This document shows positions 1-64,000 of a stretch of 64,000 bases of DNA, piece by piece. How positions within the stretch are numbered: position 1 is the stretch's first letter; each line of letters begins with the position of its first letter. Below the pieces are notes generated by a model. It had not been told where the DNA came from, did no database searches, and saw nothing but the letters and a program-made list of their open reading frames with translations. The stretch is from assembly GCF_035918095.1 (NCBI RefSeq), contig NZ_CP109137.1, positions 1,240,001 to 1,304,000 of the forward strand. The letters are read 5' to 3'. This DNA is from Streptomyces sp. NBC_01750 (lineage in GTDB: Bacteria > Actinomycetota > Actinomycetes > Streptomycetales > Streptomycetaceae). The translations under genes were made by a program, and so were the position numbers.

Positions 1-91
1 GCGGGTGTACGCAACTCATTCATCTTGTCACTGTCCGTGATAATTCAATAGCGTGGTAGGTGGCCCCCAGCCCGGCGAAAGGAAATCGAGG

Positions 92-904
92 ATGCCGCCC
101 ATCCGTACAGCGCAGAAGCGCCGGTATCTTGTCTGCCCGCCGGAGCACTTCGACGTCCGGTACGCCATCAATCCCTGGATGACATCGGAGGAGCCGGTCG
201 ATGTCGACCTGGCCCGAAAGCAGTGGGACACGCTGATATCTCTGTACCGCGAGCTGGGCCACACCGTCGAGACGGTGGAACCGGTCGCCGACCTCCCCGA
301 CATGGTGTTCGCGGCCAATTCTGCACTCGTACTCGACGGCAAGGTGTTCGGCGCGCAGTTCCATGCACCGGAGCGGCAGCCGGAGGCCGCCCACTACCGG
401 ACCTGGTTCGAAAACGCCGGATTCGAGACGCGCGTCCCGTCCCACACCTGCGAAGGAGAAGGGGACTTCACCCCGGTCGGCGGATACATCCTCGCCGGCA
501 CCGGATTCCGCACTCTTCCCGCGGCCCATCACGAGGTCCAGGAATTCTTCGGCGCGCCGACGGTGAGTCTTCACCTTGTCGACCCGCATTTCTATCACCT
601 GGACACAGCGCTCTTCGCGCTTGACGCCGAAAACGTCGCCTACTACCCGGGGGCTTTCTCGGCGGGCAGCCAGAAGGTACTCAGAACCCTCTTCCCGCAC
701 GCCGTCATCTCCACACGCCAGGACGCCCTGGCCTTTGGACTCAACTCCCTCTCCGACGGACGCAATGTAGTGATGGCCCAGGATGCGACGGGCCTCATGG
801 AGGGCATCGCGGCCCGCGGCTACGTCCCCGTCCCGGTGGATCTCTCCGAGTTCCGCAAGGCGGGCGGTGGAGTGAAGTGCTGCACCCAGGAGATCCGCGA
901 GTAG
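92..904 (+). CDS. ddaH: Dimethylargininase / arginine deiminase-like amidinotransferase-fold hydrolase
   Basis: This 270-residue protein matches N(G),N(G)-dimethylarginine dimethylaminohydrolase, which hydrolyses methylated arginines to citrulline and methylamines in the cytoplasm. The family's C-terminal nucleophilic cysteine sits in GGGVKCCTQEI, the catalytic histidine lies in DPHFYHLDTALF, and the substrate-pocket segments DMVFAAN and EGDFTPVGG are present. The start at 92 is preferred because GAAAGGAAATCGAGG precedes it; an earlier in-frame start at 53 would add 13 unconserved residues. In Streptomyces this gene is often followed by an ornithine aminotransferase gene (family knowledge), but here a decayed reductase follows. 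The 91 bases upstream hold the promoter region, with no box I can assign firmly. The family call is strong; the true substrate is inferred. Confidence 0.88.
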   Translation: MPPIRTAQKRRYLVCPPEHFDVRYAINPWMTSEEPVDVDLARKQWDTLISLYRELGHTVETVEPVADLPDMVFAANSALVLDGKVFGAQFHAPERQPEAAHYRTWFENAGFETRVPSHTCEGEGDFTPVGGYILAGTGFRTLPAAHHEVQEFFGAPTVSLHLVDPHFYHLDTALFALDAENVAYYPGAFSAGSQKVLRTLFPHAVISTRQDALAFGLNSLSDGRNVVMAQDATGLMEGIAARGYVPVPVDLSEFRKAGGGVKCCTQEIRE

Positions 905-913
905 CGCCATGAA

Positions 914-1259
914 CGGCCGCGGGCCGCGGAACTGAAACTGCCGCCGGTCCTCCGTATCTCTGCCACCGACCGGCTGAAGGGGGCCGGCTGGCCCGGCGTA
1001 CGCCACGGTGCGCCTCGCCTCGCCGCCGAAGGAGCATTGCGTCGATCTGCTCGATGTCCCGACCGGCGGCAACGCCGCGCGTGCCCGCATCCCCACCGCC
1101 CCCGGCTACCAGGCGCCGTTCGCCGCGCGGGCCTGTCACCTCCTCGCGCTCGGTATCGCCCGCGCCGCCGCTCCGCGCGGGCTGCACGGCTCCGGCGGAT
1201 TCGCCCCCGGCGGCACCGATGAGTTCCGGGGCCCGGGCCGGTCTGTACTGAGGACGTGA
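914..1259 (+). pseudogene. Decayed NADH:flavin oxidoreductase (old yellow enzyme, YqjM-like) fragment
   Basis: Two short stretches in different frames resemble consecutive parts of one YqjM-type old yellow enzyme. From about 938 one frame reads LPPVLRISATDRLKGAGW, like the family's RISATDWLEGGW. From about 1020 a second frame reads KEHCVDLLDVPTGGN and PTAPGYQAPFA, like KEHGVDLIDVSSGGN and PVGPGYQVPFA. A frameshift near 1000 separates them, the rest of the TIM barrel is absent on both sides, and the tail to 1259 is unrecognisable. It starts directly after ddaH and ends before the ribosome site of the next gene. I treat it as a non-functional relic. Confidence 0.72.
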
Positions 1260-1277
1260 GCGCCAAGGAGGCACATC

Positions 1278-2033
1278 GTGCTGCTCGAGAACAAGAACGC
1301 CGTCATCTACGGAGGAGGCGGTGGTATCGGCCGGGCGGTCGCCGGTGCCTTCGCCCGCGAGGGTGCCCGGGTCCATCTCGCCGGGCGCAACCGCGAAAGC
1401 CTGGACGAGGTGGCCGAGACCATCCGCGCCGCGGGCGGCCGGGCCGACACCGATCAGGTCGACGCCCTCGAAGAGGCAGCGGTCGACCGGTTCACCGGCG
1501 CGGTGGTCGAACGGGCCGGCAGCCTCGACATCTCCTTCAGCCTCATCTCGTTCTCAGAGGTGCAGGGGACGCCGCTGACCGAAATCTCCCTCGCGGACTT
1601 CGAGCGCCCGGTGCACAACGCAGTACGCGCGATGTTCCTGACCTCCAGATCCGCGGCGCGGCACATGATCCGGCAGCAGTCCGGCGTGATCCTCGCCTTC
1701 GGCGGTTACGGCGACCCGCCGCGCGACTACAACATCGGCGGGTTCCAGGTGGCGTTCGGCGCCATGGAGTCGCTCCGGCGTAATCTGGCCGGCGAGCTGG
1801 GCCCGCACGGCATCCGCGTTCTCACGCTCCAGACGGGCGGCGTGCCCGAGACGATCCCCGAGGGCCTCGAGTACCGCGATGTCATCACCGAGAAGATCAC
1901 GGAACAGACGATGCTGGGGCGGCCGGCCTCGCTGGAGGACGTCGGCAACGTGGCTGCCTTCGCCGCCTCGGACATGGCTCGCTCGATGACGGCGACAGCC
2001 CTCAACATCACCGCCGGCTCGGTCGTCGACTGA
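1278..2033 (+). CDS. Short-chain dehydrogenase/reductase-fold protein lacking the catalytic Tyr/Lys
   Basis: The 251-residue product has an SDR Rossmann fold with a glycine-rich cofactor loop, YGGGGGIGRAVA, near residue 12, followed by the usual SDR order. AAGGAGG spaced 6 bases before the GTG supports the start. The position of the normal YxxxK active site reads FQVAFGAMESLRRNL, so Tyr is Phe and Lys is Phe, and the catalytic serine region reads ILAFGGYG. The C-terminus (TATALNITAGSVVD) keeps the SDR strand pattern. It is therefore either a non-catalytic binding protein or an enzyme with other chemistry. It stands alone between the old yellow enzyme relic and the Asp-box protein, and I cannot assign a substrate. 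Confidence 0.85.
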   Translation: MLLENKNAVIYGGGGGIGRAVAGAFAREGARVHLAGRNRESLDEVAETIRAAGGRADTDQVDALEEAAVDRFTGAVVERAGSLDISFSLISFSEVQGTPLTEISLADFERPVHNAVRAMFLTSRSAARHMIRQQSGVILAFGGYGDPPRDYNIGGFQVAFGAMESLRRNLAGELGPHGIRVLTLQTGGVPETIPEGLEYRDVITEKITEQTMLGRPASLEDVGNVAAFAASDMARSMTATALNITAGSVVD

Positions 2034-2150
2034 ACCGTCCCGAGCTTTTCCTCCGGGCCGGCCTGCGCGAGAGCCGCCCACGGGCCACTGTCGGTGGGTG
2101 GGTGCAGACTGGCCACTATCCGAGACAAGGACGTCCTGGAGGTATCGGCC

Positions 2151-3236
2151 ATGACCGATGTACTTCTGACCGTAGGCACTCGAAAAGGGCTCTTCATCGG
2201 CCGCAGGCGCGGTGGCACATGGGAGTTCGACGGCCCGCACTTCAATGCGCAGGCCGTGTACTCGATCGGGATCGATACGCGCCGTTCCGTGCCCCGGCTG
2301 CTGGTCGGCGGCGACAGCTTGCACTGGGGTCCTTCCGTTTTCCACTCCGACGATCTCGGCAAGACCTGGATCGAGCCGTCGAAGCCGGCCGTGAAGTTCC
2401 CCAAGGACACCGGGGCGTCCCTGGAACGGGTGTGGCAGTTGCATCCGGCCGGTCCCGCCACGCCCGACGTGGTGTACGCGGGCACGGAGCCGGCCGCGCT
2501 GTTCCGCTCGGACGACGCCGGCGAGACCTTCGAGCTCGTACGGCCCCTGTGGGAGCATCCGACGCGCTCGCAATGGGTGCCGGGGGGCGGTGGTGAGGCG
2601 GTGCACACGGTGGTGACGGACCGCCGTGACCCGGAGGCCGTGACGGTCGCCGTGTCGACGGCCGGGGTGTTCCGCTCCAAGGACGGCGGCGCCAGCTGGG
2701 CGCCTTCCAACCGGGGAGTGTCGGCGGTCTTCCTGCCCGACCCCAATCCGGAGTTCGGACAGTGCGTCCACAAGATCGCGCAGGACGCGGGCGATCTGGA
2801 CCGGCTGTATCTGCAGAACCACTGGGGCGTGTACCGCAGCGACGACGCGGGCGCCAAGTGGACCGACATCGGCGAGGGCCTGCCGTCCGACTTCGGTTTC
2901 GCGGTCGCCGCGCATCCGCACCGTCCCGATACCGCCTATGTCTTCCCGATCACGGCGGATGCGGACCGGGTGCCTGCGGGGCGTCGCTGTCGCGTCTACC
3001 GTACGAACGACGCGGGCGGCAGCTGGGAGGCGCTGTCGGCCGGGCTGCCCGAAGGGGACCACTTCGGGACGGTGCTGCGGGATGCTCTGTGCACGGACGA
3101 CGCGGATCCGGCCGGTGTCTACTTCGGCAATCGCAACGGCGAGGTGTACGCGAGCGCGGACGACGGCGACAGCTGGCAGCTGCTCGCCTCCCATCTGCCG
3201 GATGTGCTCTGTGTGCGGGCGGCGGCCATGGGTTGA
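2151..3236 (+). CDS. Asp-box (BNR) repeat beta-propeller protein, sialidase-like fold
   Basis: The 361-residue protein contains six Asp-box motifs of the form SxDxGxxW: SDDLGKTW, SDDAGETF, SKDGGASW, SDDAGAKW, TNDAGGSW and SADDGDSW. These mark a six- or seven-bladed propeller like those of exo-alpha-sialidases and photosystem assembly factors. There is no signal peptide, so it is probably cytoplasmic, and the sialidase arginine triad cannot be recognised, so sialidase activity should not be assumed. CTGGAGG lies upstream of the ATG. It ends 35 bases before the uracil-DNA glycosylase start, so cotranscription is possible. The N-terminus (TVGTRKGLFIG) is typical of conserved actinobacterial proteins of this fold with unknown function. 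Confidence 0.85.
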   Translation: MTDVLLTVGTRKGLFIGRRRGGTWEFDGPHFNAQAVYSIGIDTRRSVPRLLVGGDSLHWGPSVFHSDDLGKTWIEPSKPAVKFPKDTGASLERVWQLHPAGPATPDVVYAGTEPAALFRSDDAGETFELVRPLWEHPTRSQWVPGGGGEAVHTVVTDRRDPEAVTVAVSTAGVFRSKDGGASWAPSNRGVSAVFLPDPNPEFGQCVHKIAQDAGDLDRLYLQNHWGVYRSDDAGAKWTDIGEGLPSDFGFAVAAHPHRPDTAYVFPITADADRVPAGRRCRVYRTNDAGGSWEALSAGLPEGDHFGTVLRDALCTDDADPAGVYFGNRNGEVYASADDGDSWQLLASHLPDVLCVRAAAMG

Positions 3237-3271
3237 ACCGTGCCGTCGCCGCACCAGTAGAGTGACGCCCC

Positions 3272-3949
3272 GTGGCAGCACGACCCTTGAAAGAAACTGT
3301 AGAGCCCGGGTGGGCCGATGCGCTCGCTCCCGTGGCTGAACGCATCGCCGCGATGGGCGACTTCCTGCGCGCGGAGATCGCCGCGGGACGCACCTACTTG
3401 CCGGCCGGACCGAACGTGCTGCGCGCCTTCCAGCAGCCCTTCGACGAGGTACGTGTCCTGATCGTGGGTCAGGATCCGTACCCCACGCCCGGGCATGCCG
3501 TGGGGCTGAGCTTCTCGGTGGCGCCCGAGGTGCGGCCGGTGCCCGGCAGTCTGGACAACATCTTCCGGGAGATGCACGCGGACCTGGGGCATCCCCGTCC
3601 CGCCAACGGGGATCTCACACCGTGGACCCGGCAGGGAGTGCTGCTGCTGAACCGGGCACTCACCACCGCGCCCCGTAAGCCCGCCGCGCACCGCGGCAAG
3701 GGCTGGGAGGAGGTGACCGAGCAGGCCATCCGGGCCCTCGCCGCACGCGGCAAGCCCCTGGTGTCCGTACTGTGGGGGCGTGACGCCCGCAATCTGCGTC
3801 CGCTGCTCGGCGACCTTCCGGCGATCGAGTCCTCGCATCCCTCCCCGATGTCCGCGGACCGCGGCTTCTTCGGATCGCGTCCATTCAGCCGGACCAATGA
3901 TCTCCTGCAACGCCAGGGGGCGCAGCCGGTGGACTGGCAGCTTCCGTGA
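3272..3949 (+). CDS. ung: Uracil-DNA glycosylase (family 1)
   Basis: This 225-residue enzyme removes uracil from DNA and starts base excision repair. The water-activating motif [13 protein letters not shown] carries the catalytic Asp68, and the C-terminal [13 protein letters not shown] loop is the leucine/histidine intercalation loop, here with Met in place of the usual Leu (HPSPLSA). Length and motif order fit family 1 UNG. The start is a GTG. The stop codon overlaps the next gene's start in GTGA, so translation of the two is probably coupled. Streptomyces often carry more than one ung paralogue, so this need not be the only copy. Confidence 0.95.
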
Positions 3950-4938
3950 GCGTGAGCCGGGTGCTCGGAGTCGACTCCGGCGGTTCCGGGCTACGTGTCG
4001 CGCTGGCGGAGGCCGGGAACCCGGGGAAGGCCGAGACCGAGGTGTCGCGCGAGCCGGTGCGCACCGGCGCCGCGGGTATCGACGCGAAGCATCTGCTGGA
4101 CCAGCTGCTGCCGATGGCGCGCGCCCTGCTCGACCGGGCCGGTGGCGGCACCGTGTCCGCGGTCGCTGTCGGCGCGGCCGGGATGGCGACGCTCGGCGAC
4201 CGGCTGCGCGCCGAAGTCCCCGCGGCGCTGGCCGAGTCGCTGGGTGTACGGCGCCTCGCGCTCGCGGCCGACGCGGTCACGGCGTACGCAGGTGCGCTCG
4301 GCCAGCGTCCCGGGGCGGTCGTCGCGGCGGGCACCGGCATGATCGCGCTGGGCACGGACCTGTCGGACTGGCGCCGGGCCGACGGCTGGGGTCATCTGCT
4401 GGGCGACTGCGGCGGCGGCGCGTGGATCGGCCGGGCCGGGCTGGAGGCCGCGCTGCGCGTCCATGACGGCCGACGTGGTGGTTCCGCGGCCCTGCTGGCC
4501 AGGATGGAGTCGGTGTTCGGTCCGGCGCGGGAGCTGCCGGGAATGCTGTACCCGCGCTCCGACCGGCCCGCGGTGCTCGCCTCCTTCGCGCCGGAGGTCG
4601 GCAGGTGCGCCTCGGACGGCGACGAGGTGTCGGCGGGCATCCTCGCGGCGGCCGCCCGGCATATCGCCGAGTCGGCCGCGGCCGTCTGCCCGCCCGCCAC
4701 CGATGTGCCCGAGGGGTGCGAAGTCGCTCTCACCGGTGGGCTGTTCAGGATGGGTGCTCCTCTTCTCGTACCGCTGAGGGCGGAGCTTGCCGGACAACTG
4801 CCGTACGCACGGCCGGTATCCGCGGCCGGCGATCCACTCACCGGCTCGTTGGTCATCGCGTCCGCGCTTGCCACCGGTTCGCTGCGGCTGCCGCGTCATC
4901 CGGATCTGCTGCACGTACCGACAGAGCAGGACAGCTGA
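3946..4938 (+). CDS. BadF/BadG/BcrA-type ATPase, N-acetylglucosamine kinase-like
   Basis: The 330-residue product belongs to the ASKHA sugar-kinase/BadF ATPase family. The phosphate-1 loop is [13 protein letters not shown] at the N-terminus, followed by [10 protein letters not shown] and [17 protein letters not shown], the adenosine and sugar-site segments seen in N-acetylglucosamine kinases. It probably phosphorylates an amino sugar from cell-wall turnover or uptake; the exact sugar is not readable. Its GTG start overlaps the ung stop by four bases (GTGA), which implies translational coupling, although the functional link to DNA repair is obscure. Confidence 0.88.
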
Positions 4939-4946
4939 GGCGTACT

Positions 4947-4965
4947 GCATTCATCGGATAAATGC
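4947..4965. promoter_or_regulatory. Inverted repeat in the gap before the CbiX-like gene
   Basis: GCATTCAT and ATAAATGC flank a three-base centre, giving an 8-base inverted repeat with one mismatch in the 95-base gap between two co-oriented genes. It is AT-richer than its surroundings. It could be an operator for the following gene or a weak hairpin; nothing identifies the binding protein. Confidence 0.3.
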
Positions 4966-5033
4966 GGACAGATGACACTTGACCGCCCCCTCCCCGAACA
5001 GTCGCACCCCCAAAACCAGTAGCATGCGGCGCC

Positions 5034-5954
5034 ATGAGCTCCCCCACTGGGCCTGCATCCGGCCTGCCTGTACGAATGCCGCGACCCCGCCAGACCGGGC
5101 GGCACCGCCGCCCGGAGCCCGTAGCGGCTCCTGAGGGCGCGCCCGCGCTCGTGCTCGCCGTGCCCGGCGCTCCCGTGCCCGCCACGCGCAGCCTGGCCGA
5201 AGAGGTCATAAGCATCGCTCGCTCCGAGCTGCCGGGCCTCGAGGTCGGCATCGGTTATCTCGACGGGGACAACGCCGAGTACCCCACGCTGGAAGTCGTC
5301 CTCGCGCACACCGCGGCCCGGCGCACCGAGCGGTACGAAATCGCGCAGGCCGCCGGCCGTGAAGTGGCCGCGCCCGAGGGCCCTGCCGCCGTTGTGGTGC
5401 CCCTCCTCGCCGGCCCCGACAACGTCCTGATGCGCCGGATCCGCCAGGCCGTCATGGACAGCCGCGCGAGCGCCGAGCTGACCGATGTCCTCGGCCCGCA
5501 CCCGCTGCTCGCCGAAGCCCTGCACGTCAGGCTCTCGGAAGCCGGTCTGGCGCGTGCCGACCGCGCCCGGCTGTTCACCGTGGCCACGGCGGCCGACGGC
5601 ATCATCCTGGCCACGGTCGGCGGCGAGGAGGCCGTCCAGGCCGCCGGGATCACCGGCATGCTGCTGGCGGCGCGTCTCGCGGTGCCGGTGATGGCCGCCG
5701 CGCTCGACCAGGAGGGCGCGGTCGGCGCGGTCGCCGAGCAGCTGCGCGGCTCCGGCTCGGTGCAGCTCGCCCTGGCGCCGTACCTCGTGGGCCCAGAGCT
5801 GCCCGATGGCCTGCTCGATTCGGCCGTGAAGGAGGCGGGCTGTGCCGCCGCCGAGGCGCTCGGGCCCTACCCGGCAATCGGAAAGCTGGTGCTTTCGCAG
5901 TACGCGACGGCGTTGGGTATCGCGCCGCAGCCTCAGGGCTCGCCGAGTCTCTGA
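5034..5954 (+). CDS. CbiX/sirohydrochlorin-chelatase-like protein
   Basis: This 306-residue protein has the duplicated chelatase-like layout of the CbiX/SirB superfamily: an N-terminal half beginning LVLAVPGAP...SLAEEVISIA and a second unit around GPHPLLAEALHVRLSEAG and QLALAPYLVGPELPDGLL. In true chelatases the opening motif is typically VxHGS; here it reads LAVPGAP, so the N-terminal metal-binding histidine is missing, although GPHPLLAEAL retains a histidine in the second half. The first 35 residues are basic, Pro-rich and probably disordered. A metal or tetrapyrrole role is inferred from fold only. A strong hairpin ends transcription just downstream. Confidence 0.7.
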   Translation: MSSPTGPASGLPVRMPRPRQTGRHRRPEPVAAPEGAPALVLAVPGAPVPATRSLAEEVISIARSELPGLEVGIGYLDGDNAEYPTLEVVLAHTAARRTERYEIAQAAGREVAAPEGPAAVVVPLLAGPDNVLMRRIRQAVMDSRASAELTDVLGPHPLLAEALHVRLSEAGLARADRARLFTVATAADGIILATVGGEEAVQAAGITGMLLAARLAVPVMAAALDQEGAVGAVAEQLRGSGSVQLALAPYLVGPELPDGLLDSAVKEAGCAAAEALGPYPAIGKLVLSQYATALGIAPQPQGSPSL

Positions 5955-5976
5955 CGGCTCTGCCGCATGTACGCAG

Positions 5977-6010
5977 AAGGGCCCGCACCACGCGAGGGGT
6001 GCGGGCCCTT
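5977..6010. terminator. Bidirectional terminator hairpin
   Basis: A perfect 13-base stem, AAGGGCCCGCACC at 5977-5989 and its reverse complement at 5998-6010, encloses an 8-base loop. It sits between the convergent CbiX-like gene and the lactonase gene. There is A-rich sequence on one side and T residues at the end of the other arm, so it can serve both directions. Confidence 0.88.
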
Positions 6011-6027
6011 GCGCAGTGCCCGGGCGG

Positions 6028-7077
6028 TCAGGCGAAGATCACGCAGGAGGCGGCGGGGACGTCGAGGGAGCCCGACCTGCGCGGAATGCCCGTCCCCGGG
6101 TCGATGTCGAACCAGGTGACGTCTCCGGAGCGCTCATTGGCGGCGTACAGCCTGCGTCCCGTGGGGTCCAGGGCCAGGTCGCGCGGCCAGTGCCCGCCGC
6201 ACGGCACCGTCGTGACCAGCTCCGCCTTCTCGTGCGTCGTGTCGAGCGCGAGGACGCCGATGCTGTCGTGGCCGCGGTTGGCCGCCCAGAGATGGCGGCC
6301 GTCGTGCGAGACGACCACCCCGGACGGGTAGCTGGGCCGGGCCGCGCCGTCCGGCAGCACCGCTGTCTCGGCGACCGGTTCGAGGACGCCCGAGTCCGCG
6401 TCCCAGCGGCAGACGATGAGGGTCGGCTCGAGCTCGTTCAGTACATAGGCGTGGCCACCATCGGGGTGGAAGGCGAGATGGCGCGGTCCTGTGCCGGGGC
6501 GCAGCGCGGTCTCGCCGTGCTGTGTCAGTTCGCCCGTCTCGGGGTCCAGTGCGCATATCCGCACGGAGTCGGTACCGAGGTCGACGCTGAGCACCCAGCG
6601 CCCGGTCGGATCGGGCAGTACCTGGTGCGCGTGCGGTCCGCGTTGCCGGTCGGGGTGCGGTCCTGCGCCTTCGTGCTGCAGTACGCCACTGGCGGCGACC
6701 GGTGCGCCGTCGGCCCCGACCGGGAGCACGCTGACGCTGCCGGAACCGTAGTTGGCGGTCACCAGATGGCCCGAGGCGATCGCGAGATGTGTGGGTCCCG
6801 CGCCGCACACCGGTACGCGCCCGCCGATCGGTAGCGGCGACGGCCCGTCCACCTCGAACGCCCCCACCGCGCCCTCGGCCGTCTCGGAGACGGCGTAGAG
6901 GACCGTGCCGCCGGACCCGATCGCCAGGGCGAGATACGACGGGTCCGCGACCGCGTCGCTCGCCCCCGTCTCCGTCAGGGCCCCGGTTTCCCCGTCCACG
7001 GTGGCTGCGATGATCCCGCGGCCTCCGGCCGAGGTGAACGACCCGATGAATGCCCGTCCGGCGCTCTTGTCGCCCAC
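6028..7077 (-). CDS. Lactonase family protein (6-phosphogluconolactonase/YbhE-type propeller)
   Basis: The 349-residue product is a seven-bladed beta-propeller of the YbhE lactonase family. Repeated blade signatures include TGRWVLSVDLGTDSVRI, PRHLAFHPDGGHAYVLNE, GRHLWAANRGHDSIGVL and PRDLALDPTGRRLYAANE, spread over the whole length. The start is placed at the GTG at 7077 because GAGAGGGGAAA precedes it and conserved sequence begins at once (GRAFIGSFTS); a longer frame running upstream has no family similarity. The likely reaction is hydrolysis of a sugar lactone, with substrate unproven. The gene ends at the shared terminator and follows the nitric oxide synthase gene by 73 bases on the same strand. 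Confidence 0.88.
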   Translation of the reverse strand: MGDKSAGRAFIGSFTSAGGRGIIAATVDGETGALTETGASDAVADPSYLALAIGSGGTVLYAVSETAEGAVGAFEVDGPSPLPIGGRVPVCGAGPTHLAIASGHLVTANYGSGSVSVLPVGADGAPVAASGVLQHEGAGPHPDRQRGPHAHQVLPDPTGRWVLSVDLGTDSVRICALDPETGELTQHGETALRPGTGPRHLAFHPDGGHAYVLNELEPTLIVCRWDADSGVLEPVAETAVLPDGAARPSYPSGVVVSHDGRHLWAANRGHDSIGVLALDTTHEKAELVTTVPCGGHWPRDLALDPTGRRLYAANERSGDVTWFDIDPGTGIPRRSGSLDVPAASCVIFA

Positions 7078-7150
7078 AGCGTTTCCCCTCTCCGCCACTG
7101 ATTCGCCTGCTGCCCGGCCGACGGTAGCAGGCGGTCTAGACCAACTCCGT

Positions 7151-8398
7151 CTACGCGCTCCGCTCGCCGCGGGCCCGCGCGGTCGCCTCGGGATGGTGGA
7201 CATAGGCGGGACGCCACTGGGTCGGGTCGTACGTCCGGTGGAAGACGGGTGTCGCGGAGCCCGAGATCGGCGGCACGATCCACGCCCAGTCCGCGCCCAC
7301 GCTCCGGCCCCGGCTCTGCTCACGGTCGAGGTGCGTGAGGAAGCGGCGCGACTCGGTGTGGTGGTCGGTGACGGTGACTCCCGCGAGATCGAAGGAGTGC
7401 AGGACCGCTCGGTTCAGCTCGACCAGTGCGCGGTCCTTCCAGAGCGAGCGGTCGTTCGTCGTGTCCAGGCCCAACTGCTCGGCGATACGCGGCAGCAGGT
7501 CGTAGCGGTCGGTGTCGGCGAGGTTGCGGGCGCCGATCTCGGTGCCCATGTACCAGCCGTTGAAGGGGGCGGCGGGGTAGCAGATCCCGCCGATCTCCAG
7601 ACACATGTTTGCGATCGCGGGTACGGCGTGCCAGCGCAGGCCGAGCCCCGCGTACCAGCTCTGCTCCGGGTGGCGCAGCTCCACCTCGAGTACGGCGTCG
7701 CGCGGCAGCTCGAACCAGCGCGGTTTGCCGTCCCCGTCCTCGATCACCAGCGGCAGCAGATCGAAGTCTGTGCCCGGGCCGCCCGGCCAGCCGAGCCGGA
7801 GGGCGAGCTCGGTGATCCCCGCGTTGCGCGGGTCGCCGACTGCGGGCCCGTGCTCACTGGCGTAACCCGCGTACCGTACGAGCTGCTCGTTCCAGATCCG
7901 CGGTCCCGGACGGTCCGGCGCGTCCGGGGCGAAGACGGTGATGAGCGGGCGGATCCGGCCGCCGTTGTTGGCTTCTCGCAGATGTTCGGCCGCCTCGCGC
8001 GCCACGGAGTCGGCGTCGTCGATGTGTCGGCGGTCGCGTATGCGCAGGGAGCGCCAGTAGAGCCGGCCGATGCAACGGTTGCTGTTGCGCCAGGCGACAC
8101 GTGCTCCGTGGACGAGTTCGGCCCGGGTATGACGGTAGGTGCCGGTCGCCTCGATCTCCGCGTGTACGGCGGCGATCCGGGCGGCCGGGTCACCTGCCGA
8201 CGGCTCCTCGCGATGGTGCAGCCGGATGAACTCCTCCGCCTCTTCTGCCAGCTCACCGCGGGTGGCGGGCAGGCCGGCGGTCTGCGGCTCCGAGTGGCCC
8301 ATCGGGCAGCGGGCTTCCGGCGCCGGAGCATTTGCCCATTCGTGCGCTGACACCCGTGCGCCGGTCCGGCGCAGGGCTCTGAGCAGAAACTTTCGCAT
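7151..8398 (-). CDS. nos: Bacterial nitric oxide synthase oxygenase
   Basis: This 415-residue protein is a NOS oxygenase domain without an attached reductase, as in other bacteria. The heme-ligating cysteine is Cys109 in WRNSNRCIGRLYW, and the arginine-binding segment FNGWYMGTEIGARN holds the conserved substrate glutamate. The pterin-side segments SVGADWAWIVPPISGSATPVFH and RTYDPTQWRP are intact. It converts L-arginine to citrulline and NO using an external flavodoxin or ferredoxin reductase. The N-terminal ~45 residues are an extension of low conservation. In Streptomyces NOS is known from thaxtomin clusters (txtD) and as a stand-alone gene; no nitrating P450 or thaxtomin NRPS gene is in this window, so the stand-alone type is more likely. 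Confidence 0.95.
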   Translation of the reverse strand: MRKFLLRALRRTGARVSAHEWANAPAPEARCPMGHSEPQTAGLPATRGELAEEAEEFIRLHHREEPSAGDPAARIAAVHAEIEATGTYRHTRAELVHGARVAWRNSNRCIGRLYWRSLRIRDRRHIDDADSVAREAAEHLREANNGGRIRPLITVFAPDAPDRPGPRIWNEQLVRYAGYASEHGPAVGDPRNAGITELALRLGWPGGPGTDFDLLPLVIEDGDGKPRWFELPRDAVLEVELRHPEQSWYAGLGLRWHAVPAIANMCLEIGGICYPAAPFNGWYMGTEIGARNLADTDRYDLLPRIAEQLGLDTTNDRSLWKDRALVELNRAVLHSFDLAGVTVTDHHTESRRFLTHLDREQSRGRSVGADWAWIVPPISGSATPVFHRTYDPTQWRPAYVHHPEATARARGERSA

Positions 8399-8526
8399 GG
8401 CGCGTACCCCCGGTCCTGGAGGGGACGTTCGTGGATGCCGCTCTGGTTACCCTTTGAACAGACTGATCCACCCTGTGTGTGCCAGGTGAAATTGCCTCAT
8501 TTCGCAACTTTGCCTCAATGCGCAGG

Positions 8527-10086
8527 TCAGGCAGGTACGAGTGCGGCGCGCGGAGAGGTACGCAGGGGCGCATCGAGCTCTACGAGCGCCCGCTCCAGCC
8601 CCTGCAGGTGCGTGAGGGCGGCCTCGGCCCCGCGGTTGCGCTGCGGGGCCGGCAGGGAGTCGACGGGAGCCTCGGCCTGCCGGGTGGCGGGCGGCACCAG
8701 CGCGTGTACGGCGGCATCGACGCGTCGGCAGGCGGCGGCCAGCCGGGCGTCGTGGGAGGCGTCCGGGTCGGCGGCGACGGCGGCGAGGCCACGCACTTCA
8801 CGGGCGCAGTCGTCGAGCAGCGCGATCACCTGGCGGGCGCGCGTCTTACGGGCGCGCAGCGGACTGAGGGGATGGACGAGCGGGGCGAGAGTGAGCCGTA
8901 CCCGGCCGAGCAGCAGCTCCAGTTCGGCGGCGAGCGGCGCCGGATCGGCCTTCTCGTCCCCGGCCAGTCGGAGCGCGGCCGCGGTGGTGCAGCCGTGGAC
9001 ACAGTGCAGTGCGCGCCGGATCCAGGCGTCGGTCGCGGCATGGGTGGTGACGGGCAGAATCAACGCGACACCGAGGGCGGCACCGAGCGCGCCCACCGCC
9101 GTCTCCTCGAAGCGCAGGATCAGCAGCCCCGGGTGCAGGACACCCAGCAGTCCGTACAGCAGACCGGCCATGACGGTAACGAAGAACATCATCCAGCTGT
9201 ACGAGGGCGTCGCCGTGTAGAAGATGCCGAAGACGCACACCGCGACCAGGGCGGCCGTCGGCGCGGGCATGCCCGCGACCGGGATCGCGATCAGGAGTCC
9301 CGCGGCAATGCCGGTTACGGTGCCGACGACTCGGCGGAAGCCACGGACCAGCGTCTCGCCGCGCGACGCGGTGTTGACGAAGATCCACCAGGCGGTGCCG
9401 ACGGCCCAGTACCAGCGGTCCGGGGAGATCAGCAGCCCCGCGGCGATCGCGACGCCGCAGGCGAACGTCGCCTGGAAGGCGAGCCGGGTGGTGGGGCGGG
9501 CGAGTCCGCGGCCGGGGAGCGGCGCGGGCGCCGCCGGCGGCGGCGTGCGCCGCTCGATGCACCACAGGCCGAAGCGGACGGCCGAGGAGGCGGTCAGGGC
9601 CAGCGCCACCGCCCCGTACAGCTCCGGCAGCTGCGCCGGGCCCGCGTGCAGGAACTGGGTGACGAAGAACATCATGAACGCGAAGATGCCCAGCGCCTGC
9701 CCGCGCGGGCCCCAGCGCCTGGCGTAGACGGCGCAGAAAACGACGCTCAGCCATGCGGCGGCGCGCAGCAGCGGCAGTTCGTGCAGGGTGGTCGCGAGCG
9801 CGAGGACGGGGAAGCCGACGGCGGGCAGCAGGGCGGTGGTGACGGCTTGGCGGCGCACGGTCGGGTCGCCGAGGGTGAAGAGCGCGAGCAACGCGGCGAG
9901 GCCGCCGGTGATGGAGGCGATCAGGGAGAGCCCGGCCAGTTCGGCGACGGCGACCGCGAGGGCGACGCCGAGTACGGCGCGCGTCGAGACACGCAGTCGC
10001 ACGCGCCCGGGATCCGGGGCCACAAACATCCGCTGCACCCCGGTCATGGTCTTCACGATGGTCGTCCCGCCCCCGTTGCTGTTCAC
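8527..10086 (-). CDS. FUSC-family integral membrane protein (putative aromatic acid exporter)
   Basis: The 519-residue protein has two sets of closely packed hydrophobic helices (about residues 35-175 and 215-345) separated by a basic/proline loop, then a soluble Arg/Ala-rich C-terminal region of about 170 residues. This duplicated arrangement is the fusaric-acid-resistance (FUSC) fold seen in YccS- and AaeB-like proteins, which are proposed exporters of aromatic acids. It lies upstream of nos on the same strand with a 128-base gap that may hold the nos promoter. A degenerate AsnC-like gene faces away from it on the other side. The exported compound is unknown. Confidence 0.85.
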   Translation of the reverse strand: MNSNGGGTTIVKTMTGVQRMFVAPDPGRVRLRVSTRAVLGVALAVAVAELAGLSLIASITGGLAALLALFTLGDPTVRRQAVTTALLPAVGFPVLALATTLHELPLLRAAAWLSVVFCAVYARRWGPRGQALGIFAFMMFFVTQFLHAGPAQLPELYGAVALALTASSAVRFGLWCIERRTPPPAAPAPLPGRGLARPTTRLAFQATFACGVAIAAGLLISPDRWYWAVGTAWWIFVNTASRGETLVRGFRRVVGTVTGIAAGLLIAIPVAGMPAPTAALVAVCVFGIFYTATPSYSWMMFFVTVMAGLLYGLLGVLHPGLLILRFEETAVGALGAALGVALILPVTTHAATDAWIRRALHCVHGCTTAAALRLAGDEKADPAPLAAELELLLGRVRLTLAPLVHPLSPLRARKTRARQVIALLDDCAREVRGLAAVAADPDASHDARLAAACRRVDAAVHALVPPATRQAEAPVDSLPAPQRNRGAEAALTHLQGLERALVELDAPLRTSPRAALVPA

Positions 10087-10192
10087 GCACCCACTTCAGA
10101 CATGGCAAAGGCGCCGCGGGTCCGGTCCGGCTCCGTCGCCGTTCCGGCGCTGCGCAGCGCCATCTCTCCGCAGAGGAAAGCATCACTGCCCA

Positions 10193-10440
10193 CAGTGGCT
10201 CAACTCGGTCTCATTGGGCTGGTCCATTGGCACAGTCGAGGGCAGGAAACCCGAACCAGAAGAGGCCAACGGACCGTGACGGTGGACACACTCGGCACCC
10301 GCATACCGTGGCTGCCGAGGGAGCGTCAGCGCCCCGTCGCGGGTGAGCAGAAGGCGGCAGGCCGCTTGGGGAGAGCGATCGTGAGGCCCAGGGGCGAGAG
10401 GCTGCGATGGAGCTCGTCTCCCGGACCCTGGGCCCATTTC
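10193..10440 (+). pseudogene. Degenerate duplicate of the AsnC/Lrp gene at 18535, including its promoter
   Basis: From CAGTGGCTCAACTCG onward this stretch aligns without gaps to the leader of the AsnC gene at 18452-18534. Shared blocks include TTGGCACAGT, AGGGCAGGA, GAGGCCAACGG and CGGTGGACA. The similarity continues into the coding part: GTG at 10276 corresponds codon for codon to the intact ATG, and MTVDTLGTRI mirrors MAVDRLDTRI. After about 15 codons the protein no longer resembles a helix-turn-helix, though scattered nucleotide matches persist for about 45 codons. I interpret it as a truncated, decayed paralogue whose promoter is better preserved than its coding part. The rest of the 10087-10517 gap shows no gene. 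Confidence 0.62.
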
Positions 10441-10517
10441 GATGGCCATCAGGCTGTTTGCGTTTGCGTCTTTTCGCGTCGTCGACGGGTCCTCCTTCCG
10501 TCGTAAGGCCCGGCCCG

Positions 10518-11018
10518 CTATGCGGAGCCGACACGGGTATGCAGCTCGAACCACACCACCTTCCCTTCGCTTGTCCGGTGGCTGCCCCAGCAGCGGGACA
10601 GCAGGGTCAGAAGGTGCAATCCGCGCCCCTCCTCGTCGTGCTCGCGGGACTGGCGCCCCAGGGGTCCTACGAGGTTCGCGTCCTCGATCTCGCAACGTAT
10701 CCCGCCGTGCCGGGAGGGCCGGCGGAACGTCAGCCGGACCGGCCCCGCTGCGTGGTGCAAGGCGTTGGTGACCAGCTCGGTGACGAGCAGCTCCGTGTCG
10801 TCGATCTGCTCATGGAGCGCCCACTGAGCCAGCTGGGCGCGAACGATCCGGCTTGCTTGAGACACCGCGGACGGTTCGGGGGGCAGGAACCAGGACTTTT
10901 CACATGGGTTCTCGTCCGGGGGAGCGTCACATGGGCTCTCGTCCGAGGGAGCGTCGTGCCCCGCCGGCTGCTTCGGGACAGGCGCGATGTGGGGCATGCG
11001 ATCGATGAACGGATTCAT
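10518..11018 (-). CDS. RsbW-like ATP-binding protein (anti-sigma/serine kinase fold)
   Basis: The 166-residue product carries a HATPase_c domain of the RsbW type: the N-box LLVTELVTNALHHA, the G1-box region CEIEDANLVGP and the late loop GRGLHLLTLLSRCWG. In Streptomyces dozens of such small ATPases exist; they bind sigma factors or phosphorylate STAS antagonists. The first ~45 residues are acidic/proline-rich and include a near-duplicated DAPSDESPCDAPPDENPC segment. The start codon overlaps the stop of the upstream DUF5999 gene (ATGA), so the two are translationally coupled. The partner is not identified. Confidence 0.88.
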   Translation of the reverse strand: MNPFIDRMPHIAPVPKQPAGHDAPSDESPCDAPPDENPCEKSWFLPPEPSAVSQASRIVRAQLAQWALHEQIDDTELLVTELVTNALHHAAGPVRLTFRRPSRHGGIRCEIEDANLVGPLGRQSREHDEEGRGLHLLTLLSRCWGSHRTSEGKVVWFELHTRVGSA

Positions 11019-11200
11019 GCCGCACTGCCCTCCACGGCCTCCATGGACCTGTCGTCGGGAAGCAACTCACCCATGTCCTCGAACACCGTGACGCCATTGC
11101 AGAGGAGGCCCCAGCCCTGCTCGGGGTGATAGGCCACGAGGCGCGCGGCATCATGGTCGGTCGCAGTTGAGGATGGACATGGTGGCTGGTGCTGGCACAT
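11015..11200 (-). CDS. DUF5999 family small protein
   Basis: A 61-residue protein beginning MCQHQPPCPSS and containing AARLVAYHPEQGWGLLCNGV and FEDMGELLPDD, which matches the DUF5999 family conserved in Streptomyces. Function is unknown. Cysteines in CQHQPPC suggest metal binding, by inference only. GAAGG lies 8 bases before the ATG. It overlaps the following RsbW-like ATPase gene by four bases, an arrangement frequently seen with this family. Confidence 0.85.
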   Translation of the reverse strand: MCQHQPPCPSSTATDHDAARLVAYHPEQGWGLLCNGVTVFEDMGELLPDDRSMEAVEGSAA

Positions 11201-11404
11201 TGCTCGGACCTTCAATTCTCCGTCCGGCTGGGGCGGTCTCACAGACCCGACCATCATGTGCCGACGACACGCGTGCAGGGAGGGGATAAATCCCCGGATC
11301 GGATACCTGAACCACCCGAAGTGGGCCCGGAACGCTTCTCGGGGTGACCACGGAATGGCTCAGCGTGGGCGCGCGCTGCCGCGGAACCCGCGTTCCAGCC
11401 CCCT

Positions 11405-13552
11405 TCACCAGCCGGCCACCGCCTCCCTGGGGGGCCATGGGGCCGGGGAGCCGTACAGCGCCCATTCCGCCGCCCCGTCGCGTCCCAGCCTCGCTCCGCG
11501 CCGGACTGCCGCGGCGTATCTGCGCTCGCCGAGCTCGCCGCGCAAGCGGATTTCGGTCTTCTCGTGTCCGTCGGCCAGATACCGGAACCCCGATCGCGAG
11601 ATCCCTATGGAACGCCAGACGACGTCCGCCGCGCCCAGCAGCCGGGCACCGCGTTCCGCCTCGTCGGCCGAGGCGGCTGCCCAGGCCAGCGCCTCCAGGC
11701 ACAGGGCGATGCCCCACCCGTCCCCCACGACCCGGCGGGTGTTCAGGGCGTCCCGGAGGAGTTCCGCCGCGTGGCGTGGCTCGCCCCGGCGCAAGAGGTG
11801 GAGGCCGAGCGCCCACAGGGCGTAGGAGCGGGACCAGGGCGCGTGTGCCTCGTTGCACAGGTCCAGGCAGTCCTGCCCGAAATCCGCGGCACGAAGATCG
11901 CCGGACAGGGCGCAGGCCACGGTGAGCTGATACAGGGCGGTCATCAAGCCGTTGCGGTCGCCGGCCGCCCGGTGACCTGCCACGGCCTTTTCCAGGAGGT
12001 CGATCGCCTGGCGGAAGTCGCCGTCGTAGAGCAGGCAGCCGCCCAGGAACTGCTCGGCGTGGACCAGGGTGGCTTCATCGCCGAGCCGGAGCGCGAGGGC
12101 ACGGCACTCCTCCAGCTGCGGCAGCGCGGAGGACGTGTCGCCCCGGAGCACCGACAGCCAGCCGTCCACCCACAGCGCCTTGCCACGGGCCACCGAGTCC
12201 TCGGGCGCGAGCGCCAGTGCCCTGCCGAGCCAGTGGCGCCCCTCACTGAGGAATCCGCTGCACAGCCAGTGGAACCACAGCGACGCGGCGATCTCCAGCC
12301 CCGCCTGTGCCTGACCGGGCTCGCTGAGGCAGAACTCGAGGGCGGTACGGAGGTTGGCGTGCTCGCTCTGCAGCCGGGCGAGCCAGGTCTCCTGACGCGG
12401 ACTGAGCCACTCCGCCTCCGCGCGGTCCGCCAGCCGGTGGTACCAGTCCCGGTGGCGCCGCTGCAGGGCCGTCTTCTCCCCGGCCTCGGCCAGGCGCTCC
12501 GCGCCGTACTGCCGGATCGTTTCCAGCAGTCGGTAGCGCACCTGGGCGCCCTGCTCCTCCCGAATGAGGACCGATTTGTCGACCAACCCCGCCACCAGGT
12601 CGAAGATGCGCTCCTCGGGAATGCCGTCACCCGAGCAGACCGCTTCGACCGCCTCCAGCCCGCAGCTCCCGGCGAAGACCGACGCGCGCGCCCACACCCG
12701 CTGCTCACCCGGGGAGCACAGATCGAAGCTCCAGTCGATCGACGCGCGCAAGGTCTCATGGCGGGCCGGGTCCGCCGTGGAGCGCTTCGGGGACACATCG
12801 AGGCGCTCGTCCAGCCGCCGGAGGATCTCCTGGGGCGTGAGGGTCCTCAGTTGCGCCGCGGCCAGTTCGATGGCGAGCGGGATGCCGTCCAGACGCCTGC
12901 AGAGCCGGACGACCGTCTCCAGGTTTTCCGGGCCGAGGGTGAACCCCGGCGACGCCTGCGCCGCCCGCCGCTGGAACAGTCTGACCGCCGCATAGTGTGC
13001 GGCCGCCTCGGGGCGGAGCGCTCGACGGGGTTCCGGCACGGCCAGTGCGGGCACCGAGAGGACGGACTCGCCGTACACGCCCAGGGGCTGACGGCTGGTG
13101 GCCAGCACGCGCAGCCCGGGAGCCCTGCGCAGCAGGCGGTCGGTGAGCGCCGCGCAGCCGTCCAGGATGTGCTCGCAGTTGTCCAGGACTATCAGGGAAC
13201 GAGCGTCACGCAGGTGGTCGCAGAGCAGGTCCGAGGGGTGCCGTGCCGACTGGTCCCGCAGTCCGAGCCCGGTCGCGACAGTCTGCGGCAGCAGCCCTTC
13301 GTCCTCCAGCGCGCCGAGCTCGACCAGCCAAACGCCGTCCGGGAACGCCCTTCGCACCTCGTCGGCAACTCCCGTCGCCAGCTTGGTCTTTCCCACACCG
13401 CCCACACCCGTGAGGGTCACCAGACGGGAGTGCCGCAGCGTGCGTTTGACCTCGGCGAGCTGCTGTCGGCGGCCGATCAGCGAGGACTCGCCGCCGAAAG
13501 AGGCGCTCCTCGGAAAGTCAGGACCGGCGCCATTGGCACCATAGGCGGACAT
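11405..13552 (-). CDS. NB-ARC/TPR ATPase regulator without a C-terminal DNA-binding domain
   Basis: The 715-residue protein starts with an NB-ARC ATPase: Walker A GVGGVGKTKLA (about residue 50), Walker B SLIVLDNCEH, sensor region VLATSRQPLGV and GIPLAIELAAAQLR. A TPR-rich region fills about residues 380-700. It is paralogous along its whole length to the divergent gene at 13736, sharing RLVTLTGVGGVGKT and FPDGVWLVEL, but it ends about 75 residues earlier and has no LuxR helix-turn-helix. The downstream sequence on this strand shows no helix-turn-helix in any frame. It may act through protein partners or be a truncated regulator. The divergent promoter region is 13553-13735. Confidence 0.9.
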   Translation of the reverse strand: MSAYGANGAGPDFPRSASFGGESSLIGRRQQLAEVKRTLRHSRLVTLTGVGGVGKTKLATGVADEVRRAFPDGVWLVELGALEDEGLLPQTVATGLGLRDQSARHPSDLLCDHLRDARSLIVLDNCEHILDGCAALTDRLLRRAPGLRVLATSRQPLGVYGESVLSVPALAVPEPRRALRPEAAAHYAAVRLFQRRAAQASPGFTLGPENLETVVRLCRRLDGIPLAIELAAAQLRTLTPQEILRRLDERLDVSPKRSTADPARHETLRASIDWSFDLCSPGEQRVWARASVFAGSCGLEAVEAVCSGDGIPEERIFDLVAGLVDKSVLIREEQGAQVRYRLLETIRQYGAERLAEAGEKTALQRRHRDWYHRLADRAEAEWLSPRQETWLARLQSEHANLRTALEFCLSEPGQAQAGLEIAASLWFHWLCSGFLSEGRHWLGRALALAPEDSVARGKALWVDGWLSVLRGDTSSALPQLEECRALALRLGDEATLVHAEQFLGGCLLYDGDFRQAIDLLEKAVAGHRAAGDRNGLMTALYQLTVACALSGDLRAADFGQDCLDLCNEAHAPWSRSYALWALGLHLLRRGEPRHAAELLRDALNTRRVVGDGWGIALCLEALAWAAASADEAERGARLLGAADVVWRSIGISRSGFRYLADGHEKTEIRLRGELGERRYAAAVRRGARLGRDGAAEWALYGSPAPWPPREAVAGW

Positions 13553-13735
13553 AACACCATCGTTGCACCTGCGGTAGGAGGAGCCGGATACCTCTCCTCT
13601 CCGGGCCCTCCTCTCCGGGCGGGGAGGAGGCGGAGCGCAGTGGCGATCTCCGGAGCGCGGAGGAATAGGCTGGATGGTGTCGGCACGGTTCGCGGACGGC
13701 CTGTACTCCGTGGATCGGACCGGTCCGAGGAATCG

Positions 13736-16108
13736 ATGGCTGTCGTGACACCAAGCGTCTCGGCACGTCGGCAGGACGGCAGGCTGCCCGCCGAGGTGAC
13801 GAGCTTCGTGGGACGTCGGCGCGAGGTGGCCGAGGTCCGCAGGAGACTGTCCGGATCGCGTCTGGTGACGCTCACCGGTGTGGGGGGAGTCGGCAAGACG
13901 CGGCTGGCGTCACATGTCGCAGCCGAGGTCCGCTCGGCGTTTCCGGACGGCGTGTGGCTCGTCGAACTCGCGGGACTGGAGAATTCCGGGCTGCTGGCCC
14001 AGACCGTCGCCGAAGCGCTGGAGATCCGTGACCATTCCTCCCGGCCGCCACTCGACATCCTCACCGACCACCTCCGGGACAAGCGCATCCTGGTGATCCT
14101 CGACAACTGCGAGCACCTGCTGCCGCAGTGCGCGGTGCTCGCCGACTCCCTGCTGCACTCCAGTCCCGGCCTGAAGATCCTGGCCACCAGCCGGCATGTG
14201 CTGGGCCTCCACTACGAGCACACCCTGGCCGTGCCGACGCTGGACCTGCCGAGCACCGAGAAACCCCGGCTGTCCACCAAGTCCCTGGCCCGGTGCGACG
14301 CCGTACGGCTGTTCATCGAGAGGGCGGGCGCGGTCCTGCCCGGGTTCTCCGTCACCGAGGCAAACCGTGAAGCGGTTGAACGGATCTGCCGGCAGCTGGA
14401 CGGCATCCCCCTGGGAATCGAGCTCGCCGTCGTCCGGCTGCGGGCGCTTTCCGTACAGCAGCTGCTGGAGCGGCTGGACGACCGGTTCCAGCTGCTCACC
14501 GCCGGTTCCCGTGCGGTGCTCCCGCGCCACCAGACGCTGCGGGCGCTGATCGACTGGAGTTACGTTCTGTGCACCGATCAGGAGCGGCTCCTCTGGGCTC
14601 GCGCCTCGGTATTCACCGGCGGGTTCGATCTGGAGGCGGCGGAGGAGGTGTGCTCCGGCGACAGCATCAGCCGCGAAGAGGTCCTCGACGTGGTGACCGG
14701 ACTCGTCGACAAGTCCGTGCTTCTCAGAGAGGAGCCCCACTCGACGGTGCGCTACCGGCTGCTGGACACACTGCGGCAGTACGGCAGGGAGCAGCTCGTC
14801 GCGGCCGGGGAGACGGCACATCTGCAACGGCTCCACCGCGACCACTACCGGCGGCTGGCACGCGAAGCTCATGCCGAGCTGTTCGGTCCTTCGCAGGTGG
14901 CCTGGTTCTCGCGGCTCCACGTGGAGCACAACAATCTGCGCGCTGCCCTGGAGTACTGCTTCGCCGAACCCGGGGAGGCCGAGGCCGGCACGGACATGGC
15001 CTCTGACCTGCTCTATCACTGGATCACCAGTTACTACCTCGGTGAGGGACGGCGCTGGCTGGACGAGGGGCTCGCCGTCTGCACCGAACCGAGCAGGGCC
15101 CGGGCCCGGGCGCTGTGGACCAACAGCTGGCTGGCCGTCATCCAGTCCGAGACCGCCGCGGCGGCGGCAATGCTCGAGGAGAGCGGAAGGCTGGGGAAAC
15201 AGCTGGCAGACGAATCCGTACTCGCCTACACCGCGCTGTACTCCGGCATGATCGCCATGTATCGGGGAGACGCCGAATCCGCGATCGGGCTCTACGGGGA
15301 GGCAGTGGCCAGGCACCGGGCCGTCAACGACCCCGTGGGACTCGCGCTGGCACTGATCCGGCTCTCCCTGGTCCACTCGTTCCTCGGTGACTCGCCGGGC
15401 GCCATCTCCTTCGGGGAGGAGTCTCTGCGGTTGTGCGACGCCTACGGAGAGGGCTGGCACAGGGCTTACACGACGATGGCGCTCGGCATCGAGGTCTGGC
15501 GCCAGGGCTCCACACGCCGCGCCGCCGAGCTGGAGAAGGAGAGTCTGGCCTTCAACCGTTCGCTCGACGATCCGCTGGGGGTCGGCGTCAGCCTCGAGGT
15601 ACTGGCCTGGATCGCCGCCACGGAGGAGCACTACGAGCGCGCCGCTCGGCTCCTGGGCGTCCTGCAGACCGTCTGGCACGCGGTCGGCGCTCCGCTGTCC
15701 GGGTACGGGCACCTCGTCAAGTACCACGACGAATGCGAGTCGCGCACCAGCAGGGCCCTCGGTGCCGCGGCCTTCCGCGCTGCCGTCAGGAAGGGTTCCG
15801 GGCTCCCTTACGGCGAGGCGCTCGGCTACGCGCTCGAGGAGCACCTGGTTGTGGACCCGGGCGGCGAGGATGAGCAGCCGTCACCGCTCACCCGGCGGGA
15901 GACCGAGATCGCCCATCTGGTCGCGCGTGGGCTGAGCAACAAGGAGATCGCGGCCACGCTGGTGATCGCCCGGCGCACGGCGGAGGGCCATGTCGAGCAC
16001 ATACTGAGCAAACTCGGCTTCACCTCCCGTGCCCAGGTGGCTGTCTGGGTCTTCGAGCACTACCGCCGGGCCGAGGGGGACGAGCCCTCCCCCGACGGCG
16101 GGCCGTGA
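13736..16108 (+). CDS. LuxR-family transcriptional regulator with NB-ARC ATPase and TPR region
   Basis: This 790-residue regulator has an N-terminal NB-ARC ATPase (GVGGVGKTRLA, ILVILDNCEHLLPQ, GIPLGIELAVVRL), a middle TPR-like region, and a C-terminal LuxR helix-turn-helix: LTRRETEIAHLVARGLSNKE, then IAATLVIARRTAEGHVEHIL. It should bind DNA when the ATPase senses a ligand or partner. The start at the ATG at 13736 puts conserved sequence (EVTSFVGRRREV) 19 residues in; the reading frame stays open far upstream but there overlaps the opposite gene and is not coding. The 183-base gap to the divergent paralogue probably carries both promoters. Confidence 0.9.
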   Translation: MAVVTPSVSARRQDGRLPAEVTSFVGRRREVAEVRRRLSGSRLVTLTGVGGVGKTRLASHVAAEVRSAFPDGVWLVELAGLENSGLLAQTVAEALEIRDHSSRPPLDILTDHLRDKRILVILDNCEHLLPQCAVLADSLLHSSPGLKILATSRHVLGLHYEHTLAVPTLDLPSTEKPRLSTKSLARCDAVRLFIERAGAVLPGFSVTEANREAVERICRQLDGIPLGIELAVVRLRALSVQQLLERLDDRFQLLTAGSRAVLPRHQTLRALIDWSYVLCTDQERLLWARASVFTGGFDLEAAEEVCSGDSISREEVLDVVTGLVDKSVLLREEPHSTVRYRLLDTLRQYGREQLVAAGETAHLQRLHRDHYRRLAREAHAELFGPSQVAWFSRLHVEHNNLRAALEYCFAEPGEAEAGTDMASDLLYHWITSYYLGEGRRWLDEGLAVCTEPSRARARALWTNSWLAVIQSETAAAAAMLEESGRLGKQLADESVLAYTALYSGMIAMYRGDAESAIGLYGEAVARHRAVNDPVGLALALIRLSLVHSFLGDSPGAISFGEESLRLCDAYGEGWHRAYTTMALGIEVWRQGSTRRAAELEKESLAFNRSLDDPLGVGVSLEVLAWIAATEEHYERAARLLGVLQTVWHAVGAPLSGYGHLVKYHDECESRTSRALGAAAFRAAVRKGSGLPYGEALGYALEEHLVVDPGGEDEQPSPLTRRETEIAHLVARGLSNKEIAATLVIARRTAEGHVEHILSKLGFTSRAQVAVWVFEHYRRAEGDEPSPDGGP

Positions 16109-16205
16109 CCCGCCGACGGCACCGCGAACCGACGACGGCACCCGAACCGACGACTGCACAGCGAACCGCCGACCGCGAGGTGATCCGCCGACCGCAGTGA
16201 ACCGG
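16109..16205. repeat. Degenerate ~18-bp tandem repeat
   Basis: About five imperfect units of 16-19 bases, each beginning CCGACG or CCGCCGAC and ending near GAA(C), follow the LuxR gene stop directly. Examples are CCGACGACGGCACCCGAA and CCGACGACTGCACAGCGAA. They lie between convergent genes and encode nothing. Confidence 0.6.
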
Positions 16206-16285
16206 CTCCGCGCCAACTACCCTTAGAACCACGCGAGGTGAGCGCCTCGACGATCTCGCGCCACCGTGGACTCCGCGCCGTGGGC

Positions 16286-17053
16286 TCAGCCGCTCCCGCC
16301 GCTGCTCCCGCCTCCGTCCCCGCGTCGTACTTCGGCGAGCCGGGTTGATGCGCTGTCCAGCAGCATCTCCAGCGCGGTGGGATACGCACTGTGATTCATC
16401 CGGGCGACCAGCAGGTGCGCGGTCGCCGCGATGTGCGGATGGGTCGCGGCGGGCAGCCGGGCGTACGTGGCCCGCCAGACCTCCTCGTCCGCCGTGCGTG
16501 CCGCCGCCGGCAGTGCCAGCGAAGCCGCGTCGAGCGCGGCGAATGCCAGGCTCTGGTCGATGAACGCGTGATAGATCCGGACCGCCTCGGAGTCCGGGAA
16601 GCCGGCTGTGCGCAGTAGCCCCAGGATCGTCTCGTCAGCCGCGACTTCATAACCCTTGCCGGTCACGCGGCTGGCGGTCAGCACTGCCGCCTGGGGATGT
16701 TCGAGATACGCGGCATGGATGCGCAGCCCCAGGTCCCGCAGGTCGGCACGCCAGTCACCGGTGCCCTCCCAGCACGCCAGGGCACGTCCGACGAGCATGT
16801 TTCCGATGGCCAGCGTCAGGTCGTCGATGCCGCTGAAGTACCGGTACAGCGTGCTCGGGTCCGCCCCCAGGGCGGTACCGAGACGGCGGACGGTCAGGCC
16901 CGCGCTCCCGTGCTCCCGCAGCATGCGCAGCGCGGTCTCCACGATCAGCCGCTCCGAGAGGACCGCACCGTTCTTCGTGGGACGTCGCCGCCTCCGGGCC
17001 TCTTCCGGCACCACAGGCTTGGGCACGGAACACTCCTCCACCACCGTCGTCAT
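16286..17053 (-). CDS. TetR/AcrR family transcriptional regulator
   Basis: The 255-residue protein has a typical TetR DNA-binding domain (ALRMLREHGSAGLTVRRLGT, then ALGADPSTLYRYFSGIDDL, about residues 40-85) and a ligand domain with the alpha-helical pattern of the TetR_C group. The C-terminus ends in a Gly/Ser-rich tail. It is transcribed away from the saccharopine-dehydrogenase-like gene, and the 137-base gap is the natural operator site. There GTTGACGTTAACAAC (17092-17106) is an imperfect dyad. It probably represses itself and the divergent gene; the ligand is unknown. Confidence 0.88.
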   Translation of the reverse strand: MTTVVEECSVPKPVVPEEARRRRRPTKNGAVLSERLIVETALRMLREHGSAGLTVRRLGTALGADPSTLYRYFSGIDDLTLAIGNMLVGRALACWEGTGDWRADLRDLGLRIHAAYLEHPQAAVLTASRVTGKGYEVAADETILGLLRTAGFPDSEAVRIYHAFIDQSLAFAALDAASLALPAAARTADEEVWRATYARLPAATHPHIAATAHLLVARMNHSAYPTALEMLLDSASTRLAEVRRGDGGGSSGGSG

Positions 17054-17091
17054 GACCCGGACGCCAGCTTATGCCAACACGGTTGACGTTA

Positions 17092-17106
17092 ACAACAGCG
17101 GGCGCG
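17092..17106. promoter_or_regulatory. Candidate TetR operator
   Basis: GTTG and CAAC flank an AT-rich centre containing GTTAAC, in the divergent region between the TetR gene and the saccharopine-dehydrogenase-like gene. The AT-rich palindrome stands out in GC-rich surroundings. The assignment rests on position and symmetry only. Confidence 0.4.
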
Positions 17107-17190
17107 TTGGATCGGATCCGACGGGCGGCGCGTCCACAATCGGCGCCAGCAGGCCGCCCGCGCACCGTGCCTGGGAAACGGAGTTTGGCC

Positions 17191-18414
17191 ATGCGTGTTC
17201 TTCTCGTGGGAGCCGGCGGCGTCGGTACCGCCATCACCCGGATCGCGGCCCGCCGGTCGTTCTTCGACAACGTGGTCGTCGCCGACTACGACCTGTCCCG
17301 CGCCCAGGCCGCCGTCGCGGCCCTGGAGCCGGACGGTCGCTTCAGCGCCGAACGGATCGACGCGAGCGATGAGGGGGCCGTCACAGCGCTGCTGCAGGAG
17401 CAGCGCTGCGACGTCCTGCTCAATGCCACCGATCCCCGCTTCGTGATGCCGCTGTTCCGGGCGGCCCTGGCCGCCGGGGCGCACTACCTGGACATGGCGA
17501 TGTCGCTGTCCCGCCCGCACCCGGAGCGCCCCTACGAACTGTGCGGCGTCAAGCTCGGCGACGCCCAGTTCGAGCGGGCAGCGGACTGGGAGAAGGCCGG
17601 ACTGCTCGCCCTGGTCGGCATCGGTGTCGAGCCAGGAATGTCCGACGTCTTCGCCCGCCACGCCGCCGAGGAACTCTTCGACGAGATCGAGGAGGTCGGT
17701 ATCCGCGACGGAGCGAACCTCACCGTCGACGGCTACGACTTCGCGCCCTCGTTCAGCATCTGGACCACCATCGAGGAATGCCTCAACGCGCCCGTCGTCT
17801 ACGAGGCCGACCGCGGCTGGTTCACGACCGCACCCTTCAGCGAACCCGAGGTCTTCGACTTCCCCGAGGGGATCGGACCCGTCGAGTGCGTCAACGTCGA
17901 GCACGAAGAGGTCCTGCTGGTGCCACGCTGGGTGGAGGCGGGACGCGTCACCTTCAAGTACGGCCTCGGCGAGGACTTCATCCGTACGCTGCAGACGCTG
18001 CACCTGCTGGGTCTCGACCGCACCGATCCGGTGCCGGTGCCCTCGGCGGACGGTTCGGGCACGGTCCACGTCTCGCCGCGGGACGTGGTCGCCGCCTGCC
18101 TGCCGGACCCGGCAGCCCTCGGGGAACGCATGCACGGCAAGACCTGCGCGGGCACCTGGGTCAAGGGCACCAAGGACGGCCGCCCGCGCGAGGTCTACCT
18201 GTACCACGTGGTCGACAACCAGTGGTCCATGCGCGAGTACGGCTGCCAGGCCGTCGTGTGGCAGACGGCGATCAACCCCGTCGTGGCGCTGGAACTCATC
18301 GCCGCAGGCACCTGGTCCGGCAGCGGCGTCCTCGGCCCCGAAGCCCTCCCCGCACGACCCTTCCTGGACCTGCTGACCGCGTACGGCTCGCCCTGGGGCA
18401 TGCGCGAGCAGTGA
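17191..18414 (+). CDS. Saccharopine dehydrogenase family protein
   Basis: The 407-residue protein has an N-terminal NAD(P)-binding loop MRVLLVGAGGVGTAITRIA, the segment DVLLNATDPRFVMPLFRAAL, and the family core GVEPGMSDVFARHAAEELFDEI. It resembles saccharopine/homospermidine/carboxynorspermidine-type dehydrogenases acting on C-N bonds of amino acids or polyamines. ACGGAG precedes the ATG. It is divergent from a TetR regulator and followed 120 bases later by an AsnC/Lrp regulator, so amino-acid-responsive control is plausible. The substrate cannot be told from sequence. Confidence 0.85.
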   Translation: MRVLLVGAGGVGTAITRIAARRSFFDNVVVADYDLSRAQAAVAALEPDGRFSAERIDASDEGAVTALLQEQRCDVLLNATDPRFVMPLFRAALAAGAHYLDMAMSLSRPHPERPYELCGVKLGDAQFERAADWEKAGLLALVGIGVEPGMSDVFARHAAEELFDEIEEVGIRDGANLTVDGYDFAPSFSIWTTIEECLNAPVVYEADRGWFTTAPFSEPEVFDFPEGIGPVECVNVEHEEVLLVPRWVEAGRVTFKYGLGEDFIRTLQTLHLLGLDRTDPVPVPSADGSGTVHVSPRDVVAACLPDPAALGERMHGKTCAGTWVKGTKDGRPREVYLYHVVDNQWSMREYGCQAVVWQTAINPVVALELIAAGTWSGSGVLGPEALPARPFLDLLTAYGSPWGMREQ

Positions 18415-18451
18415 CTCGCCCTCTCCCCGCGGTGCATGGCATTACCGCACC

Positions 18452-18534
18452 CAGTGGCTCAACTCGATCGCGATAGACTGGGCAGTTGGCACAGTCCAGG
18501 GCAGGAGCTCGGGCCGGAGGGAGGCCAACGGGCC
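18452..18534 (+). promoter_or_regulatory. Promoter/leader of the AsnC gene, conserved in a degenerate copy
   Basis: The block from CAGTGGCTCAACTCG through TTGGCACAGT to GAGGCCAACGG precedes the AsnC gene and recurs, collinear and ungapped, at 10193-10275. GATAGACT at 18472-18479 is a possible -10 region; the relic lacks it. GGAGGGAGG lies 11-19 bases before the ATG. AsnC-family proteins usually autoregulate, so the conserved block may include its own binding site. Confidence 0.45.
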
Positions 18535-19017
18535 ATGGCGGTGGACAGACTCGACACGCGCATCCTGCGGCTGCTGATCGAGCAGCCGCGCACCAGCGTG
18601 CGTGAGTACGCCCGGATCCTCGGCATCGCGCGCGGCACCCTGCAGGCCAGGATCGACCGGCTGGAGCGGGACGGCGTGATCACCGGCACGGGCCCGCACC
18701 TCTCCCCCGCCGCCCTTGGGCACCCAGTGCTGGCCTTCGTTCATATCGAGGTCACGCAGGGGCATCTGGACGAGGTCGGCGACGCGCTCGCGGCCGTGCC
18801 CGAGATCATCGAGGCGTTCTCGATCACCGGCAGCGGTGATCTGCTGACGCGCGTCGCCGCGCGGGACAACGGGCATCTCGAGGACGTCATCCAGCGGCTG
18901 ATCCAGCTGCCGGGCGTGGTGCGTACGCGGACCGAGATGGCACTGCGCGAGCGCGTTCCGTACCGGCTGCTGCCGCTGGTCGAGTCGGTGGGCCGGGCCG
19001 CCGGTACGTCACGCTGA
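18535..19017 (+). CDS. Lrp/AsnC family transcriptional regulator
   Basis: The 160-residue protein has the AsnC helix-turn-helix (LDTRILRLLIEQPRTSVREY, then ARILGIARGTLQARIDRLER, residues 6-45) and a C-terminal RAM ligand-binding/oligomerisation domain (AFVHIEVTQGHLDEVGDAL, EAFSITGSGDLLTRVAARD). Such proteins sense amino acids and act locally or globally. The ATG at 18535 starts directly at the conserved N-terminus. Its upstream neighbour is the saccharopine-dehydrogenase-like gene, a possible target. A decayed duplicate exists at 10193. Confidence 0.92.
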   Translation: MAVDRLDTRILRLLIEQPRTSVREYARILGIARGTLQARIDRLERDGVITGTGPHLSPAALGHPVLAFVHIEVTQGHLDEVGDALAAVPEIIEAFSITGSGDLLTRVAARDNGHLEDVIQRLIQLPGVVRTRTEMALRERVPYRLLPLVESVGRAAGTSR

Positions 19018-19078
19018 GCACCGTCATCGCCCGGGTGAGCTCCAAGCCTTTCCACGTCGGCACGGTCCTGACACGGAT

Positions 19079-19122
19079 GAGCACCGCCTTGGCACGGTTT
19101 GAGCACCGCCTTGGCGCGGTCG
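19079..19122. repeat. Two 22-bp tandem repeats upstream of the HAD gene
   Basis: Two copies of GAGCACCGCCTTGG-CACGGTTT (second copy ending GCGCGGTCG) lie head to tail, with a weaker third copy around AACCGCGTCTTGGCATG. They fall in the 131-base gap before the HAD phosphatase gene and occupy its promoter or leader. Confidence 0.6.
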
Positions 19123-19148
19123 AACCGCGTCTTGGCATGCTGGGGACC

Positions 19149-19850
19149 ATGAGCACTTCGCGCACCACTTCGGTCATCTTCGATCTCGACGGAACACTGG
19201 TGGACAGCGAGCCGAACTACTACGAAGCGGGGCGCCGGCTGCTGGCCCAGCACGGCGTGGCGGACTTCAGCTGGGAGCATCACACCCGGTTCATCGGGAT
19301 CGGGACGCGGGAGACGCTGGAGATCCTGCGCGGGGAGTACGGGATCGAGGTGCCGGTCGAGGAGCTGCTCGCCGCGAAGAACCGCCACTATCTGGAGCTG
19401 GCGCGCGCCTCGACGGACGTTTTCCCGGAGATGTGGAAGTTCGTGCGGCGGCTCCACACGGACGGAGTGCCGATGGCGGTGGCATCCGGCTCCTCCCGTG
19501 CCGCCATCGAGGCGGTGCTCGCGGGTACGGGTCTCGACGCGTTCATCCGCACCGTCGTCTCGGCCGAGGAGGTCGCGCAGGGCAAGCCCGAGCCCGACGT
19601 CTTCATCGAGGCCGCGCGCCGTCTCGACGCCGGTCCCGCCGACTGCGTGGTGCTGGAGGACGCCGCGCCGGGCGCGGCGGCGGCACACGCCGCGGGTATG
19701 CGCTGCATCGCCGTCCCCTACGTCCCGGCGACGGCCGGAGACCCGGCGTTCCAGGCCGCGGGGCTGCTCTTCACGGGCGGCCAGAGCGAGTTCACGGCGC
19801 AGGCCGCGTACGACTGGCTCGTTCCGCAGGCTCCCTCTGTCCGATCTTGA
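19149..19850 (+). CDS. HAD-superfamily hydrolase, beta-phosphoglucomutase-like
   Basis: The 233-residue protein has all HAD motifs: motif I IFDLDGTLVDSEP with the nucleophilic Asp, motif II ASGSSRAAIEA, motif III lysine in QGKPEPDVF, and motif IV VLEDAAPGAAAA. A helical cap lies between motifs I and II, typical of subfamily IA phosphatases and phosphomutases. The start at 19149 (after TGGGGACC) is chosen because the open frame further upstream crosses the 22-bp repeats and adds unconserved residues. It probably dephosphorylates a small phosphosugar. It is 69 bases upstream of the acyl-CoA carboxylase gene on the same strand. Confidence 0.9.
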   Translation: MSTSRTTSVIFDLDGTLVDSEPNYYEAGRRLLAQHGVADFSWEHHTRFIGIGTRETLEILRGEYGIEVPVEELLAAKNRHYLELARASTDVFPEMWKFVRRLHTDGVPMAVASGSSRAAIEAVLAGTGLDAFIRTVVSAEEVAQGKPEPDVFIEAARRLDAGPADCVVLEDAAPGAAAAHAAGMRCIAVPYVPATAGDPAFQAAGLLFTGGQSEFTAQAAYDWLVPQAPSVRS

Positions 19851-19919
19851 ACGTCGGGGGCCTTGCGCAGGCGGAATCGGCCGATGAGCATGGCGGCGCC
19901 GCCCTTTCTGGAGGAACTC

Positions 19920-22900
19920 ATGGGTTCTGCCGCCGTACTCGTCGCCAATCGCGGAGAGATCGCCGTACGGGTGCTGCGCGCCGCCGCCGAGGCCGGAATG
20001 CGGACCGCGGCCGTGTACGCGGAGGACGATGCGGGATCACAGCATGTCCAACTGGCCGACGAGGCGGTGCCGTTGCCGGGGTCGGGACCTGCCGCGTATC
20101 TGGACGGCGGGGCGGTGCTGGCGGCGGCGCGGCGGGCCCGGTGCGGCCTGCTGCACCCCGGATACGGCTTCCTCAGCGAGGACGCCGGTTTCGCCACGGG
20201 CTGCGCGGAGGCGGGAATCGGCTTTGTGGGGCCGTCGCCCGAGGTGCTGGCGCTCTTCGGCGACAAGGGGCGGGCGCGGGTCCTCGCCGAGCGGGTCGGT
20301 GTGCCGGTGCTCGCGGGGACGCACGGGGCGACGGGTCCGGAGGAGGCGCGGGAGTTCCTCGCGGGGCTGGGTCCCGGCGGGGCGGTGATGGTGAAGGCCG
20401 TGGGCGGAGGCGGCGGGCGCGGTATGCGGGCCGTGCATGCCCTCGGCGATCTTGCGGAAGCCTGGGAACGCTGCCGGTCGGAGGCTCTGCAGTCCTTCGG
20501 GCGGGGCGAGTTGTACGTCGAGCGGCTGCTGGAGGGTGCCCGTCATGTCGAGGTGCAGATCCTCGGCGACACCACCGGGTCGGTGACCCATCTGTGGGAG
20601 CGGGACTGCAGCGCCCAGCGCCGCCACCAGAAGCTGATCGAGATCGCTCCGGCGCCCGCGCTGCCCGCGCAGTTGCGGGACCGGCTGCTGGGCGCCGCGC
20701 TGCGGATGGCGCGCGAGGCGGGCGTGACCGGGCTCACGACTTTCGAATTCCTCGTCGCCGGTGAGGAGTTCCATTTCATCGAGGCCAATCCGCGGCTCCA
20801 GGTGGAACACACCGTCACCGAGGAGGTGACGGGCGTGGATCTGGTCTCCGTACAACTGCGTCTGGCTCAGGGCGAGACGCTGGAGTCGCTCGGTCTCACC
20901 GAGCCTCCGCCACCCCGCGGTTTTGCCGTGCAGGCCCGGGTGTACGCCGAGGAACCCGGGACTGTGAGCCGGTTCGAGGTACCGACAGGCCCCGGCGTAC
21001 GGGTGGACACGGCGACGCGTGCGGGGCTGACGACGGGCACCCGGTACGACCCTCTCCTCGCGAAGGTGATCGCCCGGGTGCCGGCCGGCGCCGGTTTCGC
21101 GGCGGCGTGCGAGCGGACCGCCCGGGCGCTCGGCGAGTTCGGGATCGAGGGCGTCAGAACCGGGATTCCGCTGCTCCGGGCGGTACTTACGGACCCGGAG
21201 TTCGCCGCGGGCGGCACGGACACCGGCTTCCTCGAAAAGCTCTCGGACCTCCCGGGCGCGGTGGACGCCGATGCGAGTACCGCCGAGGCACCGATGAGCG
21301 GCACCGTCGTGGCGGTCGATGTCGCACCGGGAGACACAGTGCGGGCCGGGCAGCAACTGCTCGTCCTCGAGGCGATGAAGATGGAGCATGTCCTCAGGGC
21401 GACCACGGCCGGGACCGTACGGTCCGTACCGACGGCGGTGGGCGACACGGTGACAGAGGGACAGGCGGTGGTGCTGCTCGACCCGGCGGGGGACGAACCT
21501 GCCGATGACGGGCCCCTCGATGTGGGCGTCGACCTCGACCTCGTACGCCCGGATCTCGCCGAGTCGCTGCGCCGCCATGCGGTCGGCCTGGACGAGAACC
21601 GTCCCGACGCGGTCGCCAAACGGCATCGGATCGGCCGCCGCACGGCCCGGGAGAACATCGACGCACTCTGCGACCCGGGCAGCTTCACCGAGTTCGGGGC
21701 GCTCGCCATCGCCGCCCAGCGCCGCCGCCGCTCGCTGGAGGACCTGATCGTCTCCACGCCCGCCGACGGCATGGTCACCGGCACCGGGACGGTCGAGGGA
21801 ACTCCGTGCGTGGCGATGTCGTACGACTACACGGTGCTCGCCGGCACTCAGGGGCACCAGAACCACCGCAAGACCGACCGGATGCTGCAGCTCGCCGAGC
21901 GGCGGCGGCTCCCCGTGGTGCTCTTCGCGGAGGGCGGCGGCGGGCGGCCCGGCGATACGGACACCACAGCTGTCGCAGGGCTGGATCTCATGACGTTTCA
22001 CCAGATGGGACGGCTCAGTGGTCTGGTGCCGCTGATCGGGATCGCGTCCGGGCGCTGTTTCGCGGGCAATGCGGCGCTGCTCGGTTGCTGCGATGTGGTG
22101 ATCGCGACGCCCGAGGCGACGATCGGCATGGGTGGCCCGGCGATGATCGAGGGCGGCGGGCTCGGAGTGCAGCGGCCCGAGGAGGTCGGTCCGCTCTCCG
22201 TCCAGGTGCCGAACGGCGTGGTGGACATCGCGGTCGCCGACGAGGCGGATGCTGTGCGGGTGGCGCGCCGGTACCTCTCGTACTTCCAGGGTCCGCAAGG
22301 CAGTTGGGACTCCCCCGATCCGCGCGCGCTGCGGCATGCCGTGCCCGAGAACCGGCGCCGGGCATACGACATCCGGGCGGCCGTCCAGGGCCTCGCCGAC
22401 ACCGGATCGGTGCTGGAGCTGCGCCGCGGTTTCGGGACCGGCGTGATCACCGCGCTGGTACGGATCGAGGGTCGTCCGATGGGCCTGATCGCCAACAACC
22501 CAGGGCAGCTGGGCGGCGCGATCGACAGCGACGCCGCCGACAAGGCCGCCCGCTTTCTGCAGCTGTGCGACGCTCACGGCCTGCCGGTCGTCTCACTCTG
22601 CGATACGCCCGGATTCATGGTCGGTTCCGACGCGGAACGGACCGCGACCGTACGCCACTTCTCCCGGCTCTTCGTGACGGGCGCCCATCTCGGCGTACCG
22701 CTGGTCTGCCTGATCCTGCGGAAGGCGTACGGACTCGGCGCGATGGCCATGATGGGCGGCTCGACACGGGCCCCGCTGGCCACCGCCGCCTGGCCGAGCG
22801 GCGAGCTCGGCGGCATGGGCCTGGAGGGTGCGGTGCGCCTCGGTTACCGCAACGAGCTGGCCTCGATCGAGGATCCCGAGGAGCGCCGGCGGGCCTTCGA

Positions 22901-23075
22901 CGCGCGCGTCGCGGAGCTGTACGAGCACGGCAAGGCGGTCAACGCGGCGGCCGCGCTGGAGATCGACGCGGTGATCGACCCGGCGGACTCGCGGCGCTGG
23001 ATCCTGGCAGCGCTGGACGCCTGGTCGCCCGAGTCGGACGGCGCGGCGCGGCGGCCGTACGTCGATACCTGGTAG
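19920..23075 (+). CDS. Single-chain acyl-CoA carboxylase (biotin carboxylase, biotin carrier and carboxyltransferase fused)
   Basis: This 1051-residue protein combines parts that are usually separate subunits. Residues ~1-445 are biotin carboxylase (VLVANRGEIAVRVLRAA, ATP-grasp loop KAVGGGGGRGMRAV, EANPRLQVEHTVTE). Residues ~455-525 are a biotinyl domain with EAMKMEH and the biotin-accepting Lys487. Residues ~530-1051 are a carboxyltransferase (DYTVLAGTQGHQNHRKTDRM, VLFAEGGGGRPGD, LCDTPGFMVGSDAER). It should carboxylate an acyl-CoA using bicarbonate and ATP. Fused long-chain acyl-CoA carboxylases are known in actinobacteria. GGAGGAACTC gives a strong ribosome site for the chosen start. The acyl specificity is unknown, and no epsilon subunit gene is adjacent. 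Confidence 0.92.
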   Translation: MGSAAVLVANRGEIAVRVLRAAAEAGMRTAAVYAEDDAGSQHVQLADEAVPLPGSGPAAYLDGGAVLAAARRARCGLLHPGYGFLSEDAGFATGCAEAGIGFVGPSPEVLALFGDKGRARVLAERVGVPVLAGTHGATGPEEAREFLAGLGPGGAVMVKAVGGGGGRGMRAVHALGDLAEAWERCRSEALQSFGRGELYVERLLEGARHVEVQILGDTTGSVTHLWERDCSAQRRHQKLIEIAPAPALPAQLRDRLLGAALRMAREAGVTGLTTFEFLVAGEEFHFIEANPRLQVEHTVTEEVTGVDLVSVQLRLAQGETLESLGLTEPPPPRGFAVQARVYAEEPGTVSRFEVPTGPGVRVDTATRAGLTTGTRYDPLLAKVIARVPAGAGFAAACERTARALGEFGIEGVRTGIPLLRAVLTDPEFAAGGTDTGFLEKLSDLPGAVDADASTAEAPMSGTVVAVDVAPGDTVRAGQQLLVLEAMKMEHVLRATTAGTVRSVPTAVGDTVTEGQAVVLLDPAGDEPADDGPLDVGVDLDLVRPDLAESLRRHAVGLDENRPDAVAKRHRIGRRTARENIDALCDPGSFTEFGALAIAAQRRRRSLEDLIVSTPADGMVTGTGTVEGTPCVAMSYDYTVLAGTQGHQNHRKTDRMLQLAERRRLPVVLFAEGGGGRPGDTDTTAVAGLDLMTFHQMGRLSGLVPLIGIASGRCFAGNAALLGCCDVVIATPEATIGMGGPAMIEGGGLGVQRPEEVGPLSVQVPNGVVDIAVADEADAVRVARRYLSYFQGPQGSWDSPDPRALRHAVPENRRRAYDIRAAVQGLADTGSVLELRRGFGTGVITALVRIEGRPMGLIANNPGQLGGAIDSDAADKAARFLQLCDAHGLPVVSLCDTPGFMVGSDAERTATVRHFSRLFVTGAHLGVPLVCLILRKAYGLGAMAMMGGSTRAPLATAAWPSGELGGMGLEGAVRLGYRNELASIEDPEERRRAFDARVAELYEHGKAVNAAAALEIDAVIDPADSRRWILAALDAWSPESDGAARRPYVDTW

Positions 23076-23077
23076 CC

Positions 23078-23098
23078 ACGCCGCCGAGGCGTCGGCGT
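23078..23098. terminator. Short hairpin between convergent genes
   Basis: ACGCCG at 23078-23083 pairs with CGGCGT at 23093-23098 across a 9-base loop, in the 36-base gap between the carboxylase stop and the convergent SDR stop. Position suggests a shared terminator; there is no T-run. Confidence 0.45.
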
Positions 23099-23111
23099 CC
23101 GCCGGGCAGGA

Positions 23112-23951
23112 TCAGCCGACCCAGCCGCCGGTGAGGCCGAGCACCGCCGAACCGTCCAGGTCGGTGAGCTTGATGCCGGTGAAGCCGCGGGCCCAGTCCG
23201 ATGTCTGGATACGGAACGCGGGCCGGTCCGCCGTCAGCGCCTCGAGTACCGAATCGGCAGCCTCGGCCGGAGTCTGCGCACCGCTGAGGAACTGCGAGAT
23301 GGTGCGGTCCACGTAGGCCCGCATCGCATCGGCGTACGGACCGGCCGCGGCAATCGCGGCCTCCGGGTCGACACCGATGTTGCTGACGAACTCGGTGGCC
23401 ACAGCGCCGGGTTCGACGACGGAGACGGTCACACCGAGCTTGGCTGCCACCGGTGCCAGGCTCTCCATGTAGCCCTCGACGGCGAACTTCGCGGCGCAGT
23501 AGGCCTCATTGAACGGCTGCCCGACGACCCCGCCGACGCTGGTGACGGTGATCAGACGGCCACCGGAGGCTCGCAGGTGGGGCAGCGCCGCCTTGGAGAC
23601 ATGGAGCACGCCGAAGAAGTTGACCTCCATGACCTTGCGCACATCGGCAACCGTCTCGTTCTCGAGCGTGCCGAGGTGTCCGGCACCCGCGTTGTTGATC
23701 ACGGCGTCGAGGCGGCCGTGGTCACTGATGACGCCCTCGATCGCGGCGGCGACAGAGGCCTCGTCAGTGACGTCGAGCCGGCGGATGTCGAGTTCGACCC
23801 CGGCATCCGCGGCCGCCTTGCGCAGCGCGTCGGCGCGGCCGGTGTCGCGCAGGGTCGCGACGGTCTGCCAGCCGGCCCGCGCGGCGGCAACGGCCGCGGC
23901 CAGGCCGATGCCCGAGGAGGTGCCGGTGATCAGAACAACCTTGGAAGACAT
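23112..23951 (-). CDS. SDR family NAD(P)-dependent oxidoreductase
   Basis: The 279-residue enzyme is a classical SDR: cofactor loop LITGTSSGIGLA, NNAGAGHLG, catalytic Ser in LITVTSVGG, and the Tyr/Lys pair in EAYCAAKFAVEG. It should reduce or oxidise a small alcohol or ketone. It is divergent from a MarR regulator across a 95-base region with three dyads, so it is the obvious target of that regulator. The substrate is not readable. Confidence 0.9.
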   Translation of the reverse strand: MSSKVVLITGTSSGIGLAAAVAAARAGWQTVATLRDTGRADALRKAAADAGVELDIRRLDVTDEASVAAAIEGVISDHGRLDAVINNAGAGHLGTLENETVADVRKVMEVNFFGVLHVSKAALPHLRASGGRLITVTSVGGVVGQPFNEAYCAAKFAVEGYMESLAPVAAKLGVTVSVVEPGAVATEFVSNIGVDPEAAIAAAGPYADAMRAYVDRTISQFLSGAQTPAEAADSVLEALTADRPAFRIQTSDWARGFTGIKLTDLDGSAVLGLTGGWVG

Positions 23952-23973
23952 GGTGCGGCCTTTCGTCCATCAC

Positions 23974-24028
23974 ACTGAGCAGTTCAGTGCGTGTACACAC
24001 ACCATAACCATTCTGTGCGTGCACACGC
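23974..24028. promoter_or_regulatory. Three dyad elements between the SDR and MarR genes
   Basis: Three symmetric elements are packed in the divergent region. ACTGA-N5-TCAGT (23974-23988) is a perfect inverted repeat. GCGTGTACACAC (23989-24000) is centred on GTGTACAC, a perfect 8-base palindrome. TGTGCGTGCACACGCA (24014-24029) is centred on GTGCAC. The last two share the theme GTGCGTG-ACAC and are spaced about 26 bases apart between centres, as expected for paired MarR operators controlling both genes. Confidence 0.62.
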
Positions 24029-24046
24029 AACAGGTAGGATCTGCCC

Positions 24047-24508
24047 ATGGCAACCAGGAAGCTCACCCAGGCAGAGATGCCCGTGGCCGACCACGCCTTC
24101 TACGGACTGGTCTGGGCCGGCACTGTCCTGACCGAACGCGTGGACCGCGCCCTGAGCAAGGCCCACGACCTGCCGGTCTCCTGGTTCGAGGTGATGCTCT
24201 GGCTCGCCTCGAACCCGGATCCTGTTCCGGCCTCCGTGCTCGGCAACAGCACCATGCTCAGCCGCAGCCAGGTGTCCCGGGTCGTCGACGCCCTCCAGAG
24301 CCGCGGTCTTGTCAGCCGCACCCCGTCCCCACGTGACGCGCGCTCCGTCGAAGTGGCCCTCACGCCGGACGGTCACCAGCTCTTCGAAGAGGCGGACGCC
24401 ACGCGACGCGCCTGCCTGGCACCGGTCTTCACCGACCTCCTCGACACGGAGGACCTCGAAGCGCTCAGCACGGTGTGGCACAAGCTCAAGGCCGCCAAGG
24501 GCGACTGA
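24047..24508 (+). CDS. MarR family transcriptional regulator
   Basis: The 153-residue protein has the MarR winged helix: LPVSWFEVMLWLASNP, recognition helix region TMLSRSQVSRVVDALQSRGL and wing SRTPSPRDARSVEVALTPDG. Such dimers repress genes until a phenolic or oxidant ligand binds. It is divergent from the SDR gene and probably binds the dyads at 23974-24028 to repress both. AGGTAGGATCT precedes the ATG. Confidence 0.92.
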   Translation: MATRKLTQAEMPVADHAFYGLVWAGTVLTERVDRALSKAHDLPVSWFEVMLWLASNPDPVPASVLGNSTMLSRSQVSRVVDALQSRGLVSRTPSPRDARSVEVALTPDGHQLFEEADATRRACLAPVFTDLLDTEDLEALSTVWHKLKAAKGD

Positions 24509-24546
24509 CACCTGTTCGCCGAGTCACCAACGGCTCCCCGTACCGG

Positions 24547-25062
24547 TCAAGTCCCCCGAGGCACTGCCAAGTCGGTGAGCAGAGCCGTGCCGGGGGCGAG
24601 CTCGGACCAGTCGCCGCGCCAGGTGAGAACGGCGATGGCACTGGTGGGGAACTTCTCGCGGGCACGTTCCAGGGCGTCGCCGAGCGCCTCAGCGGCCAGT
24701 GCCAGCAGCAGCTCCTCCATTCCCGGGTTGTGGCCGACCAGCAGCAATGTGCCTACGGATATGGGTGTTTCACCTACGACACCGAGCAGCGCGTGAAGGT
24801 CCGCATCGTAGACGCGGTCCTCGTAGCGCGCTGATGGCTGGGTTTCGAGGTGCTCGGCGGCCAGTTCCCAGGTCTGTCGGGCCCGGACAGCGGTAGAGCA
24901 GATCACGAGGTCCGGGATGTAGTGGGCATCCCTCAGCCAGCGACCGGCAGCAGCGGCGTCCCTGCGGCCACGCTCGGCGAGCGGACGGTCGAAGTCCTCC
25001 ATCCCCGGCGGCCGGGCGGACTTGGCGTGTCTCAGGACGATCAGCCGACGTAGTTCTGCCAC
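24547..25062 (-). CDS. SixA-type histidine phosphatase
   Basis: The 171-residue protein has the RHG-type catalytic start LIVLRHAKSARPPG with the phospho-accepting histidine, the second arginine/glutamate region STAVRARQTWELAAE, and the second histidine in TLLLVGHNPGMEEL. It belongs to the SixA branch of histidine phosphatases, which act on phosphohistidine or small phosphoesters. The start is set at the GTG at 25062, preceded by GGGAGG at ideal spacing; the upstream extension of the frame is unconserved. The opposing MarR gene ends 38 bases away. Confidence 0.9.
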   Translation of the reverse strand: MAELRRLIVLRHAKSARPPGMEDFDRPLAERGRRDAAAAGRWLRDAHYIPDLVICSTAVRARQTWELAAEHLETQPSARYEDRVYDADLHALLGVVGETPISVGTLLLVGHNPGMEELLLALAAEALGDALERAREKFPTSAIAVLTWRGDWSELAPGTALLTDLAVPRGT

Positions 25063-25156
25063 AAGGCCTCCCGCGGTCGGCGATCCGTGCCGGACCCCCA
25101 GTATCCTTCCGCTGCGCGTGCTGTGCGGCCGAGGTCCCGGTTTTCCGCGCATCGGT

Positions 25157-25837
25157 TCATGCGCGTTTGGTGGAGTCGAGGTGGGCGAACACGACGACGT
25201 TGTCCGTGTAGTCCTTCGCCTTCCTGTCGTACTCGCCTCCGCAGGTGATCAGACGCAGCTGCGGGGAGGGCGTGTCGGCGTAGACCCGCTGATTGGGAAA
25301 GTGCGCCTTGCTGAAGGTCTCGACGGAGTCGACCTTGAACGTGGCGACGGTGTTGTCTTCGCGGGTGATATCGACCGTGCTTCCCGGCTTGAGCAAGCCG
25401 AGCTCCACGAATACAGCCGGACCGGTCTTGGTGTCGACATGACCCGCGACGATTGATGTGCCGCGCTCGCCAGGTGTGGGACCCCCCTGGAACCAGCCGA
25501 CCAGATTGTTGTCGTCTCCCGGTGGTGCGTTCAGCTGCCCGGAAGAACCGATGGACAACGGCGTGAAGGGCGCGTCGACGGCGATCTCCGTGATCGCGAG
25601 CCGCTTCGGGGCGGAACGGGACAACGCCAGACCGGCCGGCGGGGCCGGCGTGGCGGCGGCCCCGGGTGTGGTGGGGGCGGAATCCACAGCGCGGGCCGGC
25701 GGAGGGGCCTCTGCCGGGGTGGTGAAGGAGTTGTACACAAGGAGGAAACCCAGCCCAACCGCCGCAGCGGGCCACATCAGGGCGCGGCCGAAAGGGCGGG
25801 GGGCGGGAGCGGTACCGGACGGCTGCTGGGCGGCCAT
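25157..25837 (-). CDS. Class F sortase
   Basis: The 226-residue protein has one N-terminal membrane anchor (about residues 20-36, WPAAAVGLGFLLVYNSF), a Pro/Ala-rich stalk, and a sortase domain. Catalytic residues are the His of IVAGHVDTKTGP, the Cys of LRLITCGGEYD and an Arg just downstream (DRKAKDYTDN). Class F sortases cleave a C-terminal sorting signal and attach proteins to the cell surface. The next gene encodes a secreted repeat protein with a C-terminal membrane segment and basic tail, the likely substrate, although it lacks a standard LPxTG motif. Confidence 0.92.
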   Translation of the reverse strand: MAAQQPSGTAPAPRPFGRALMWPAAAVGLGFLLVYNSFTTPAEAPPPARAVDSAPTTPGAAATPAPPAGLALSRSAPKRLAITEIAVDAPFTPLSIGSSGQLNAPPGDDNNLVGWFQGGPTPGERGTSIVAGHVDTKTGPAVFVELGLLKPGSTVDITREDNTVATFKVDSVETFSKAHFPNQRVYADTPSPQLRLITCGGEYDRKAKDYTDNVVVFAHLDSTKRA

Positions 25838-25987
25838 ACGAGCGGGCCTTTCGCGTTACGGGGTGCGCCAGTGAGGCGTGGGCGGGCGACGGAACATTCT
25901 GTGGTGCGGAAAGGGCAATCGCCGCGGCCACCGCCCGGGAGGGACGGCGGCCGCGGCAGCAAACGAACGGCTAGTGGTTCGGCCCCA

Positions 25988-27112
25988 TCAGGCCGCCGTG
26001 ACGCCCGACCCGGTGCGGCGCAGCCGGTACGCCCCCGCGCCGAGACCGATGAGCATCAGTACCGAGCCGGCAGCCAGGCTGCTGCCTGACATGGCCAGAG
26101 CACCGCCACCGGCGTGGACGCCACCGTTCGGCTTCTCCTTCTTCCACTCGGACTTGTCGTGGCCGCCCTTCTCGGACTTCTCGTAGTCGCCCTTCTCCTG
26201 GCCCCAGTCATCGGCCACGGTCATGGTCAGCGCGCCGCCACCGGTGTGGACACCGCCGTTCGGCTTCTCGCCCTTCCCGGACTTCTCGTAGTCGCCCTTG
26301 CCGTAGTCGCCCTTGCCGTGGTCGCCCTTCCAGGACTTCTCGTAGTCGCCCTTCTCGGACTTCTCCGAGTCGCCCTTCTCGGACTTCTCGGAATCACCCT
26401 TCTCGGACTTCTCCGAGTCACCCTTCTCGGACTTCTCCGAGTCACCCTTCTCAGACTTCTCCGAGTCACCCTTCTCAGACTTCTCCGAGTCACCCTTCTC
26501 GGACTTCTCGGAATCACCCTTCTCAGACTTCTCCGAGTCACCCTTCTCAGACTTCTCCGAGTCACCCTTCTCAGAGCCCGAGTCATCAATCAGGGCCATG
26601 GCCAGCGCGCCACCACCGGTGTGGACACCGCCACTCGGCTTCTCGGAGTAGGACTTCTCGTGGTCGCCCTTACCGTGGTCGCCCTTGCCGTGGTCGCCCT
26701 TCCAGGACTTCTCGTAGTCGCCCTTCTCGGACTTGTCCGAGTCGCCCTTCTCGGACTTCTCGGAATCACCCTTCTCAGACTTCTCCGAGTCGCCCTTCTC
26801 GGACTTCTCGGAATCACCCTTCTCAGACTTCTCCGAGTCGCCCTTCTCAGACTTCTCGGAATCACCCTTCTCAGACTTCTCCGAGTCGCCCTTCTCAGAC
26901 TTCTCGGAATCACCCTTCTCAGACTTCTCGGAATCACCCTTCTCAGACTTCTCCGAGTCACCCTTCTCAGACTTCTCTTGGCTGTCGCTGCTGGACGAGC
27001 CGCTTTCCTTGTTCCAGTCGTCTGCCGAAGTCACGGCGAACGCGGCGGGAACGGAGATCATGAGGACCGCAGTGGTAGCGGCTGACGCGAATAGGGTGCG
27101 GGCAGAGCGCAT
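25988..27112 (-). CDS. Secreted GDSEKSEK-repeat protein, likely cell-surface anchored
   Basis: This 374-residue protein starts with a signal peptide (RTLFASAATTAVLMISVPAAFA) and continues with two arrays of the 8-residue unit GDSEKSEK, about eleven and nine copies, each followed by GDYEKSWKGDHGKGD-type variants. Each array ends in a KP-(N/S)GGVHTGGGAL module; a third such module (KPNGGVHAGGGALAM) precedes a C-terminal membrane helix (SLAAGSVLMLIGLGAGAYRL) and the RLRR tail. The mature part is extremely Lys/Glu/Asp/Ser-rich and surely disordered. The start at 27112 is favoured by AAAGGA upstream and the immediate signal peptide. Its place next to a class F sortase suggests surface attachment. 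The function is unknown to me. Confidence 0.85.
   Translation of the reverse strand: MRSARTLFASAATTAVLMISVPAAFAVTSADDWNKESGSSSSDSQEKSEKGDSEKSEKGDSEKSEKGDSEKSEKGDSEKSEKGDSEKSEKGDSEKSEKGDSEKSEKGDSEKSEKGDSEKSEKGDSDKSEKGDYEKSWKGDHGKGDHGKGDHEKSYSEKPSGGVHTGGGALAMALIDDSGSEKGDSEKSEKGDSEKSEKGDSEKSEKGDSEKSEKGDSEKSEKGDSEKSEKGDSEKSEKGDSEKSEKGDSEKSEKGDYEKSWKGDHGKGDYGKGDYEKSGKGEKPNGGVHTGGGALTMTVADDWGQEKGDYEKSEKGGHDKSEWKKEKPNGGVHAGGGALAMSGSSLAAGSVLMLIGLGAGAYRLRRTGSGVTAA
26351..26574. repeat. 24-bp coding tandem array (C-proximal)
   Basis: About nine near-identical 24-base units encode GDSEKSEK. Units differ mainly at synonymous positions (TCGGAC/TCAGAC, TCCGAG/TCGGAA), so the array probably changes length by slippage or unequal exchange while keeping frame. 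Confidence 0.9.
26721..26977. repeat. 24-bp coding tandem array (N-proximal)
   Basis: About eleven units of the same 24-base repeat as the C-proximal array. The two arrays share synonymous variants, which points to duplication of the whole array plus its following GGVHTGGGAL module. Confidence 0.9.
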
Positions 27113-27523
27113 GGGACACATTCCTTTCGCCGCGGCTGCGAAGACCGACACTTCATCGGTCACCGGATCGCAGGGGCGACTTGATTCACCGTCAGCCTCT
27201 TTTCCCCCCCGCACCAGCCGGGAGCGCTGCATTCGGGCTACACCGTGCGCTCTTCGAGTGAGAAAAAGCCGATAGTCACCCATTGGACGGCACGCCACGC
27301 CGAGTGGAGGTTTCGTCCATCACCGGCTCCCTCATGAGCTGATTGCGCCTCAGTTTCAGCTCTGTTCCCGGCCCCGCCGCGGTTTCGGGCCCCGCCTCTA
27401 CCCATGGGTAATTTGGCTGATCATCATCTCACCGCGGCTGCTTCTCCACCTCTACGATCCGATCACCGCACCCCGGTGGTGCAGTGCCTCCTGGCACGAC
27501 GGTCCGAGCCAGATGGAGCACGA

Positions 27524-29233
27524 GTGAGACGAACACAACGCCACGGTGGACACCGCGCCAAGGCCGGGGCAGTGAGTGCCGCTGTCGCGGTGGCACTCGT
27601 CCTCGTCGGAACAGTCGCCGCGGCACCCGCAGCGCAGGCAGCGGGGACGGCACCGGCATCAGCGGACCCGGGGCCGCAGCGCGCGGCAGCCCACGCCACG
27701 GCGGGACCCTCCCTGCGCCTCACCGACATCCCGATGAAGGACGGTGTCGTCCTCAAGGCGAACGTCTTCACCCCCGCCCCAGGCACACCCGGCGCCGACG
27801 CGCACGGCCGCTACCCGGTGATCGTGCAGCCGGCCAGCTGGGGGCAGAACGACCTCGAGTACGTCCTGCAGGGCAAGAAACTCGCCGCGAGCGGCTATCT
27901 CGTGGTCACTTACACCGTCCGCGGCTTCTGGCTCTCCGGCGGCGAGGTCGACGTTGCCGGGCCCAAGGACGTGGCGGACATCTCGTCGGTCATCGACTGG
28001 GTCATCGCCCGGACTCCGGCCGATCCGCGGCGGATCGGGATGACCGGTCTCTCCCTGGGCGGCGGTCTGACCCTGATGGGGGCCGCCGCCGATCCGCGGA
28101 TCAAAGCGGTGGCCGCGATGAGCGGTTGGGGAGACCTGGTCGACTCGCTGTACAGCGGCGAGACGCGGCATCTGCAGGCCGCCGCCGCACTCACCGCCGT
28201 AGGGGCACCCGTCGGCCGCGAGAGCGCCGAGTTCCGGCGGATGCTTGCCAACCTCTTCTCCGACCGCAATGCCCCCGACGTCGTCAGATGGGCGCAGACC
28301 AGGTCCCCGGGCGCACACGTGGACCGCATCAACACCAACGGCACGGCCGTCTTCCTCGCCGGCGCATGGGGTGACAGCATCTTCAACCCCAGCCAGATCA
28401 CTGCCTTTTATCAGAAGCTGACCGGTCCCAAGCGGATCGAGCTACGTCCCGGCGACCATGCCACGCAGGAGGTCACCGGACTGCTCGGGCTGGACAACGC
28501 CACCTGGGCGAGCGCGCTCAGCTGGTTCGACGAGCACCTCAAAGGCAGCGGCGGCTCAGCTCGGCCGCCGGTGGAGCTGGAAGTGCGGCCCGGCGGCGCA
28601 CGCGAGACCTATCCCTCCTGGCAGGCCATCAGTTCCCGGACCCAGCGGCTGCGGCTCGGCGGGGCGAACGCCTTCGGCACCGGTGCCCTCGACGGCGGCC
28701 CGCCCGGGAACAGCGGCACGGCCGGGACGGGATGGCAGACGCCGGTCGTCGGCGGTACTAACTCGGGCGCCGACGGCGGCATCACCGAACTGTCAGGGCT
28801 GCTCGACCAGGTCGTCAAGCTGCCTCCCGTCGTCGTGGTCCCGTCGCTGCCCCGCTGGTCCGGAGCCGTATGGCAGTCGGCACCGTACGAAGCCACACAG
28901 CACATCCGCGGAGCCGTCAGGCTGCACACGACCGTCACCGCCTCCGAGCCGGAGGGCACGGTGATCGGCTACCTCTACGACGTGAACGCCCTCGGCGTGG
29001 GGAAGTTGATCTCCCACGCACCGCAGAGCTGGTCCGGCAGGATGCCGGGGCGGGCCTTCCCCCTCGACATCCCGCTCTTCGCCACCGCCTACGACCTGCC
29101 CGCCGGGCACGGGCTGGCTCTGGTCCTCGATACCAAGGACCCGCTGTACGGCGGTCGCACACCGCTCCTCAGCAAGGTGTCGTTCGGCTCGCCGGAGAAC
29201 GACCCGTCCGAACTCCTGCTGCCCCTGCGCTGA
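27524..29233 (+). CDS. Secreted CocE/NonD family hydrolase (X-Pro dipeptidyl-peptidase S15 type)
   Basis: The 569-residue protein has a signal peptide (AGAVSAAVAVALVLVGTVAA, cleavage after AAQA) and an alpha/beta-hydrolase domain: nucleophile elbow GMTGLSLGGGLTLMG, acid in LAGAWGDSIFNP, and histidine in RPGDHATQEV. A C-terminal jelly-roll domain (about residues 380-569) fits the S15/CocE family. It probably cleaves esters, acylated compounds or X-Pro peptides outside the cell. The GTG at 27524 is chosen because GATGGAGCAC precedes it and the signal peptide follows; the frame is open to 27404. The following 174 bases show no gene. Confidence 0.87.
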   Translation: MRRTQRHGGHRAKAGAVSAAVAVALVLVGTVAAAPAAQAAGTAPASADPGPQRAAAHATAGPSLRLTDIPMKDGVVLKANVFTPAPGTPGADAHGRYPVIVQPASWGQNDLEYVLQGKKLAASGYLVVTYTVRGFWLSGGEVDVAGPKDVADISSVIDWVIARTPADPRRIGMTGLSLGGGLTLMGAAADPRIKAVAAMSGWGDLVDSLYSGETRHLQAAAALTAVGAPVGRESAEFRRMLANLFSDRNAPDVVRWAQTRSPGAHVDRINTNGTAVFLAGAWGDSIFNPSQITAFYQKLTGPKRIELRPGDHATQEVTGLLGLDNATWASALSWFDEHLKGSGGSARPPVELEVRPGGARETYPSWQAISSRTQRLRLGGANAFGTGALDGGPPGNSGTAGTGWQTPVVGGTNSGADGGITELSGLLDQVVKLPPVVVVPSLPRWSGAVWQSAPYEATQHIRGAVRLHTTVTASEPEGTVIGYLYDVNALGVGKLISHAPQSWSGRMPGRAFPLDIPLFATAYDLPAGHGLALVLDTKDPLYGGRTPLLSKVSFGSPENDPSELLLPLR

Positions 29234-29407
29234 ATGCCGACGCATGAGTCCGCGAAGGACGCGCGAGCCGAACTCGCCGCCGACGCCAGCCGCATCAGCC
29301 GTGTCCAGAACTCAAGGGGAGCCCGGGAAACCCCCCGTCAAGGTTGTTCGGTACGGCCGGATTTCGGCACTGCGGTCTCGCCACGTGCGAGGGGCCGGTC
29401 GCCCGGT

Positions 29408-30946
29408 CTATGCGCCACGACGGACCCGTGCGGCCTTGCGGGCCTCGGCGGTCTGCCGGGCCTCGGTGGCCCGGCGGGACTCACCACCGGAGCGACCGGG
29501 CTGACCCGGACGGGTGCCGCGGCCGCGGAACGGGGCGCCGCCGCGCTTGGGGCGCTCCGTCACGGGTGCGGTGATGGTGATGGGGATGCCGGAGGGGGGC
29601 TGTGCGCCGGTGATGCGGCTGAGTTCGGCTTCGCCGGAGCGGACCTGGGCGGTGTGCGGGGTGATGCCGGCGGCTGCCATGAGGCGTGCCATGTCGCGGC
29701 GTTGGTTGGGCAGGACCAGGGTGACGACGCTGCCGGATTCGCCGGCGCGGGCGGTGCGGCCGCCGCGGTGCAGGTAGTCCTTGTGGTCGCTGGGCGGGTC
29801 GACGTTGACGACGAGGTCGAGGTTGTCGACGTGGATGCCGCGGGCGGCGACGTTGGTGGCCACCAGTGCGGTGACGTGGCCGGTCTTGAACTGGGCGAGG
29901 GTGCGGGTGCGCTGGGGCTGGGACTTGCCGCCGTGCAGTGCGGCGGCGCGTACGCCGCTGTTCAGCAGGTGTTTGGTGAGCTGGTCCACGGCGTGCTTGG
30001 TGTCCAGGAACATGATCACCCGGCCGTCGCGGGCCGCGATCTCGGTGGTGGTGGCGTATTTGTCGGTGCCGTGGACGTGCAGGACGTGGTGTTCCATCGT
30101 GGTGACGGCGCCCGCGGAGGGGTCGACGGAGTGGACGACCGGGTCGTGGAGGTAGCGGCGGACCAGGAGGTCGACGTTGCGGTCCAGGGTGGCGGAGAAG
30201 AGCATCCGCTGGCCTTCGGGGCGTACCTGGTCCAGGAGTTCGGTGACCTGGGGCATGAAGCCCATGTCGGCCATCTGGTCGGCCTCGTCCAGGACGGTGA
30301 TGTTCACCCGGTCCAGGCGGCAGTCCTTGCGCTCGATGAGGTCCTTGAGGCGGCCCGGGGTCGCCACGACGACCTCGGCCCCGGCGCGCAGTGCGCCGGC
30401 CTGGCGGCCGATGGACATGCCGCCGACCACGGTGGCCAGCCGCAGCTTCAGCGACCGGGCGTACGGGGTGAGCGCGTCGGTGACCTGCTGGGCCAGCTCC
30501 CGGGTGGGCACCAGGACCAGCGCCAGCGGCTGCCGGGGCTCCGCGCGCTTGCCCTCGGTACGCGCCAGCAGGGCCAGGCCGAAGGCGAGCGTCTTGCCCG
30601 AGCCGGTACGTCCTCGGCCCAGAACATCCCGCCCGGCCAGCGTGTTCGGCAGCGTGGCCGCCTGAATCGGGAACGGCTCGTTCATGCCGAGGCTGGTGAG
30701 CGTCGTCAGCAGCTCGGCCGGCATGTCCAGTTCGCCGAAGGTCGCAGCCGCGGGGAGGGCCGGGGTGATGGTGACGGGCAGGGCGAACTCCCCCTGCAGT
30801 GCGGCGGGACGACGCCCATAGCCGCCGGAGCGGTTGCCGGGGCGGCTCTGGCCCTGCGGGCGGAAGCGGGCGCCCCGGTCGGAACCGGCGGATCCGCCCC
30901 TGCGGGGGTTGGAGTAGCGGTCGTTCGTGCGAGCTGAGCGGTTCAT
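29408..30946 (-). CDS. DEAD-box ATP-dependent RNA helicase
   Basis: The 512-residue helicase carries Q motif FPIQAATLPNTLAGRD, motif I GRTGSGKT, Ia PTRELAQQ, Ib TPGRLKDLI, II VLDEADQM, III SAT, V VATNVAARGIHVDNLD and VI HRGGRTARAG. Both ends are basic and Arg/Gly-rich (PRRGGSAGSDRGARF; PFRGRGTRPGQPGRSGG), useful for RNA binding. GAGGAAGG precedes the chosen ATG. It lies downstream of a cold-shock protein gene on the same strand, so a cold-induced role in unwinding structured RNA is likely. The motif I start, GRTGSGKT, differs from the usual AQTGSGKT. Confidence 0.94.
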   Translation of the reverse strand: MNRSARTNDRYSNPRRGGSAGSDRGARFRPQGQSRPGNRSGGYGRRPAALQGEFALPVTITPALPAAATFGELDMPAELLTTLTSLGMNEPFPIQAATLPNTLAGRDVLGRGRTGSGKTLAFGLALLARTEGKRAEPRQPLALVLVPTRELAQQVTDALTPYARSLKLRLATVVGGMSIGRQAGALRAGAEVVVATPGRLKDLIERKDCRLDRVNITVLDEADQMADMGFMPQVTELLDQVRPEGQRMLFSATLDRNVDLLVRRYLHDPVVHSVDPSAGAVTTMEHHVLHVHGTDKYATTTEIAARDGRVIMFLDTKHAVDQLTKHLLNSGVRAAALHGGKSQPQRTRTLAQFKTGHVTALVATNVAARGIHVDNLDLVVNVDPPSDHKDYLHRGGRTARAGESGSVVTLVLPNQRRDMARLMAAAGITPHTAQVRSGEAELSRITGAQPPSGIPITITAPVTERPKRGGAPFRGRGTRPGQPGRSGGESRRATEARQTAEARKAARVRRGA

Positions 30947-31255
30947 GCAGAACCTTCCTCGATATGGCACGTATCGAGGAATTCTCAGCAGCAATGAGCG
31001 CCACGGAATTGCAAGAACGAGCCGAATAAAAGACTGGAACGAAGTCGGCCGACCGGTGCAGAATATAGCGACGACGCCTGGCTTCGGACTGCCAGGAATC
31101 CACCGGATTGGGCGGCCGGGCCTTACAGGGACGCGAGCGGACCTATTTGCGGCCGGAGCCATGCACGCAGAACAACAGCGCACGGCCTGATATCACGCAT
31201 GCCGTAAAATGCCATAACGGCAGCTCGGGCAATCCCTGCGAAACAGCAACGAGCC

Positions 31256-31283
31256 GGGGCCCGCACCCCAAGGTGCCGACCCC
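31256..31283 (-). terminator. Hairpin between the cold-shock gene and the helicase
   Basis: On the minus strand GGGG-TC-GGCACC pairs with GGTGC-GG-GCCCC around a TTGG loop. It starts 23 bases after the cold-shock stop codon, inside the 359-base gap before the helicase. It could end the abundant short cold-shock transcript or attenuate read-through. The rest of 30947-31255 contains no gene and serves as helicase leader. Confidence 0.55.
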
Positions 31284-31305
31284 AGCTGCGTCGTGCTTGT
31301 CAGCG

Positions 31306-31509
31306 TCAGGCAGGAACGATGTTCTCCGCCTGCGGGCCCTTCTGGCCCTGCGTGACGTCGAAGTTCACCTTCTGACCTTCCTGCAGCTCACGGAAGCCCT
31401 GGGTGGCGATGTTCGAGTAGTGGGCGAAGACGTCGGGGCCGCCGCCGTCCTGCTCGATGAAGCCGAAACCCTTTTCCGCGTTGAACCACTTCACGGTGCC
31501 AGTAGCCAT
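31306..31509 (-). CDS. csp: Cold-shock protein (CspA family)
   Basis: The 67-residue OB-fold protein contains RNP1 KGFGFIEQD and RNP2 DVFAHYSNI and ends in [10 protein letters not shown], a standard CspA. It binds single-stranded RNA and DNA and melts mRNA structure. AAAGGAG at 7-8 bases before the ATG is a strong ribosome site. The upstream region is AT-richer than average, consistent with a long structured 5' leader, as known for csp genes. A DEAD-box helicase gene follows on the same strand. Confidence 0.96.
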
Positions 31510-32017
31510 GTCAAATCTCCTTTGGGGCAGTACTCGGAGTCCGCACTGTGCGAACCCCGACGTCGCCGCGATGATTACCCCGTCCGGAAAACAGCACCGG
31601 AAATACAAAAGTGCCCGATGGCTTAAAGCCATACGAAGCACTTGAAGTGTCAATGGGAACCACAACTGCAAGTGGGATCAAGAGTAGCACGGTGCAAGCA
31701 TCCGGAGCACGGCAAGTACTACCATTTCGCCCGTGACGCCAGGGACCCGCATCACACACTGCGTAAATTTCTGAAGCTGCGGCAACAGATATCAGCTCCC
31801 GCAGAGCGTGGGGCAGAAGCCGGGCGGGGCAGGGCCACGGCTCATCGGGCAAGTCGTGAGCCACATCCCCCGTCGCTGCGTGCTTGTTGCGTATCACTCG
31901 CGGCCTCCGGGATCGGCCATCTCCCCGGTCGGCCAAGGAATCTCAGGCGGACCTGCCGGTCCGGGTTGTCGCGGTTGGGGTCCGCCGGACTCCGTCAGGG
32001 CGATCCTCAGTCAGCCG
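31510..32017. other. Cold-shock gene leader and non-coding gap
   Basis: This 508-base stretch lies upstream of csp and downstream of the DUF429 gene (both minus strand). The first ~130 bases are AT-rich and probably hold the csp promoter and 5' untranslated region. I see no convincing gene or repeat in the remainder. Confidence 0.5.
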
Positions 32018-32809
32018 TCAGCGGCGGAGGGCCGCCAGATCCGTACCGGGCAGGTGGATCCAGCCCTCCTGCCGGGCTGCCGCGCGCTCGTCCGGAGAAC
32101 GCGGCCACCGAGAGTCCCCGATCAGGACGGCGCGAGCGACCAGGGCGCAGAGCAACGCGTCCAGATGGTCGTGGCTGTCGAAACACTGCCCGCGCACCGG
32201 CTCGGGGAGCGCCACCCCCAAGCCCGCCTCGACCGAGCGGACGATGTGCTCCCGGACGGCACGCGCTGCGGGCGTAGCGCTCTTGTAGCTACCGGAAAGG
32301 CGGATCCCCCACCGCCGGAGTGCGGCGGCGGGGTAGACCTCGGCAATCGGTCCCGACCCGTCCCGGGGCACGGGGACACCGGTCGCCGCGAGTCCATCCA
32401 GCAGATAGGCCGCTCGCAGCGCCACGACGCCCAGAAGATCGGTGGACACCGACAGCGGAGGCCGCATCGAGGTCGCCTTCCATGTGAGGTCGTCGGTGAC
32501 CCTGAATCGCAGCGCATCCAGACCGGGCCTCCCGTCCGCACGCTCCTCGAACCTGACGGCAGGCGGCAGCCGCTCGCCCCGGTGGTGGGCCAGGACCGTC
32601 GCCACAAAGCTCGACGGCCAGCCAAGAGGGCAGTCGAGGCCTGTCTTGTCGGCAGCCCGGACAACTGCCAGCAGACCCTCATCCCCCTCGGGCACGACGA
32701 ACTCCACCGCCAAGCCGTCTCCGCCACCCCAGAGCACCCGGCACACAGCCGTACGCCGTGCGCTGGCAGCAAGGTCGACCCCGACCGTGACCGACTGTCG
32801 TTGCCTCAT
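32018..32809 (-). CDS. DUF429 domain protein (RNase H-fold, predicted nuclease)
   Basis: The 263-residue product begins SVTVGVDLAAS, the first acidic strand of the RNase-H-like DUF429 fold, and continues with TGLDCPLGWP, IAEVYPAAALRRWG and the late acidic cluster SHDHLDALLCALVARA. Conserved aspartates at both ends could coordinate metal as in other RNase H-fold nucleases. No substrate is known. GGGAGGATC precedes the ATG at 32809; an open frame further upstream is unconserved. It is 77 bases downstream of the deleted SDR gene on the same strand, and may or may not be cotranscribed. Confidence 0.8.
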   Translation of the reverse strand: MRQRQSVTVGVDLAASARRTAVCRVLWGGGDGLAVEFVVPEGDEGLLAVVRAADKTGLDCPLGWPSSFVATVLAHHRGERLPPAVRFEERADGRPGLDALRFRVTDDLTWKATSMRPPLSVSTDLLGVVALRAAYLLDGLAATGVPVPRDGSGPIAEVYPAAALRRWGIRLSGSYKSATPAARAVREHIVRSVEAGLGVALPEPVRGQCFDSHDHLDALLCALVARAVLIGDSRWPRSPDERAAARQEGWIHLPGTDLAALRR

Positions 32810-32886
32810 GCCGCGATCCTCCCGCAGCAGGGCGGCAGACCACCGCACCCGGGCGCTACGTGCAATGCCGGACCCCCGCGACAAGC

Positions 32887-33123
32887 TCAGTCCGGGAACC
32901 GGGGCCCGACCGCGGTGCGGCACCGGCCGCCCTTGCCTTGCCTGAACGGGAGCACGTCACCGAGCAGCCGCCCGCCGTCGATCACCAGGGTCTCACCGGT
33001 GATCCGACTCGCGGCGTCCGAGACGAGAACGGCGACCGTCGCGGCGACGGCCCGGGCGAGTCCGATACCCCGTGAGGCGCCGGTGACGACCGCGGTGCGG
33101 CCGGTGAGATCGAGTCCTGCCAT
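32887..33123 (-). pseudogene. Internally deleted short-chain dehydrogenase
   Basis: Only the two ends of an SDR remain, joined in frame in 78 codons. The start MAGLDLTGRTAVVTGASRG with GIGLARAVA is the N-terminal cofactor loop, and it runs straight into VLVSDAASRITGETLVIDGG, the typical C-terminal end. About 170-200 central residues, including Ser-Tyr-Lys catalysis, are missing. The start lies one base from the stop of the acyl-CoA dehydrogenase gene, so it was the last gene of that operon. It cannot be an active SDR. Confidence 0.88.
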
Positions 33124-33124
33124 G

Positions 33125-34354
33125 TCAGCTCACCGCTGCCGTGGCAACGTCGCGGTACTGCCGCAGTTCCTGTTTGGCGATGGCCCTCTTGTGGACCTCG
33201 TCGGGACCGTCCGCCAGCCGCAACGTCCGCAGATGCGCGTACATCATGGCCAACGGGAAGTCGTCGGTCACTCCGGCTCCCCCGTGCACCTGGATCGCGC
33301 GGTCGATGATCTTCAACGCGATGTTCGGGGCTGCCACCTTGATGGCCGCGATCTCGGTGCGCGCTTCCTTGTTCCCGACCGTGTCCATCAGATGCGCGGC
33401 CTTGAGCGTGAGCAGGCGGATCATCTCGATGTCGATCCGCGCTTCCGCGATCCAGTCCTGGACGTTGGACCGTTCGGCAACCGGACGACCGAATGTCACC
33501 CGTGACTGCGCGCGCCGGCACATCAGCTCCAGCGCCCGCTCGGCCGCGCCGATCGCCCGCATGCAGTGGTGGATACGACCGGGCCCGAGGCGGGCCTGGC
33601 TGATCGCGAAGCCCTCGCCCTCACCTTTGAGGATGTCCTTGGCCGGCACGCGCACATTCTCGAAGGTGATCTCCGCGTGGCCCTCGCGATCGGCGTACCC
33701 GAAGACCGGGAGGTTCCGGATCACGGTGACCCCGGGGGCGTCGATGGGGACGACCATCATCGACTGCTGGCGATGTGGGACCGCCGTGGGGTCGGTCTTG
33801 CCCATCACGATGAGCACCTTGCAGTTCTTGTGCATCGCGTTCGATGCGAACCACTTGCGGCCGTTGAGGATGTACTCGTCGCCGTCGCGCTCCATGCGCA
33901 GCTCGATGTTGGTGGCGTCGGAACTGGCCACTGCCGGCTCGGTCATCGCGAAGGCCGAGGCCATGGTGCCCTCGAGCAGCGGCCCCAGGTACTCCTCCCT
34001 GTGCTCGTCGGTGCCGAAGAGGGTGAGCACCTCCATGTTCCCGGTGTCCGGGGCATTGCAGTTGCACGCTTCCGAAGCGATGTGGCTGCGCCCCATGATC
34101 TCCGCCAGCGGCGCGTACTCGAGGTTGGTGAGTCCGGGCCCCCACTCGGGATGCGGGTGGAAGAGGTTCCACAGTCCCCGCCGACGGGCCTCGACCTTGA
34201 GCTCCTCGATGATCGGGGGCTGGAAGTGCGGGTCACCCGACGCGCGCATCTGCTCGTCGTACACCGGCTCAGCGGGGTAGATGTGCGAATCCATGAACTC
34301 GAGCAGATCCGCCTGGTACATCTTGGCGCGGTCCGAGGTCTCAAACAGCGACAT
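33125..34354 (-). CDS. Acyl-CoA dehydrogenase family protein
   Basis: The 409-residue flavoprotein has the FAD/substrate segment [36 protein letters not shown], the segment [20 protein letters not shown] and the C-terminal [20 protein letters not shown]. It resembles the ACAD10/11-like long-chain group and should oxidise acyl-CoA to enoyl-CoA, passing electrons to ETF. Its start lies 14 bases inside the enoyl-CoA hydratase gene, which implies cotranslation. It belongs to the operon read from 35968 leftward, preceded by the TTGAA/TTCAA dyad. Confidence 0.94.
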
Positions 34355-35153
34355 CTGAACTCCTGTTGGGTAGGGAGGGAAAATTCGGTGGGCGCTTGTC
34401 GAGGTGACTGGCCACGCCTTCGACGAAATCGGCCCCGTGGAAGGCCTGGAGCATGACCTCTTCCGCCCGGGTCACGGACTCGCCGTAGGTCCCGTCCGCG
34501 TCGTCGCGCAGTTGGTTCTTGATGGTGGCCATGGACGCCGGGGAGCAGCGCGTCGCCAGATCGGCGGCGTACGCGACAGCGGCATCGACGACACTGCCGT
34601 TGGGGACCAGGTGGTCGAGGAGTCCGATACGTAGTGCCTCCTCGGCGTCCACCATGCGACTCGACAGCAGCAGGTCGGTTGCCCGGCTGTGGCCCACCAG
34701 CCGGGGCAACAGCCAGGAGATCCCGTACTCGGCGATCAGCCCGCGCTGCGCGAATGCCGTGGTGAACCGGGCCGAGGGCGAGCCGAAGCGAATGTCGCAG
34801 TAGAGCGCCTCCACCATGCCCAGGCCCGCGGCCACCCCGCCCACCGCACCGATCAGCGGTTTACGCAGGGTCAGCGGCACGTCGCGCGGCCGGCGCCGCG
34901 CCATGTCCGCCTCGGAGACCTCGCCGACCGCCTGCAGCCGCTGGAGGTCGGCGCCGGCGCAGAATCCGCGTCCGGCGCCGGTGACCACGACGGCGCGTAC
35001 GTCCGGGTCGTCTTCCGCGGCGTCGAGCAGCGTGAAGTAGCGGTCTTCGAGTTCGCCGGTCCAGGCGTTCAGTTTGGCGGGCCGGTTGAACGTGAGCACC
35101 AGTACGGGCCCGCGATGTTCGGCAAGGACGAGCTGACCCGGCGCGCCGGTCAT
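34341..35153 (-). CDS. Enoyl-CoA hydratase/isomerase family protein
   Basis: The 270-residue crotonase-fold protein contains the CoA-binding [13 protein letters not shown], first oxyanion strand [18 protein letters not shown] and second segment [20 protein letters not shown] with [11 protein letters not shown]. It should hydrate the enoyl-CoA made by the dehydrogenase next to it. The start at 35153 overlaps the upstream SDR stop (ATGA), and its own end overlaps the dehydrogenase start by 14 bases, so three genes form a tight operon. Confidence 0.93.
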
Positions 35154-35968
35154 GCCTGCGCCAGCAGGGAGCTCTGGTAGCGGCGCATCCCGCGCAGCCA
35201 CCGGTCGTAGTCCGAGCCCTTGTGCCGGTACATGTCCAGAACCTCTTCGTGCGGCAGGATCAGGAAGCGCTCGTCCTCGATCGCGGCGAGGACGGCGCCG
35301 GCGACCTCGGCCGGCTCGAGGACGTCACCCGCGGACGTGACGGCCCGCGTGGCGGCTTGCCCCAGGGCGTCCCCGGAGTCCTTGCCCGAGGACAGCATCC
35401 TGGTGTTCACCCCCATCGGACACAGACAGCTGACATGGACCCCGCGATCGCCATAGGTGACGCTCAGCCATTCGGCGAAGCCGACGGCCGCGTGCTTGGT
35501 GACGGCGTACGTGGCGGAGCCGATCTGGGTGAGCAGCCCCGCCGCCGAGGCGGTGATGACGAAGTAGCCCTCGCCGCGCTCGAGCCACCGCGGCACCAGC
35601 AGCGTTGCCGCTCGGATGTGGGCTCGCAGGTTCACGTCGATCGAGAGGTCCCAGTCCTGCTCGCTCGCGTCGAGGCCGGGTGCCCCGGCGATACCGGCGT
35701 TCGCGAAGTAGAGGTCGACCGGACCGAACGCGCTCTCCGCCAGGTCGATCAACTGCTGGATCTGCGCGGTGTCCGACGCGTCCGCGCCGGCGCTCACGGT
35801 GCTTCCCGGATGGTCGGCGTTGACCGACTCCGAGACCGCCCGCGCGGTGTCCGCATCAAGGTCCGCGACGACGATCCGGGCACCTTCGCGGGCGAGCCGT
35901 GCGACCAGCGCGCCGCCGATGCCGCCTCCCCCACCGGTGACGATGGCGACTCTCTGTGCAACGTTCAC
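35150..35968 (-). CDS. SDR family oxidoreductase, first gene of the acyl-CoA operon
   Basis: The 272-residue enzyme has IVTGGGGGIGGALVARLA, NAGIAGAPG, the serine of FVITASAAGLL and the pair YAVTKHAAVGF. It probably oxidises a hydroxyacyl or alcohol intermediate. It opens the operon SDR - enoyl-CoA hydratase - acyl-CoA dehydrogenase - deleted SDR. The perfect-core dyad at 36054-36075 lies 86 bases upstream, where a TetR repressor could block transcription. Confidence 0.92.
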   Translation of the reverse strand: MNVAQRVAIVTGGGGGIGGALVARLAREGARIVVADLDADTARAVSESVNADHPGSTVSAGADASDTAQIQQLIDLAESAFGPVDLYFANAGIAGAPGLDASEQDWDLSIDVNLRAHIRAATLLVPRWLERGEGYFVITASAAGLLTQIGSATYAVTKHAAVGFAEWLSVTYGDRGVHVSCLCPMGVNTRMLSSGKDSGDALGQAATRAVTSAGDVLEPAEVAGAVLAAIEDERFLILPHEEVLDMYRHKGSDYDRWLRGMRRYQSSLLAQA

Positions 35969-36053
35969 AGCGAACCCTCTCCATGGCGGGGCGTGCGGTG
36001 CCGGGCACGGTCCCCCGAGAGGGTGCGACCGTGGCCTCCGCCCACTTGTATAG

Positions 36054-36075
36054 TTGAATCCGACGTCAAGTTCAA
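36054..36075. promoter_or_regulatory. Operator A: TTGAA-N3-GACGTC-N3-TTCAA dyad
   Basis: A 22-base dyad with arms TTGAA and TTCAA around a palindromic GACGTC core; the half-site spacers are complementary in type (pyrimidines TCC, purines AAG). TTGTATA just before it may be a promoter element. It controls the operon starting at 35968. The same element recurs at 39863-39884 with one base changed, and more loosely at 38831-38852. Confidence 0.82.
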
Positions 36076-36430
36076 CTGTTGGAACGCATCACCACGCGGA
36101 GCAGGTCGCCTCGCCCCACTGGACAGCGGACAGAGAATTCACGGTGGACGTCGCCGCACTTTCGTCCGCCCCAGGGGTAGGCGCGGCCACCGGGCAAGGC
36201 ACGTGCCCGGCGCCGCGTCGTTTCACCTGCTGACGTCCGACGGCCGCGCCCCGAGCCATCGACGACGGCTACGGCCAGGTACCGTTCCCCGGCCCCTGAC
36301 CGGTCGGCTCACCCATCCGCCTGCGCGCGACGTCACACCCGTGGAGGACGCGACGTCACACCCGTGGAGGAGAGAAGAAGACCCGCGGCGGCGGCTTCCG
36401 CCGCGGCCGGGCGCTACCGCCGGATCAGGA
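36076..36430. other. Non-coding gap between operator A and the TetR gene
   Basis: No gene is visible. The only notable structure is a direct repeat of GACGTCACACCCGTGGAGGA (36331-36350 and, shifted, 36352-36371), about 60-100 bases downstream of the TetR stop on the opposite sense. Confidence 0.45.
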
Positions 36431-37123
36431 TCAGCGGTGGCCGGGGAAACGCAGGGCGTTCGCCCAGAGCCGGGTGACCGTGGAGACGAGTTCCTCGAAG
36501 TCCGCCGGCGTACCTTCTTCTTGCCCTTCGCCGAGCGCGAAGGCGTTGTAGGCCATGACGCTGACCATGCCCGACAGCGCACGGGAGGCCAACATCGGAT
36601 CGACCTCACGGTCGGCGACACCCCGCGCCTGCAGGTCGGCGATGCCGCGGGCGTTGCGGCTGATGAACGCATCCGTACGCCGGGTCCGGAACTCACGGAA
36701 CTCCGGCTCCACTTGTGCGACCTGCTCAAGCAGTGCCATCAGCTTCGCGTTCCGCTTGTACGCTTCGAGATAGGCGCGATTGCTCGCCTCGAGTACCGCA
36801 TATGGATCGTCGGTACCCTGCACCCGGCCCATGCCGGGGTGCATCATGTCCTCCTGCGCCTCCAGCAGGACGGCGGCAAGCACCTCTTCCTTGTTCGCGA
36901 AGTAGGTGTAGAAGGATCCCGCCGCGCATTGGGCCTCTTTGGCGATGTCGATCAGGCGGGTGTCGAGGTAGCCGTCCCTCTCGAACACCTTCCGCGCGGC
37001 CGTCACCAAAGCGGCCCGTGTCCGAGCTCCGCGCTTCGTCGTCGGCGGCTCGCGAAGTGACGAGAGGGGCGCCATCGGCGGTGCCTTCTCGCTGTAACTC
37101 TCCTCGGGCGCGGTGGTATCCAT
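36431..37123 (-). CDS. TetR family regulator, probable repressor of the acyl-CoA cluster
   Basis: The 230-residue protein has a TetR helix-turn-helix (ALVTAARKVFERDGYLDTRL, then IDIAKEAQCAAGSFYTYFAN) and a helical ligand domain with EASNRAYLEAYKRNAKLMAL. It is the only DNA-binding regulator within the 33-41.7 kb acyl-CoA cluster. The recurring TTGAA-GACGTC-TTCAA dyad is therefore its best candidate operator, and an acyl-CoA its likely ligand, as in other fatty-acid TetR repressors. The start at 37123 is chosen after comparing domain length; a half-site of the operator (37138) lies just upstream. Confidence 0.9.
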   Translation of the reverse strand: MDTTAPEESYSEKAPPMAPLSSLREPPTTKRGARTRAALVTAARKVFERDGYLDTRLIDIAKEAQCAAGSFYTYFANKEEVLAAVLLEAQEDMMHPGMGRVQGTDDPYAVLEASNRAYLEAYKRNAKLMALLEQVAQVEPEFREFRTRRTDAFISRNARGIADLQARGVADREVDPMLASRALSGMVSVMAYNAFALGEGQEEGTPADFEELVSTVTRLWANALRFPGHR

Positions 37124-37137
37124 CGCCGAAAGGTTAC

Positions 37138-37161
37138 TTGAATCCGACACCGGAGTCACAA
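37138..37161. promoter_or_regulatory. Operator-like half-site upstream of the TetR gene
   Basis: TTGAATCCGAC matches the left half of operator A exactly, but the right half (GGAGTCACAA) departs from it. It lies 15 bases before the TetR start and could give weak autoregulation. Confidence 0.4.
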
Positions 37162-37241
37162 ATGCGCCAAGCGCGCGCAGGCCGCCGACGCCGACCCCGC
37201 CGACGTGGCCGGACACATCACGTCCACCGACGGTTGTTCGG

Positions 37242-38765
37242 TTACCGGCGGGCGGGTGCGTAGCCGGGCGCGGGGTCGCGGGTCAGTTCCGTACGGTCGA
37301 TGGAACGCTTGAGGATCTTCCCGCTAGGGCCCTTGGGCAGCTCGTCGACGAACCGGATGATGCGCGGGATCTTGTAGGCGGACAGTCGCTCCCGTGTCCA
37401 GCTCGACACCTCGGCGGCACCGAGCTCCGAACCCGGCCGGGCAGCGATGAGCGCGGCCACCTCCTCGCCGTAGTGGTCGTCGGGAACGCCGATCACGGCT
37501 GCCTCGATGATGTCCGGGTGCTCGTAGAGAACTTCCTCGACCTCACCGGGGTAGACGTTGTAGCCACCGCGGATGATCAGGTCCTTGATTCGGTCGACGA
37601 TGCGCAGGTCACCCTCCGTGTCCGTTTCGCCCAGGTCGCCGGTCCGGAACCAGCCGTCGGGCGAGATCGCCGCGGCGGTGTCCGCGGGGCGGTTGAAGTA
37701 GCCCCGCATCACCGTGGGTCCCTTGATGTGGACCTCGCCGACGGTACCCGGCGGACACTCGTTGCCTTCGAAGTCACGCACCTGGATCTGCAGCCGCGGG
37801 ACCGCCCGTCCGGTGTACCCGGTCTTGCCGCCGCGGTCGATGTCGTTGAAGGTGCCGAACGCGGTGGTCTCGGTGAGCCCATAGCCTTCCAGGATGGTGC
37901 AGCCGAACCGGGCCTCGAACGCCCGGGCGATCTCCCCGGGCAGCGAGGCTCCGCCGGAGACGGCGATACGGAGCTGGGCGAAGTCCGCCGGGTTCGCATC
38001 GCCCGCCGCGTGCAGCATCGCGTTCCACATGGTCGGTACGCCGGCCATGATGGTGAGCCGGTCGCGGCGCAGCATCTCCAGCATCGATGCCGGGTCGAAT
38101 CGGCCCAGCAACGACATCGAACCGCCCGCGGTCAAGGTCGCCATCATGACCGACGCCTGGCCGAACACATGGAACAGCGGGAGTCCGGTGCCGGTGCGGT
38201 CGGCGCTCGATCCGCGGCTGCACTCGGCGCCTATCTCCCCGGCGGACAACAGGTTCCCGACCGTGAGCTGGGCGCCCTTCGGCCGCCCTGTCGTACCCGA
38301 GGTGTACAGGATGGCCGCGGTCTCGTCGCCGTCCCGGTCGACCACGGGAACGGGGCCGGCACCGGTGACCGTCGCGCCCGGGGACAGCGTCCAAGAGGGC
38401 ACCTTGAGCGTCGCGGCCGCCTCGGCGACGGCGGGGGTGAGGGCATGCCATGCGATCGCCAACGAGCACCCGGCGTCGCCGAGGACGTACTCGGCCTCGG
38501 CCCGCGTGGACATCGTGTTGACCGGCACCACAACGCAGCCCGCGGCCTGGATCCCGAGGTAGGCCACCACGAACTCGGGCACCGACGGCGCCGCCAGCAG
38601 CACCCGGTCCCCCGGGGACAGGCCGGCGGTGGCCAGGGCGCCCGCGTACCGGACGCTCGCGTCGCGCAGTTGCCGGTAGGTCCACTGATCCGCGCCGTCG
38701 CGCAGCGCGATGTTGTCGGGAGTTGCAGCCGCGTGGCGGCAGACCGGGTCGAAAACACTGGCCAT
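37242..38765 (-). CDS. Fatty-acid/aryl-CoA ligase (AMP-forming acyl-CoA synthetase)
   Basis: The 507-residue ANL-family enzyme has the P-loop AILYTSGTTGRPKGAQLT, A5 motif EGYGLTETTAFG, A7 SPDGWFRTGDLGE, A8 region DRIKDLIIRGGYNVYPGEVE and the C-terminal catalytic lysine in PKGPSGKILKR. It activates a carboxylic acid to its acyl-CoA and so feeds the dehydrogenase/hydratase operon. The start at 38765 follows GGAAGG; the open frame further upstream crosses the operator at 38831 and is not coding. Confidence 0.93.
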   Translation of the reverse strand: MASVFDPVCRHAAATPDNIALRDGADQWTYRQLRDASVRYAGALATAGLSPGDRVLLAAPSVPEFVVAYLGIQAAGCVVVPVNTMSTRAEAEYVLGDAGCSLAIAWHALTPAVAEAAATLKVPSWTLSPGATVTGAGPVPVVDRDGDETAAILYTSGTTGRPKGAQLTVGNLLSAGEIGAECSRGSSADRTGTGLPLFHVFGQASVMMATLTAGGSMSLLGRFDPASMLEMLRRDRLTIMAGVPTMWNAMLHAAGDANPADFAQLRIAVSGGASLPGEIARAFEARFGCTILEGYGLTETTAFGTFNDIDRGGKTGYTGRAVPRLQIQVRDFEGNECPPGTVGEVHIKGPTVMRGYFNRPADTAAAISPDGWFRTGDLGETDTEGDLRIVDRIKDLIIRGGYNVYPGEVEEVLYEHPDIIEAAVIGVPDDHYGEEVAALIAARPGSELGAAEVSSWTRERLSAYKIPRIIRFVDELPKGPSGKILKRSIDRTELTRDPAPGYAPARR

Positions 38766-38830
38766 GGGCGGTGCCTTCCGGGGATGTGAGCAGCTGATGC
38801 GGTACGGGTCCCCCTCGCCCGCCAGTAGAA

Positions 38831-38852
38831 GTGAATCCGACCTCAACTTCAA
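38831..38852. promoter_or_regulatory. Operator B: variant dyad upstream of the acyl-CoA ligase
   Basis: GTGAATCCGACCTCAACTTC followed by AA matches operator A at most positions, with changes in the first base, the core (GACCTC for GACGTC) and one spacer base. It sits 66 bases before the ligase start, the same position relative to its gene as operator A. Confidence 0.68.
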
Positions 38853-38939
38853 GTCATGCGCCGGCGGAAATTGCGGGGCGTGCATCGCCCAGGCATCCGG
38901 CTGTGGTCGACGGCGGGACTTGAGGGAGGGCGCCGGCGT

Positions 38940-38998
38940 CCTGCCCGCCCGGGCGGGCAGGGGTGGTACCGGAATGCGTGAGCCCGCACTTGGCGGGC
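38940..38998. terminator. Two strong hairpins after the HAD gene
   Basis: CCTGCCCGCCC at 38940-38950 is followed directly by its exact reverse complement, a 22-base perfect palindrome. A second stem, GCCCGC (38982-38987) with GCGGGC (38993-38998), follows with a 5-base loop. They lie between two minus-strand genes, so they probably stop transcription from the HAD gene before the ligase promoter. Confidence 0.6.
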
Positions 38999-39089
38999 GC
39001 GAGCACTCGCTCCGCCCGCGGGCGGCGTCGGTCCCGGACATGACCGTTCTCCCCGCGCCCTGCCTCCCTTCGATCGGTCGGCCGGTCGG

Positions 39090-39737
39090 TCAGGCGGTGA
39101 TCCTGAAGCGTTCGGCGAGTTGGCGGCGGGTGTCGGCGGCACCGGTGTGCAGCACACCCCCGATTCCGATTCGCGCCGCTCCGTCGAGGTTCTGCCGCAG
39201 ATCGTCGATCATGACTGCCTCCTCGGGGGTGACGCCGAGTCGTTCACATGCGATCGCGTAGATCCGCCGGGAAGGCTTGCGGATCCCGACCTCGGCGGAG
39301 ATGACGACCGCGTCGGCCACGGCGTCGAGGTCGACGCCGTCATAGGTTCCGTTCCCGAACGAATTGGATACCAGCGCCACGGGGCAGCCCGCGGCGCGAA
39401 GACCACCGAGCAGGGCGAGCATGTCCTGGTCGATCGACATTCCCGCTTGCATCCGGGCCGTGAGGCCCTCGGCGGATACGTCGGCGCCGTGGGCACGGAG
39501 ACGTTCGGCGAATCCTCGCTCGAAGGCTTCCACGTCGATACGGCCGCACTCGTGGTCGGCCAGGAGGGCGCGTGACAGCTGGTCCCGGCCGAGGAGGTCC
39601 AGCGGCAGGCGAGGGTCGCCGCCGAGTGAGGCGCCGAAGTCGGTGAAAGCCCGCAACACACTGGAGGTGATGACCCCGCCGAAGTCCACGAGGACCGCGG
39701 TTCGGGCCTTTTCCACCACGCTCGACACAGTATTCAC
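39090..39737 (-). CDS. HAD-superfamily hydrolase (subfamily IA, epoxide-hydrolase N-domain-like)
   Basis: The 215-residue protein has HAD motif I VLVDFGGVITSS, motif II ALVSNSFGNGTYDG, lysine in EVGIRKPSRRIYAI and motif IV EEAVMIDDLRQNLDGA. The DFGGVI form resembles HAD domains linked to epoxide hydrolases and acyl-CoA dehydrogenases of the ACAD10 type. It is divergent from an epoxide-hydrolase-like gene, with operator C between them. The GTG at 39737 is the likely start, although another GTG three codons on fits the ribosome site as well. Confidence 0.87.
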   Translation of the reverse strand: MNTVSSVVEKARTAVLVDFGGVITSSVLRAFTDFGASLGGDPRLPLDLLGRDQLSRALLADHECGRIDVEAFERGFAERLRAHGADVSAEGLTARMQAGMSIDQDMLALLGGLRAAGCPVALVSNSFGNGTYDGVDLDAVADAVVISAEVGIRKPSRRIYAIACERLGVTPEEAVMIDDLRQNLDGAARIGIGGVLHTGAADTRRQLAERFRITA

Positions 39738-39862
39738 ACCCTCTCTCTCGTGGCCGGCTTCGCGCCGGCCGTGGCGACGGCAACCGTGGTCGGCGACTCC
39801 CTGAGGACCAGAGCGACCTCGACCAGCCCGACTGCGCCGTCGGCCTCCCGGTCGTTGTATAG

Positions 39863-39884
39863 TTGAATTCGACGTCAAGTTCAA
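39863..39884. promoter_or_regulatory. Operator C: TTGAA-N3-GACGTC-N3-TTCAA dyad
   Basis: This site differs from operator A by a single base (TTC for TCC in the left spacer) and is also preceded by TTGTATAG. It lies in the divergent region between the HAD gene and the alpha/beta-hydrolase gene and could control both. Confidence 0.82.
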
Positions 39885-39990
39885 CCAGCTCATCCGGAGA
39901 GGGCAGCTCGCGGCTGCCGCTGCGGGAAATGCGCGTGCTCTCGGTCTTGGCAATCGCCTTCCGCGGCTCAAGGCTGACCGACCAGTCGGT

Positions 39991-40887
39991 ATGAAGGGGC
40001 GGATCGTGACCGAGCTGAGCATCTCCACTCCTGCGGGCGTGTTCGACGCGATCGTGGCGGGTCCGCCCGACGGCCGCCCGGTGCTGCTGCTCCACGGCTT
40101 CCCGCAGACGCGGCTGGTGTGGCAACGGCAGATCGCGGAGCTGGCCGCGCACGGTTACCGGGTGGTGGCACCCGATCAGCGCGGGTACTCCCCCGGGGCC
40201 CGCCCCGACCAGCCCGAGGACTACCGCATCAGCGTCCTGGTCGACGATGTGGTCGCGATCACGGAGGAACTGGGCTGGGCGTCGTTCGACCTGGTCGGCC
40301 ACGACTGGGGAGGCGCGGTGGCGTGGTGGACCGCCGATGCCCACCCCGGCCGCGTACGTACCCTGACGGTGGTCTCGACCCCGCACCCCGGCGCTCTGGC
40401 CGGCACCTTGCGCACCGACCAGGACCAGCGCGAACGATCGCAGTACATGATCGCCTGGCGTGAAACGCCCGCGACCGAAGAGCGCATGCTCGCAGGCGAT
40501 GCCGAGGCACTTCGCGCCACGTACGCCGGAAAGGTCCCGCAGGCCAGCGCCGAGGCCTATGTGCGGCACCTGTCCCAGCCGGGTGCTCTCACCGCGGCAC
40601 TGAACTGGTACCGGGCCGGCCGTCCCGACGGGACGATCGGCGTCATCGACGTGCCCACGCTCTACGTCTGGAGCACACAGGACAGCGCGTTCGGCCCGGC
40701 GGCCGCGCGGGAGACCGGGCAGTGGGTCGACGGGCCGTACCGGTTCGAGACCCTCCAGGGCGTCAGCCACTGGATCCCCGAGGAGGCACCCGAGACGCTG
40801 AGCCGCCTGCTGCTCGAACATCTGCGAGCGCACGGCGAGTACGGAACCACGGCGAACACCCCGTCGGCCGACCCTCAGAAGAGGTGA
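39991..40887 (+). CDS. Alpha/beta hydrolase, epoxide-hydrolase-like
   Basis: The 298-residue protein contains the oxyanion motif LLLHGFPQTRLVW and the nucleophile elbow FDLVGHDWGGAVAWW, with Asp as nucleophile, typical of epoxide hydrolases and haloalkane dehalogenases. The catalytic histidine is in QGVSHWIPEEAP. It may hydrolyse an epoxide or haloacid intermediate in the acyl-CoA cluster. An alternative GTG start at 40006 exists. It is followed after 3 bases by the SCO6745-family gene, so the two are cotranscribed. Confidence 0.9.
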   Translation: MKGRIVTELSISTPAGVFDAIVAGPPDGRPVLLLHGFPQTRLVWQRQIAELAAHGYRVVAPDQRGYSPGARPDQPEDYRISVLVDDVVAITEELGWASFDLVGHDWGGAVAWWTADAHPGRVRTLTVVSTPHPGALAGTLRTDQDQRERSQYMIAWRETPATEERMLAGDAEALRATYAGKVPQASAEAYVRHLSQPGALTAALNWYRAGRPDGTIGVIDVPTLYVWSTQDSAFGPAAARETGQWVDGPYRFETLQGVSHWIPEEAPETLSRLLLEHLRAHGEYGTTANTPSADPQKR

Positions 40888-40890
40888 CCC

Positions 40891-41712
40891 ATGGAGACAG
40901 CGCGTGCAGCCTGGCGCCGGCTCGAGCCCGTACACGGCATGATCTACTTCGCCCCCGAGGGAAGGCGACGGTACGCGGACCTCGGACTGAGCGGTCGCGC
41001 CGGGTACTTCGCCTCCCGGAGCGCCGCCTTCGGCCGAGCCTCCGCCGAGCTGGTCATCTCGACCTTCTACAACTTCAACCCCGGTCTCGTGCGGAAGGCG
41101 GTCGACGGGGTCTGGGAGGCGGCGACGCCGCAGCAGGTGCTGGACGCGCGGCACTCCGCCGCGAGCGAGGCCCTGCGGCGGGCCGGGATCCACGAACTCC
41201 CCGCTTTGGAAGAGGTCCTGGCGCTGACCCGCACGGCCGCCGAGGCGGCCTGCGAACACCCGCAGGGCCGACCGCTGTTCGCCGCGCACGCCGCCCTGCC
41301 CTGGCCGGAGGAGCCGGTACTGCAGCTGTGGCACGCCCAGACGCTGCTCCGGGAGTTCCGTGGAGACGGCCATGTCGCGTGCTTGCTGAGCGAGGGTGTG
41401 GGGGGCTTGGAGGCCCTGGTTCTGCACGCTGCCACCGGTGAGGTTCCCGTCGACTTCCTCAAGGCAAGCCGCGCATGGCCCGAGGAGGAGTGGGCCGACA
41501 CCGGGGAGCGCCTGCGCACACGAGGTCTCCTCGACGGCGACTCCCTCAGCCCGGAAGGCGTACGCCTGCGCCGGCACATCGAGGACCGCACCGACCGCCT
41601 GGCCCTGCCCGCCTACGCCGCCCTGGGTGACGCCGACTGCGAACGTCTCGCCGAACTGGCGAGCCCCTTCGGCCGCGCCGTCATCGAAGCCGGGCTACTC
41701 AAGCTCGGCTGA
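40891..41712 (+). CDS. SCO6745 family protein
   Basis: The 273-residue product matches the SCO6745 family, known from Streptomyces and other actinobacteria but of unknown function. Recognisable parts are the start RAAWRRLEPVHGMIYFAPE, the segment ISTFYNFNPGLVRKAV, and the repeated helical pattern AHAALPWPEEPVLQLWHAQT. The C-terminal part looks like a winged-helix-type region (ALGDADCERLAELASPFGRA). AGAAGAGGTG precedes the ATG. It is coupled to the hydrolase gene, and no catalytic motif is evident. Confidence 0.8.
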   Translation: METARAAWRRLEPVHGMIYFAPEGRRRYADLGLSGRAGYFASRSAAFGRASAELVISTFYNFNPGLVRKAVDGVWEAATPQQVLDARHSAASEALRRAGIHELPALEEVLALTRTAAEAACEHPQGRPLFAAHAALPWPEEPVLQLWHAQTLLREFRGDGHVACLLSEGVGGLEALVLHAATGEVPVDFLKASRAWPEEEWADTGERLRTRGLLDGDSLSPEGVRLRRHIEDRTDRLALPAYAALGDADCERLAELASPFGRAVIEAGLLKLG

Positions 41713-42097
41713 GCGCGCGCTGAACGCCCCCTCCGCTTCCGCTCGTTCTGCTCGGACCGGGCGGCCATGGCCTCGGAGAGGGCGCTCCATGCCCAGCTCA
41801 CGCGCTACCCGAGGAAGTTGAGCCGCACCGCTCATCCAATGGTCCGCCGGCGTCGGACACTTCGGCGCCTTGGCGGGCCTGCGGGGCGAGGAACAGGCGC
41901 GCGTACATCAGCTGGGGGTCTCTGGTGCGGCCCGGTGGTCACACCGGCGAGTGGGGCGAGGAGCCCGTGGGCTGCGTGCAGATGGCTTCTCGCTTCCGGC
42001 GCTGGTGCTTCATCGCCGGCTTGCGGCATGAAGTCGCCGCAGGGAGCGGCGCAGCGGCAGCTCCGGGGCGCGTCTGGGCAAGCCACCATATCTTCGG
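41713..42097. other. Gap without a supported gene
   Basis: No open frame here shows family features. One short stretch at 41807-41829 (ACCCGAGGAAGTTGAGCCGC) resembles ACCCCAGGAAGCTCAACCGC at 48055, a possible relic of a common element. Confidence 0.35.
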
Positions 42098-42367
42098 TCA
42101 CCCGCGATGTTCGCGGTCCCGGCGGTCCTGGCGATTCCAGCGCCCTTGGCGTTGCCGTCGGTAGCGCCGGTCCCAGCGGTCCTGGCGATCCCGGTAGTCC
42201 CGGTAGTCCCCGTAGCCGGAATCGTCCCCGCGGCCCGCACTTCCGCCGCCACCTCGGCCATAGTGGACACCGCCGAAGATCAACACGGCGGCGGCAACCC
42301 ACCAGAGGGGGTTCAGGAACCCAAGGCCGAACAGGGCCAGGATCAGGGTGAGAAGCAAGACGAACAC
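42098..42367 (-). CDS. Small membrane protein with a charged Arg/Asp/Tyr tail
   Basis: The 89-residue product begins with a hydrophobic stretch VFVLLLTLILALFGLGFLNP and WWVAAAVLIFGGVHY, two membrane segments or a hairpin, then a low-complexity tail GYGDYRDYRDRQDRWDRRYR rich in Arg, Asp and Tyr. The GTG start is favoured by GGAAGG six bases upstream. It resembles short hydrophobic Streptomyces proteins of the kind that often lie near stress regulators. Function unknown. Confidence 0.68.
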   Translation of the reverse strand: MFVLLLTLILALFGLGFLNPLWWVAAAVLIFGGVHYGRGGGGSAGRGDDSGYGDYRDYRDRQDRWDRRYRRQRQGRWNRQDRRDREHRG

Positions 42368-42568
42368 GGCAGGCCTTCCGGAGCGGAGAAGTGCATCGCT
42401 GCCGGGGGCTGGGGCCTCACCGAACAGCGTAGTCCTGCCCATCGCTGTCGGATAGGGCCCCCATCCACGCCTACTTCCTGGGTGAGATGGCCGCTTGACG
42501 CCTGTTCAGGAAGCTGCCGCCTGGCCTCGTGCGCTCGCACGGCTCATTCACTGTGGTAGTTGACGTGC

Positions 42569-43432
42569 ATGACGATGAAGCCTTCGGGTTCTGCAGGTCG
42601 TTCGTCCTGGTTCGGGCGGCTGCGCCGTTCGCCGGCCGGGCGCGGGTGGCGGCGCGGCAGTGATCTGGAACTGACGCACCGGGCGTTGGGTTTCGCGGCG
42701 CTGGGGTTCCTCACGCTGGTGCCTCTGCTGATCGTTGTCTCTGCGGCCGATCCCACGAACGTTCGGGGGTTCGCGCAGTGGCTCGGTGTGTCGGCGGCCT
42801 CCAAGAAGGAGATCACTCGGCTGTTCGCCGGGCCCGGCCAGGCTTTGCGGACCACGACTGCGTTCAGTCTCGCCTCGCTGGCCGTGTTCGGCCTGTCGTT
42901 CGGATCAGCGGTACAAACCGCCTATGAGAAGGTCTGGGGCCTGCCACCGGCCCGCTGGTGGGCGAGGTGGCACCATGTGGTGTGGCTCGGCGTCCTGATT
43001 GGATACCTCTTGCTGTCCGCAACCACAACGCTACGGCGAGCACCCCTGACCGGCGCGTTCGCCGCATCGCTGAGCGCCCTGCTGCTCTTGTGGTGGTCGC
43101 AGCGGTTCCTGCTCGGCGGACGAGTCGCCTGGCACGCCCTGCTGCCCGGCGCGGTGGCCGGCGCGGTCGGGCTGCTCGGGCTGCTCGGGCTGCTCGGGCT
43201 GCTCGGGCTGCTCGGGCTCAGGATCTTCTCCCGGCTCGTGTTCTCACCGCTGATCGCAATCAACACTGTCACCTACGGTCCGATCGGAACTGTCCTGGTC
43301 ATCCAGTCCTGGCTGGTCGGCGTGGGCTTTGTCGTATTCGGCGGCGCGCTGGTGGGCCGCCCTGCTCCACGAGGAACTCCCACGCCTGAAAATCGTGCTG
43401 AAGCGGGGAAAGTGAGCTCGGGTGCGCGATGA
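42569..43432 (+). CDS. YihY/BrkB family membrane protein
   Basis: The 287-residue protein has the YihY (formerly RNase BN) pattern: an amphipathic start, then about six membrane helices (ALGFAALGFLTLVPLLIVVS, VVWLGVLIGYLLLSATT, FAASLSALLLLWWSQRFLL, HALLPGAVAGAVGLLGLLG, GTVLVIQSWLVGVGFVVFG). A GLL repeat interrupts the fifth helix. Function in the family is unsettled (transport or envelope). The ribosome site is weak; ATG 42569 or 42575 could start it. Confidence 0.8.
   Translation: MTMKPSGSAGRSSWFGRLRRSPAGRGWRRGSDLELTHRALGFAALGFLTLVPLLIVVSAADPTNVRGFAQWLGVSAASKKEITRLFAGPGQALRTTTAFSLASLAVFGLSFGSAVQTAYEKVWGLPPARWWARWHHVVWLGVLIGYLLLSATTTLRRAPLTGAFAASLSALLLLWWSQRFLLGGRVAWHALLPGAVAGAVGLLGLLGLLGLLGLLGLRIFSRLVFSPLIAINTVTYGPIGTVLVIQSWLVGVGFVVFGGALVGRPAPRGTPTPENRAEAGKVSSGAR
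43172..43216. repeat. Five perfect 9-bp repeats (CTGCTCGGG) inside the YihY gene
   Basis: Five uninterrupted copies encode LLG repeated within a predicted membrane helix, so copy-number change would keep frame but lengthen or shorten the helix by three residues per step. Confidence 0.9.
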
Positions 43433-43912
43433 GGATTGTCCCGTTCCACCCGATGCCGAGGCGGTCCGGGCACCGCCTCAGCGTTGGGGTCAACAAGGGC
43501 GTGTCGGTGGTTCAAGTCGCCGCCAAGCGTGAACGATCGTCGGCCCATGCCCCTTGGCGGTGGTTTAGCGGGGCAGCGTGGAGTCGGGGTCACCGACGTC
43601 CGCCGGCCCGCCCGTCTGGAAGACCAACACCGGCCCGTAGCGCCGGGACCAGATGGCCCCCTGGTACCTGTTCAGGCAGTGCGTCGACGACTAGCGTGCG
43701 TGGTGCAGCCCGGGCCCCCGGCAGCGTCGAGAAGTTACCGCGCTCCCTCGGGGCGCACTTTTGCGCATCGGTGCCGGACCTGCCTCGTCACGAGGGTGGC
43801 CATCCCCCAGTCGCCGTCGCCACGCGACTCCGGCGCAGCCTCGATGCGCCCCCATGCGGGCACCGTCTCTGCTGCTCGCCACATCGCACGTTTCTGACAT
43901 CTGGCGGTACGC
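43433..43912. other. Gap without a supported gene
   Basis: No frame here has recognisable family sequence. A tRNA T-loop-like GGTTCAAGTC at 43509 has no matching acceptor stem. Confidence 0.4.
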
Positions 43913-44044
43913 ATGTACGCGCTGATCGTTCCGGCCGCAGTCCCCTTCGTCCTGCTCGGCACTGTGATGGGCCTGTCCTGGTGGGAGGACCACCTACTGC
44001 CACCGGCCAAGGAGCCGGCGGAAGCCCCGCCGAAGCTCCGTTGA
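43913..44044 (+). CDS. Small single-span membrane protein (43 aa)
   Basis: A 43-residue product starts MYALIVPAAVPFVLLGTVMG, one membrane segment, then LSWWEDHLLPPAKEPAEAPP and a short tail. It resembles the short hydrophobic proteins of Streptomyces with a WW-E motif after the helix. No clear ribosome site, so a modest call. It begins a group of three small membrane proteins on this strand. Confidence 0.55.
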   Translation: MYALIVPAAVPFVLLGTVMGLSWWEDHLLPPAKEPAEAPPKLR

Positions 44045-44241
44045 AACCGGCGGCCCCCGACCGCGTAGCACAACTCCCCAGCACTCCCGTCCCGTTGACA
44101 GGGGTAACCGCCTGGCGTTGACTGACAACGACGGCGCAGGGCTGTAGTGCTCCGGAACCCCCGGGCAAAGCCTTCACCTTCGCTTCGCCCAGCCCCCGCG
44201 GAACGCAGGACATGCCCCTGTGACCGCGTGGAGGCGCAGCC

Positions 44242-44406
44242 ATGCTGCTCAGAACACTTCCCCTTCTGCTGATCCTGGTTCTGTTCGGCTTCGGCTTCGG
44301 CTTCCCGATGCTGATCCTGTGGTACGTCGCGGTCGTACTCCTGGCCGTCTGGATCCTCAGCTTCGCCGTCCGCGGCGGTAGCCGATCCGCCCACAGCCAT
44401 CGGTGA
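44242..44406 (+). CDS. Small hydrophobic protein (54 aa)
   Basis: The 54-residue product has two closely spaced membrane segments (LPLLLILVLFGFGFGF; LILWYVAVVLLAVWILSFAV) and a basic tail GGSRSAHSHR. This pattern fits the widespread actinobacterial 'hydrophobic protein' type. GTGGAGG lies 8 bases before the ATG. Function unknown. Confidence 0.72.
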   Translation: MLLRTLPLLLILVLFGFGFGFPMLILWYVAVVLLAVWILSFAVRGGSRSAHSHR

Positions 44407-44473
44407 AAGCCGGCGCAGGACTCTCGAAGAGGAGGACCCGGGTCGTGCGACGGCCGGCGCCAGGAGAAGTCAG

Positions 44474-44656
44474 ATGCCGGCATTCGCGGCGGCCGTGCTC
44501 ATCGTCGTCGCCTTCATCATCCACGTAACCGAGACGTCGACCGAGGCGATCTTCAGCCCGACAAGTCTGATGCTTGCCGGGCTTGCCCTCCTCGCTGTGC
44601 ACTCGGGCGGGGTGGGGTCCGGATGGTCCTCCAAGGGTCGCGGACGCCGGCGCTGA
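44474..44656 (+). CDS. Small membrane protein (60 aa)
   Basis: The 60-residue product contains two hydrophobic segments (FAAAVLIVVAFIIHV; SPTSLMLAGLALLAVHS) and a basic C-terminus KGRGRRR. CAGGAGAAG precedes the ATG. It lies 67 bases after another small hydrophobic protein, so the two may be cotranscribed. Function unknown. Confidence 0.75.
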   Translation: MPAFAAAVLIVVAFIIHVTETSTEAIFSPTSLMLAGLALLAVHSGGVGSGWSSKGRGRRR

Positions 44657-45230
44657 GCGAGGCGACGACCTGGACCTTTCGTCGGCGGCTCCGGCCAAGG
44701 GGCGCCGGGGTTTCCGACCGGGCGCGTCCCCATCGGACATGGCGCCGGTGCACCCCGGCTCGCGGTGGTCCCTTCCGCGTCGTCGTCCGGCGAATGAACG
44801 TCGTTGACGAAGATGTTGACCTCGATGACTCGAGACGCGTTGCCCATTCCACCGCTGAGCACGTTCTCGCGGACGTCTGATATGTGCACGTGTTGCCCGC
44901 TCCCGGGACAGTGTCCGATCTCTGAGAAGGAGAGCCTTCGGTCGTCCATCGGACCGGACTGAGGAGTATGCTGCTGTGCGGACGTCCCAGACCCCGGCGG
45001 CATGTTGTTGCTCAACACAGATGGCTGCGGGGAACGGGCCTTTCGTCCGGTCGCCCGGCGCATCCCCTTGGAGGGATCTGAGCGGGTCCCATGTCCTGAT
45101 GCACAGGCTGTTGGACCGTCATTCGCCCGCCTCCGCCGAAAGTATGCCCCACCGGGAGCGCGCCAAGAGGGGCCGGGAGTCCGGCACCGTCGCATCCGCT
45201 GCCCGGATGGTCTCCTGAAACCGAGGCATC
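44657..45230. other. Non-coding region before the STAS gene
   Basis: No convincing gene is seen in 574 bases. GAGAAGGAGAGCC at 44923-44935 looks like a ribosome site without a suitable start codon. The promoter of the STAS gene must lie here; GAAACCGAGGCATC precedes its ATG. Confidence 0.4.
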
Positions 45231-45668
45231 ATGCCCATTCCGCAGCTGAATGTCTACCGGCACGACAGAGGGAGCCGGGCGTTACTCACCCTGGCCGGTG
45301 AGATCGACCTGGACACGGTCCCGCTCGTGCGCGAATCGCTCGAGGAGTGCCTGCACGGCGGCATCCGCACCATCGACGTGGACCTGACCCCCGTCACCTT
45401 CTGCGACTGCAGCGGTCTCAACGCTTTCCTGCGCGCATCACAGCTGACCACCGCGGCGGGGGGGTCCCTCCGACTGCACTACCCGCCGCCGCTGACGGCT
45501 CGCCTCATCGACCTCACCGACTCCGGTTTCCTGCTCCGCGGCCTGCCGTTCGGACCCTTGGTGCCTCCTCTCCGAGGGAGCCTCGTCCCGACCGCTCCAG
45601 CCTCGCCGCATTGGCTTGCTCCAATCGCGCCTGCCCTCTCGGGCGGTGTGCGGGAGCGAACGCCCTGA
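45231..45668 (+). CDS. STAS-domain anti-sigma factor antagonist
   Basis: The 145-residue protein has a STAS fold: ALLTLAGEIDLDTVPLVRES, IDVDLTPVTFCDCSGLNAFL (with the phosphorylatable serine in DCSGLN) and the C-terminal LTARLIDLTDSGF. In the SpoIIAA/RsbV/BldG scheme the unphosphorylated form releases a sigma factor from its RsbW-like kinase. Residues after ~115 form a Pro-rich tail. GAF-ANTAR genes follow at once, and an RsbW-like ATPase is encoded far away at 10518. Confidence 0.9.
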   Translation: MPIPQLNVYRHDRGSRALLTLAGEIDLDTVPLVRESLEECLHGGIRTIDVDLTPVTFCDCSGLNAFLRASQLTTAAGGSLRLHYPPPLTARLIDLTDSGFLLRGLPFGPLVPPLRGSLVPTAPASPHWLAPIAPALSGGVRERTP

Positions 45669-45702
45669 GACTGGCCGGACTTGCTCGCCATGCCTGGACT
45701 CA

Positions 45703-46473
45703 GTGGCCCGGGTGACGCCTCAAAGCAGGTCGGCCCGGATCCGGGCGCTGGTCGCCGAGCAGGCAGCCCGACGTCATGCCCGCGTCAGCGTGGTGGATGT
45801 GTGCACCGCGGCGGTGGCCGCGCTGCCGGTCGGCGGGGCCGGGGTGTCCGCGATGTCCCGGGCCGCAGCCAGCCATCCGTTGTGCAGCACTGACGACATC
45901 AGCAGGCAACTGGAAGAGCTGCAACTCACACTGGGCGAGGGGCCCTGCGTGGATGCCTTCACGCACGGCTCGGCCGTCTTGGCGCCGGATCTGCGGACCG
46001 GTGAACTGCAGGACCGTTGGCCCGTGTTCGCCGGTGCGGCCCTGGAAGCCGGAGCACTCGCCGCCTTCGCGCTCCCCCTGCAAATGGGGGCGATCAGTCC
46101 TGGAGTTCTGGACCTGTACTCGCGCGTGCCGGTTCAGTTGGATGCGGAGGAGCTGGCCGACGCGTTGGCTTTCGCCGATATCGCGACTCTGGTCCTGCTC
46201 GATACGCAGATCGACGAGACGGGCGCGACGGCCGTCGGAATGCTGCTGGACGGGCGCTTCGAGGACCTAGGCAGCTACCGGGCCGAGATCGACCAAGCCA
46301 CCGGCATGCTCACGGTCCAACTCGGCGTCGGCATCGAAGAAGCCTTCGTCCGGCTCCGCGCCCATGCCTATGCCCAAGGGCGCCGACTGGCCGAGGTGGC
46401 CGCCGACGTGGTCGCCCGTCGGCTCAGCATTTCCCCGAACCCAGATCCAGATCCAGGCGATGACGATGCCTGA
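45703..46473 (+). CDS. GAF and ANTAR domain regulator 1
   Basis: The 256-residue protein has a GAF sensor domain (about residues 30-175; QLTLGEGPCVDAFTHGSAVL, FAGAALEAGALAAFALPLQM) and a C-terminal ANTAR RNA-binding domain (YRAEIDQATGMLTVQLGVGI, then EEAFVRLRAHAYAQGRRL). ANTAR proteins bind paired hairpins in nascent RNA to prevent termination. The GTG at 45703 is a reasonable start, although a longer N-terminus is possible. It is followed by a second GAF-ANTAR gene after 82 bases. Confidence 0.88.
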   Translation: MARVTPQSRSARIRALVAEQAARRHARVSVVDVCTAAVAALPVGGAGVSAMSRAAASHPLCSTDDISRQLEELQLTLGEGPCVDAFTHGSAVLAPDLRTGELQDRWPVFAGAALEAGALAAFALPLQMGAISPGVLDLYSRVPVQLDAEELADALAFADIATLVLLDTQIDETGATAVGMLLDGRFEDLGSYRAEIDQATGMLTVQLGVGIEEAFVRLRAHAYAQGRRLAEVAADVVARRLSISPNPDPDPGDDDA

Positions 46474-46555
46474 CACCCCGCACGGGCCAATGGATGCACT
46501 GCGATGCACTTCCCGTCCCATTCCGGCGGGACCAGTCTCAACAGAGGTGTACACG

Positions 46556-47272
46556 ATGAATGATCAGCTCCTTGCCAAGACATTCGTCGAACTGGCCGAC
46601 AACCTGGTCGCCGACTTCGACCTGATCGACTTCCTGCGCCTGCTGACCGACCGCTGCGTCGGTATGCTCGGCGCCAGCGCGGCCGGTGTGCTGCTCGCGG
46701 ACCGGGACGGCGAACTCCGCGTCATGGCCGCCTCCAGCGAACAAGTACGCCTGCTCGAGCTCTTCCAGCTCCAGAACGACGAAGGACCCTGCCTGGAGTG
46801 CTTCCGCACCGGCGCACCGGTGGCAGTCCCCGACCTGAGCAGGGAGGCAGGCCGCTGGCCGCGCTTCGTCACGGCGGCCCAGCACAGCGGGTTCGCAGCG
46901 GTCCAAGCCGTGCCGATGCGTCTGCGGGACGAAGTCGTCGGCGCCCTCAACCTCTTCCGCGCCCATCCCGGCCCCTTCGACCCGGTCGGCACACCCATCG
47001 CACAGGCCCTGGCCGACGTCGCCACCATCAGCCTCCTGCAACAGCGCTCCACCCACCGCAGCAACGTCCTCAACGAACAGCTGCAGGCCGCGCTGAACAG
47101 CCGGGTCCTGATCGAACAAGCCAAAGGCAAGCTCGCCGAACGCCAGGGCATCGACATGGAACAGGCCTTCACCGCACTGCGCGGCTACGCCCGCGCACAC
47201 AACCGCCGCCTGTCCGACCTCGCCCGCGCTTTCATCGACGGAACCGAACCCCTCACCGGCCTGAGCACCTGA
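46556..47272 (+). CDS. GAF and ANTAR domain regulator 2
   Basis: This 238-residue paralogue has a GAF domain (DFLRLLTDRCVGMLGASAAG, LQNDEGPCLECFRTGAPVAV) and an ANTAR domain (SRVLIEQAKGKLAERQGIDM, then EQAFTALRGYARAHNRRLSD). AGAGGTG lies 6 bases before the ATG. The pair with the upstream gene suggests duplication. Both GAF domains keep the EGPC motif, a possible cysteine-based redox or ligand sensor. Confidence 0.92.
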   Translation: MNDQLLAKTFVELADNLVADFDLIDFLRLLTDRCVGMLGASAAGVLLADRDGELRVMAASSEQVRLLELFQLQNDEGPCLECFRTGAPVAVPDLSREAGRWPRFVTAAQHSGFAAVQAVPMRLRDEVVGALNLFRAHPGPFDPVGTPIAQALADVATISLLQQRSTHRSNVLNEQLQAALNSRVLIEQAKGKLAERQGIDMEQAFTALRGYARAHNRRLSDLARAFIDGTEPLTGLST

Positions 47273-47849
47273 CCAAGGTCACGGAAGTTGTCGCCTACCG
47301 CGAGCGCAGGGAACCACCGCTGCTCTTGTTCTCCTTGCGCGGCCGGAACTGGGCCAACGGTTTCAACGGTCAACCTCCGGCGGCGCCGACCGAGCACGGG
47401 CCGGACGAACCGGCATAGCGGTCGTGCAATTCCTGCGGGACGAGGCCGGCCCCCGCTGCCATGGACCGTTGAGCGTTGCGCAGGTATCAAATTCGACCCG
47501 GTTTCGACCCCATCGGCCCAGCCGCTCCATAGAATGTGCCCTGACCTGCGGAAGTGCAAGGCGGCAGACGAGTCCGGGCTGTACGCCGTCTGTTTCTCTC
47601 AGCGTCGACCGCCCCAGGGTGTGCGCCGGGCCTCCTGATCCGACCGCTCTCCCATGCGGGCGTACGGGTGCACAAGGCCGCGTTCGCCGAGATGTACGTC
47701 GGCAGCTCGGCGCTGGTGGAAGGCCCTGACGTCGGGCTCGGAGCACAACTCCCCCGCACACGACCCGATGTGCGATCAAGCTCGCGCGCGTAACTGACAG
47801 CCGTACGAGCGGGCGCCCGCATCGCGAAGGAGGCGGGCACCCGCGCCGT
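47273..47849. other. Gene-poor stretch after the ANTAR genes
   Basis: Several short open frames exist, but none has recognisable homology. One plus-strand frame at 47554-47793 (LLIRPLSHAGVRVHKAAFAE) looks protein-like but has no start or family I recognise. Confidence 0.35.
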
Positions 47850-47960
47850 TCAGCCGACTGAGGTCACCGTCCCCGCCCCGACCGTCCGGCCGCCGTCGCG
47901 GATCGCGAAGCCGAGGCCGGGATCCAGCGGTACCTTGCGGCCCAGCTCCACCGCCATCGT
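47850..47960 (-). pseudogene. C-terminal fragment of elongation factor Tu
   Basis: In the minus sense this encodes [20 protein letters not shown] then [16 protein letters not shown] and a stop, which is the conserved end of EF-Tu ([15 protein letters not shown]). Upstream sequence in the same sense does not continue the protein, so only about the last 37 codons remain. Functional EF-Tu is about 395 residues. It is a relic, perhaps of a tuf3-like paralogue. Confidence 0.82.
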
Positions 47961-48498
47961 GACGCTTCACAAGCCACTGTTGCCGAGAAGAGAGCGGCGG
48001 TTCCGCTACCCCGGCCGCAAGCCTGCCGGCTCAAAGCCAGCTCCCTCCCAAGGGCAGACACATCACCCCAGGAAGCTCAACCGCACATGACGGTTGGTGT
48101 TATTCGTGTTCGTATCCGCCAAGCTCCGCTAAGACAGCCCCGACCCCACTCCCCGGCACGGGCATACCGAACAGCTGCGACCGCGGGTCCGAGAGGGAGC
48201 AAGGCACCTTGGCTCATCCGTCCGGGCAGGCCCCAGGGCAAAGTCCGTGCGACCGAAGAAAAGGGCTGCCTCAGAAGGAGCGTTGGGCATTCGCAGCGGC
48301 TGCCCGCTTGTGTGCGGGCAACCGAAGCCGTCCGCAGCGCTGCAGTGCATGCCACTCGCCCCCTGCAGAAGGCCGTGAAACGGCTGCTCTGCCAACAGGG
48401 CGTGCGGTCCTGGACGCCATCCTCCTGATTCGACGCGGACGCGCAGATCGCCCGGGCGTAGGCTTCGCTCAGCATGGACGCGACGGGGGGCGGAGCAC
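47961..48498. other. Non-coding region before the DUF4139 operon
   Basis: No supported gene. CACCCCAGGAAGCTCAACCG near 48054 resembles a stretch at 41806. The promoter of the DUF4139 pair must lie near the end. Confidence 0.35.
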
Positions 48499-50580
48499 AT
48501 GACGGCTGAGTCAACACAGGCTGAGTCAGCACAGAGGTGGGGGTCGACCCTCGATTCGGTCGTGGTGTACGCACAGGGCGCGGTCTGCCGCCGCCTGGCC
48601 CGGGGCAGCGTGTCGCCTGACGGCCGGGTGCGGGTGACCGGACTGCCCCGCTCGCTGGACCCGGGCTCGCTGCGGGCCCGTGTCCTGGGCGCCCCCGGGG
48701 TGCGCGTCACCGAGGCCCGGGTGGAAGTCGAGGCCGAGCCGCTCGGCACGGGCAGGCCCGACGAGTTGCGGCGCGAGGTCGAGCGGCTGAGCGACGAGTA
48801 CGCGGCGGCGCGGGGACGCCGGGACCGACAGCTGAGCCTGATCGAGGAGGTCAGGGCTCTCCACCCGGTCCCACCTGCCCGCCGGCGCGAAGACCCGCAC
48901 CGCCGCACCCCGGTCGACGCGTGGCTGGAGCTCGCCGACTTCGTCGACGAGCGGCTGACGGGACTGCACAACCGCCTCGTCGAGCTGGAGGAGGCCCTGC
49001 GCAACGTCGAGCACGAGCTCACCGTCGCCGCCGACAGGCTCGCCCGCGCCTCCACCGACGCGCCGTCAGCGCATGTGGAGACCATGGTCTGCGCGGTCCT
49101 GACCCTCGAAGGCACCGGTGACGCGGAGGTGGAGCTGGAGCTGGAATACGGGGTGCCGGGCGCCGTCTGGGTGCCGGCCTACCGTCTCACTCACCGTCAG
49201 GGCGACGGCAGCGGCCGTCTGGTGCTGCGCGCCTCGGTCGCCCAGCGGACCGGCGAGGACTGGACCGGCGTACGCATCGCCCTGGCCACCGCCGATCTTC
49301 GGCGCCGCACCGACCTGCCGAGGCTCCGTTCGATCCGGATCGGACGCAGTCAGCCCGCCCCCTCGCCTTCTGGCTGGCGCGAGCCCCCGGCCGGGCTCGC
49401 CGACCTGTTCTCCGGATACGACGCGGCAGGCCCCGGCCCGGCCACGACCGCCCCACCCGCGGCTGTCGGGGCCGGCTCCGCGTCCGGTCCCGTTCCTCCC
49501 CCGCCCCCGGCACCGCAGGCCTACGGCGGTCCGCCGACCGCAGTCCCGGTGCCCGGCGGCGCAGTCGGCGCTCCCCCGGAAGTCTTCGGCGGCGGGATGC
49601 CCGCCCTCGCGCAGCCGGCCGGGTCGCGACCGGGCGACAGGCCGCGTACCGGCGGCAGGTCCTTCGCGGCTGCACCCGCCGCCATGGCGCCCGCGGCTCC
49701 TGGCCGGGCTGCGCCGCCACCCCCTCCGGCACCGGTAGCCGGTCCGCCGCAGCCGAGCGGCGCCGAGCTCGACTATGCCGCCCTTGTCCTGTGCGGCCCC
49801 GACGAACAGTGCGGTCGCAGAGGCCGGCTGTTTCCCGACTCTCCCTTCGACCCGGTGGCGGCCCAGTACCGGCGCCGCGCCGAAGCGGTGGCCGCGCTGC
49901 CGTTGCCCGGACAGGCCGTGCGGCCCCGCGAGTCGGCGGGTTCCTTCGACCACCGCTTCGATGCCGCCGCCCGCGCCGACATTCCGTCGGACGGCACCTG
50001 GCACACCGTCACCGTCGGCGAGATCCCGGTCGGCCTGCGTACCGAGTACCTCTGCGTGCCGTCCGTGGAGCAGACCGTGTACGCGACGTTGGTGCTCTCC
50101 AACGCCACCGACCAGGCACTGCTGGCCGGCCCGGTGGAGGTCACCGTCGACGACGACTTCCTGCTGACCGCCGCACTGCCCACGCTCGCCCCCGGCGGTG
50201 TCCGCCGGGTGGGACTCGGGCCGGCCGAGGGCATCCGGGTCACCCGCCGTACGAACCTGCACGAGTCGACCTCGGGCCTGCGCAACAACATCACCGTGCT
50301 CGACCACCGCGTCCACGTGGAGCTGGCCAACCGGCTCGCGAGGCCCGTCACCGTGGAAGTCCGCGAGCGGGTGCCGGTCACCTCCGATCCGGACGTCCGG
50401 ATCGAGGAACGGGCCGACTGGACGGCACCCGGGGAAGACACGGGGCCCGATCGGCATCCGCCGGGCACCCGCGTCTGGCGGCTGGACCTGCCCGCAGGCG
50501 CCACTGCCGCCTTCGACGGCGGCTACGAGATCCGCATCCCGACCGGCAAGGCCCTGGTCGGCGGCAACCGCAGGAGCTGA
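48499..50580 (+). CDS. DUF4139 (MuiA-like) domain protein with proline-rich insert
   Basis: The 693-residue protein has the N-terminal DUF4140-like segment VVVYAQGAVCRRLARGSV, a coiled coil at about residues 90-195 (DELRREVERLSDEYAAARGR; RLVELEEALRNVEHELTVAA), and a DUF4139 core split in two: GVPGAVWVPAYRLTHRQGDG with RTGEDWTGVRIALATADLRR, and RTEYLCVPSVEQTVYATLVL to the end. A Pro/Gly/Ala-rich insert of about 140 residues interrupts the core. The family name comes from 'mucoidy inhibitor A', but function is unknown. It is probably cytoplasmic (no signal peptide). A second DUF4139 gene follows after 8 bases. Confidence 0.88.
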   Translation: MTAESTQAESAQRWGSTLDSVVVYAQGAVCRRLARGSVSPDGRVRVTGLPRSLDPGSLRARVLGAPGVRVTEARVEVEAEPLGTGRPDELRREVERLSDEYAAARGRRDRQLSLIEEVRALHPVPPARRREDPHRRTPVDAWLELADFVDERLTGLHNRLVELEEALRNVEHELTVAADRLARASTDAPSAHVETMVCAVLTLEGTGDAEVELELEYGVPGAVWVPAYRLTHRQGDGSGRLVLRASVAQRTGEDWTGVRIALATADLRRRTDLPRLRSIRIGRSQPAPSPSGWREPPAGLADLFSGYDAAGPGPATTAPPAAVGAGSASGPVPPPPPAPQAYGGPPTAVPVPGGAVGAPPEVFGGGMPALAQPAGSRPGDRPRTGGRSFAAAPAAMAPAAPGRAAPPPPPAPVAGPPQPSGAELDYAALVLCGPDEQCGRRGRLFPDSPFDPVAAQYRRRAEAVAALPLPGQAVRPRESAGSFDHRFDAAARADIPSDGTWHTVTVGEIPVGLRTEYLCVPSVEQTVYATLVLSNATDQALLAGPVEVTVDDDFLLTAALPTLAPGGVRRVGLGPAEGIRVTRRTNLHESTSGLRNNITVLDHRVHVELANRLARPVTVEVRERVPVTSDPDVRIEERADWTAPGEDTGPDRHPPGTRVWRLDLPAGATAAFDGGYEIRIPTGKALVGGNRRS

Positions 50581-50588
50581 CACACGCC

Positions 50589-52151
50589 ATGTCCACGGCC
50601 CCGAAGCCGATCGCCCTCCCCGTCACCGCCGTCACGTGCCTCGAGGATCGGGCCCACATCGAGCGCGCCGTCGTGCTCGACCTGGAGGCCGGGGTCCAGC
50701 GGCTGCGTCTCGGGCCGGTCAGTGCGCTGGCCGTCGACCGGACCCTCCATGCCGAGCTGACCGCCGATCACCCCGCGACCGTGCTCGACGTGCGGATCGT
50801 CCGCAGCTGGACGCCGCGCGGGCCGCTGCCGTCCACCGACGACGACTCCGCCCTGCGCCACCGCGTACACACCCTCGAAGAGGAGCGGCTGGCCCTGGGG
50901 CAGCGACGCGACCGGCTGCATGCCCGCCTCGACCTGCTCGGCCGCCTCGCCGCCGATCTGCTGCGGGAGGTCGGTGAAGGCGCCGGCTCCGGGGAGACCG
51001 AACGGCCCCGCTGGGCCCGCGAACTGGACCGGGTGGACGACGAGCGCGACGCGCACGGCGAGCAACTCCGCACCGTGGAAGCCCGGCTGGCCGCCCTCGC
51101 CGCCGAACTCGGGGAAGCCCAGCGGGCCATGCACCTCTCCGAGGAGGAACCCGCCGAGCTGGTGGGCCATATCGAGCTGACCGTGGAGGCCGCGGTCGCC
51201 GGGCCGGTCGGGCTGCGCCTGAGCCACCTCACCTCGTGTGCGCTGTGGCGGCCCGCCTACCGGGCCGTGCTCGACGGGGACTTCCTGACACTGGAGACCG
51301 ACGCGATGGTCTGGCAGCGGACCGGTGAGGACTGGTCGGACGTACGGCTGACGTTGTCGACGGCCCGCTCCGCGCTGGCCACCGATCCGCCACGGCTGGG
51401 CGAGGACCGACTGACGCTCAAGGACCGCTCCGCGGCGGAGCGCCGCACGGTCGACGTCGAACTGCGCGAGGAGGAGATCGGGGCCCTCGGCCCGGCCCCG
51501 GTGCTCGGCCTGCCGGGGGTGGACGACGGCGGCGAGGCGCGGGTGTTGAGATCCCCCGCGCCGGTCTCGGTGCCCGGTGACGGCCGCGCCCACCGAGTGC
51601 TGCTCTCCGCATTCACCACGGCCGCGCGCAGTGAGTACGCCTGCTCACCGGAGTTGTCCCCCCTGGTCACCCAGGTGGTGCGGTTCGACAACCTGTCCGG
51701 CCACGCGCTGCTCGCCGGGCCCGTGGACCTGGTCCGCGGCAGCGGATACAGCGGCCGCGGCACGCTGGACTTCACCGCCCCCGGCGCCCCCGTTGAGCTG
51801 GCCTTCGGCAGCTGCGACGACTACAGGGTGGTCCGGCAGGCCGAGGAGTCCCGCGACTCCGCCGGAATCACCCAGCGGACCGTGGTCACCCGCACGGTCC
51901 GGCTGCACCTGTCCCGGTTCTCCGCCCCAGGGGAGCACGGCGAGCGGGCGGTCGTCCTTCGGGAGCGGATCCCGGTCTCCGAGGTCTCGGCGGTGGAGAT
52001 ACGCCTGCACAAGGATTCATGCTCCCCGGCGCCCGACGTGGTCGACGCCGAGGGCATCGCCCGCTGGGACATCACCCTCGCACCCGGCAGCCGGCGCACG
52101 GTCACCCTGGTCTACGAGCTGTCGGCGAGCGCCAAAGTCACCGGGCTCTGA
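50589..52151 (+). CDS. DUF4139 domain protein, second tandem copy
   Basis: The 520-residue paralogue has the same plan without the proline-rich insert: CLEDRAHIERAVVLDLEAGV, coiled coil at about residues 95-190 (LRHRVHTLEEERLALGQRRD), SCALWRPAYRAVLDGDFL, RTGEDWSDVRLTLSTARSAL, ARSEYACSPELSPLVTQVVR and a C-terminal beta domain. It starts 8 bases after the first copy stops, so the two are one operon and probably form a heteromer. Function unknown. Confidence 0.88.
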   Translation: MSTAPKPIALPVTAVTCLEDRAHIERAVVLDLEAGVQRLRLGPVSALAVDRTLHAELTADHPATVLDVRIVRSWTPRGPLPSTDDDSALRHRVHTLEEERLALGQRRDRLHARLDLLGRLAADLLREVGEGAGSGETERPRWARELDRVDDERDAHGEQLRTVEARLAALAAELGEAQRAMHLSEEEPAELVGHIELTVEAAVAGPVGLRLSHLTSCALWRPAYRAVLDGDFLTLETDAMVWQRTGEDWSDVRLTLSTARSALATDPPRLGEDRLTLKDRSAAERRTVDVELREEEIGALGPAPVLGLPGVDDGGEARVLRSPAPVSVPGDGRAHRVLLSAFTTAARSEYACSPELSPLVTQVVRFDNLSGHALLAGPVDLVRGSGYSGRGTLDFTAPGAPVELAFGSCDDYRVVRQAEESRDSAGITQRTVVTRTVRLHLSRFSAPGEHGERAVVLRERIPVSEVSAVEIRLHKDSCSPAPDVVDAEGIARWDITLAPGSRRTVTLVYELSASAKVTGL

Positions 52152-52249
52152 GCTCGGTGGGCCGCCGCACGCCTGCCGGTACAGGCCTGATCCGGGCTCC
52201 CGCCCCCAGCCGGGGGCCGTCTCGCACACCCGAAGGACATGCGGGCCGG

Positions 52250-52660
52250 TCACCACTGGGCCCGCCGGTACGCGACCTGTCGCCCGGTCGCGAAAGGCCG
52301 CTCCAGCCCGGACTGCACGATGGGTTGGGGGTCCTGAGCGCCGGGCAGGGCCGCATCCGCGAACGGAGCGTCGTCCAGCAGACCCAGCACGGCGGTGCCG
52401 GTCTGCGGAGCTGCCCAGGGCTCGTACAGCTGGTACATCTATAGGGGCCGCTACGCGCAGGATCCCGTGCCGCACTCGGCCGGAGTCAGGACCAGACGGG
52501 CTCGGACGATCCTGGCTCCCGCGGGCACCTTGCTCAGATCGGCCTTGAGCCAGGCGGTTCTCGGCGCCGGATCCGCCGCCGAGCGTCAGGCGGGTGTCTC
52601 TGGCGGCCGGGCATCCGCCCGAGGCACAGGGCTGCCCGCCGACCGCCATGGCCATCGCGG
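52250..52660 (-). pseudogene. Broken DNRLRE-domain (wall-associated/secreted) protein fragment
   Basis: The minus strand reads ARDTRLTLGGGSGAENRLAQ, then after a frameshift RTAWLKADLSKVPAGARIVR and ARLVLTPAECGTGSCA, a stop, and finally MYQLYEPWAAPQTGTAVLGL in a later open stretch. The middle part is typical of DNRLRE domains (stalk or carbohydrate-related beta domains of secreted proteins). A frameshift and two stop codons within about 150 bases show it is inactive. The remaining flanking bases between 52152 and 52986 hold no gene that I can support. Confidence 0.6.
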
Positions 52661-53107
52661 CCCACGCCCGGGCCTTGAGGCGGTTGCGCGCCCTTGAACA
52701 TGCCGCCGAACACCGACACGCTCAAGTCGTGCGCCTCTGGAGCGCGCGATGGCGTCAAGGCACCCGTAGGCACCGGTCGGTGGGCCCGGCTTCAAAGCTT
52801 GAGCACAAATTGCACACATCCCCTCTACAGACCGGCCCCGTTGGTCTAGATTGGCCGTGCTTCAACTGCTCGGGCATGAGGCGACCAATAATGATCCATT
52901 AGTCCGGCACTACGGAAAGCCAGCAGTCGTGTCCCCGGTGCCAGACGTGGGGATGATCAATTCTTGGAGCCCGAGAGGGGCTTCGGGTGCGGGGAGCACC
53001 CGAGGTTTCGACGGGTTCCCGCGCACCTCGAGAGTCTGGCAGGACATGCGAGTCCGCTGCCGCCAGGGCGGGTTGTTCAAGTAGCGCTGAAATAGCCGGG
53101 ATGTCAT

Positions 53108-53253
53108 GCGCGGGGGGCGGGGCCTCCCGGGGGGAGGAACAGCGCGGCGCGGGGGGCGATGGGCCTCCCGAGGGGTGGAAGCGTGCGGGGGGCGATGGGC
53201 CTCCCGAGGGGTGGAAGCGTGCGGGAGGCGGGGGCCTCCCGGGGGGAGGAACA
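53108..53253. repeat. Four imperfect 34-39 bp repeats upstream of the sugar transferase gene
   Basis: Each unit has a GGGGGCG run, GGGCCTCCCG and then GAGGGGTGGAAGC or GGGGAGGAACAG. The middle two units are almost identical over 36 bases; the outer two carry GGAGGAACAG, and in the last copy this is the ribosome site of the gene at 53254. Arms GGGAGGC and GCCTCCC can pair, so the leader could form several alternative hairpins. Confidence 0.75.
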
Positions 53254-54777
53254 GTGTTGGGCGAACACGTCGAACCACTGGGGACCCGGGGGGGTTCTGT
53301 GCGGCAGGGCGGATTAGTCGGCCCTTTACCGTCGACGCGCGGGCGTCTGGCGAATGGGGCAATCAGCCAGCTCGTGAACGACTGGGAGCATCGGTACCGC
53401 CGTACCGTGATCACCAGCGATACCGTGGCCACCGCCTTGGTGGTGGCGGCGATCGGCAACTTCTTCGGGGCCCGAGACGCGGCCAACTGGCACGAGAAGT
53501 GGGGAATACTCGCATTCGGCACCGAGCTGCTGGTGCTGGGAGCGCTTGCGGTGAGCCGGGCATGGGCTCCGGCCGTGCTCGGCCAGGGCGCCGAGGAATT
53601 CCGCCGGCTCGGACGCTCACTGTTCACGGCGACCGTCGTACTGGCGCTCGGCGGGATCGCCCTCACCTCGCGCAACATCAAGCTCTGGATCTTCGTCGCG
53701 ATCCCCGCGATCGCACTCGTCACCATGACCGCGCGGTATCTGCTCCGCCTCGGGCTGCACAAACAGCGGAACGAAGGACAGTGCCTGAGACCGGTGCTCG
53801 CTGCCGGGAGCCCTGCCACCGTGCGCGACCTGATCACCCGAACCCGCAAGTCCCCGCACCTCGGCTGGCGGGTGGATGCGGTGTGCACGACGGACGGTCT
53901 CGGGCTCGACGGCGACCAACTGGACGGAGTGCCGGTCGTCGGCCGACTGACGGACGTCGCGGGCCACGTCCGCCGCGACGGCTACCGTGTCGTCGCGGTC
54001 ACACCGGACCCGCACTGGTCACCGGAGCGGCTGCAGCGGCTGGCCTGGAACCTCGAAGGCAGCGATGCCGAGATGGTCGTGGCTCCCGTGCTGATGGAGG
54101 TGGCCGGCCCGCGGCTGCACGTCGACGCGGTGCTCGGGATCCCGCTGCTGCGGGTCAGTATGCCGACCTTCACCGGGGGTCACCGGGCGATCAAAGAGGT
54201 CGTCGATCGGATGGGCGCAGCGATCCTGCTGATGCTGTTCGCGCCGCTGATGGTGCTCGTCGGGCTGCTCGTGCTGGTGGACAGTCGGGGCGGGGCGTTC
54301 TACCGCCAGCGCAGAGTCGGCAAGGACTGCCGCGAGTTCACCATTCTCAAGTTCCGCACCATGGTCACCGGGGCTGACGGGGCACGTGCCGCGCTGGCCG
54401 ACCGCAACGAGGGCGCCGGCCTGCTGTTCAAGCTCCGCCGGGATCCGCGGGTGACCCGGGTGGGAGCAGTGCTGCGCCGGTACTCGATCGACGAACTCCC
54501 CCAGCTCATCAACGTACTCACCGGATCGATGTCGCTCGTCGGCCCGCGGCCTCCGTTACCGGAGGAGTCCGCTGCGTACGGCCCGGACATCCGGCGGCGG
54601 CTGCTGGTCAAGCCCGGGCTCACCGGCCTGTGGCAGATCAGTGGACGCAGCGACCTGCCGTGGGACGAGGCGGTCAGGCTCGACCTGCGGTACGTGGAGG
54701 ACTGGTCGCTCGCCCTGGACACAGTGATCTTGTGGAAGACGCTGCGTGCGGTGCTCCATGGGCAGGGGGCCTACTGA
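53254..54777 (+). CDS. Exopolysaccharide sugar-1-phosphate transferase (polyprenol-phosphate glycosylphosphotransferase)
   Basis: The 507-residue protein has four N-terminal membrane helices (about residues 50-165), a cytoplasmic CoA-like domain, another membrane segment (AAILLMLFAPLMVLVGLLVL) and the catalytic bacterial sugar transferase domain: RVGKDCREFTILKFRTMVTG, DELPQLINVLTGSMSLVGPR and KPGLTGLWQISGRSDLPWDE. It transfers a sugar-1-phosphate to undecaprenyl phosphate and starts polymer synthesis. The GTG at 53254 follows GGAGGAACA; the frame is open earlier but covers only the GC-rich repeats. Three TTA codons (53314, 53326, 54556) suggest bldA dependence. Confidence 0.92.
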   Translation: MLGEHVEPLGTRGGSVRQGGLVGPLPSTRGRLANGAISQLVNDWEHRYRRTVITSDTVATALVVAAIGNFFGARDAANWHEKWGILAFGTELLVLGALAVSRAWAPAVLGQGAEEFRRLGRSLFTATVVLALGGIALTSRNIKLWIFVAIPAIALVTMTARYLLRLGLHKQRNEGQCLRPVLAAGSPATVRDLITRTRKSPHLGWRVDAVCTTDGLGLDGDQLDGVPVVGRLTDVAGHVRRDGYRVVAVTPDPHWSPERLQRLAWNLEGSDAEMVVAPVLMEVAGPRLHVDAVLGIPLLRVSMPTFTGGHRAIKEVVDRMGAAILLMLFAPLMVLVGLLVLVDSRGGAFYRQRRVGKDCREFTILKFRTMVTGADGARAALADRNEGAGLLFKLRRDPRVTRVGAVLRRYSIDELPQLINVLTGSMSLVGPRPPLPEESAAYGPDIRRRLLVKPGLTGLWQISGRSDLPWDEAVRLDLRYVEDWSLALDTVILWKTLRAVLHGQGAY

Positions 54778-54859
54778 TGCGCGGGGGACTGCGGCTCAAC
54801 TGGCCGGCCGGCGCGCGGATGGCAGGCCAAGAGGGCCTGCCTGGGGAGAGGGACGGGTC

Positions 54860-56176
54860 ATGAAGGTCAGCGTTTTCGGGCTCGGCTACGTGGGCTGCGT
54901 GTCGGCCGCGTGCCTGGCCAGCATGGGTCACGAGGTCATCGGGGTGGACGTGAACCAGGTGAAGGTCGACCTGGTCAACGACGGCAAGGCCCCGGTGGTC
55001 GAGGAGCGGATCGGCGAGCTCATCGCCGAGGTCGTGCGGACCGGAGCGTTACGCGCTACCGGCGACGTCCGCGAGGCGATCATGGGCAGCGAGATTTCGC
55101 TGGTCTGCGTGGGCACGCCGTCGGAGCCCAACGGCAGCCTGTGCACCACGTATCTGGAGCGGGTAACCGAGCAGATCGGCGCCGTGCTGGCCGAGCGGGG
55201 TGGGCGGCAGACCGTCGTGTTCCGCAGCACCATGCTCCCGGGCACCTGCCTGAACCTGCTGTTACCGATCCTGGAGAAGTACGTCGGCGGCACGGCCGGG
55301 GTGGACGTGGGCGTCGCGGTCAACCCGGAATTCCTGCGCGAGGGCACCAGTGTGCGGGACTTCTTCGACCCGCCCAAGACCGTCATCGGCGAGCTCGACC
55401 CGGCAAGCGGCGACGCGGTGATGGCACTGTATGACGGCTTGCCCGGCGAGGTGTTCCGGGTGCCGGTCCCGACGGCCGAGGCGATCAAATATGCGGACAA
55501 CGCGTTCCACGGCCTCAAGATCGGCTTCGCGAACGAGCTGGGCGCGGTGTGCCAGGCGCTCGGGGTGGACTCGCACCAGGTGATGGACGTGTTCCTGGCC
55601 GACCGCAAGCTGAACATCAGCCCCGCCTACCTGCGGCCCGGCTTCGCCTTCGGTGGCTCCTGCCTGCCCAAGGACCTACGCAGCCTGGTCCACGCGGCGC
55701 AGCGGGCCGACGTCTCGGTGCCCATCCTCGCCCACGTGCTGCCCTCCAACTCCGCGCATCTGCAGCGCGCGGTGGAACTGGTCGAGCGCACCGGCAAGCG
55801 CCGGGTGGGCCTGTTCGGGTTGTCCTTCAAACCCGGCACCGACGACCTTCGTGAGAGTCCGCTCGTCGAGCTGGCGGAGACGCTCTTCGGCAAGGGGTAC
55901 GACCTGCGGATCCACGACGCCAATGTGAGCCTCTCCCGGCTGATCGGCGCGAACCGCGAGTACATCGAGACCCGGCTGCCGCACCTCGCCCAGCTGCTCG
56001 CGGATTCCGTCGACGAGGTGCTCGAGCACGCCGAGGTGTGCCTGGTCGGGACCAGAGACCCGGCCGTGCTGTCGGCGCTGCCCCATGGCGAAGGCCCGGT
56101 GATCGTCGACCTCATCCACCTTCCCGACGCCGAAGCGCGCCGGGCCGAACCGGGGTACATAGGCCTTGCTTGGTGA
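54860..56176 (+). CDS. UDP-glucose/GDP-mannose dehydrogenase family protein
   Basis: The 438-residue enzyme starts MKVSVFGLGYVGCVSAACLA (NAD loop), has VAVNPEFLREGTSVRDFFDP, AEAIKYADNAFHGLKIGFAN, and the catalytic cysteine Cys268 in FGGSCLPKDLRS; the C-terminal domain GLFGLSFKPGTDDLRESPLV binds the nucleotide sugar. It oxidises a UDP- or GDP-hexose to the uronic acid, giving an acidic sugar for the polymer. The sequence is closer to GDP-mannose dehydrogenases (AlgD) in layout, but the sugar is uncertain. It contains TTA codons at 55049 and 55262. The 82-base gap upstream has no terminator. Confidence 0.93.
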   Translation: MKVSVFGLGYVGCVSAACLASMGHEVIGVDVNQVKVDLVNDGKAPVVEERIGELIAEVVRTGALRATGDVREAIMGSEISLVCVGTPSEPNGSLCTTYLERVTEQIGAVLAERGGRQTVVFRSTMLPGTCLNLLLPILEKYVGGTAGVDVGVAVNPEFLREGTSVRDFFDPPKTVIGELDPASGDAVMALYDGLPGEVFRVPVPTAEAIKYADNAFHGLKIGFANELGAVCQALGVDSHQVMDVFLADRKLNISPAYLRPGFAFGGSCLPKDLRSLVHAAQRADVSVPILAHVLPSNSAHLQRAVELVERTGKRRVGLFGLSFKPGTDDLRESPLVELAETLFGKGYDLRIHDANVSLSRLIGANREYIETRLPHLAQLLADSVDEVLEHAEVCLVGTRDPAVLSALPHGEGPVIVDLIHLPDAEARRAEPGYIGLAW

Positions 56177-57431
56177 CGCAATCAGCGGCGACCGGCCGGA
56201 CCGGCGCGCGCTGATCCTGGTGGAGAACCTGTCGGTGCCGTTCGACCGGCGGGTGTGGCAGGAGTGCACGACGCTGCGCGACGCGGGCTGGAAGGTGCAC
56301 GTCATCTGTCCCCGGGGGAGTACGCGGGACACGGAGCCGGAGGCAGAGATCGACGGGGTGCGGATCCACCGCTACCCGTTGCGCGCGGCCACCGGAGGAC
56401 CGGCCGGCTACCTGCGGGAGTACGGATCGGCGTTGTGGCATACGGCCCGGCTGGCCCGCAAGGTTGGCCCGGTCGACGTGGTCCACGCCTGCAACCCGCC
56501 CGACCTTCTGTTCCTGCCGGCACTGTGGCTGAAGCGGCGCGGCGCGCGGTTCGTCTTCGACCAGCACGACCTGGTACCCGAGCTGTACCTCTCCCGGTTC
56601 GACCGCGGCGAGGATCTGCTCTACCGCGCCGTGTGCGCGCTGGAACGGCGGACCTACCGGGCCGCGGACGTCGTGCTCGCCACGAACGAGAGCTACCGGG
56701 ACGTCGCGCTGCGCCGTGGCGGGCAGCGGCCGGAGGACGTCTTCGTGGTGCGCAGCGCGCCCGACACCAACCGGTTCCAGCCGGTACCGCCCGAGCCGGA
56801 GCTGAAGCGCGGCAAGCCTCATCTGCTGTGCTACCTCGGCGTCATGGGCCCCCAGGACGGCGTCGACTACGCCTTGCGGGCCCTCGCGAAGCTGCGCGAC
56901 GAGTTCGGGCGGACCGACTGGCATGCGGTGTTCGTCGGCGGCGGCGACACCTTCGACGCGATGGTCGAGCTGTCCCGGCGACTCGGGCTCTCGGAGCAGG
57001 TGCAGTTCACCGGGCGCATCCCGGACGCCGACCTGGCGCGCTACCTGTCCACCGCGGACGTGTGCCTCTCCCCCGACCCGCACAATCCGCTCAACGACGT
57101 GTCGACCATGAACAAGGTCCTGGAGTACATGGTGATGGGACGGCCGATCGTCTCGTTCGACCTCCGGGAGGCGCGGGTCTCCGCCGGCGACGCCGCCGTC
57201 TACGCACCCGCCAACGACGAGGCCGAGTTCGCCAAGCTCATCGCGCTGCTCCTGGACGACCCGGAGAAGCGGGCCCGCATGGGCAAGATCGGCGAGGAAC
57301 GGATCAACGGGCCGCTCGCCTGGCGGAACTCCCAGCAATCGCTGCTTGCCGCCTACGCCGCTGCCTGCCGGGACCACGCTCCGGTATCGGCGGGCCACCC
57401 GGACCGGGCAGGGAAGAGGCAGCGCCGTTGA
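56166..57431 (+). CDS. Glycosyltransferase family 4 protein
   Basis: The 421-residue GT-B enzyme has an N-terminal acceptor domain (ALILVENLSVPFDRRVWQEC, VDVVHACNPPDLLFLPALWL) and a C-terminal nucleotide-sugar domain (PHLLCYLGVMGPQDGVDYAL, VQFTGRIPDADLARYLSTAD, NDVSTMNKVLEYMVMGRPIV with the E of the EX7E-type motif). It adds a sugar to the lipid-linked chain. A TTG start overlaps the dehydrogenase end by 11 bases; no ATG or GTG fits, so the TTG is the likely start. The next gene overlaps its stop (TTGA). Confidence 0.9.
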   Translation: MLGDAISGDRPDRRALILVENLSVPFDRRVWQECTTLRDAGWKVHVICPRGSTRDTEPEAEIDGVRIHRYPLRAATGGPAGYLREYGSALWHTARLARKVGPVDVVHACNPPDLLFLPALWLKRRGARFVFDQHDLVPELYLSRFDRGEDLLYRAVCALERRTYRAADVVLATNESYRDVALRRGGQRPEDVFVVRSAPDTNRFQPVPPEPELKRGKPHLLCYLGVMGPQDGVDYALRALAKLRDEFGRTDWHAVFVGGGDTFDAMVELSRRLGLSEQVQFTGRIPDADLARYLSTADVCLSPDPHNPLNDVSTMNKVLEYMVMGRPIVSFDLREARVSAGDAAVYAPANDEAEFAKLIALLLDDPEKRARMGKIGEERINGPLAWRNSQQSLLAAYAAACRDHAPVSAGHPDRAGKRQRR

Positions 57432-58795
57432 GCGATGACACGATACGCCTGGTCACGGTCGGCCGGATCATCCGTCGGCGCCGGCGGCTTCTCACCGTCC
57501 TCGCCGTGGTGGGTGCGCTCGTCGGTTACGGCACCTCTTTGCTGTTTCCGCCGCGCTACACGACATCGGCATCGGTACTGCTGCCGGGCGCGTGGGAAGA
57601 GCGCGAGCTGCTGACTCAGTCGGAGATCGCGACCAGTTCGGTGGTGGTCGACCGCGCGGCCGCTGCGCTCGACTGGAGCGGCGTCAGCGGCCGCGAGCTG
57701 CGGGACCAGGTGAGCGCCAAGGCCTCGGACGGGAACATCATCAAGATCTCTGGTACGGCCGACACCCCGGAGCGTGCGCAGCGGCTCTCCGACCAAGTGG
57801 CCCAGCAGTACGTCACATTCGCCGCGCGGATCGCCGGCGACAACACCGACCCCGAAGCGACTGCGGGACCCGAGGCGCTGCGGAAGATGGTGATGCAGAC
57901 CAGCCGCCGCATCACCGACCTGGCCGAGGCGGCCGATCCGGGGCAGACCGTGGAGAGCGTGCAGGGCCGCACCGAGCTCGAGAAGCTGCGCACCGCGTTG
58001 CAGGAGGCCATGGACAAGCTGGACCAGGCCGACCCGGCGACCAACAAGGCCAACATGGTCGTCATGGGGCCGTCCGCCCGGCCGACCGGCGAGGCACCGC
58101 CGACAAGGATGCAACTCATCGTCGCCGGGGCGCTGATGTTCTTCCTGGTCTCGGTCATCGGCCATCTCACCGCCGCGCGGGTGAGTCGCCGACTGCGCAC
58201 CGAACCGGAGATCGCCGCGGCGCTGGGCTCGGCGCTCCTCGGCACCGTCGACGTACCTGGTGAACGGCCCGCGCACCGACCGGAAGACAGTGCCCTGCGG
58301 CCCCGGATCCGCCGGCTCCTCGGCCTCGACATCCGGTGGGACGTACCGACCCCGCAGACCTCCGGCGACGAGGCCAGCAGGCAGATCCGCTACCGGCGGG
58401 TGTGCGCCCGCCTCCGCGACCAACTGCCCGCCCCCCGACGGCTGCTGGTCGTCGTCCCGGACGGCGACGAGATCGCCCGCCGGGCCGCCGGGCAGCTCGT
58501 CGCCGAGGCCGGGAGCGATCTGCTGCTGCGCGTGGTGGGGGTTTCGGTGACCCAGCCGATGATGCCGGACCGCGACAACGAGTCCGGTGCCCTGGTCGTG
58601 CTCAGCGCGGGCAGCTGGACCGCAGGGGAACTCGCCGGCATCGCCGAGGCGTGTGCGGATGCCAAGCACGAGGTCGTCGGCATCGTCCTCGCCGGCACGG
58701 TCTGGACCCGTCCGACACGGTCCGCCGGCCGGCCTCGGGATGCCGCCACGCTGGCGCTCGCAGTGGGCGACGACGCAAGGGGAGGCTCAGGGTGA
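57428..58795 (+). CDS. Wzz-like polysaccharide co-polymerase 1, degenerate kinase domain
   Basis: The 455-residue protein has the polysaccharide co-polymerase plan: a first membrane helix (LLTVLAVVGALVGYGTSLLF), an extracytoplasmic region with a coiled coil (RTELEKLRTALQEAMDKLDQ), a second helix (QLIVAGALMFFLVSVIGHLT), then a cytoplasmic domain. The latter (PRRLLVVVPDGDEIARRAAG) has a kinase-like fold but no Walker A. The start is a TTG in TTGA overlapping the glycosyltransferase stop. It probably sets chain length or helps export. Confidence 0.85.
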   Translation: MSDDTIRLVTVGRIIRRRRRLLTVLAVVGALVGYGTSLLFPPRYTTSASVLLPGAWEERELLTQSEIATSSVVVDRAAAALDWSGVSGRELRDQVSAKASDGNIIKISGTADTPERAQRLSDQVAQQYVTFAARIAGDNTDPEATAGPEALRKMVMQTSRRITDLAEAADPGQTVESVQGRTELEKLRTALQEAMDKLDQADPATNKANMVVMGPSARPTGEAPPTRMQLIVAGALMFFLVSVIGHLTAARVSRRLRTEPEIAAALGSALLGTVDVPGERPAHRPEDSALRPRIRRLLGLDIRWDVPTPQTSGDEASRQIRYRRVCARLRDQLPAPRRLLVVVPDGDEIARRAAGQLVAEAGSDLLLRVVGVSVTQPMMPDRDNESGALVVLSAGSWTAGELAGIAEACADAKHEVVGIVLAGTVWTRPTRSAGRPRDAATLALAVGDDARGGSG

Positions 58796-60324
58796 CGACG
58801 AGTACGAGTTCGGAGTCATCGGCCGCCACTCCACTGCTTGACCTGCAGTCGCTGGTGGTGGCGGTACGGAGGCGGCGCCGCCTCTGGTCCGCCATGGCAC
58901 TGCTTGGGCTGCTCGTCGGCGCGGCGGTGGCGGTCCTGATGCCGCCACCGCCGACCGCGGTGACCAAGGTGCTGGTCGCGCACCAGGCGGACCAGCCGAA
59001 CGACCCCGGAACGCTGATCCGCACCGACGCCGCGCTGCTGCAGACCACGCGGATCGCGAGCAAGGCCCTGCGGTCCCTCAAGTCCCCGGAAAAACCGGAG
59101 GACTTCATGCAGGACTACGGGGGCATCGGCTTGACCAACAACCTGCTGCGGATCGATGTGACAGGTGACAGCGACGCGGAAGCGGTGGCCCGCGCCAAGG
59201 CGCTGGCCGGCGCGTTCGTCGCGGACCATGTGCGGCGGATACAGGAAGCCGCGAACGCCGAGTCCAAGACCCTGCTCGAGCAGCGTGACCGGATGCGGGA
59301 CGAACTCGCCCAGGTCAACAAGAAGATCGGGGACAGAACCCCGGAGAGCAGCCCGGAAGACTCGGCGAACCTCGAGTCTCTCTTCGCCCGCCGGGCCGAA
59401 CTCACCTCGCGGGTAGCCGATTTCGATCAGCGCGCCGGAGAGGCACGCACCAGCACGCCCCGGCTGATCGCCGGCACACAGATCGTGGACGCCCCGCGCG
59501 CGGTGCAGCACTCCCTGCCCAAGACCGCTGCCACCAACGCCGTGATCGGGCTCGTCCTCGGTCTCGTCCTCGGGCTCGCGGTGGCCGCGGTCGGCTCGGT
59601 GGTGGCGGACCGCCCCGTGCTGCGCCGGGAGATCGCGGCGAACCTGGGCGCCTCGGTCATCGCGGAGCTGCGCCGCGTGCCCCGCTGGTCGATCAAGCTG
59701 TGGCAGCGCCGACGGACCCGGGCGGCACGGACAAGGCTCACCTCGTCCCTGGCCCGCACCGTGCGCGACTCCGCGGAACCGGTGTCGCTGCTGGAACTGG
59801 GCTGTGCGCGCAGCACGAGTGTGATCGCCCTGGACCTGGCACGGGCACTGGCGACGGCTGAGGAACCGGTGGTCATCGTCGATGGTCTGCCACGCCAGCA
59901 GCTCGCCAACCGCCGCCCGAAGCCAGGAGACCCCACCGTGGTCAGCGGCGAGAGCGCCGCGACCGGATCGCAGCAGGAGCGCCGGCTCGGCGTCGGCTCG
60001 GTGGCACCCGGCGCGGCGTGGACCGACCTGCAGCACCTCGGCACCCAGACCGTGCTCGTCGTGCGTGCCGGGCACGGCAGCGCCGCATGGCTGCACACCG
60101 TGGCGCGGCAGCTCGCGGACCAGAGCATTCCGGTGATCGGCGTGGTGCTGATCGACCCCGATCCGCGTGACCGGACCGACGGCACGCTGTGGGACGGGCT
60201 GCACACCGCGCTGCGCGGGCGGAACGAGCGGCCGGCCCGGCAGAACGGGACGGGCCGGCGGCGGACGGAGCGGCTGCCGATGTGGGCCGCACAGGTCCCG
60301 GACAACGACCAGGAAGCGCGGTAG
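58792..60324 (+). CDS. Wzz-like polysaccharide co-polymerase 2, degenerate BY-kinase-like domain
   Basis: The 510-residue paralogue has membrane helices LWSAMALLGLLVGAAVAVLM and NAVIGLVLGLVLGLAVAAVG around an extracytoplasmic coiled coil (LLEQRDRMRDELAQVNKKIG). The C-terminal domain aligns with bacterial tyrosine kinases: PVSLLELGCARSTSVIALDL stands where Walker A (GEGKST) should be, EEPVVIVDGLPRQQ where Walker A' (DxDLR) should be, and QTVLVVRAGHGSAAWLHTVA follows. Key Lys and Asp residues are gone, so it is probably a pseudokinase. GTGA overlap with the first copy. It ends 3 bases before asnB. Confidence 0.87.
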   Translation: MTTSTSSESSAATPLLDLQSLVVAVRRRRRLWSAMALLGLLVGAAVAVLMPPPPTAVTKVLVAHQADQPNDPGTLIRTDAALLQTTRIASKALRSLKSPEKPEDFMQDYGGIGLTNNLLRIDVTGDSDAEAVARAKALAGAFVADHVRRIQEAANAESKTLLEQRDRMRDELAQVNKKIGDRTPESSPEDSANLESLFARRAELTSRVADFDQRAGEARTSTPRLIAGTQIVDAPRAVQHSLPKTAATNAVIGLVLGLVLGLAVAAVGSVVADRPVLRREIAANLGASVIAELRRVPRWSIKLWQRRRTRAARTRLTSSLARTVRDSAEPVSLLELGCARSTSVIALDLARALATAEEPVVIVDGLPRQQLANRRPKPGDPTVVSGESAATGSQQERRLGVGSVAPGAAWTDLQHLGTQTVLVVRAGHGSAAWLHTVARQLADQSIPVIGVVLIDPDPRDRTDGTLWDGLHTALRGRNERPARQNGTGRRRTERLPMWAAQVPDNDQEAR

Positions 60325-60327
60325 GAC

Positions 60328-62262
60328 ATGTGTGGCATCGCAGGGACTTACCGATGGCCGGACGGGAAGGCCGTGACCGACCGGCTCACCGATACCCTCG
60401 CCCACCGCGGTCCGGACGGGGCGGGCCGGTACAGCCACTCCGTCGGTGACGGCGAGGTGCACCTCGGGCACCGTCGGCTGGCCATCGTCGACCTGTCCGA
60501 GACCGGCGCCCAGCCGATGGTCTCGGACGGCCTCGTCCTGACGTACAACGGGGAGCTGTACAACGCGCCCGAGCTGCGTGCCGAACTGGCGGCGGCCGGG
60601 GTGCGCTTCCGCGGTACCTCCGACACCGAGGTGCTGCTTGAGGCCTGGCGGCGCTGGGGCACCGACTGTCTGCCCCGGCTGCGCGGCATGTTCGCGTTCG
60701 GGATCTTCGACGAGCGAACCGGTGAGCTGGTGCTCGCCCGCGACCAGCTCGGCATCAAGCCGCTGTTCCTGCTCCGGCGCGGTGCGGGGCTGGTGTTCGC
60801 CTCCGAGCTCAAGGCGCTCGCCGCCGCCACCGGCGGATCGCTGCAGGTGGACGAGGCGGCGCTGGTGGCGTCACTGCTGTACTACTGGGTGCCGGACTCA
60901 CGGTGCGCGTTCCGCGAGGCGGAGAAGCTGCCGCCGGGGAGCTGGCTGCGGTGCCGGCCCGACGGCCGGGTGGAGCGCGGCCGGTACTGGCACCTGAAGG
61001 ACGTCGCCGCCGAGGGCCGGGAGCGGGCCCGGGGCGGCGAGCAGCCGGACCTGGCCGCCATCGTCGAGGAGTCGACTCGCCGCCACCTGCTCTCCGACGT
61101 ACCCGTGGCGACCTTCCTCTCCGGCGGCCTCGACTCCAGCTACCTGACCGCGCTGGCCGCCCGCGACCAACCCGGGATCTCCGCCTACACGATCGGGTTC
61201 CGCGCCGAGGACGCCAAGTTCGAGGCGATGCCCGACGACCTTCGCTACGCCCGGCAGGTGGCCGAGCGGTTCGGCGTCGACCTGCACGAGATCGAGATCG
61301 CTCCGAACGTGCTCGACCTGCTGCCGCAGATGACGTACCACCTGGACGAACCGATCGGCGACCCCGCCGCGATCAACACGTTCCTGATCTGCGAGGCCGC
61401 CCGGGAGGCCGGGGTCAAGGTGATGCTCTCGGGGATGGGTGCCGACGAGCTGTTCGCCGGTTACCGCAAGCACCTGGCCAACCTGATCGCGCTGCGCTAT
61501 CAGCGCGTCCCGCGGCCCCTGCGGCGCGGGGTGTCCCGGGCCGTGGACCGGCTGCCGGTGGCAACGGCCCGCCGGGGGTATCGGTCGGTGCGCTTCGCGA
61601 AGCGGTTCCTCTCCTTCGCCGATCTGCCGGAGGAGACCGCGTTCCGGCGCAGCTACACCATGTACGACCAGGACGAGTTGCTCGCCCTGGTCAATCCCGA
61701 CCTGGCCGGGACGGTGGACGACGTGCTGACCGAGCACGCGGACATCTACGAGGACAACGAGCTGGACGACTTCGTCAACCGCATGTGCCTGGGCGACGCC
61801 CGGATGTTCCTGCCGGGCCTGAACCTCGCTTACACGGACCGCTCCAGCATGGCCGCGTCGACCGAGGTGCGGGTGCCGTACGTGGACGTCGAGGTGGTCA
61901 AGGCGGCGTTCGCCGTGCCCGGCGATCGCAAGATCGTCGGACGGCAGGGCAAGGCCGTCCTCAAGGAGGCGGCCACCTCGATCCTGCCCCGGGAGATCGT
62001 GTACCGGCCCAAGGGCCTGTTCAGCGCGCCGCTGCGCGCCTGGATGAGCCGGGATCTGGCACCGCTGGTGCGCGAGGTGGTGAACGACGGCGTGCTCGTC
62101 AACTCCGGGTTCCTGCGCCGCGACGCGCTGGCGCGCATGGTCGCCGAGGACGCTGCCGGGCAGCGGGACTTCTCCAAGCATCTGTGGCATGTGCTGACCC
62201 TCGAGTACTGGTACCGCGACGCGACCTCCGGGTCCGGGCGGAGTGCTCGCTCGGCGGCGTAG
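60328..62262 (+). CDS. asnB: Asparagine synthase (glutamine-hydrolysing) family amidotransferase
   Basis: The 644-residue enzyme starts MCGIAGTYRWPDG with the Cys2 glutaminase nucleophile, then HLGHRRLAIVDLSETGAQPM and LTYNGELYNAPELR, and a synthetase domain with the PPi loop FLSGGLDSSYLTALAARD and MLSGMGADELFAGYRKHLA. Such AsnB-like proteins in polysaccharide clusters are thought to amidate uronic acids or modify the polymer rather than make asparagine. It is translationally close to the Wzz genes (3-base gap). Given the uronic-acid-forming dehydrogenase in the operon, amidation of a uronate is plausible. Confidence 0.92.
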   Translation: MCGIAGTYRWPDGKAVTDRLTDTLAHRGPDGAGRYSHSVGDGEVHLGHRRLAIVDLSETGAQPMVSDGLVLTYNGELYNAPELRAELAAAGVRFRGTSDTEVLLEAWRRWGTDCLPRLRGMFAFGIFDERTGELVLARDQLGIKPLFLLRRGAGLVFASELKALAAATGGSLQVDEAALVASLLYYWVPDSRCAFREAEKLPPGSWLRCRPDGRVERGRYWHLKDVAAEGRERARGGEQPDLAAIVEESTRRHLLSDVPVATFLSGGLDSSYLTALAARDQPGISAYTIGFRAEDAKFEAMPDDLRYARQVAERFGVDLHEIEIAPNVLDLLPQMTYHLDEPIGDPAAINTFLICEAAREAGVKVMLSGMGADELFAGYRKHLANLIALRYQRVPRPLRRGVSRAVDRLPVATARRGYRSVRFAKRFLSFADLPEETAFRRSYTMYDQDELLALVNPDLAGTVDDVLTEHADIYEDNELDDFVNRMCLGDARMFLPGLNLAYTDRSSMAASTEVRVPYVDVEVVKAAFAVPGDRKIVGRQGKAVLKEAATSILPREIVYRPKGLFSAPLRAWMSRDLAPLVREVVNDGVLVNSGFLRRDALARMVAEDAAGQRDFSKHLWHVLTLEYWYRDATSGSGRSARSAA

Positions 62263-62289
62263 AAGACGGCGTAGAAACAAGGGGACTTT

Positions 62290-64000
62290 GTGAAGCAGGT
62301 TGTGCAGAACTACAAGAGCGGCGAGCTGGCGGTGCTCGACGTGCCGGTGCCGGGGTGCAAGCCGGGCGGTGTGCTGGTCCGCACCGCCTACTCGCTGATA
62401 TCCACCGGGACCGAGCTCATGAAGGTGTCCGAGGCCGGCATGTCGATGCTGGGCAAGGCCCGCTCCCGTCCCGATCAGGTGGCCAAGGTCATGCAGAGCG
62501 TAGCCACCAACGGGGTGCCCGCCACCTACCGCAAGGTGATGGGCAAGCTGGACTCCTACACGCCGCTGGGCTACTCGCTGTGCGGGGTGGTCGAGCAGGT
62601 CGGCGCCGGGATCGACGATGTGAAGGTCGGCGACCTCGTGGCCTGCGCCGGCAACGAGCACGCGTTGCACGCCGAGCTGAACTGGGTGCCGAAGAACCTC
62701 TACGCCCCGGTGCCGGACGGCCTCGCGCCGCGGCACGCGGCCTTCGGCACCGTCGGGTCGATCGCGATGCAGGGCGTGCGCCGAGCCGAGCCGCAACTCG
62801 GCGACGTGGCGCTGGTCATCGGCCTCGGGCTGATCGGGCAGCTGGTGGTGCAGCTCCTCGCCGCTTCGGGGGTCCGCGTCGTCGGGGTCGACCCCGACCC
62901 GGTGCGCTGCGAGCTCGCCGAGGGCCTGGGCGCCGCGGCCTGCGGCGATCCCGCGTCCGCGGCCGTGGAAGCCGCTGTCGCCGAACTCACCTGCGGTCAC
63001 GGCGTGGACCAGGTGTACCTGGCCGCCGGCGGCGGCAGCAACCAGCCCGTCGAGCTGGCCGCCCGGTTGTGCCGGGACCGTGGCCGGGTCGTCGACATCG
63101 GCAAGTGCCGCCTGGACCTGCCGTGGAACGCGTACTACGAGAAAGAGCTCGACGTCCGGTTCTCGCGCAGTTACGGCCCCGGGCGCTACGACCCGGAGTA
63201 CGAGCTCGAGGGGCGGGACTACCCGATCGGCTACGTGCGCTGGACCGAGCGCCGCAACCTGGCGTGCTTCCTCGATCTCCTCGCCCGCGGCAGCGTCGAC
63301 GTGGAGCCCCTGGTCTCCCACATCGCCGACTTCGACGACGCCGTCGAGACGTACCAGAGCCTGAAGGACGGCGACCTGAAGGCCGTGGCCGTGCTGTTCC
63401 GGTACCCCGAACAGAAGGAGGAAGCGGGGGAAGCGGAGGCCCCGGCGGTCGCAGTGCCCGCGGTGCGACGCAGCGGCAGAGCGTCCACCCCGGCCCGGCC
63501 CGCCGAGGCACCGGTGCGGCTGGCGTTCGTCGGCGCGGGAAACTACGCGACGTCGATGCTGCTGCCGCACCTGGCACAGCGCGACGGCGTCGAGTTGTCC
63601 ACGGTCGTCACCACGACGGCGCTGTCCGCGGCCAACGCCAAGCGGAAGTTCGGCTTCGCCGAGGCGACCACCGATCTCGACGCCGTACTCGGCGACCAGT
63701 CCATCGACGCGGTGTTCGTGGTCACCCGCCACAGCTCGCACGCCGAACTGACCCGAAGGGCGCTCCTGGCCGGCAAGGCGGTGTTCGTGGAGAAGCCCCT
63801 GGCGCTCACCGAGGACGACCTGGCCGGTGTGCTCGCGGCGGTGGAGGAGTCCGGCAACGACCGGCTGCAGGTGGGCTTCAACCGCCGGTTCGCGCCGCTG
63901 TTGCAGGAGGCCAGGAAACGGTTCGGCGCCCGGACCGGTCCGGCGAGCCTGCGCTATCTGGTCAACGCGGGCCGGCTGCAGCACGGCAGCTGGTACCTCC
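62290..64000 (+). CDS. Bi-domain oxidoreductase: zinc-type alcohol dehydrogenase fused to Gfo/Idh/MocA domain (cut by window end)
   Basis: At least 570 codons run to the window edge without a stop. The N-terminal part (residues 1-380) is a medium-chain dehydrogenase (AYSLISTGTELMKVSEAGM, GYSLCGVVEQVGAGIDDVKV, DVALVIGLGLIGQLVVQLLA). After a linker (about 385-415, EAEAPAVAVPAVRRSGRAST), a second Rossmann domain begins at VRLAFVGAGNYATSMLLPHL with the Gfo/Idh motif AVFVEKPLALTEDDLAG (lysine of EKP) and VGFNRRFAPL. Such fusions occur in polysaccharide clusters and probably modify a nucleotide sugar. The GTG start follows AAGGGGACTTT. The C-terminus is missing. Confidence 0.9.
   Translation, partial: MKQVVQNYKSGELAVLDVPVPGCKPGGVLVRTAYSLISTGTELMKVSEAGMSMLGKARSRPDQVAKVMQSVATNGVPATYRKVMGKLDSYTPLGYSLCGVVEQVGAGIDDVKVGDLVACAGNEHALHAELNWVPKNLYAPVPDGLAPRHAAFGTVGSIAMQGVRRAEPQLGDVALVIGLGLIGQLVVQLLAASGVRVVGVDPDPVRCELAEGLGAAACGDPASAAVEAAVAELTCGHGVDQVYLAAGGGSNQPVELAARLCRDRGRVVDIGKCRLDLPWNAYYEKELDVRFSRSYGPGRYDPEYELEGRDYPIGYVRWTERRNLACFLDLLARGSVDVEPLVSHIADFDDAVETYQSLKDGDLKAVAVLFRYPEQKEEAGEAEAPAVAVPAVRRSGRASTPARPAEAPVRLAFVGAGNYATSMLLPHLAQRDGVELSTVVTTTALSAANAKRKFGFAEATTDLDAVLGDQSIDAVFVVTRHSSHAELTRRALLAGKAVFVEKPLALTEDDLAGVLAAVEESGNDRLQVGFNRRFAPLLQEARKRFGARTGPASLRYLVNAGRLQHGSWYL

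Follow-up and report, generated by a model that had tools for sequence, protein, structure and literature searches.

A class F sortase gene paired in Streptomyces with the gene of a repeat protein that carries internal copies of its predicted sorting signal

The window, a stretch of 64,000 nucleotides from Streptomyces sp. NBC_01750 (genome G000, C1:1240001-1304000), encodes on its minus strand a class F sortase and a secreted repeat protein, the predicted substrate of the enzyme (Table 1). The sortase gene lies 150 nt downstream of the repeat-protein gene on the same strand, and both are presumably cotranscribed as one operon. Genes for a histidine phosphatase, a MarR regulator, and an SDR neighbour the pair at the sortase end, and a divergent S15-type hydrolase gene lies at the other. 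The first-pass annotation had paired a class F sortase with a secreted protein made of GDSEKSEK repeats, and both open reading frames and the NF033748 match of the sortase confirm it. The interval proposed there (25157 to 27112) covers the two genes and leaves outside a structured RNA leader that precedes them.

Table 1. Features of the sortase and repeat-protein locus, in window coordinates
Feature	Coordinates	Strand	Size or basis
Class F sortase gene	25157..25837	-	226 aa; NF033748 match
Secreted repeat protein gene, predicted sortase substrate	25988..27112	-	374 aa
Basic tail RLRR	26015..26026	-	Translation
C-terminal hydrophobic helix, residues 346-362	26027..26077	-	Hydropathy
Terminal module 3, EKPNGGVHAGGGALAM, predicted sorting motif	26090..26137	-	A1 profile
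Internal module 2, EKPNGGVHTGGGALTM	26222..26269	-	Pattern; internal-module profile
Second GDSEKSEK array, 9 exact units	26351..26566	-	Pattern count; Tandem Repeats Finder
Internal module 1, EKPSGGVHTGGGALAM	26597..26644	-	Pattern; internal-module profile
First GDSEKSEK array, 9 exact units	26747..26962	-	Pattern count; Tandem Repeats Finder
Signal peptide, residues 1-26	27035..27112	-	By eye; homologues share similar MRSAR starts
Structured RNA leader, three stacked helices	27123..27197	-	74 nt; model match; covariation

The repeat protein contains 18 exact GDSEKSEK units (9 per array), or 22 under a looser pattern, which agrees with the twenty or so units in two arrays noted before; Tandem Repeats Finder reported a 24/48-nt array at 26321-26977. 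Residues 27-331 consist of 20% Lys, 17% Glu, 12% Asp, 18% Ser, and 17% Gly. Three modules of the form EKP[SN]GGVH[TA]GGGAL[AT]M start at residues 157, 282, and 326. The three GGVHTGGGAL modules described earlier are thus present, except that the third reads GGVHAGGG, with Ala and not Thr. As had been stated, this third module directly precedes the C-terminal membrane helix and the RLRR tail, and the A1 profile described below scored 74.1 bits over module, helix, and tail (the window sequence being one of the 28 rows of that profile). A pattern search of the whole protein found no LPxTG-like motif, in line with the earlier annotation, and the protein, which lacks an LPXTG or LAXTG anchor pentapeptide, had no match in Pfam at E ≤ 1. 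By eye, the DDS or DDW stretches after the modules resemble one at the mature N terminus, so it looks as if the repeated entity were a module-plus-spacer unit.

The sortase scored 211.8 bits against NF033748 (cut-off, 166), which places it in class F. The active-site residues His133 and Cys199 are invariant in an alignment of five sortases (A2), and Asn213 takes the place in which other classes would have their catalytic Arg. This replacement in class F enzymes is known in Actinobacteria, according to the text available of PMC6998099; it may bear on catalytic strength, and the transpeptidase function of the present enzyme is a prediction. A single-sequence search of solved structures returned no match, and a profile search returned the sortase family protein 4d70 (E = 1.8e−5) and an antibody chain (E = 3.6e−4). 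The genome of the window encodes seven class F-like sortase open reading frames, six of them above the NF033748 cut-off; the other, L005, was assigned by our own sortase profile (153 bits).

We followed the pair across genomes with a profile (A1) of 28 terminal anchors. At E ≤ 1e−10 it gave 112 matches in 106 of 199 Streptomyces genomes, and at E ≤ 1e−8 it gave 7 matches in 6 of 296 phylum-wide genomes, all six being Streptomyces; one Kitasatospora (L100) has the anchor too, with a single module copy. In the 199 genomes, 102 of the 112 anchors are followed on the same strand by a class F sortase. Among the ten others, L238 overlaps its sortase in the frame count, L195 has its sortase about 1.5 kb downstream, and L069, L250, L273, and L288 are second anchors in genomes whose other anchor adjoins a sortase. 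At L259 and L257, anchor and sortase are on opposite strands and separated by 20 and 36 kb; the anchor of L222 is on a different contig from the sortase, and that of L258 is near a contig end. Pairs of anchors, or an anchor and a sortase, 20-36 kb apart and on opposite strands were seen in G013, G126, G123, and G078 and at L105/L107 of S. rishiriensis, as if flanking an inverted segment. In the database protein P0027, a window-type substrate and a sortase domain share one reading frame; a frame shift seems to affect its end, probably a sequencing error.

The sortases of these pairs can be told from other class F enzymes, since a window-type sortase profile gave at least 248 bits to the former and at most 212 to the latter. 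At E ≤ 1e−68 (at least 239 bits), this profile had 110 matches in the same 199 genomes, of which 105 have both the anchor and the sortase subclade, 88 have neither, 1 has the anchor only, and 5 have the sortase only (Fisher test, which ignores relatedness; P = 4e−49). All six mismatches are near contig ends: in the five sortase-only cases the contig ends 24 to 405 nt from the match on the substrate side, inside or shortly before the sortase gene, and holds no piece of substrate there, and the anchor-only match (G155) lies about 330 nt from its contig end. The sortases with window-type partners formed one clade, with 72 of 102 rows (support, 100/96) in a first tree and 73 of 113 rows (SH-aLRT, 99) in a larger one. 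The 102-row tree had lost 12 of 114 sortases to a motif and length filter, and the 113-row tree restored all but L005, excluded as a very long branch. Tree labels were set by hand for L111 and L154, and L010 and L068 were also named in the script.

The module had been proposed as a possibly undescribed sorting signal for the adjacent sortase. Its position in the protein, the linkage of 102 of 112 anchors, and the near-perfect co-occurrence with one sortase subclade support a sorting signal. The claim of novelty survives in part, because NCBIfam had already modelled the wider signal as NF058571 (the GVDTG sorting domain), and the window protein scored 11.4 and 17.9 bits against this model, below its cut-off of 29. 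One relative of the same family (G024:C14) passes it with 35.3 bits, and Streptomyces sp. ISL-1 carries GGVDTGGGAL literally, twice, inside its protein of the family. In the genome of the window, NF058571 had eight matches at E ≤ 0.05, the window protein among them (E = 0.044); six adjoin class F-like sortases, whereas L015 and L016 end in the LAxTG-type motifs LAETG and LADTG. The one remaining sortase (L009) has a neighbour with a similar PxG-type end, as judged by eye.

Beyond this genome, a class F sortase lay within about 1.5 kb at 27 of 30 NF058571 loci fetched from 41 related genomes, and one of the three loci without such a neighbour sits at a contig edge. A script assigned a partner with a PxG-type end to 102 of the 114 distinct class F sortases of the collected loci (71 of 73 window-type and 31 of 41 other class F sortases). 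The first-pass annotation had suggested searching the neighbours of class F sortases for the module, and related ends of the form PxGx[VM]x[TA]G do occur beside the other class F enzymes: 28 of 41 have a partner that fits the strict pattern PxGx[VMIL]x[TAS]G, and 31 of 41 one that fits the loose pattern, although scripted partners were defined by the motif itself, so that the latter count shows the presence of such ends and not the absence of other kinds. Among the 10 of 41 for which the script saw no PxG-type neighbour, L005, L007, and L009 do have one by eye or by NF058571, and L048 starts at a contig edge. Since PxG-type or GVDTG ends adjoin class F sortases, the wider signal goes with this class, and the module would work like GVDTG_CTERM, judging from its position in the protein, its class F neighbour, and its residue pattern.

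A module common in proteins without sortases would have spoken against this reading, as the first-pass annotation had pointed out, and it was not common in the 41 genomes. The internal-module profile gave 38 matches there at E ≤ 0.01, of which 34 were in the gene family of the window, three were weak (E of 0.0026 to 0.0094) and at the ends of partners of other class F sortases, and one (E = 0.0036) ended a peptidase-like protein. A module look-alike, L218 (C1:8613413-8613463 of the same genome, minus strand), is a 577-aa peptidase-like open reading frame that ends in KPQGGVATGGGAMA without a membrane helix and adjoins none of the listed sortases of this genome. Beside sortase L006, the class F neighbour L018 has an asparagine-rich repeat, GLGNNNGRDGNNN; class F sortases may thus often have substrates rich in repeats.

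New in this finding, along with the RNA leader, are the internal copies of the signal. Because the 69 named loci had been picked by the DNA pattern of the module, conservation was counted in the set chosen by the terminal anchor instead. There, 93 of the 112 anchor proteins have one to five internal copies, 174 in total, which match the core at ten positions in 154 cases, at nine in 16, at eight in 3, and at seven in 1. Of the 19 proteins without an internal copy, L236 is cut by a contig start inside a copy, L289 has a truncated frame, and 17 look intact; the pair can therefore do without internal copies. Nine sortases whose partners have a single copy (the partner being cut or frame-shifted in some cases) are dispersed over the tree, and copies thus seem to come and go. 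The PxG windows upstream of the terminal copy scored either at least 8 (173 windows) or at most 4 (66 windows), with none between (one internal copy without PxG scores 7), which suggests few decaying copies. No second signal copy was found in the 31 script-found partners of other class F sortases. By eye, the L005 partner (same genome, minus strand) is an exception, with PRGGVAAG and PRGGVNAG, and may be another instance of signal repetition.

Between internal and terminal copies of the same gene, silent differences were near saturation (pS of 0.436 versus 0.494 in a control with redrawn codons) and pN/pS was 0.178 (bootstrap, 0.150 to 0.209): the internal copies are under purifying selection. 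Internal copies of one gene differed less from each other (pS of 0.204), so some are younger duplicates. The spacers between them vary by species, with GDSEKSEK here and GRGDRDHGG-, KKDDSES-, or GQGDHDH-like units elsewhere (by eye), yet remain hydrophilic: 106 proteins, modules included, have a median of 47% D/E/K/R/H and 9% hydrophobic residues.

Upstream of 106 of the window-type genes, the 7-mers TGACGGT and GGAAGGA recur about 80 nt (85 genes) and about 14 nt (72 genes) before the start. The leader set comprised 78 sources from the 112 loci, after removal of six without a usable upstream stretch and 28 near-duplicates, and includes both the window and L068, which are the same place. A plain alignment of the 78 gave no consensus fold, because subgroups have different helix-2 sequences; grouping resolved this and revealed the helices CGUCG/CGACG, GGCCGGG/CCCGGCC, and GCUGAC/GUCAGC, ending at the ribosome-binding sequence (GAAAGG in the window, 10 nt before the ATG). 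In the 39 sequences, the window not among them, from which the model R2 was built, 90.7% of cells pair, versus 19-52% when slid. The model matched the window with 40.1 bits (E = 3e−7) and all 78 given sources, with 19 further matches at E above 0.1; the 38 sources outside the model all matched at E ≤ 0.005. Among these outside leaders, 88% of cells were paired, for 13 of 18 pairs at least one sequence had both partners changed, and covariation was 0.464, versus 0.196 shuffled and 0.03-0.09 slid (alignment A8 was fitted to the structure of the model and hence favours it). A single-sequence fold of the leader of the window prefers another pairing, so the case for the leader rests on covariation. 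The first structure of RNAalifold, a 5' TGACG/CGTCG hairpin, was rejected, since its covariation was no higher than that of shuffles in A6 or A8, where it paired in 97% and 82%, respectively. The CGTC of helix 1 can nevertheless pair with the upstream TGACG in this noncovarying way, and a two-state switch between this pairing and the supported fold is speculation.

The leader was found in 65 of the 69 named loci, Kitasatospora included, with three further weak matches; it was missing in L097 and L098, whose contigs begin inside the gene, and in L122 and L152. Among 54 other loci (53 controls and L032), only L032 matched at E ≤ 0.05, and it proved to be window-type. In the 41 relatives, all 14 matches at E ≤ 2e−5 precede window-type genes (next match, E = 0.0014); G023 has a window-type gene whose leader was missed under stricter filters, though its locus (L072) matched otherwise. 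True leaders of the subgroup of the window score 25-50 bits and the best stray genome match scores 31, so weak relatives of the leader may exist elsewhere. Rfam 15 at gathering score had no match in positions 22000-30000 of the window, and an Rfam search of six loci gave three weak matches (up to E = 1), none on the leader. We regard the leader, observed to date with this operon type, as a candidate new cis-regulatory RNA.

Sortases cut between T and G and pass the acyl chain to an amine. The text available of PMC13251363 describes this cut and transfer as well. The presence of T or A before GGG makes a cut there the simplest reading of the terminal copy, and the internal copies offer nearly the same residues in a hydrophilic chain, where the same enzyme should meet them. 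We find it probable that the locus encodes a dedicated class F sortase and its own substrate, with the terminal module as sorting signal, the internal modules as likely further sites, and the leader setting translation. The substrate would be exported and then stay in the membrane through the C-terminal helix and RLRR; the sortase would cut the terminal P-x-G-G-V-H-[T/A]-G-G-G after T/A, before GGG, and join the cut protein to the cell wall. The wall-linked charged chain, probably disordered, would form a hydrophilic brush, the internal modules would most likely be more sites that the sortase binds or cuts, giving processed or joined units, and the conserved hairpin abutting the ribosome-binding site would set translation of the operon. 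Several points count against this explanation. The internal copies lack the membrane helix that normally follows sortase signals, continuing with ALxxVxADDW, and differ from the terminal copy at one position (A in 94% inside; G in 55% and A in 44% at the end); 17 intact-looking proteins carry the terminal copy alone; the script saw no PxG-type neighbour for 10 of the 41 other class F sortases; Asn replaces the catalytic Arg in class F enzymes; and Actinoplanes missouriensis lacking all four of its class F sortases showed no visible phenotype, according to the text available of PMC13251363.

The main rival accepts the terminal module as the sole site of the sortase and assigns the internal copies, duplicated anciently with the repeat unit, a separate role in binding a ligand, a metal, or a wall polymer through GGVHTGGG and ADDW. 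Their own conserved downstream residues and missing helix would fit such a role, as would a His kept in 96-98% of the family of the window (the anchors having been chosen with a His-containing profile), whereas this position can be K, R, N, D, P, G, or H in other class F ends. However, the residues near-fixed at the end (P, G, G, H, T/A, G, G, G) are also kept inside at 94-100% per position, among them the T/A that precedes the presumed cut, and we hold this alternative to be possible and less likely than a sortase acting on both. The Lys before the module was dropped as a candidate isopeptide nucleophile, since just 65% of internal copies and 85% of terminal ones have it. It is rather doubtful that the substrate is a full chain of sortase sites, every module being cut after H-T/A and the units rejoined head to tail or to the wall into a charged polymer of variable length, with the new leader setting output; each unit would then start with GGG, the kind of nucleophile that sortase ligation employs, and finish with an acyl-ready H-T. 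We judge it very unlikely that the internal copies are functionless by-products of repeat expansion and gene conversion: their closer DNA likeness to each other than to the terminal copy and the 17 proteins that do without them could be so explained, but not the almost identical internal and terminal protein sequences at near-saturated silent sites, nor the gap between the two classes of PxG windows. Least likely of all, an ordinary membrane protein held by helix and basic tail, which alone would anchor it, beside a sortase that acts on something else, is hard to reconcile with 105 genomes of co-occurrence against six mismatches, all near contig ends, and with the similar protein ends next to other class F sortases.

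Common as they are in actinobacteria, class F sortases have no assigned function in the available texts of PMC6998099 and PMC13251363, in part because the search for substrates relied on pentapeptide motifs or the PF00746 anchor. The tight pairing described here is a concrete couple of class F enzyme and predicted substrate that helps to close this gap, an internally repeated sorting signal under selection would change the reading of sortase substrates, and reagents joining proteins at GGVHT|GGG could follow. The titles and opening lines of abstracts in the literature surveyed contained nothing about the leader, the module signal, or natural proteins in which one signal is repeated, and the word sortase is absent from the main text available of PMC2864571.

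Among known systems, NF058571 (GVDTG_CTERM) is the closest in form, sharing the C-terminal P-x-G-x-V-x-T-G-x-G, the helix, the basic tail, and the class F neighbour. It differs in that the window protein falls below its cut-off and in that the family of the window usually has internal copies. The enzyme belongs to the same family as other class F sortases (NF033748) by the curated cut-off. C. acnes SrtF, reportedly the first class F sortase studied, is said to be called a housekeeping enzyme in the title of its paper, whereas the sortase of the window looks dedicated to the neighbouring substrate. In Actinoplanes missouriensis, AMIS_11010 and AMIS_36440 are possible class F substrates according to their authors, and two class F neighbours in this species were set aside there for want of a pentapeptide motif, though named as possible substrates (PMC13251363, text available). 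By description, which is how we compare them, these proteins resemble the present one in having a signal peptide, a helix, and a basic tail beside class F sortases without a pentapeptide, and that text proposes no motif for them. In Streptomyces coelicolor, the class E sortases SrtE1 and SrtE2 act with LAXTG chaplins, in the text available of PMC5148588; that system is alike in that a sortase links secreted proteins to the wall by way of a C-terminal signal, as is predicted here, and unlike in its LAXTG motif and its different class of sortase.
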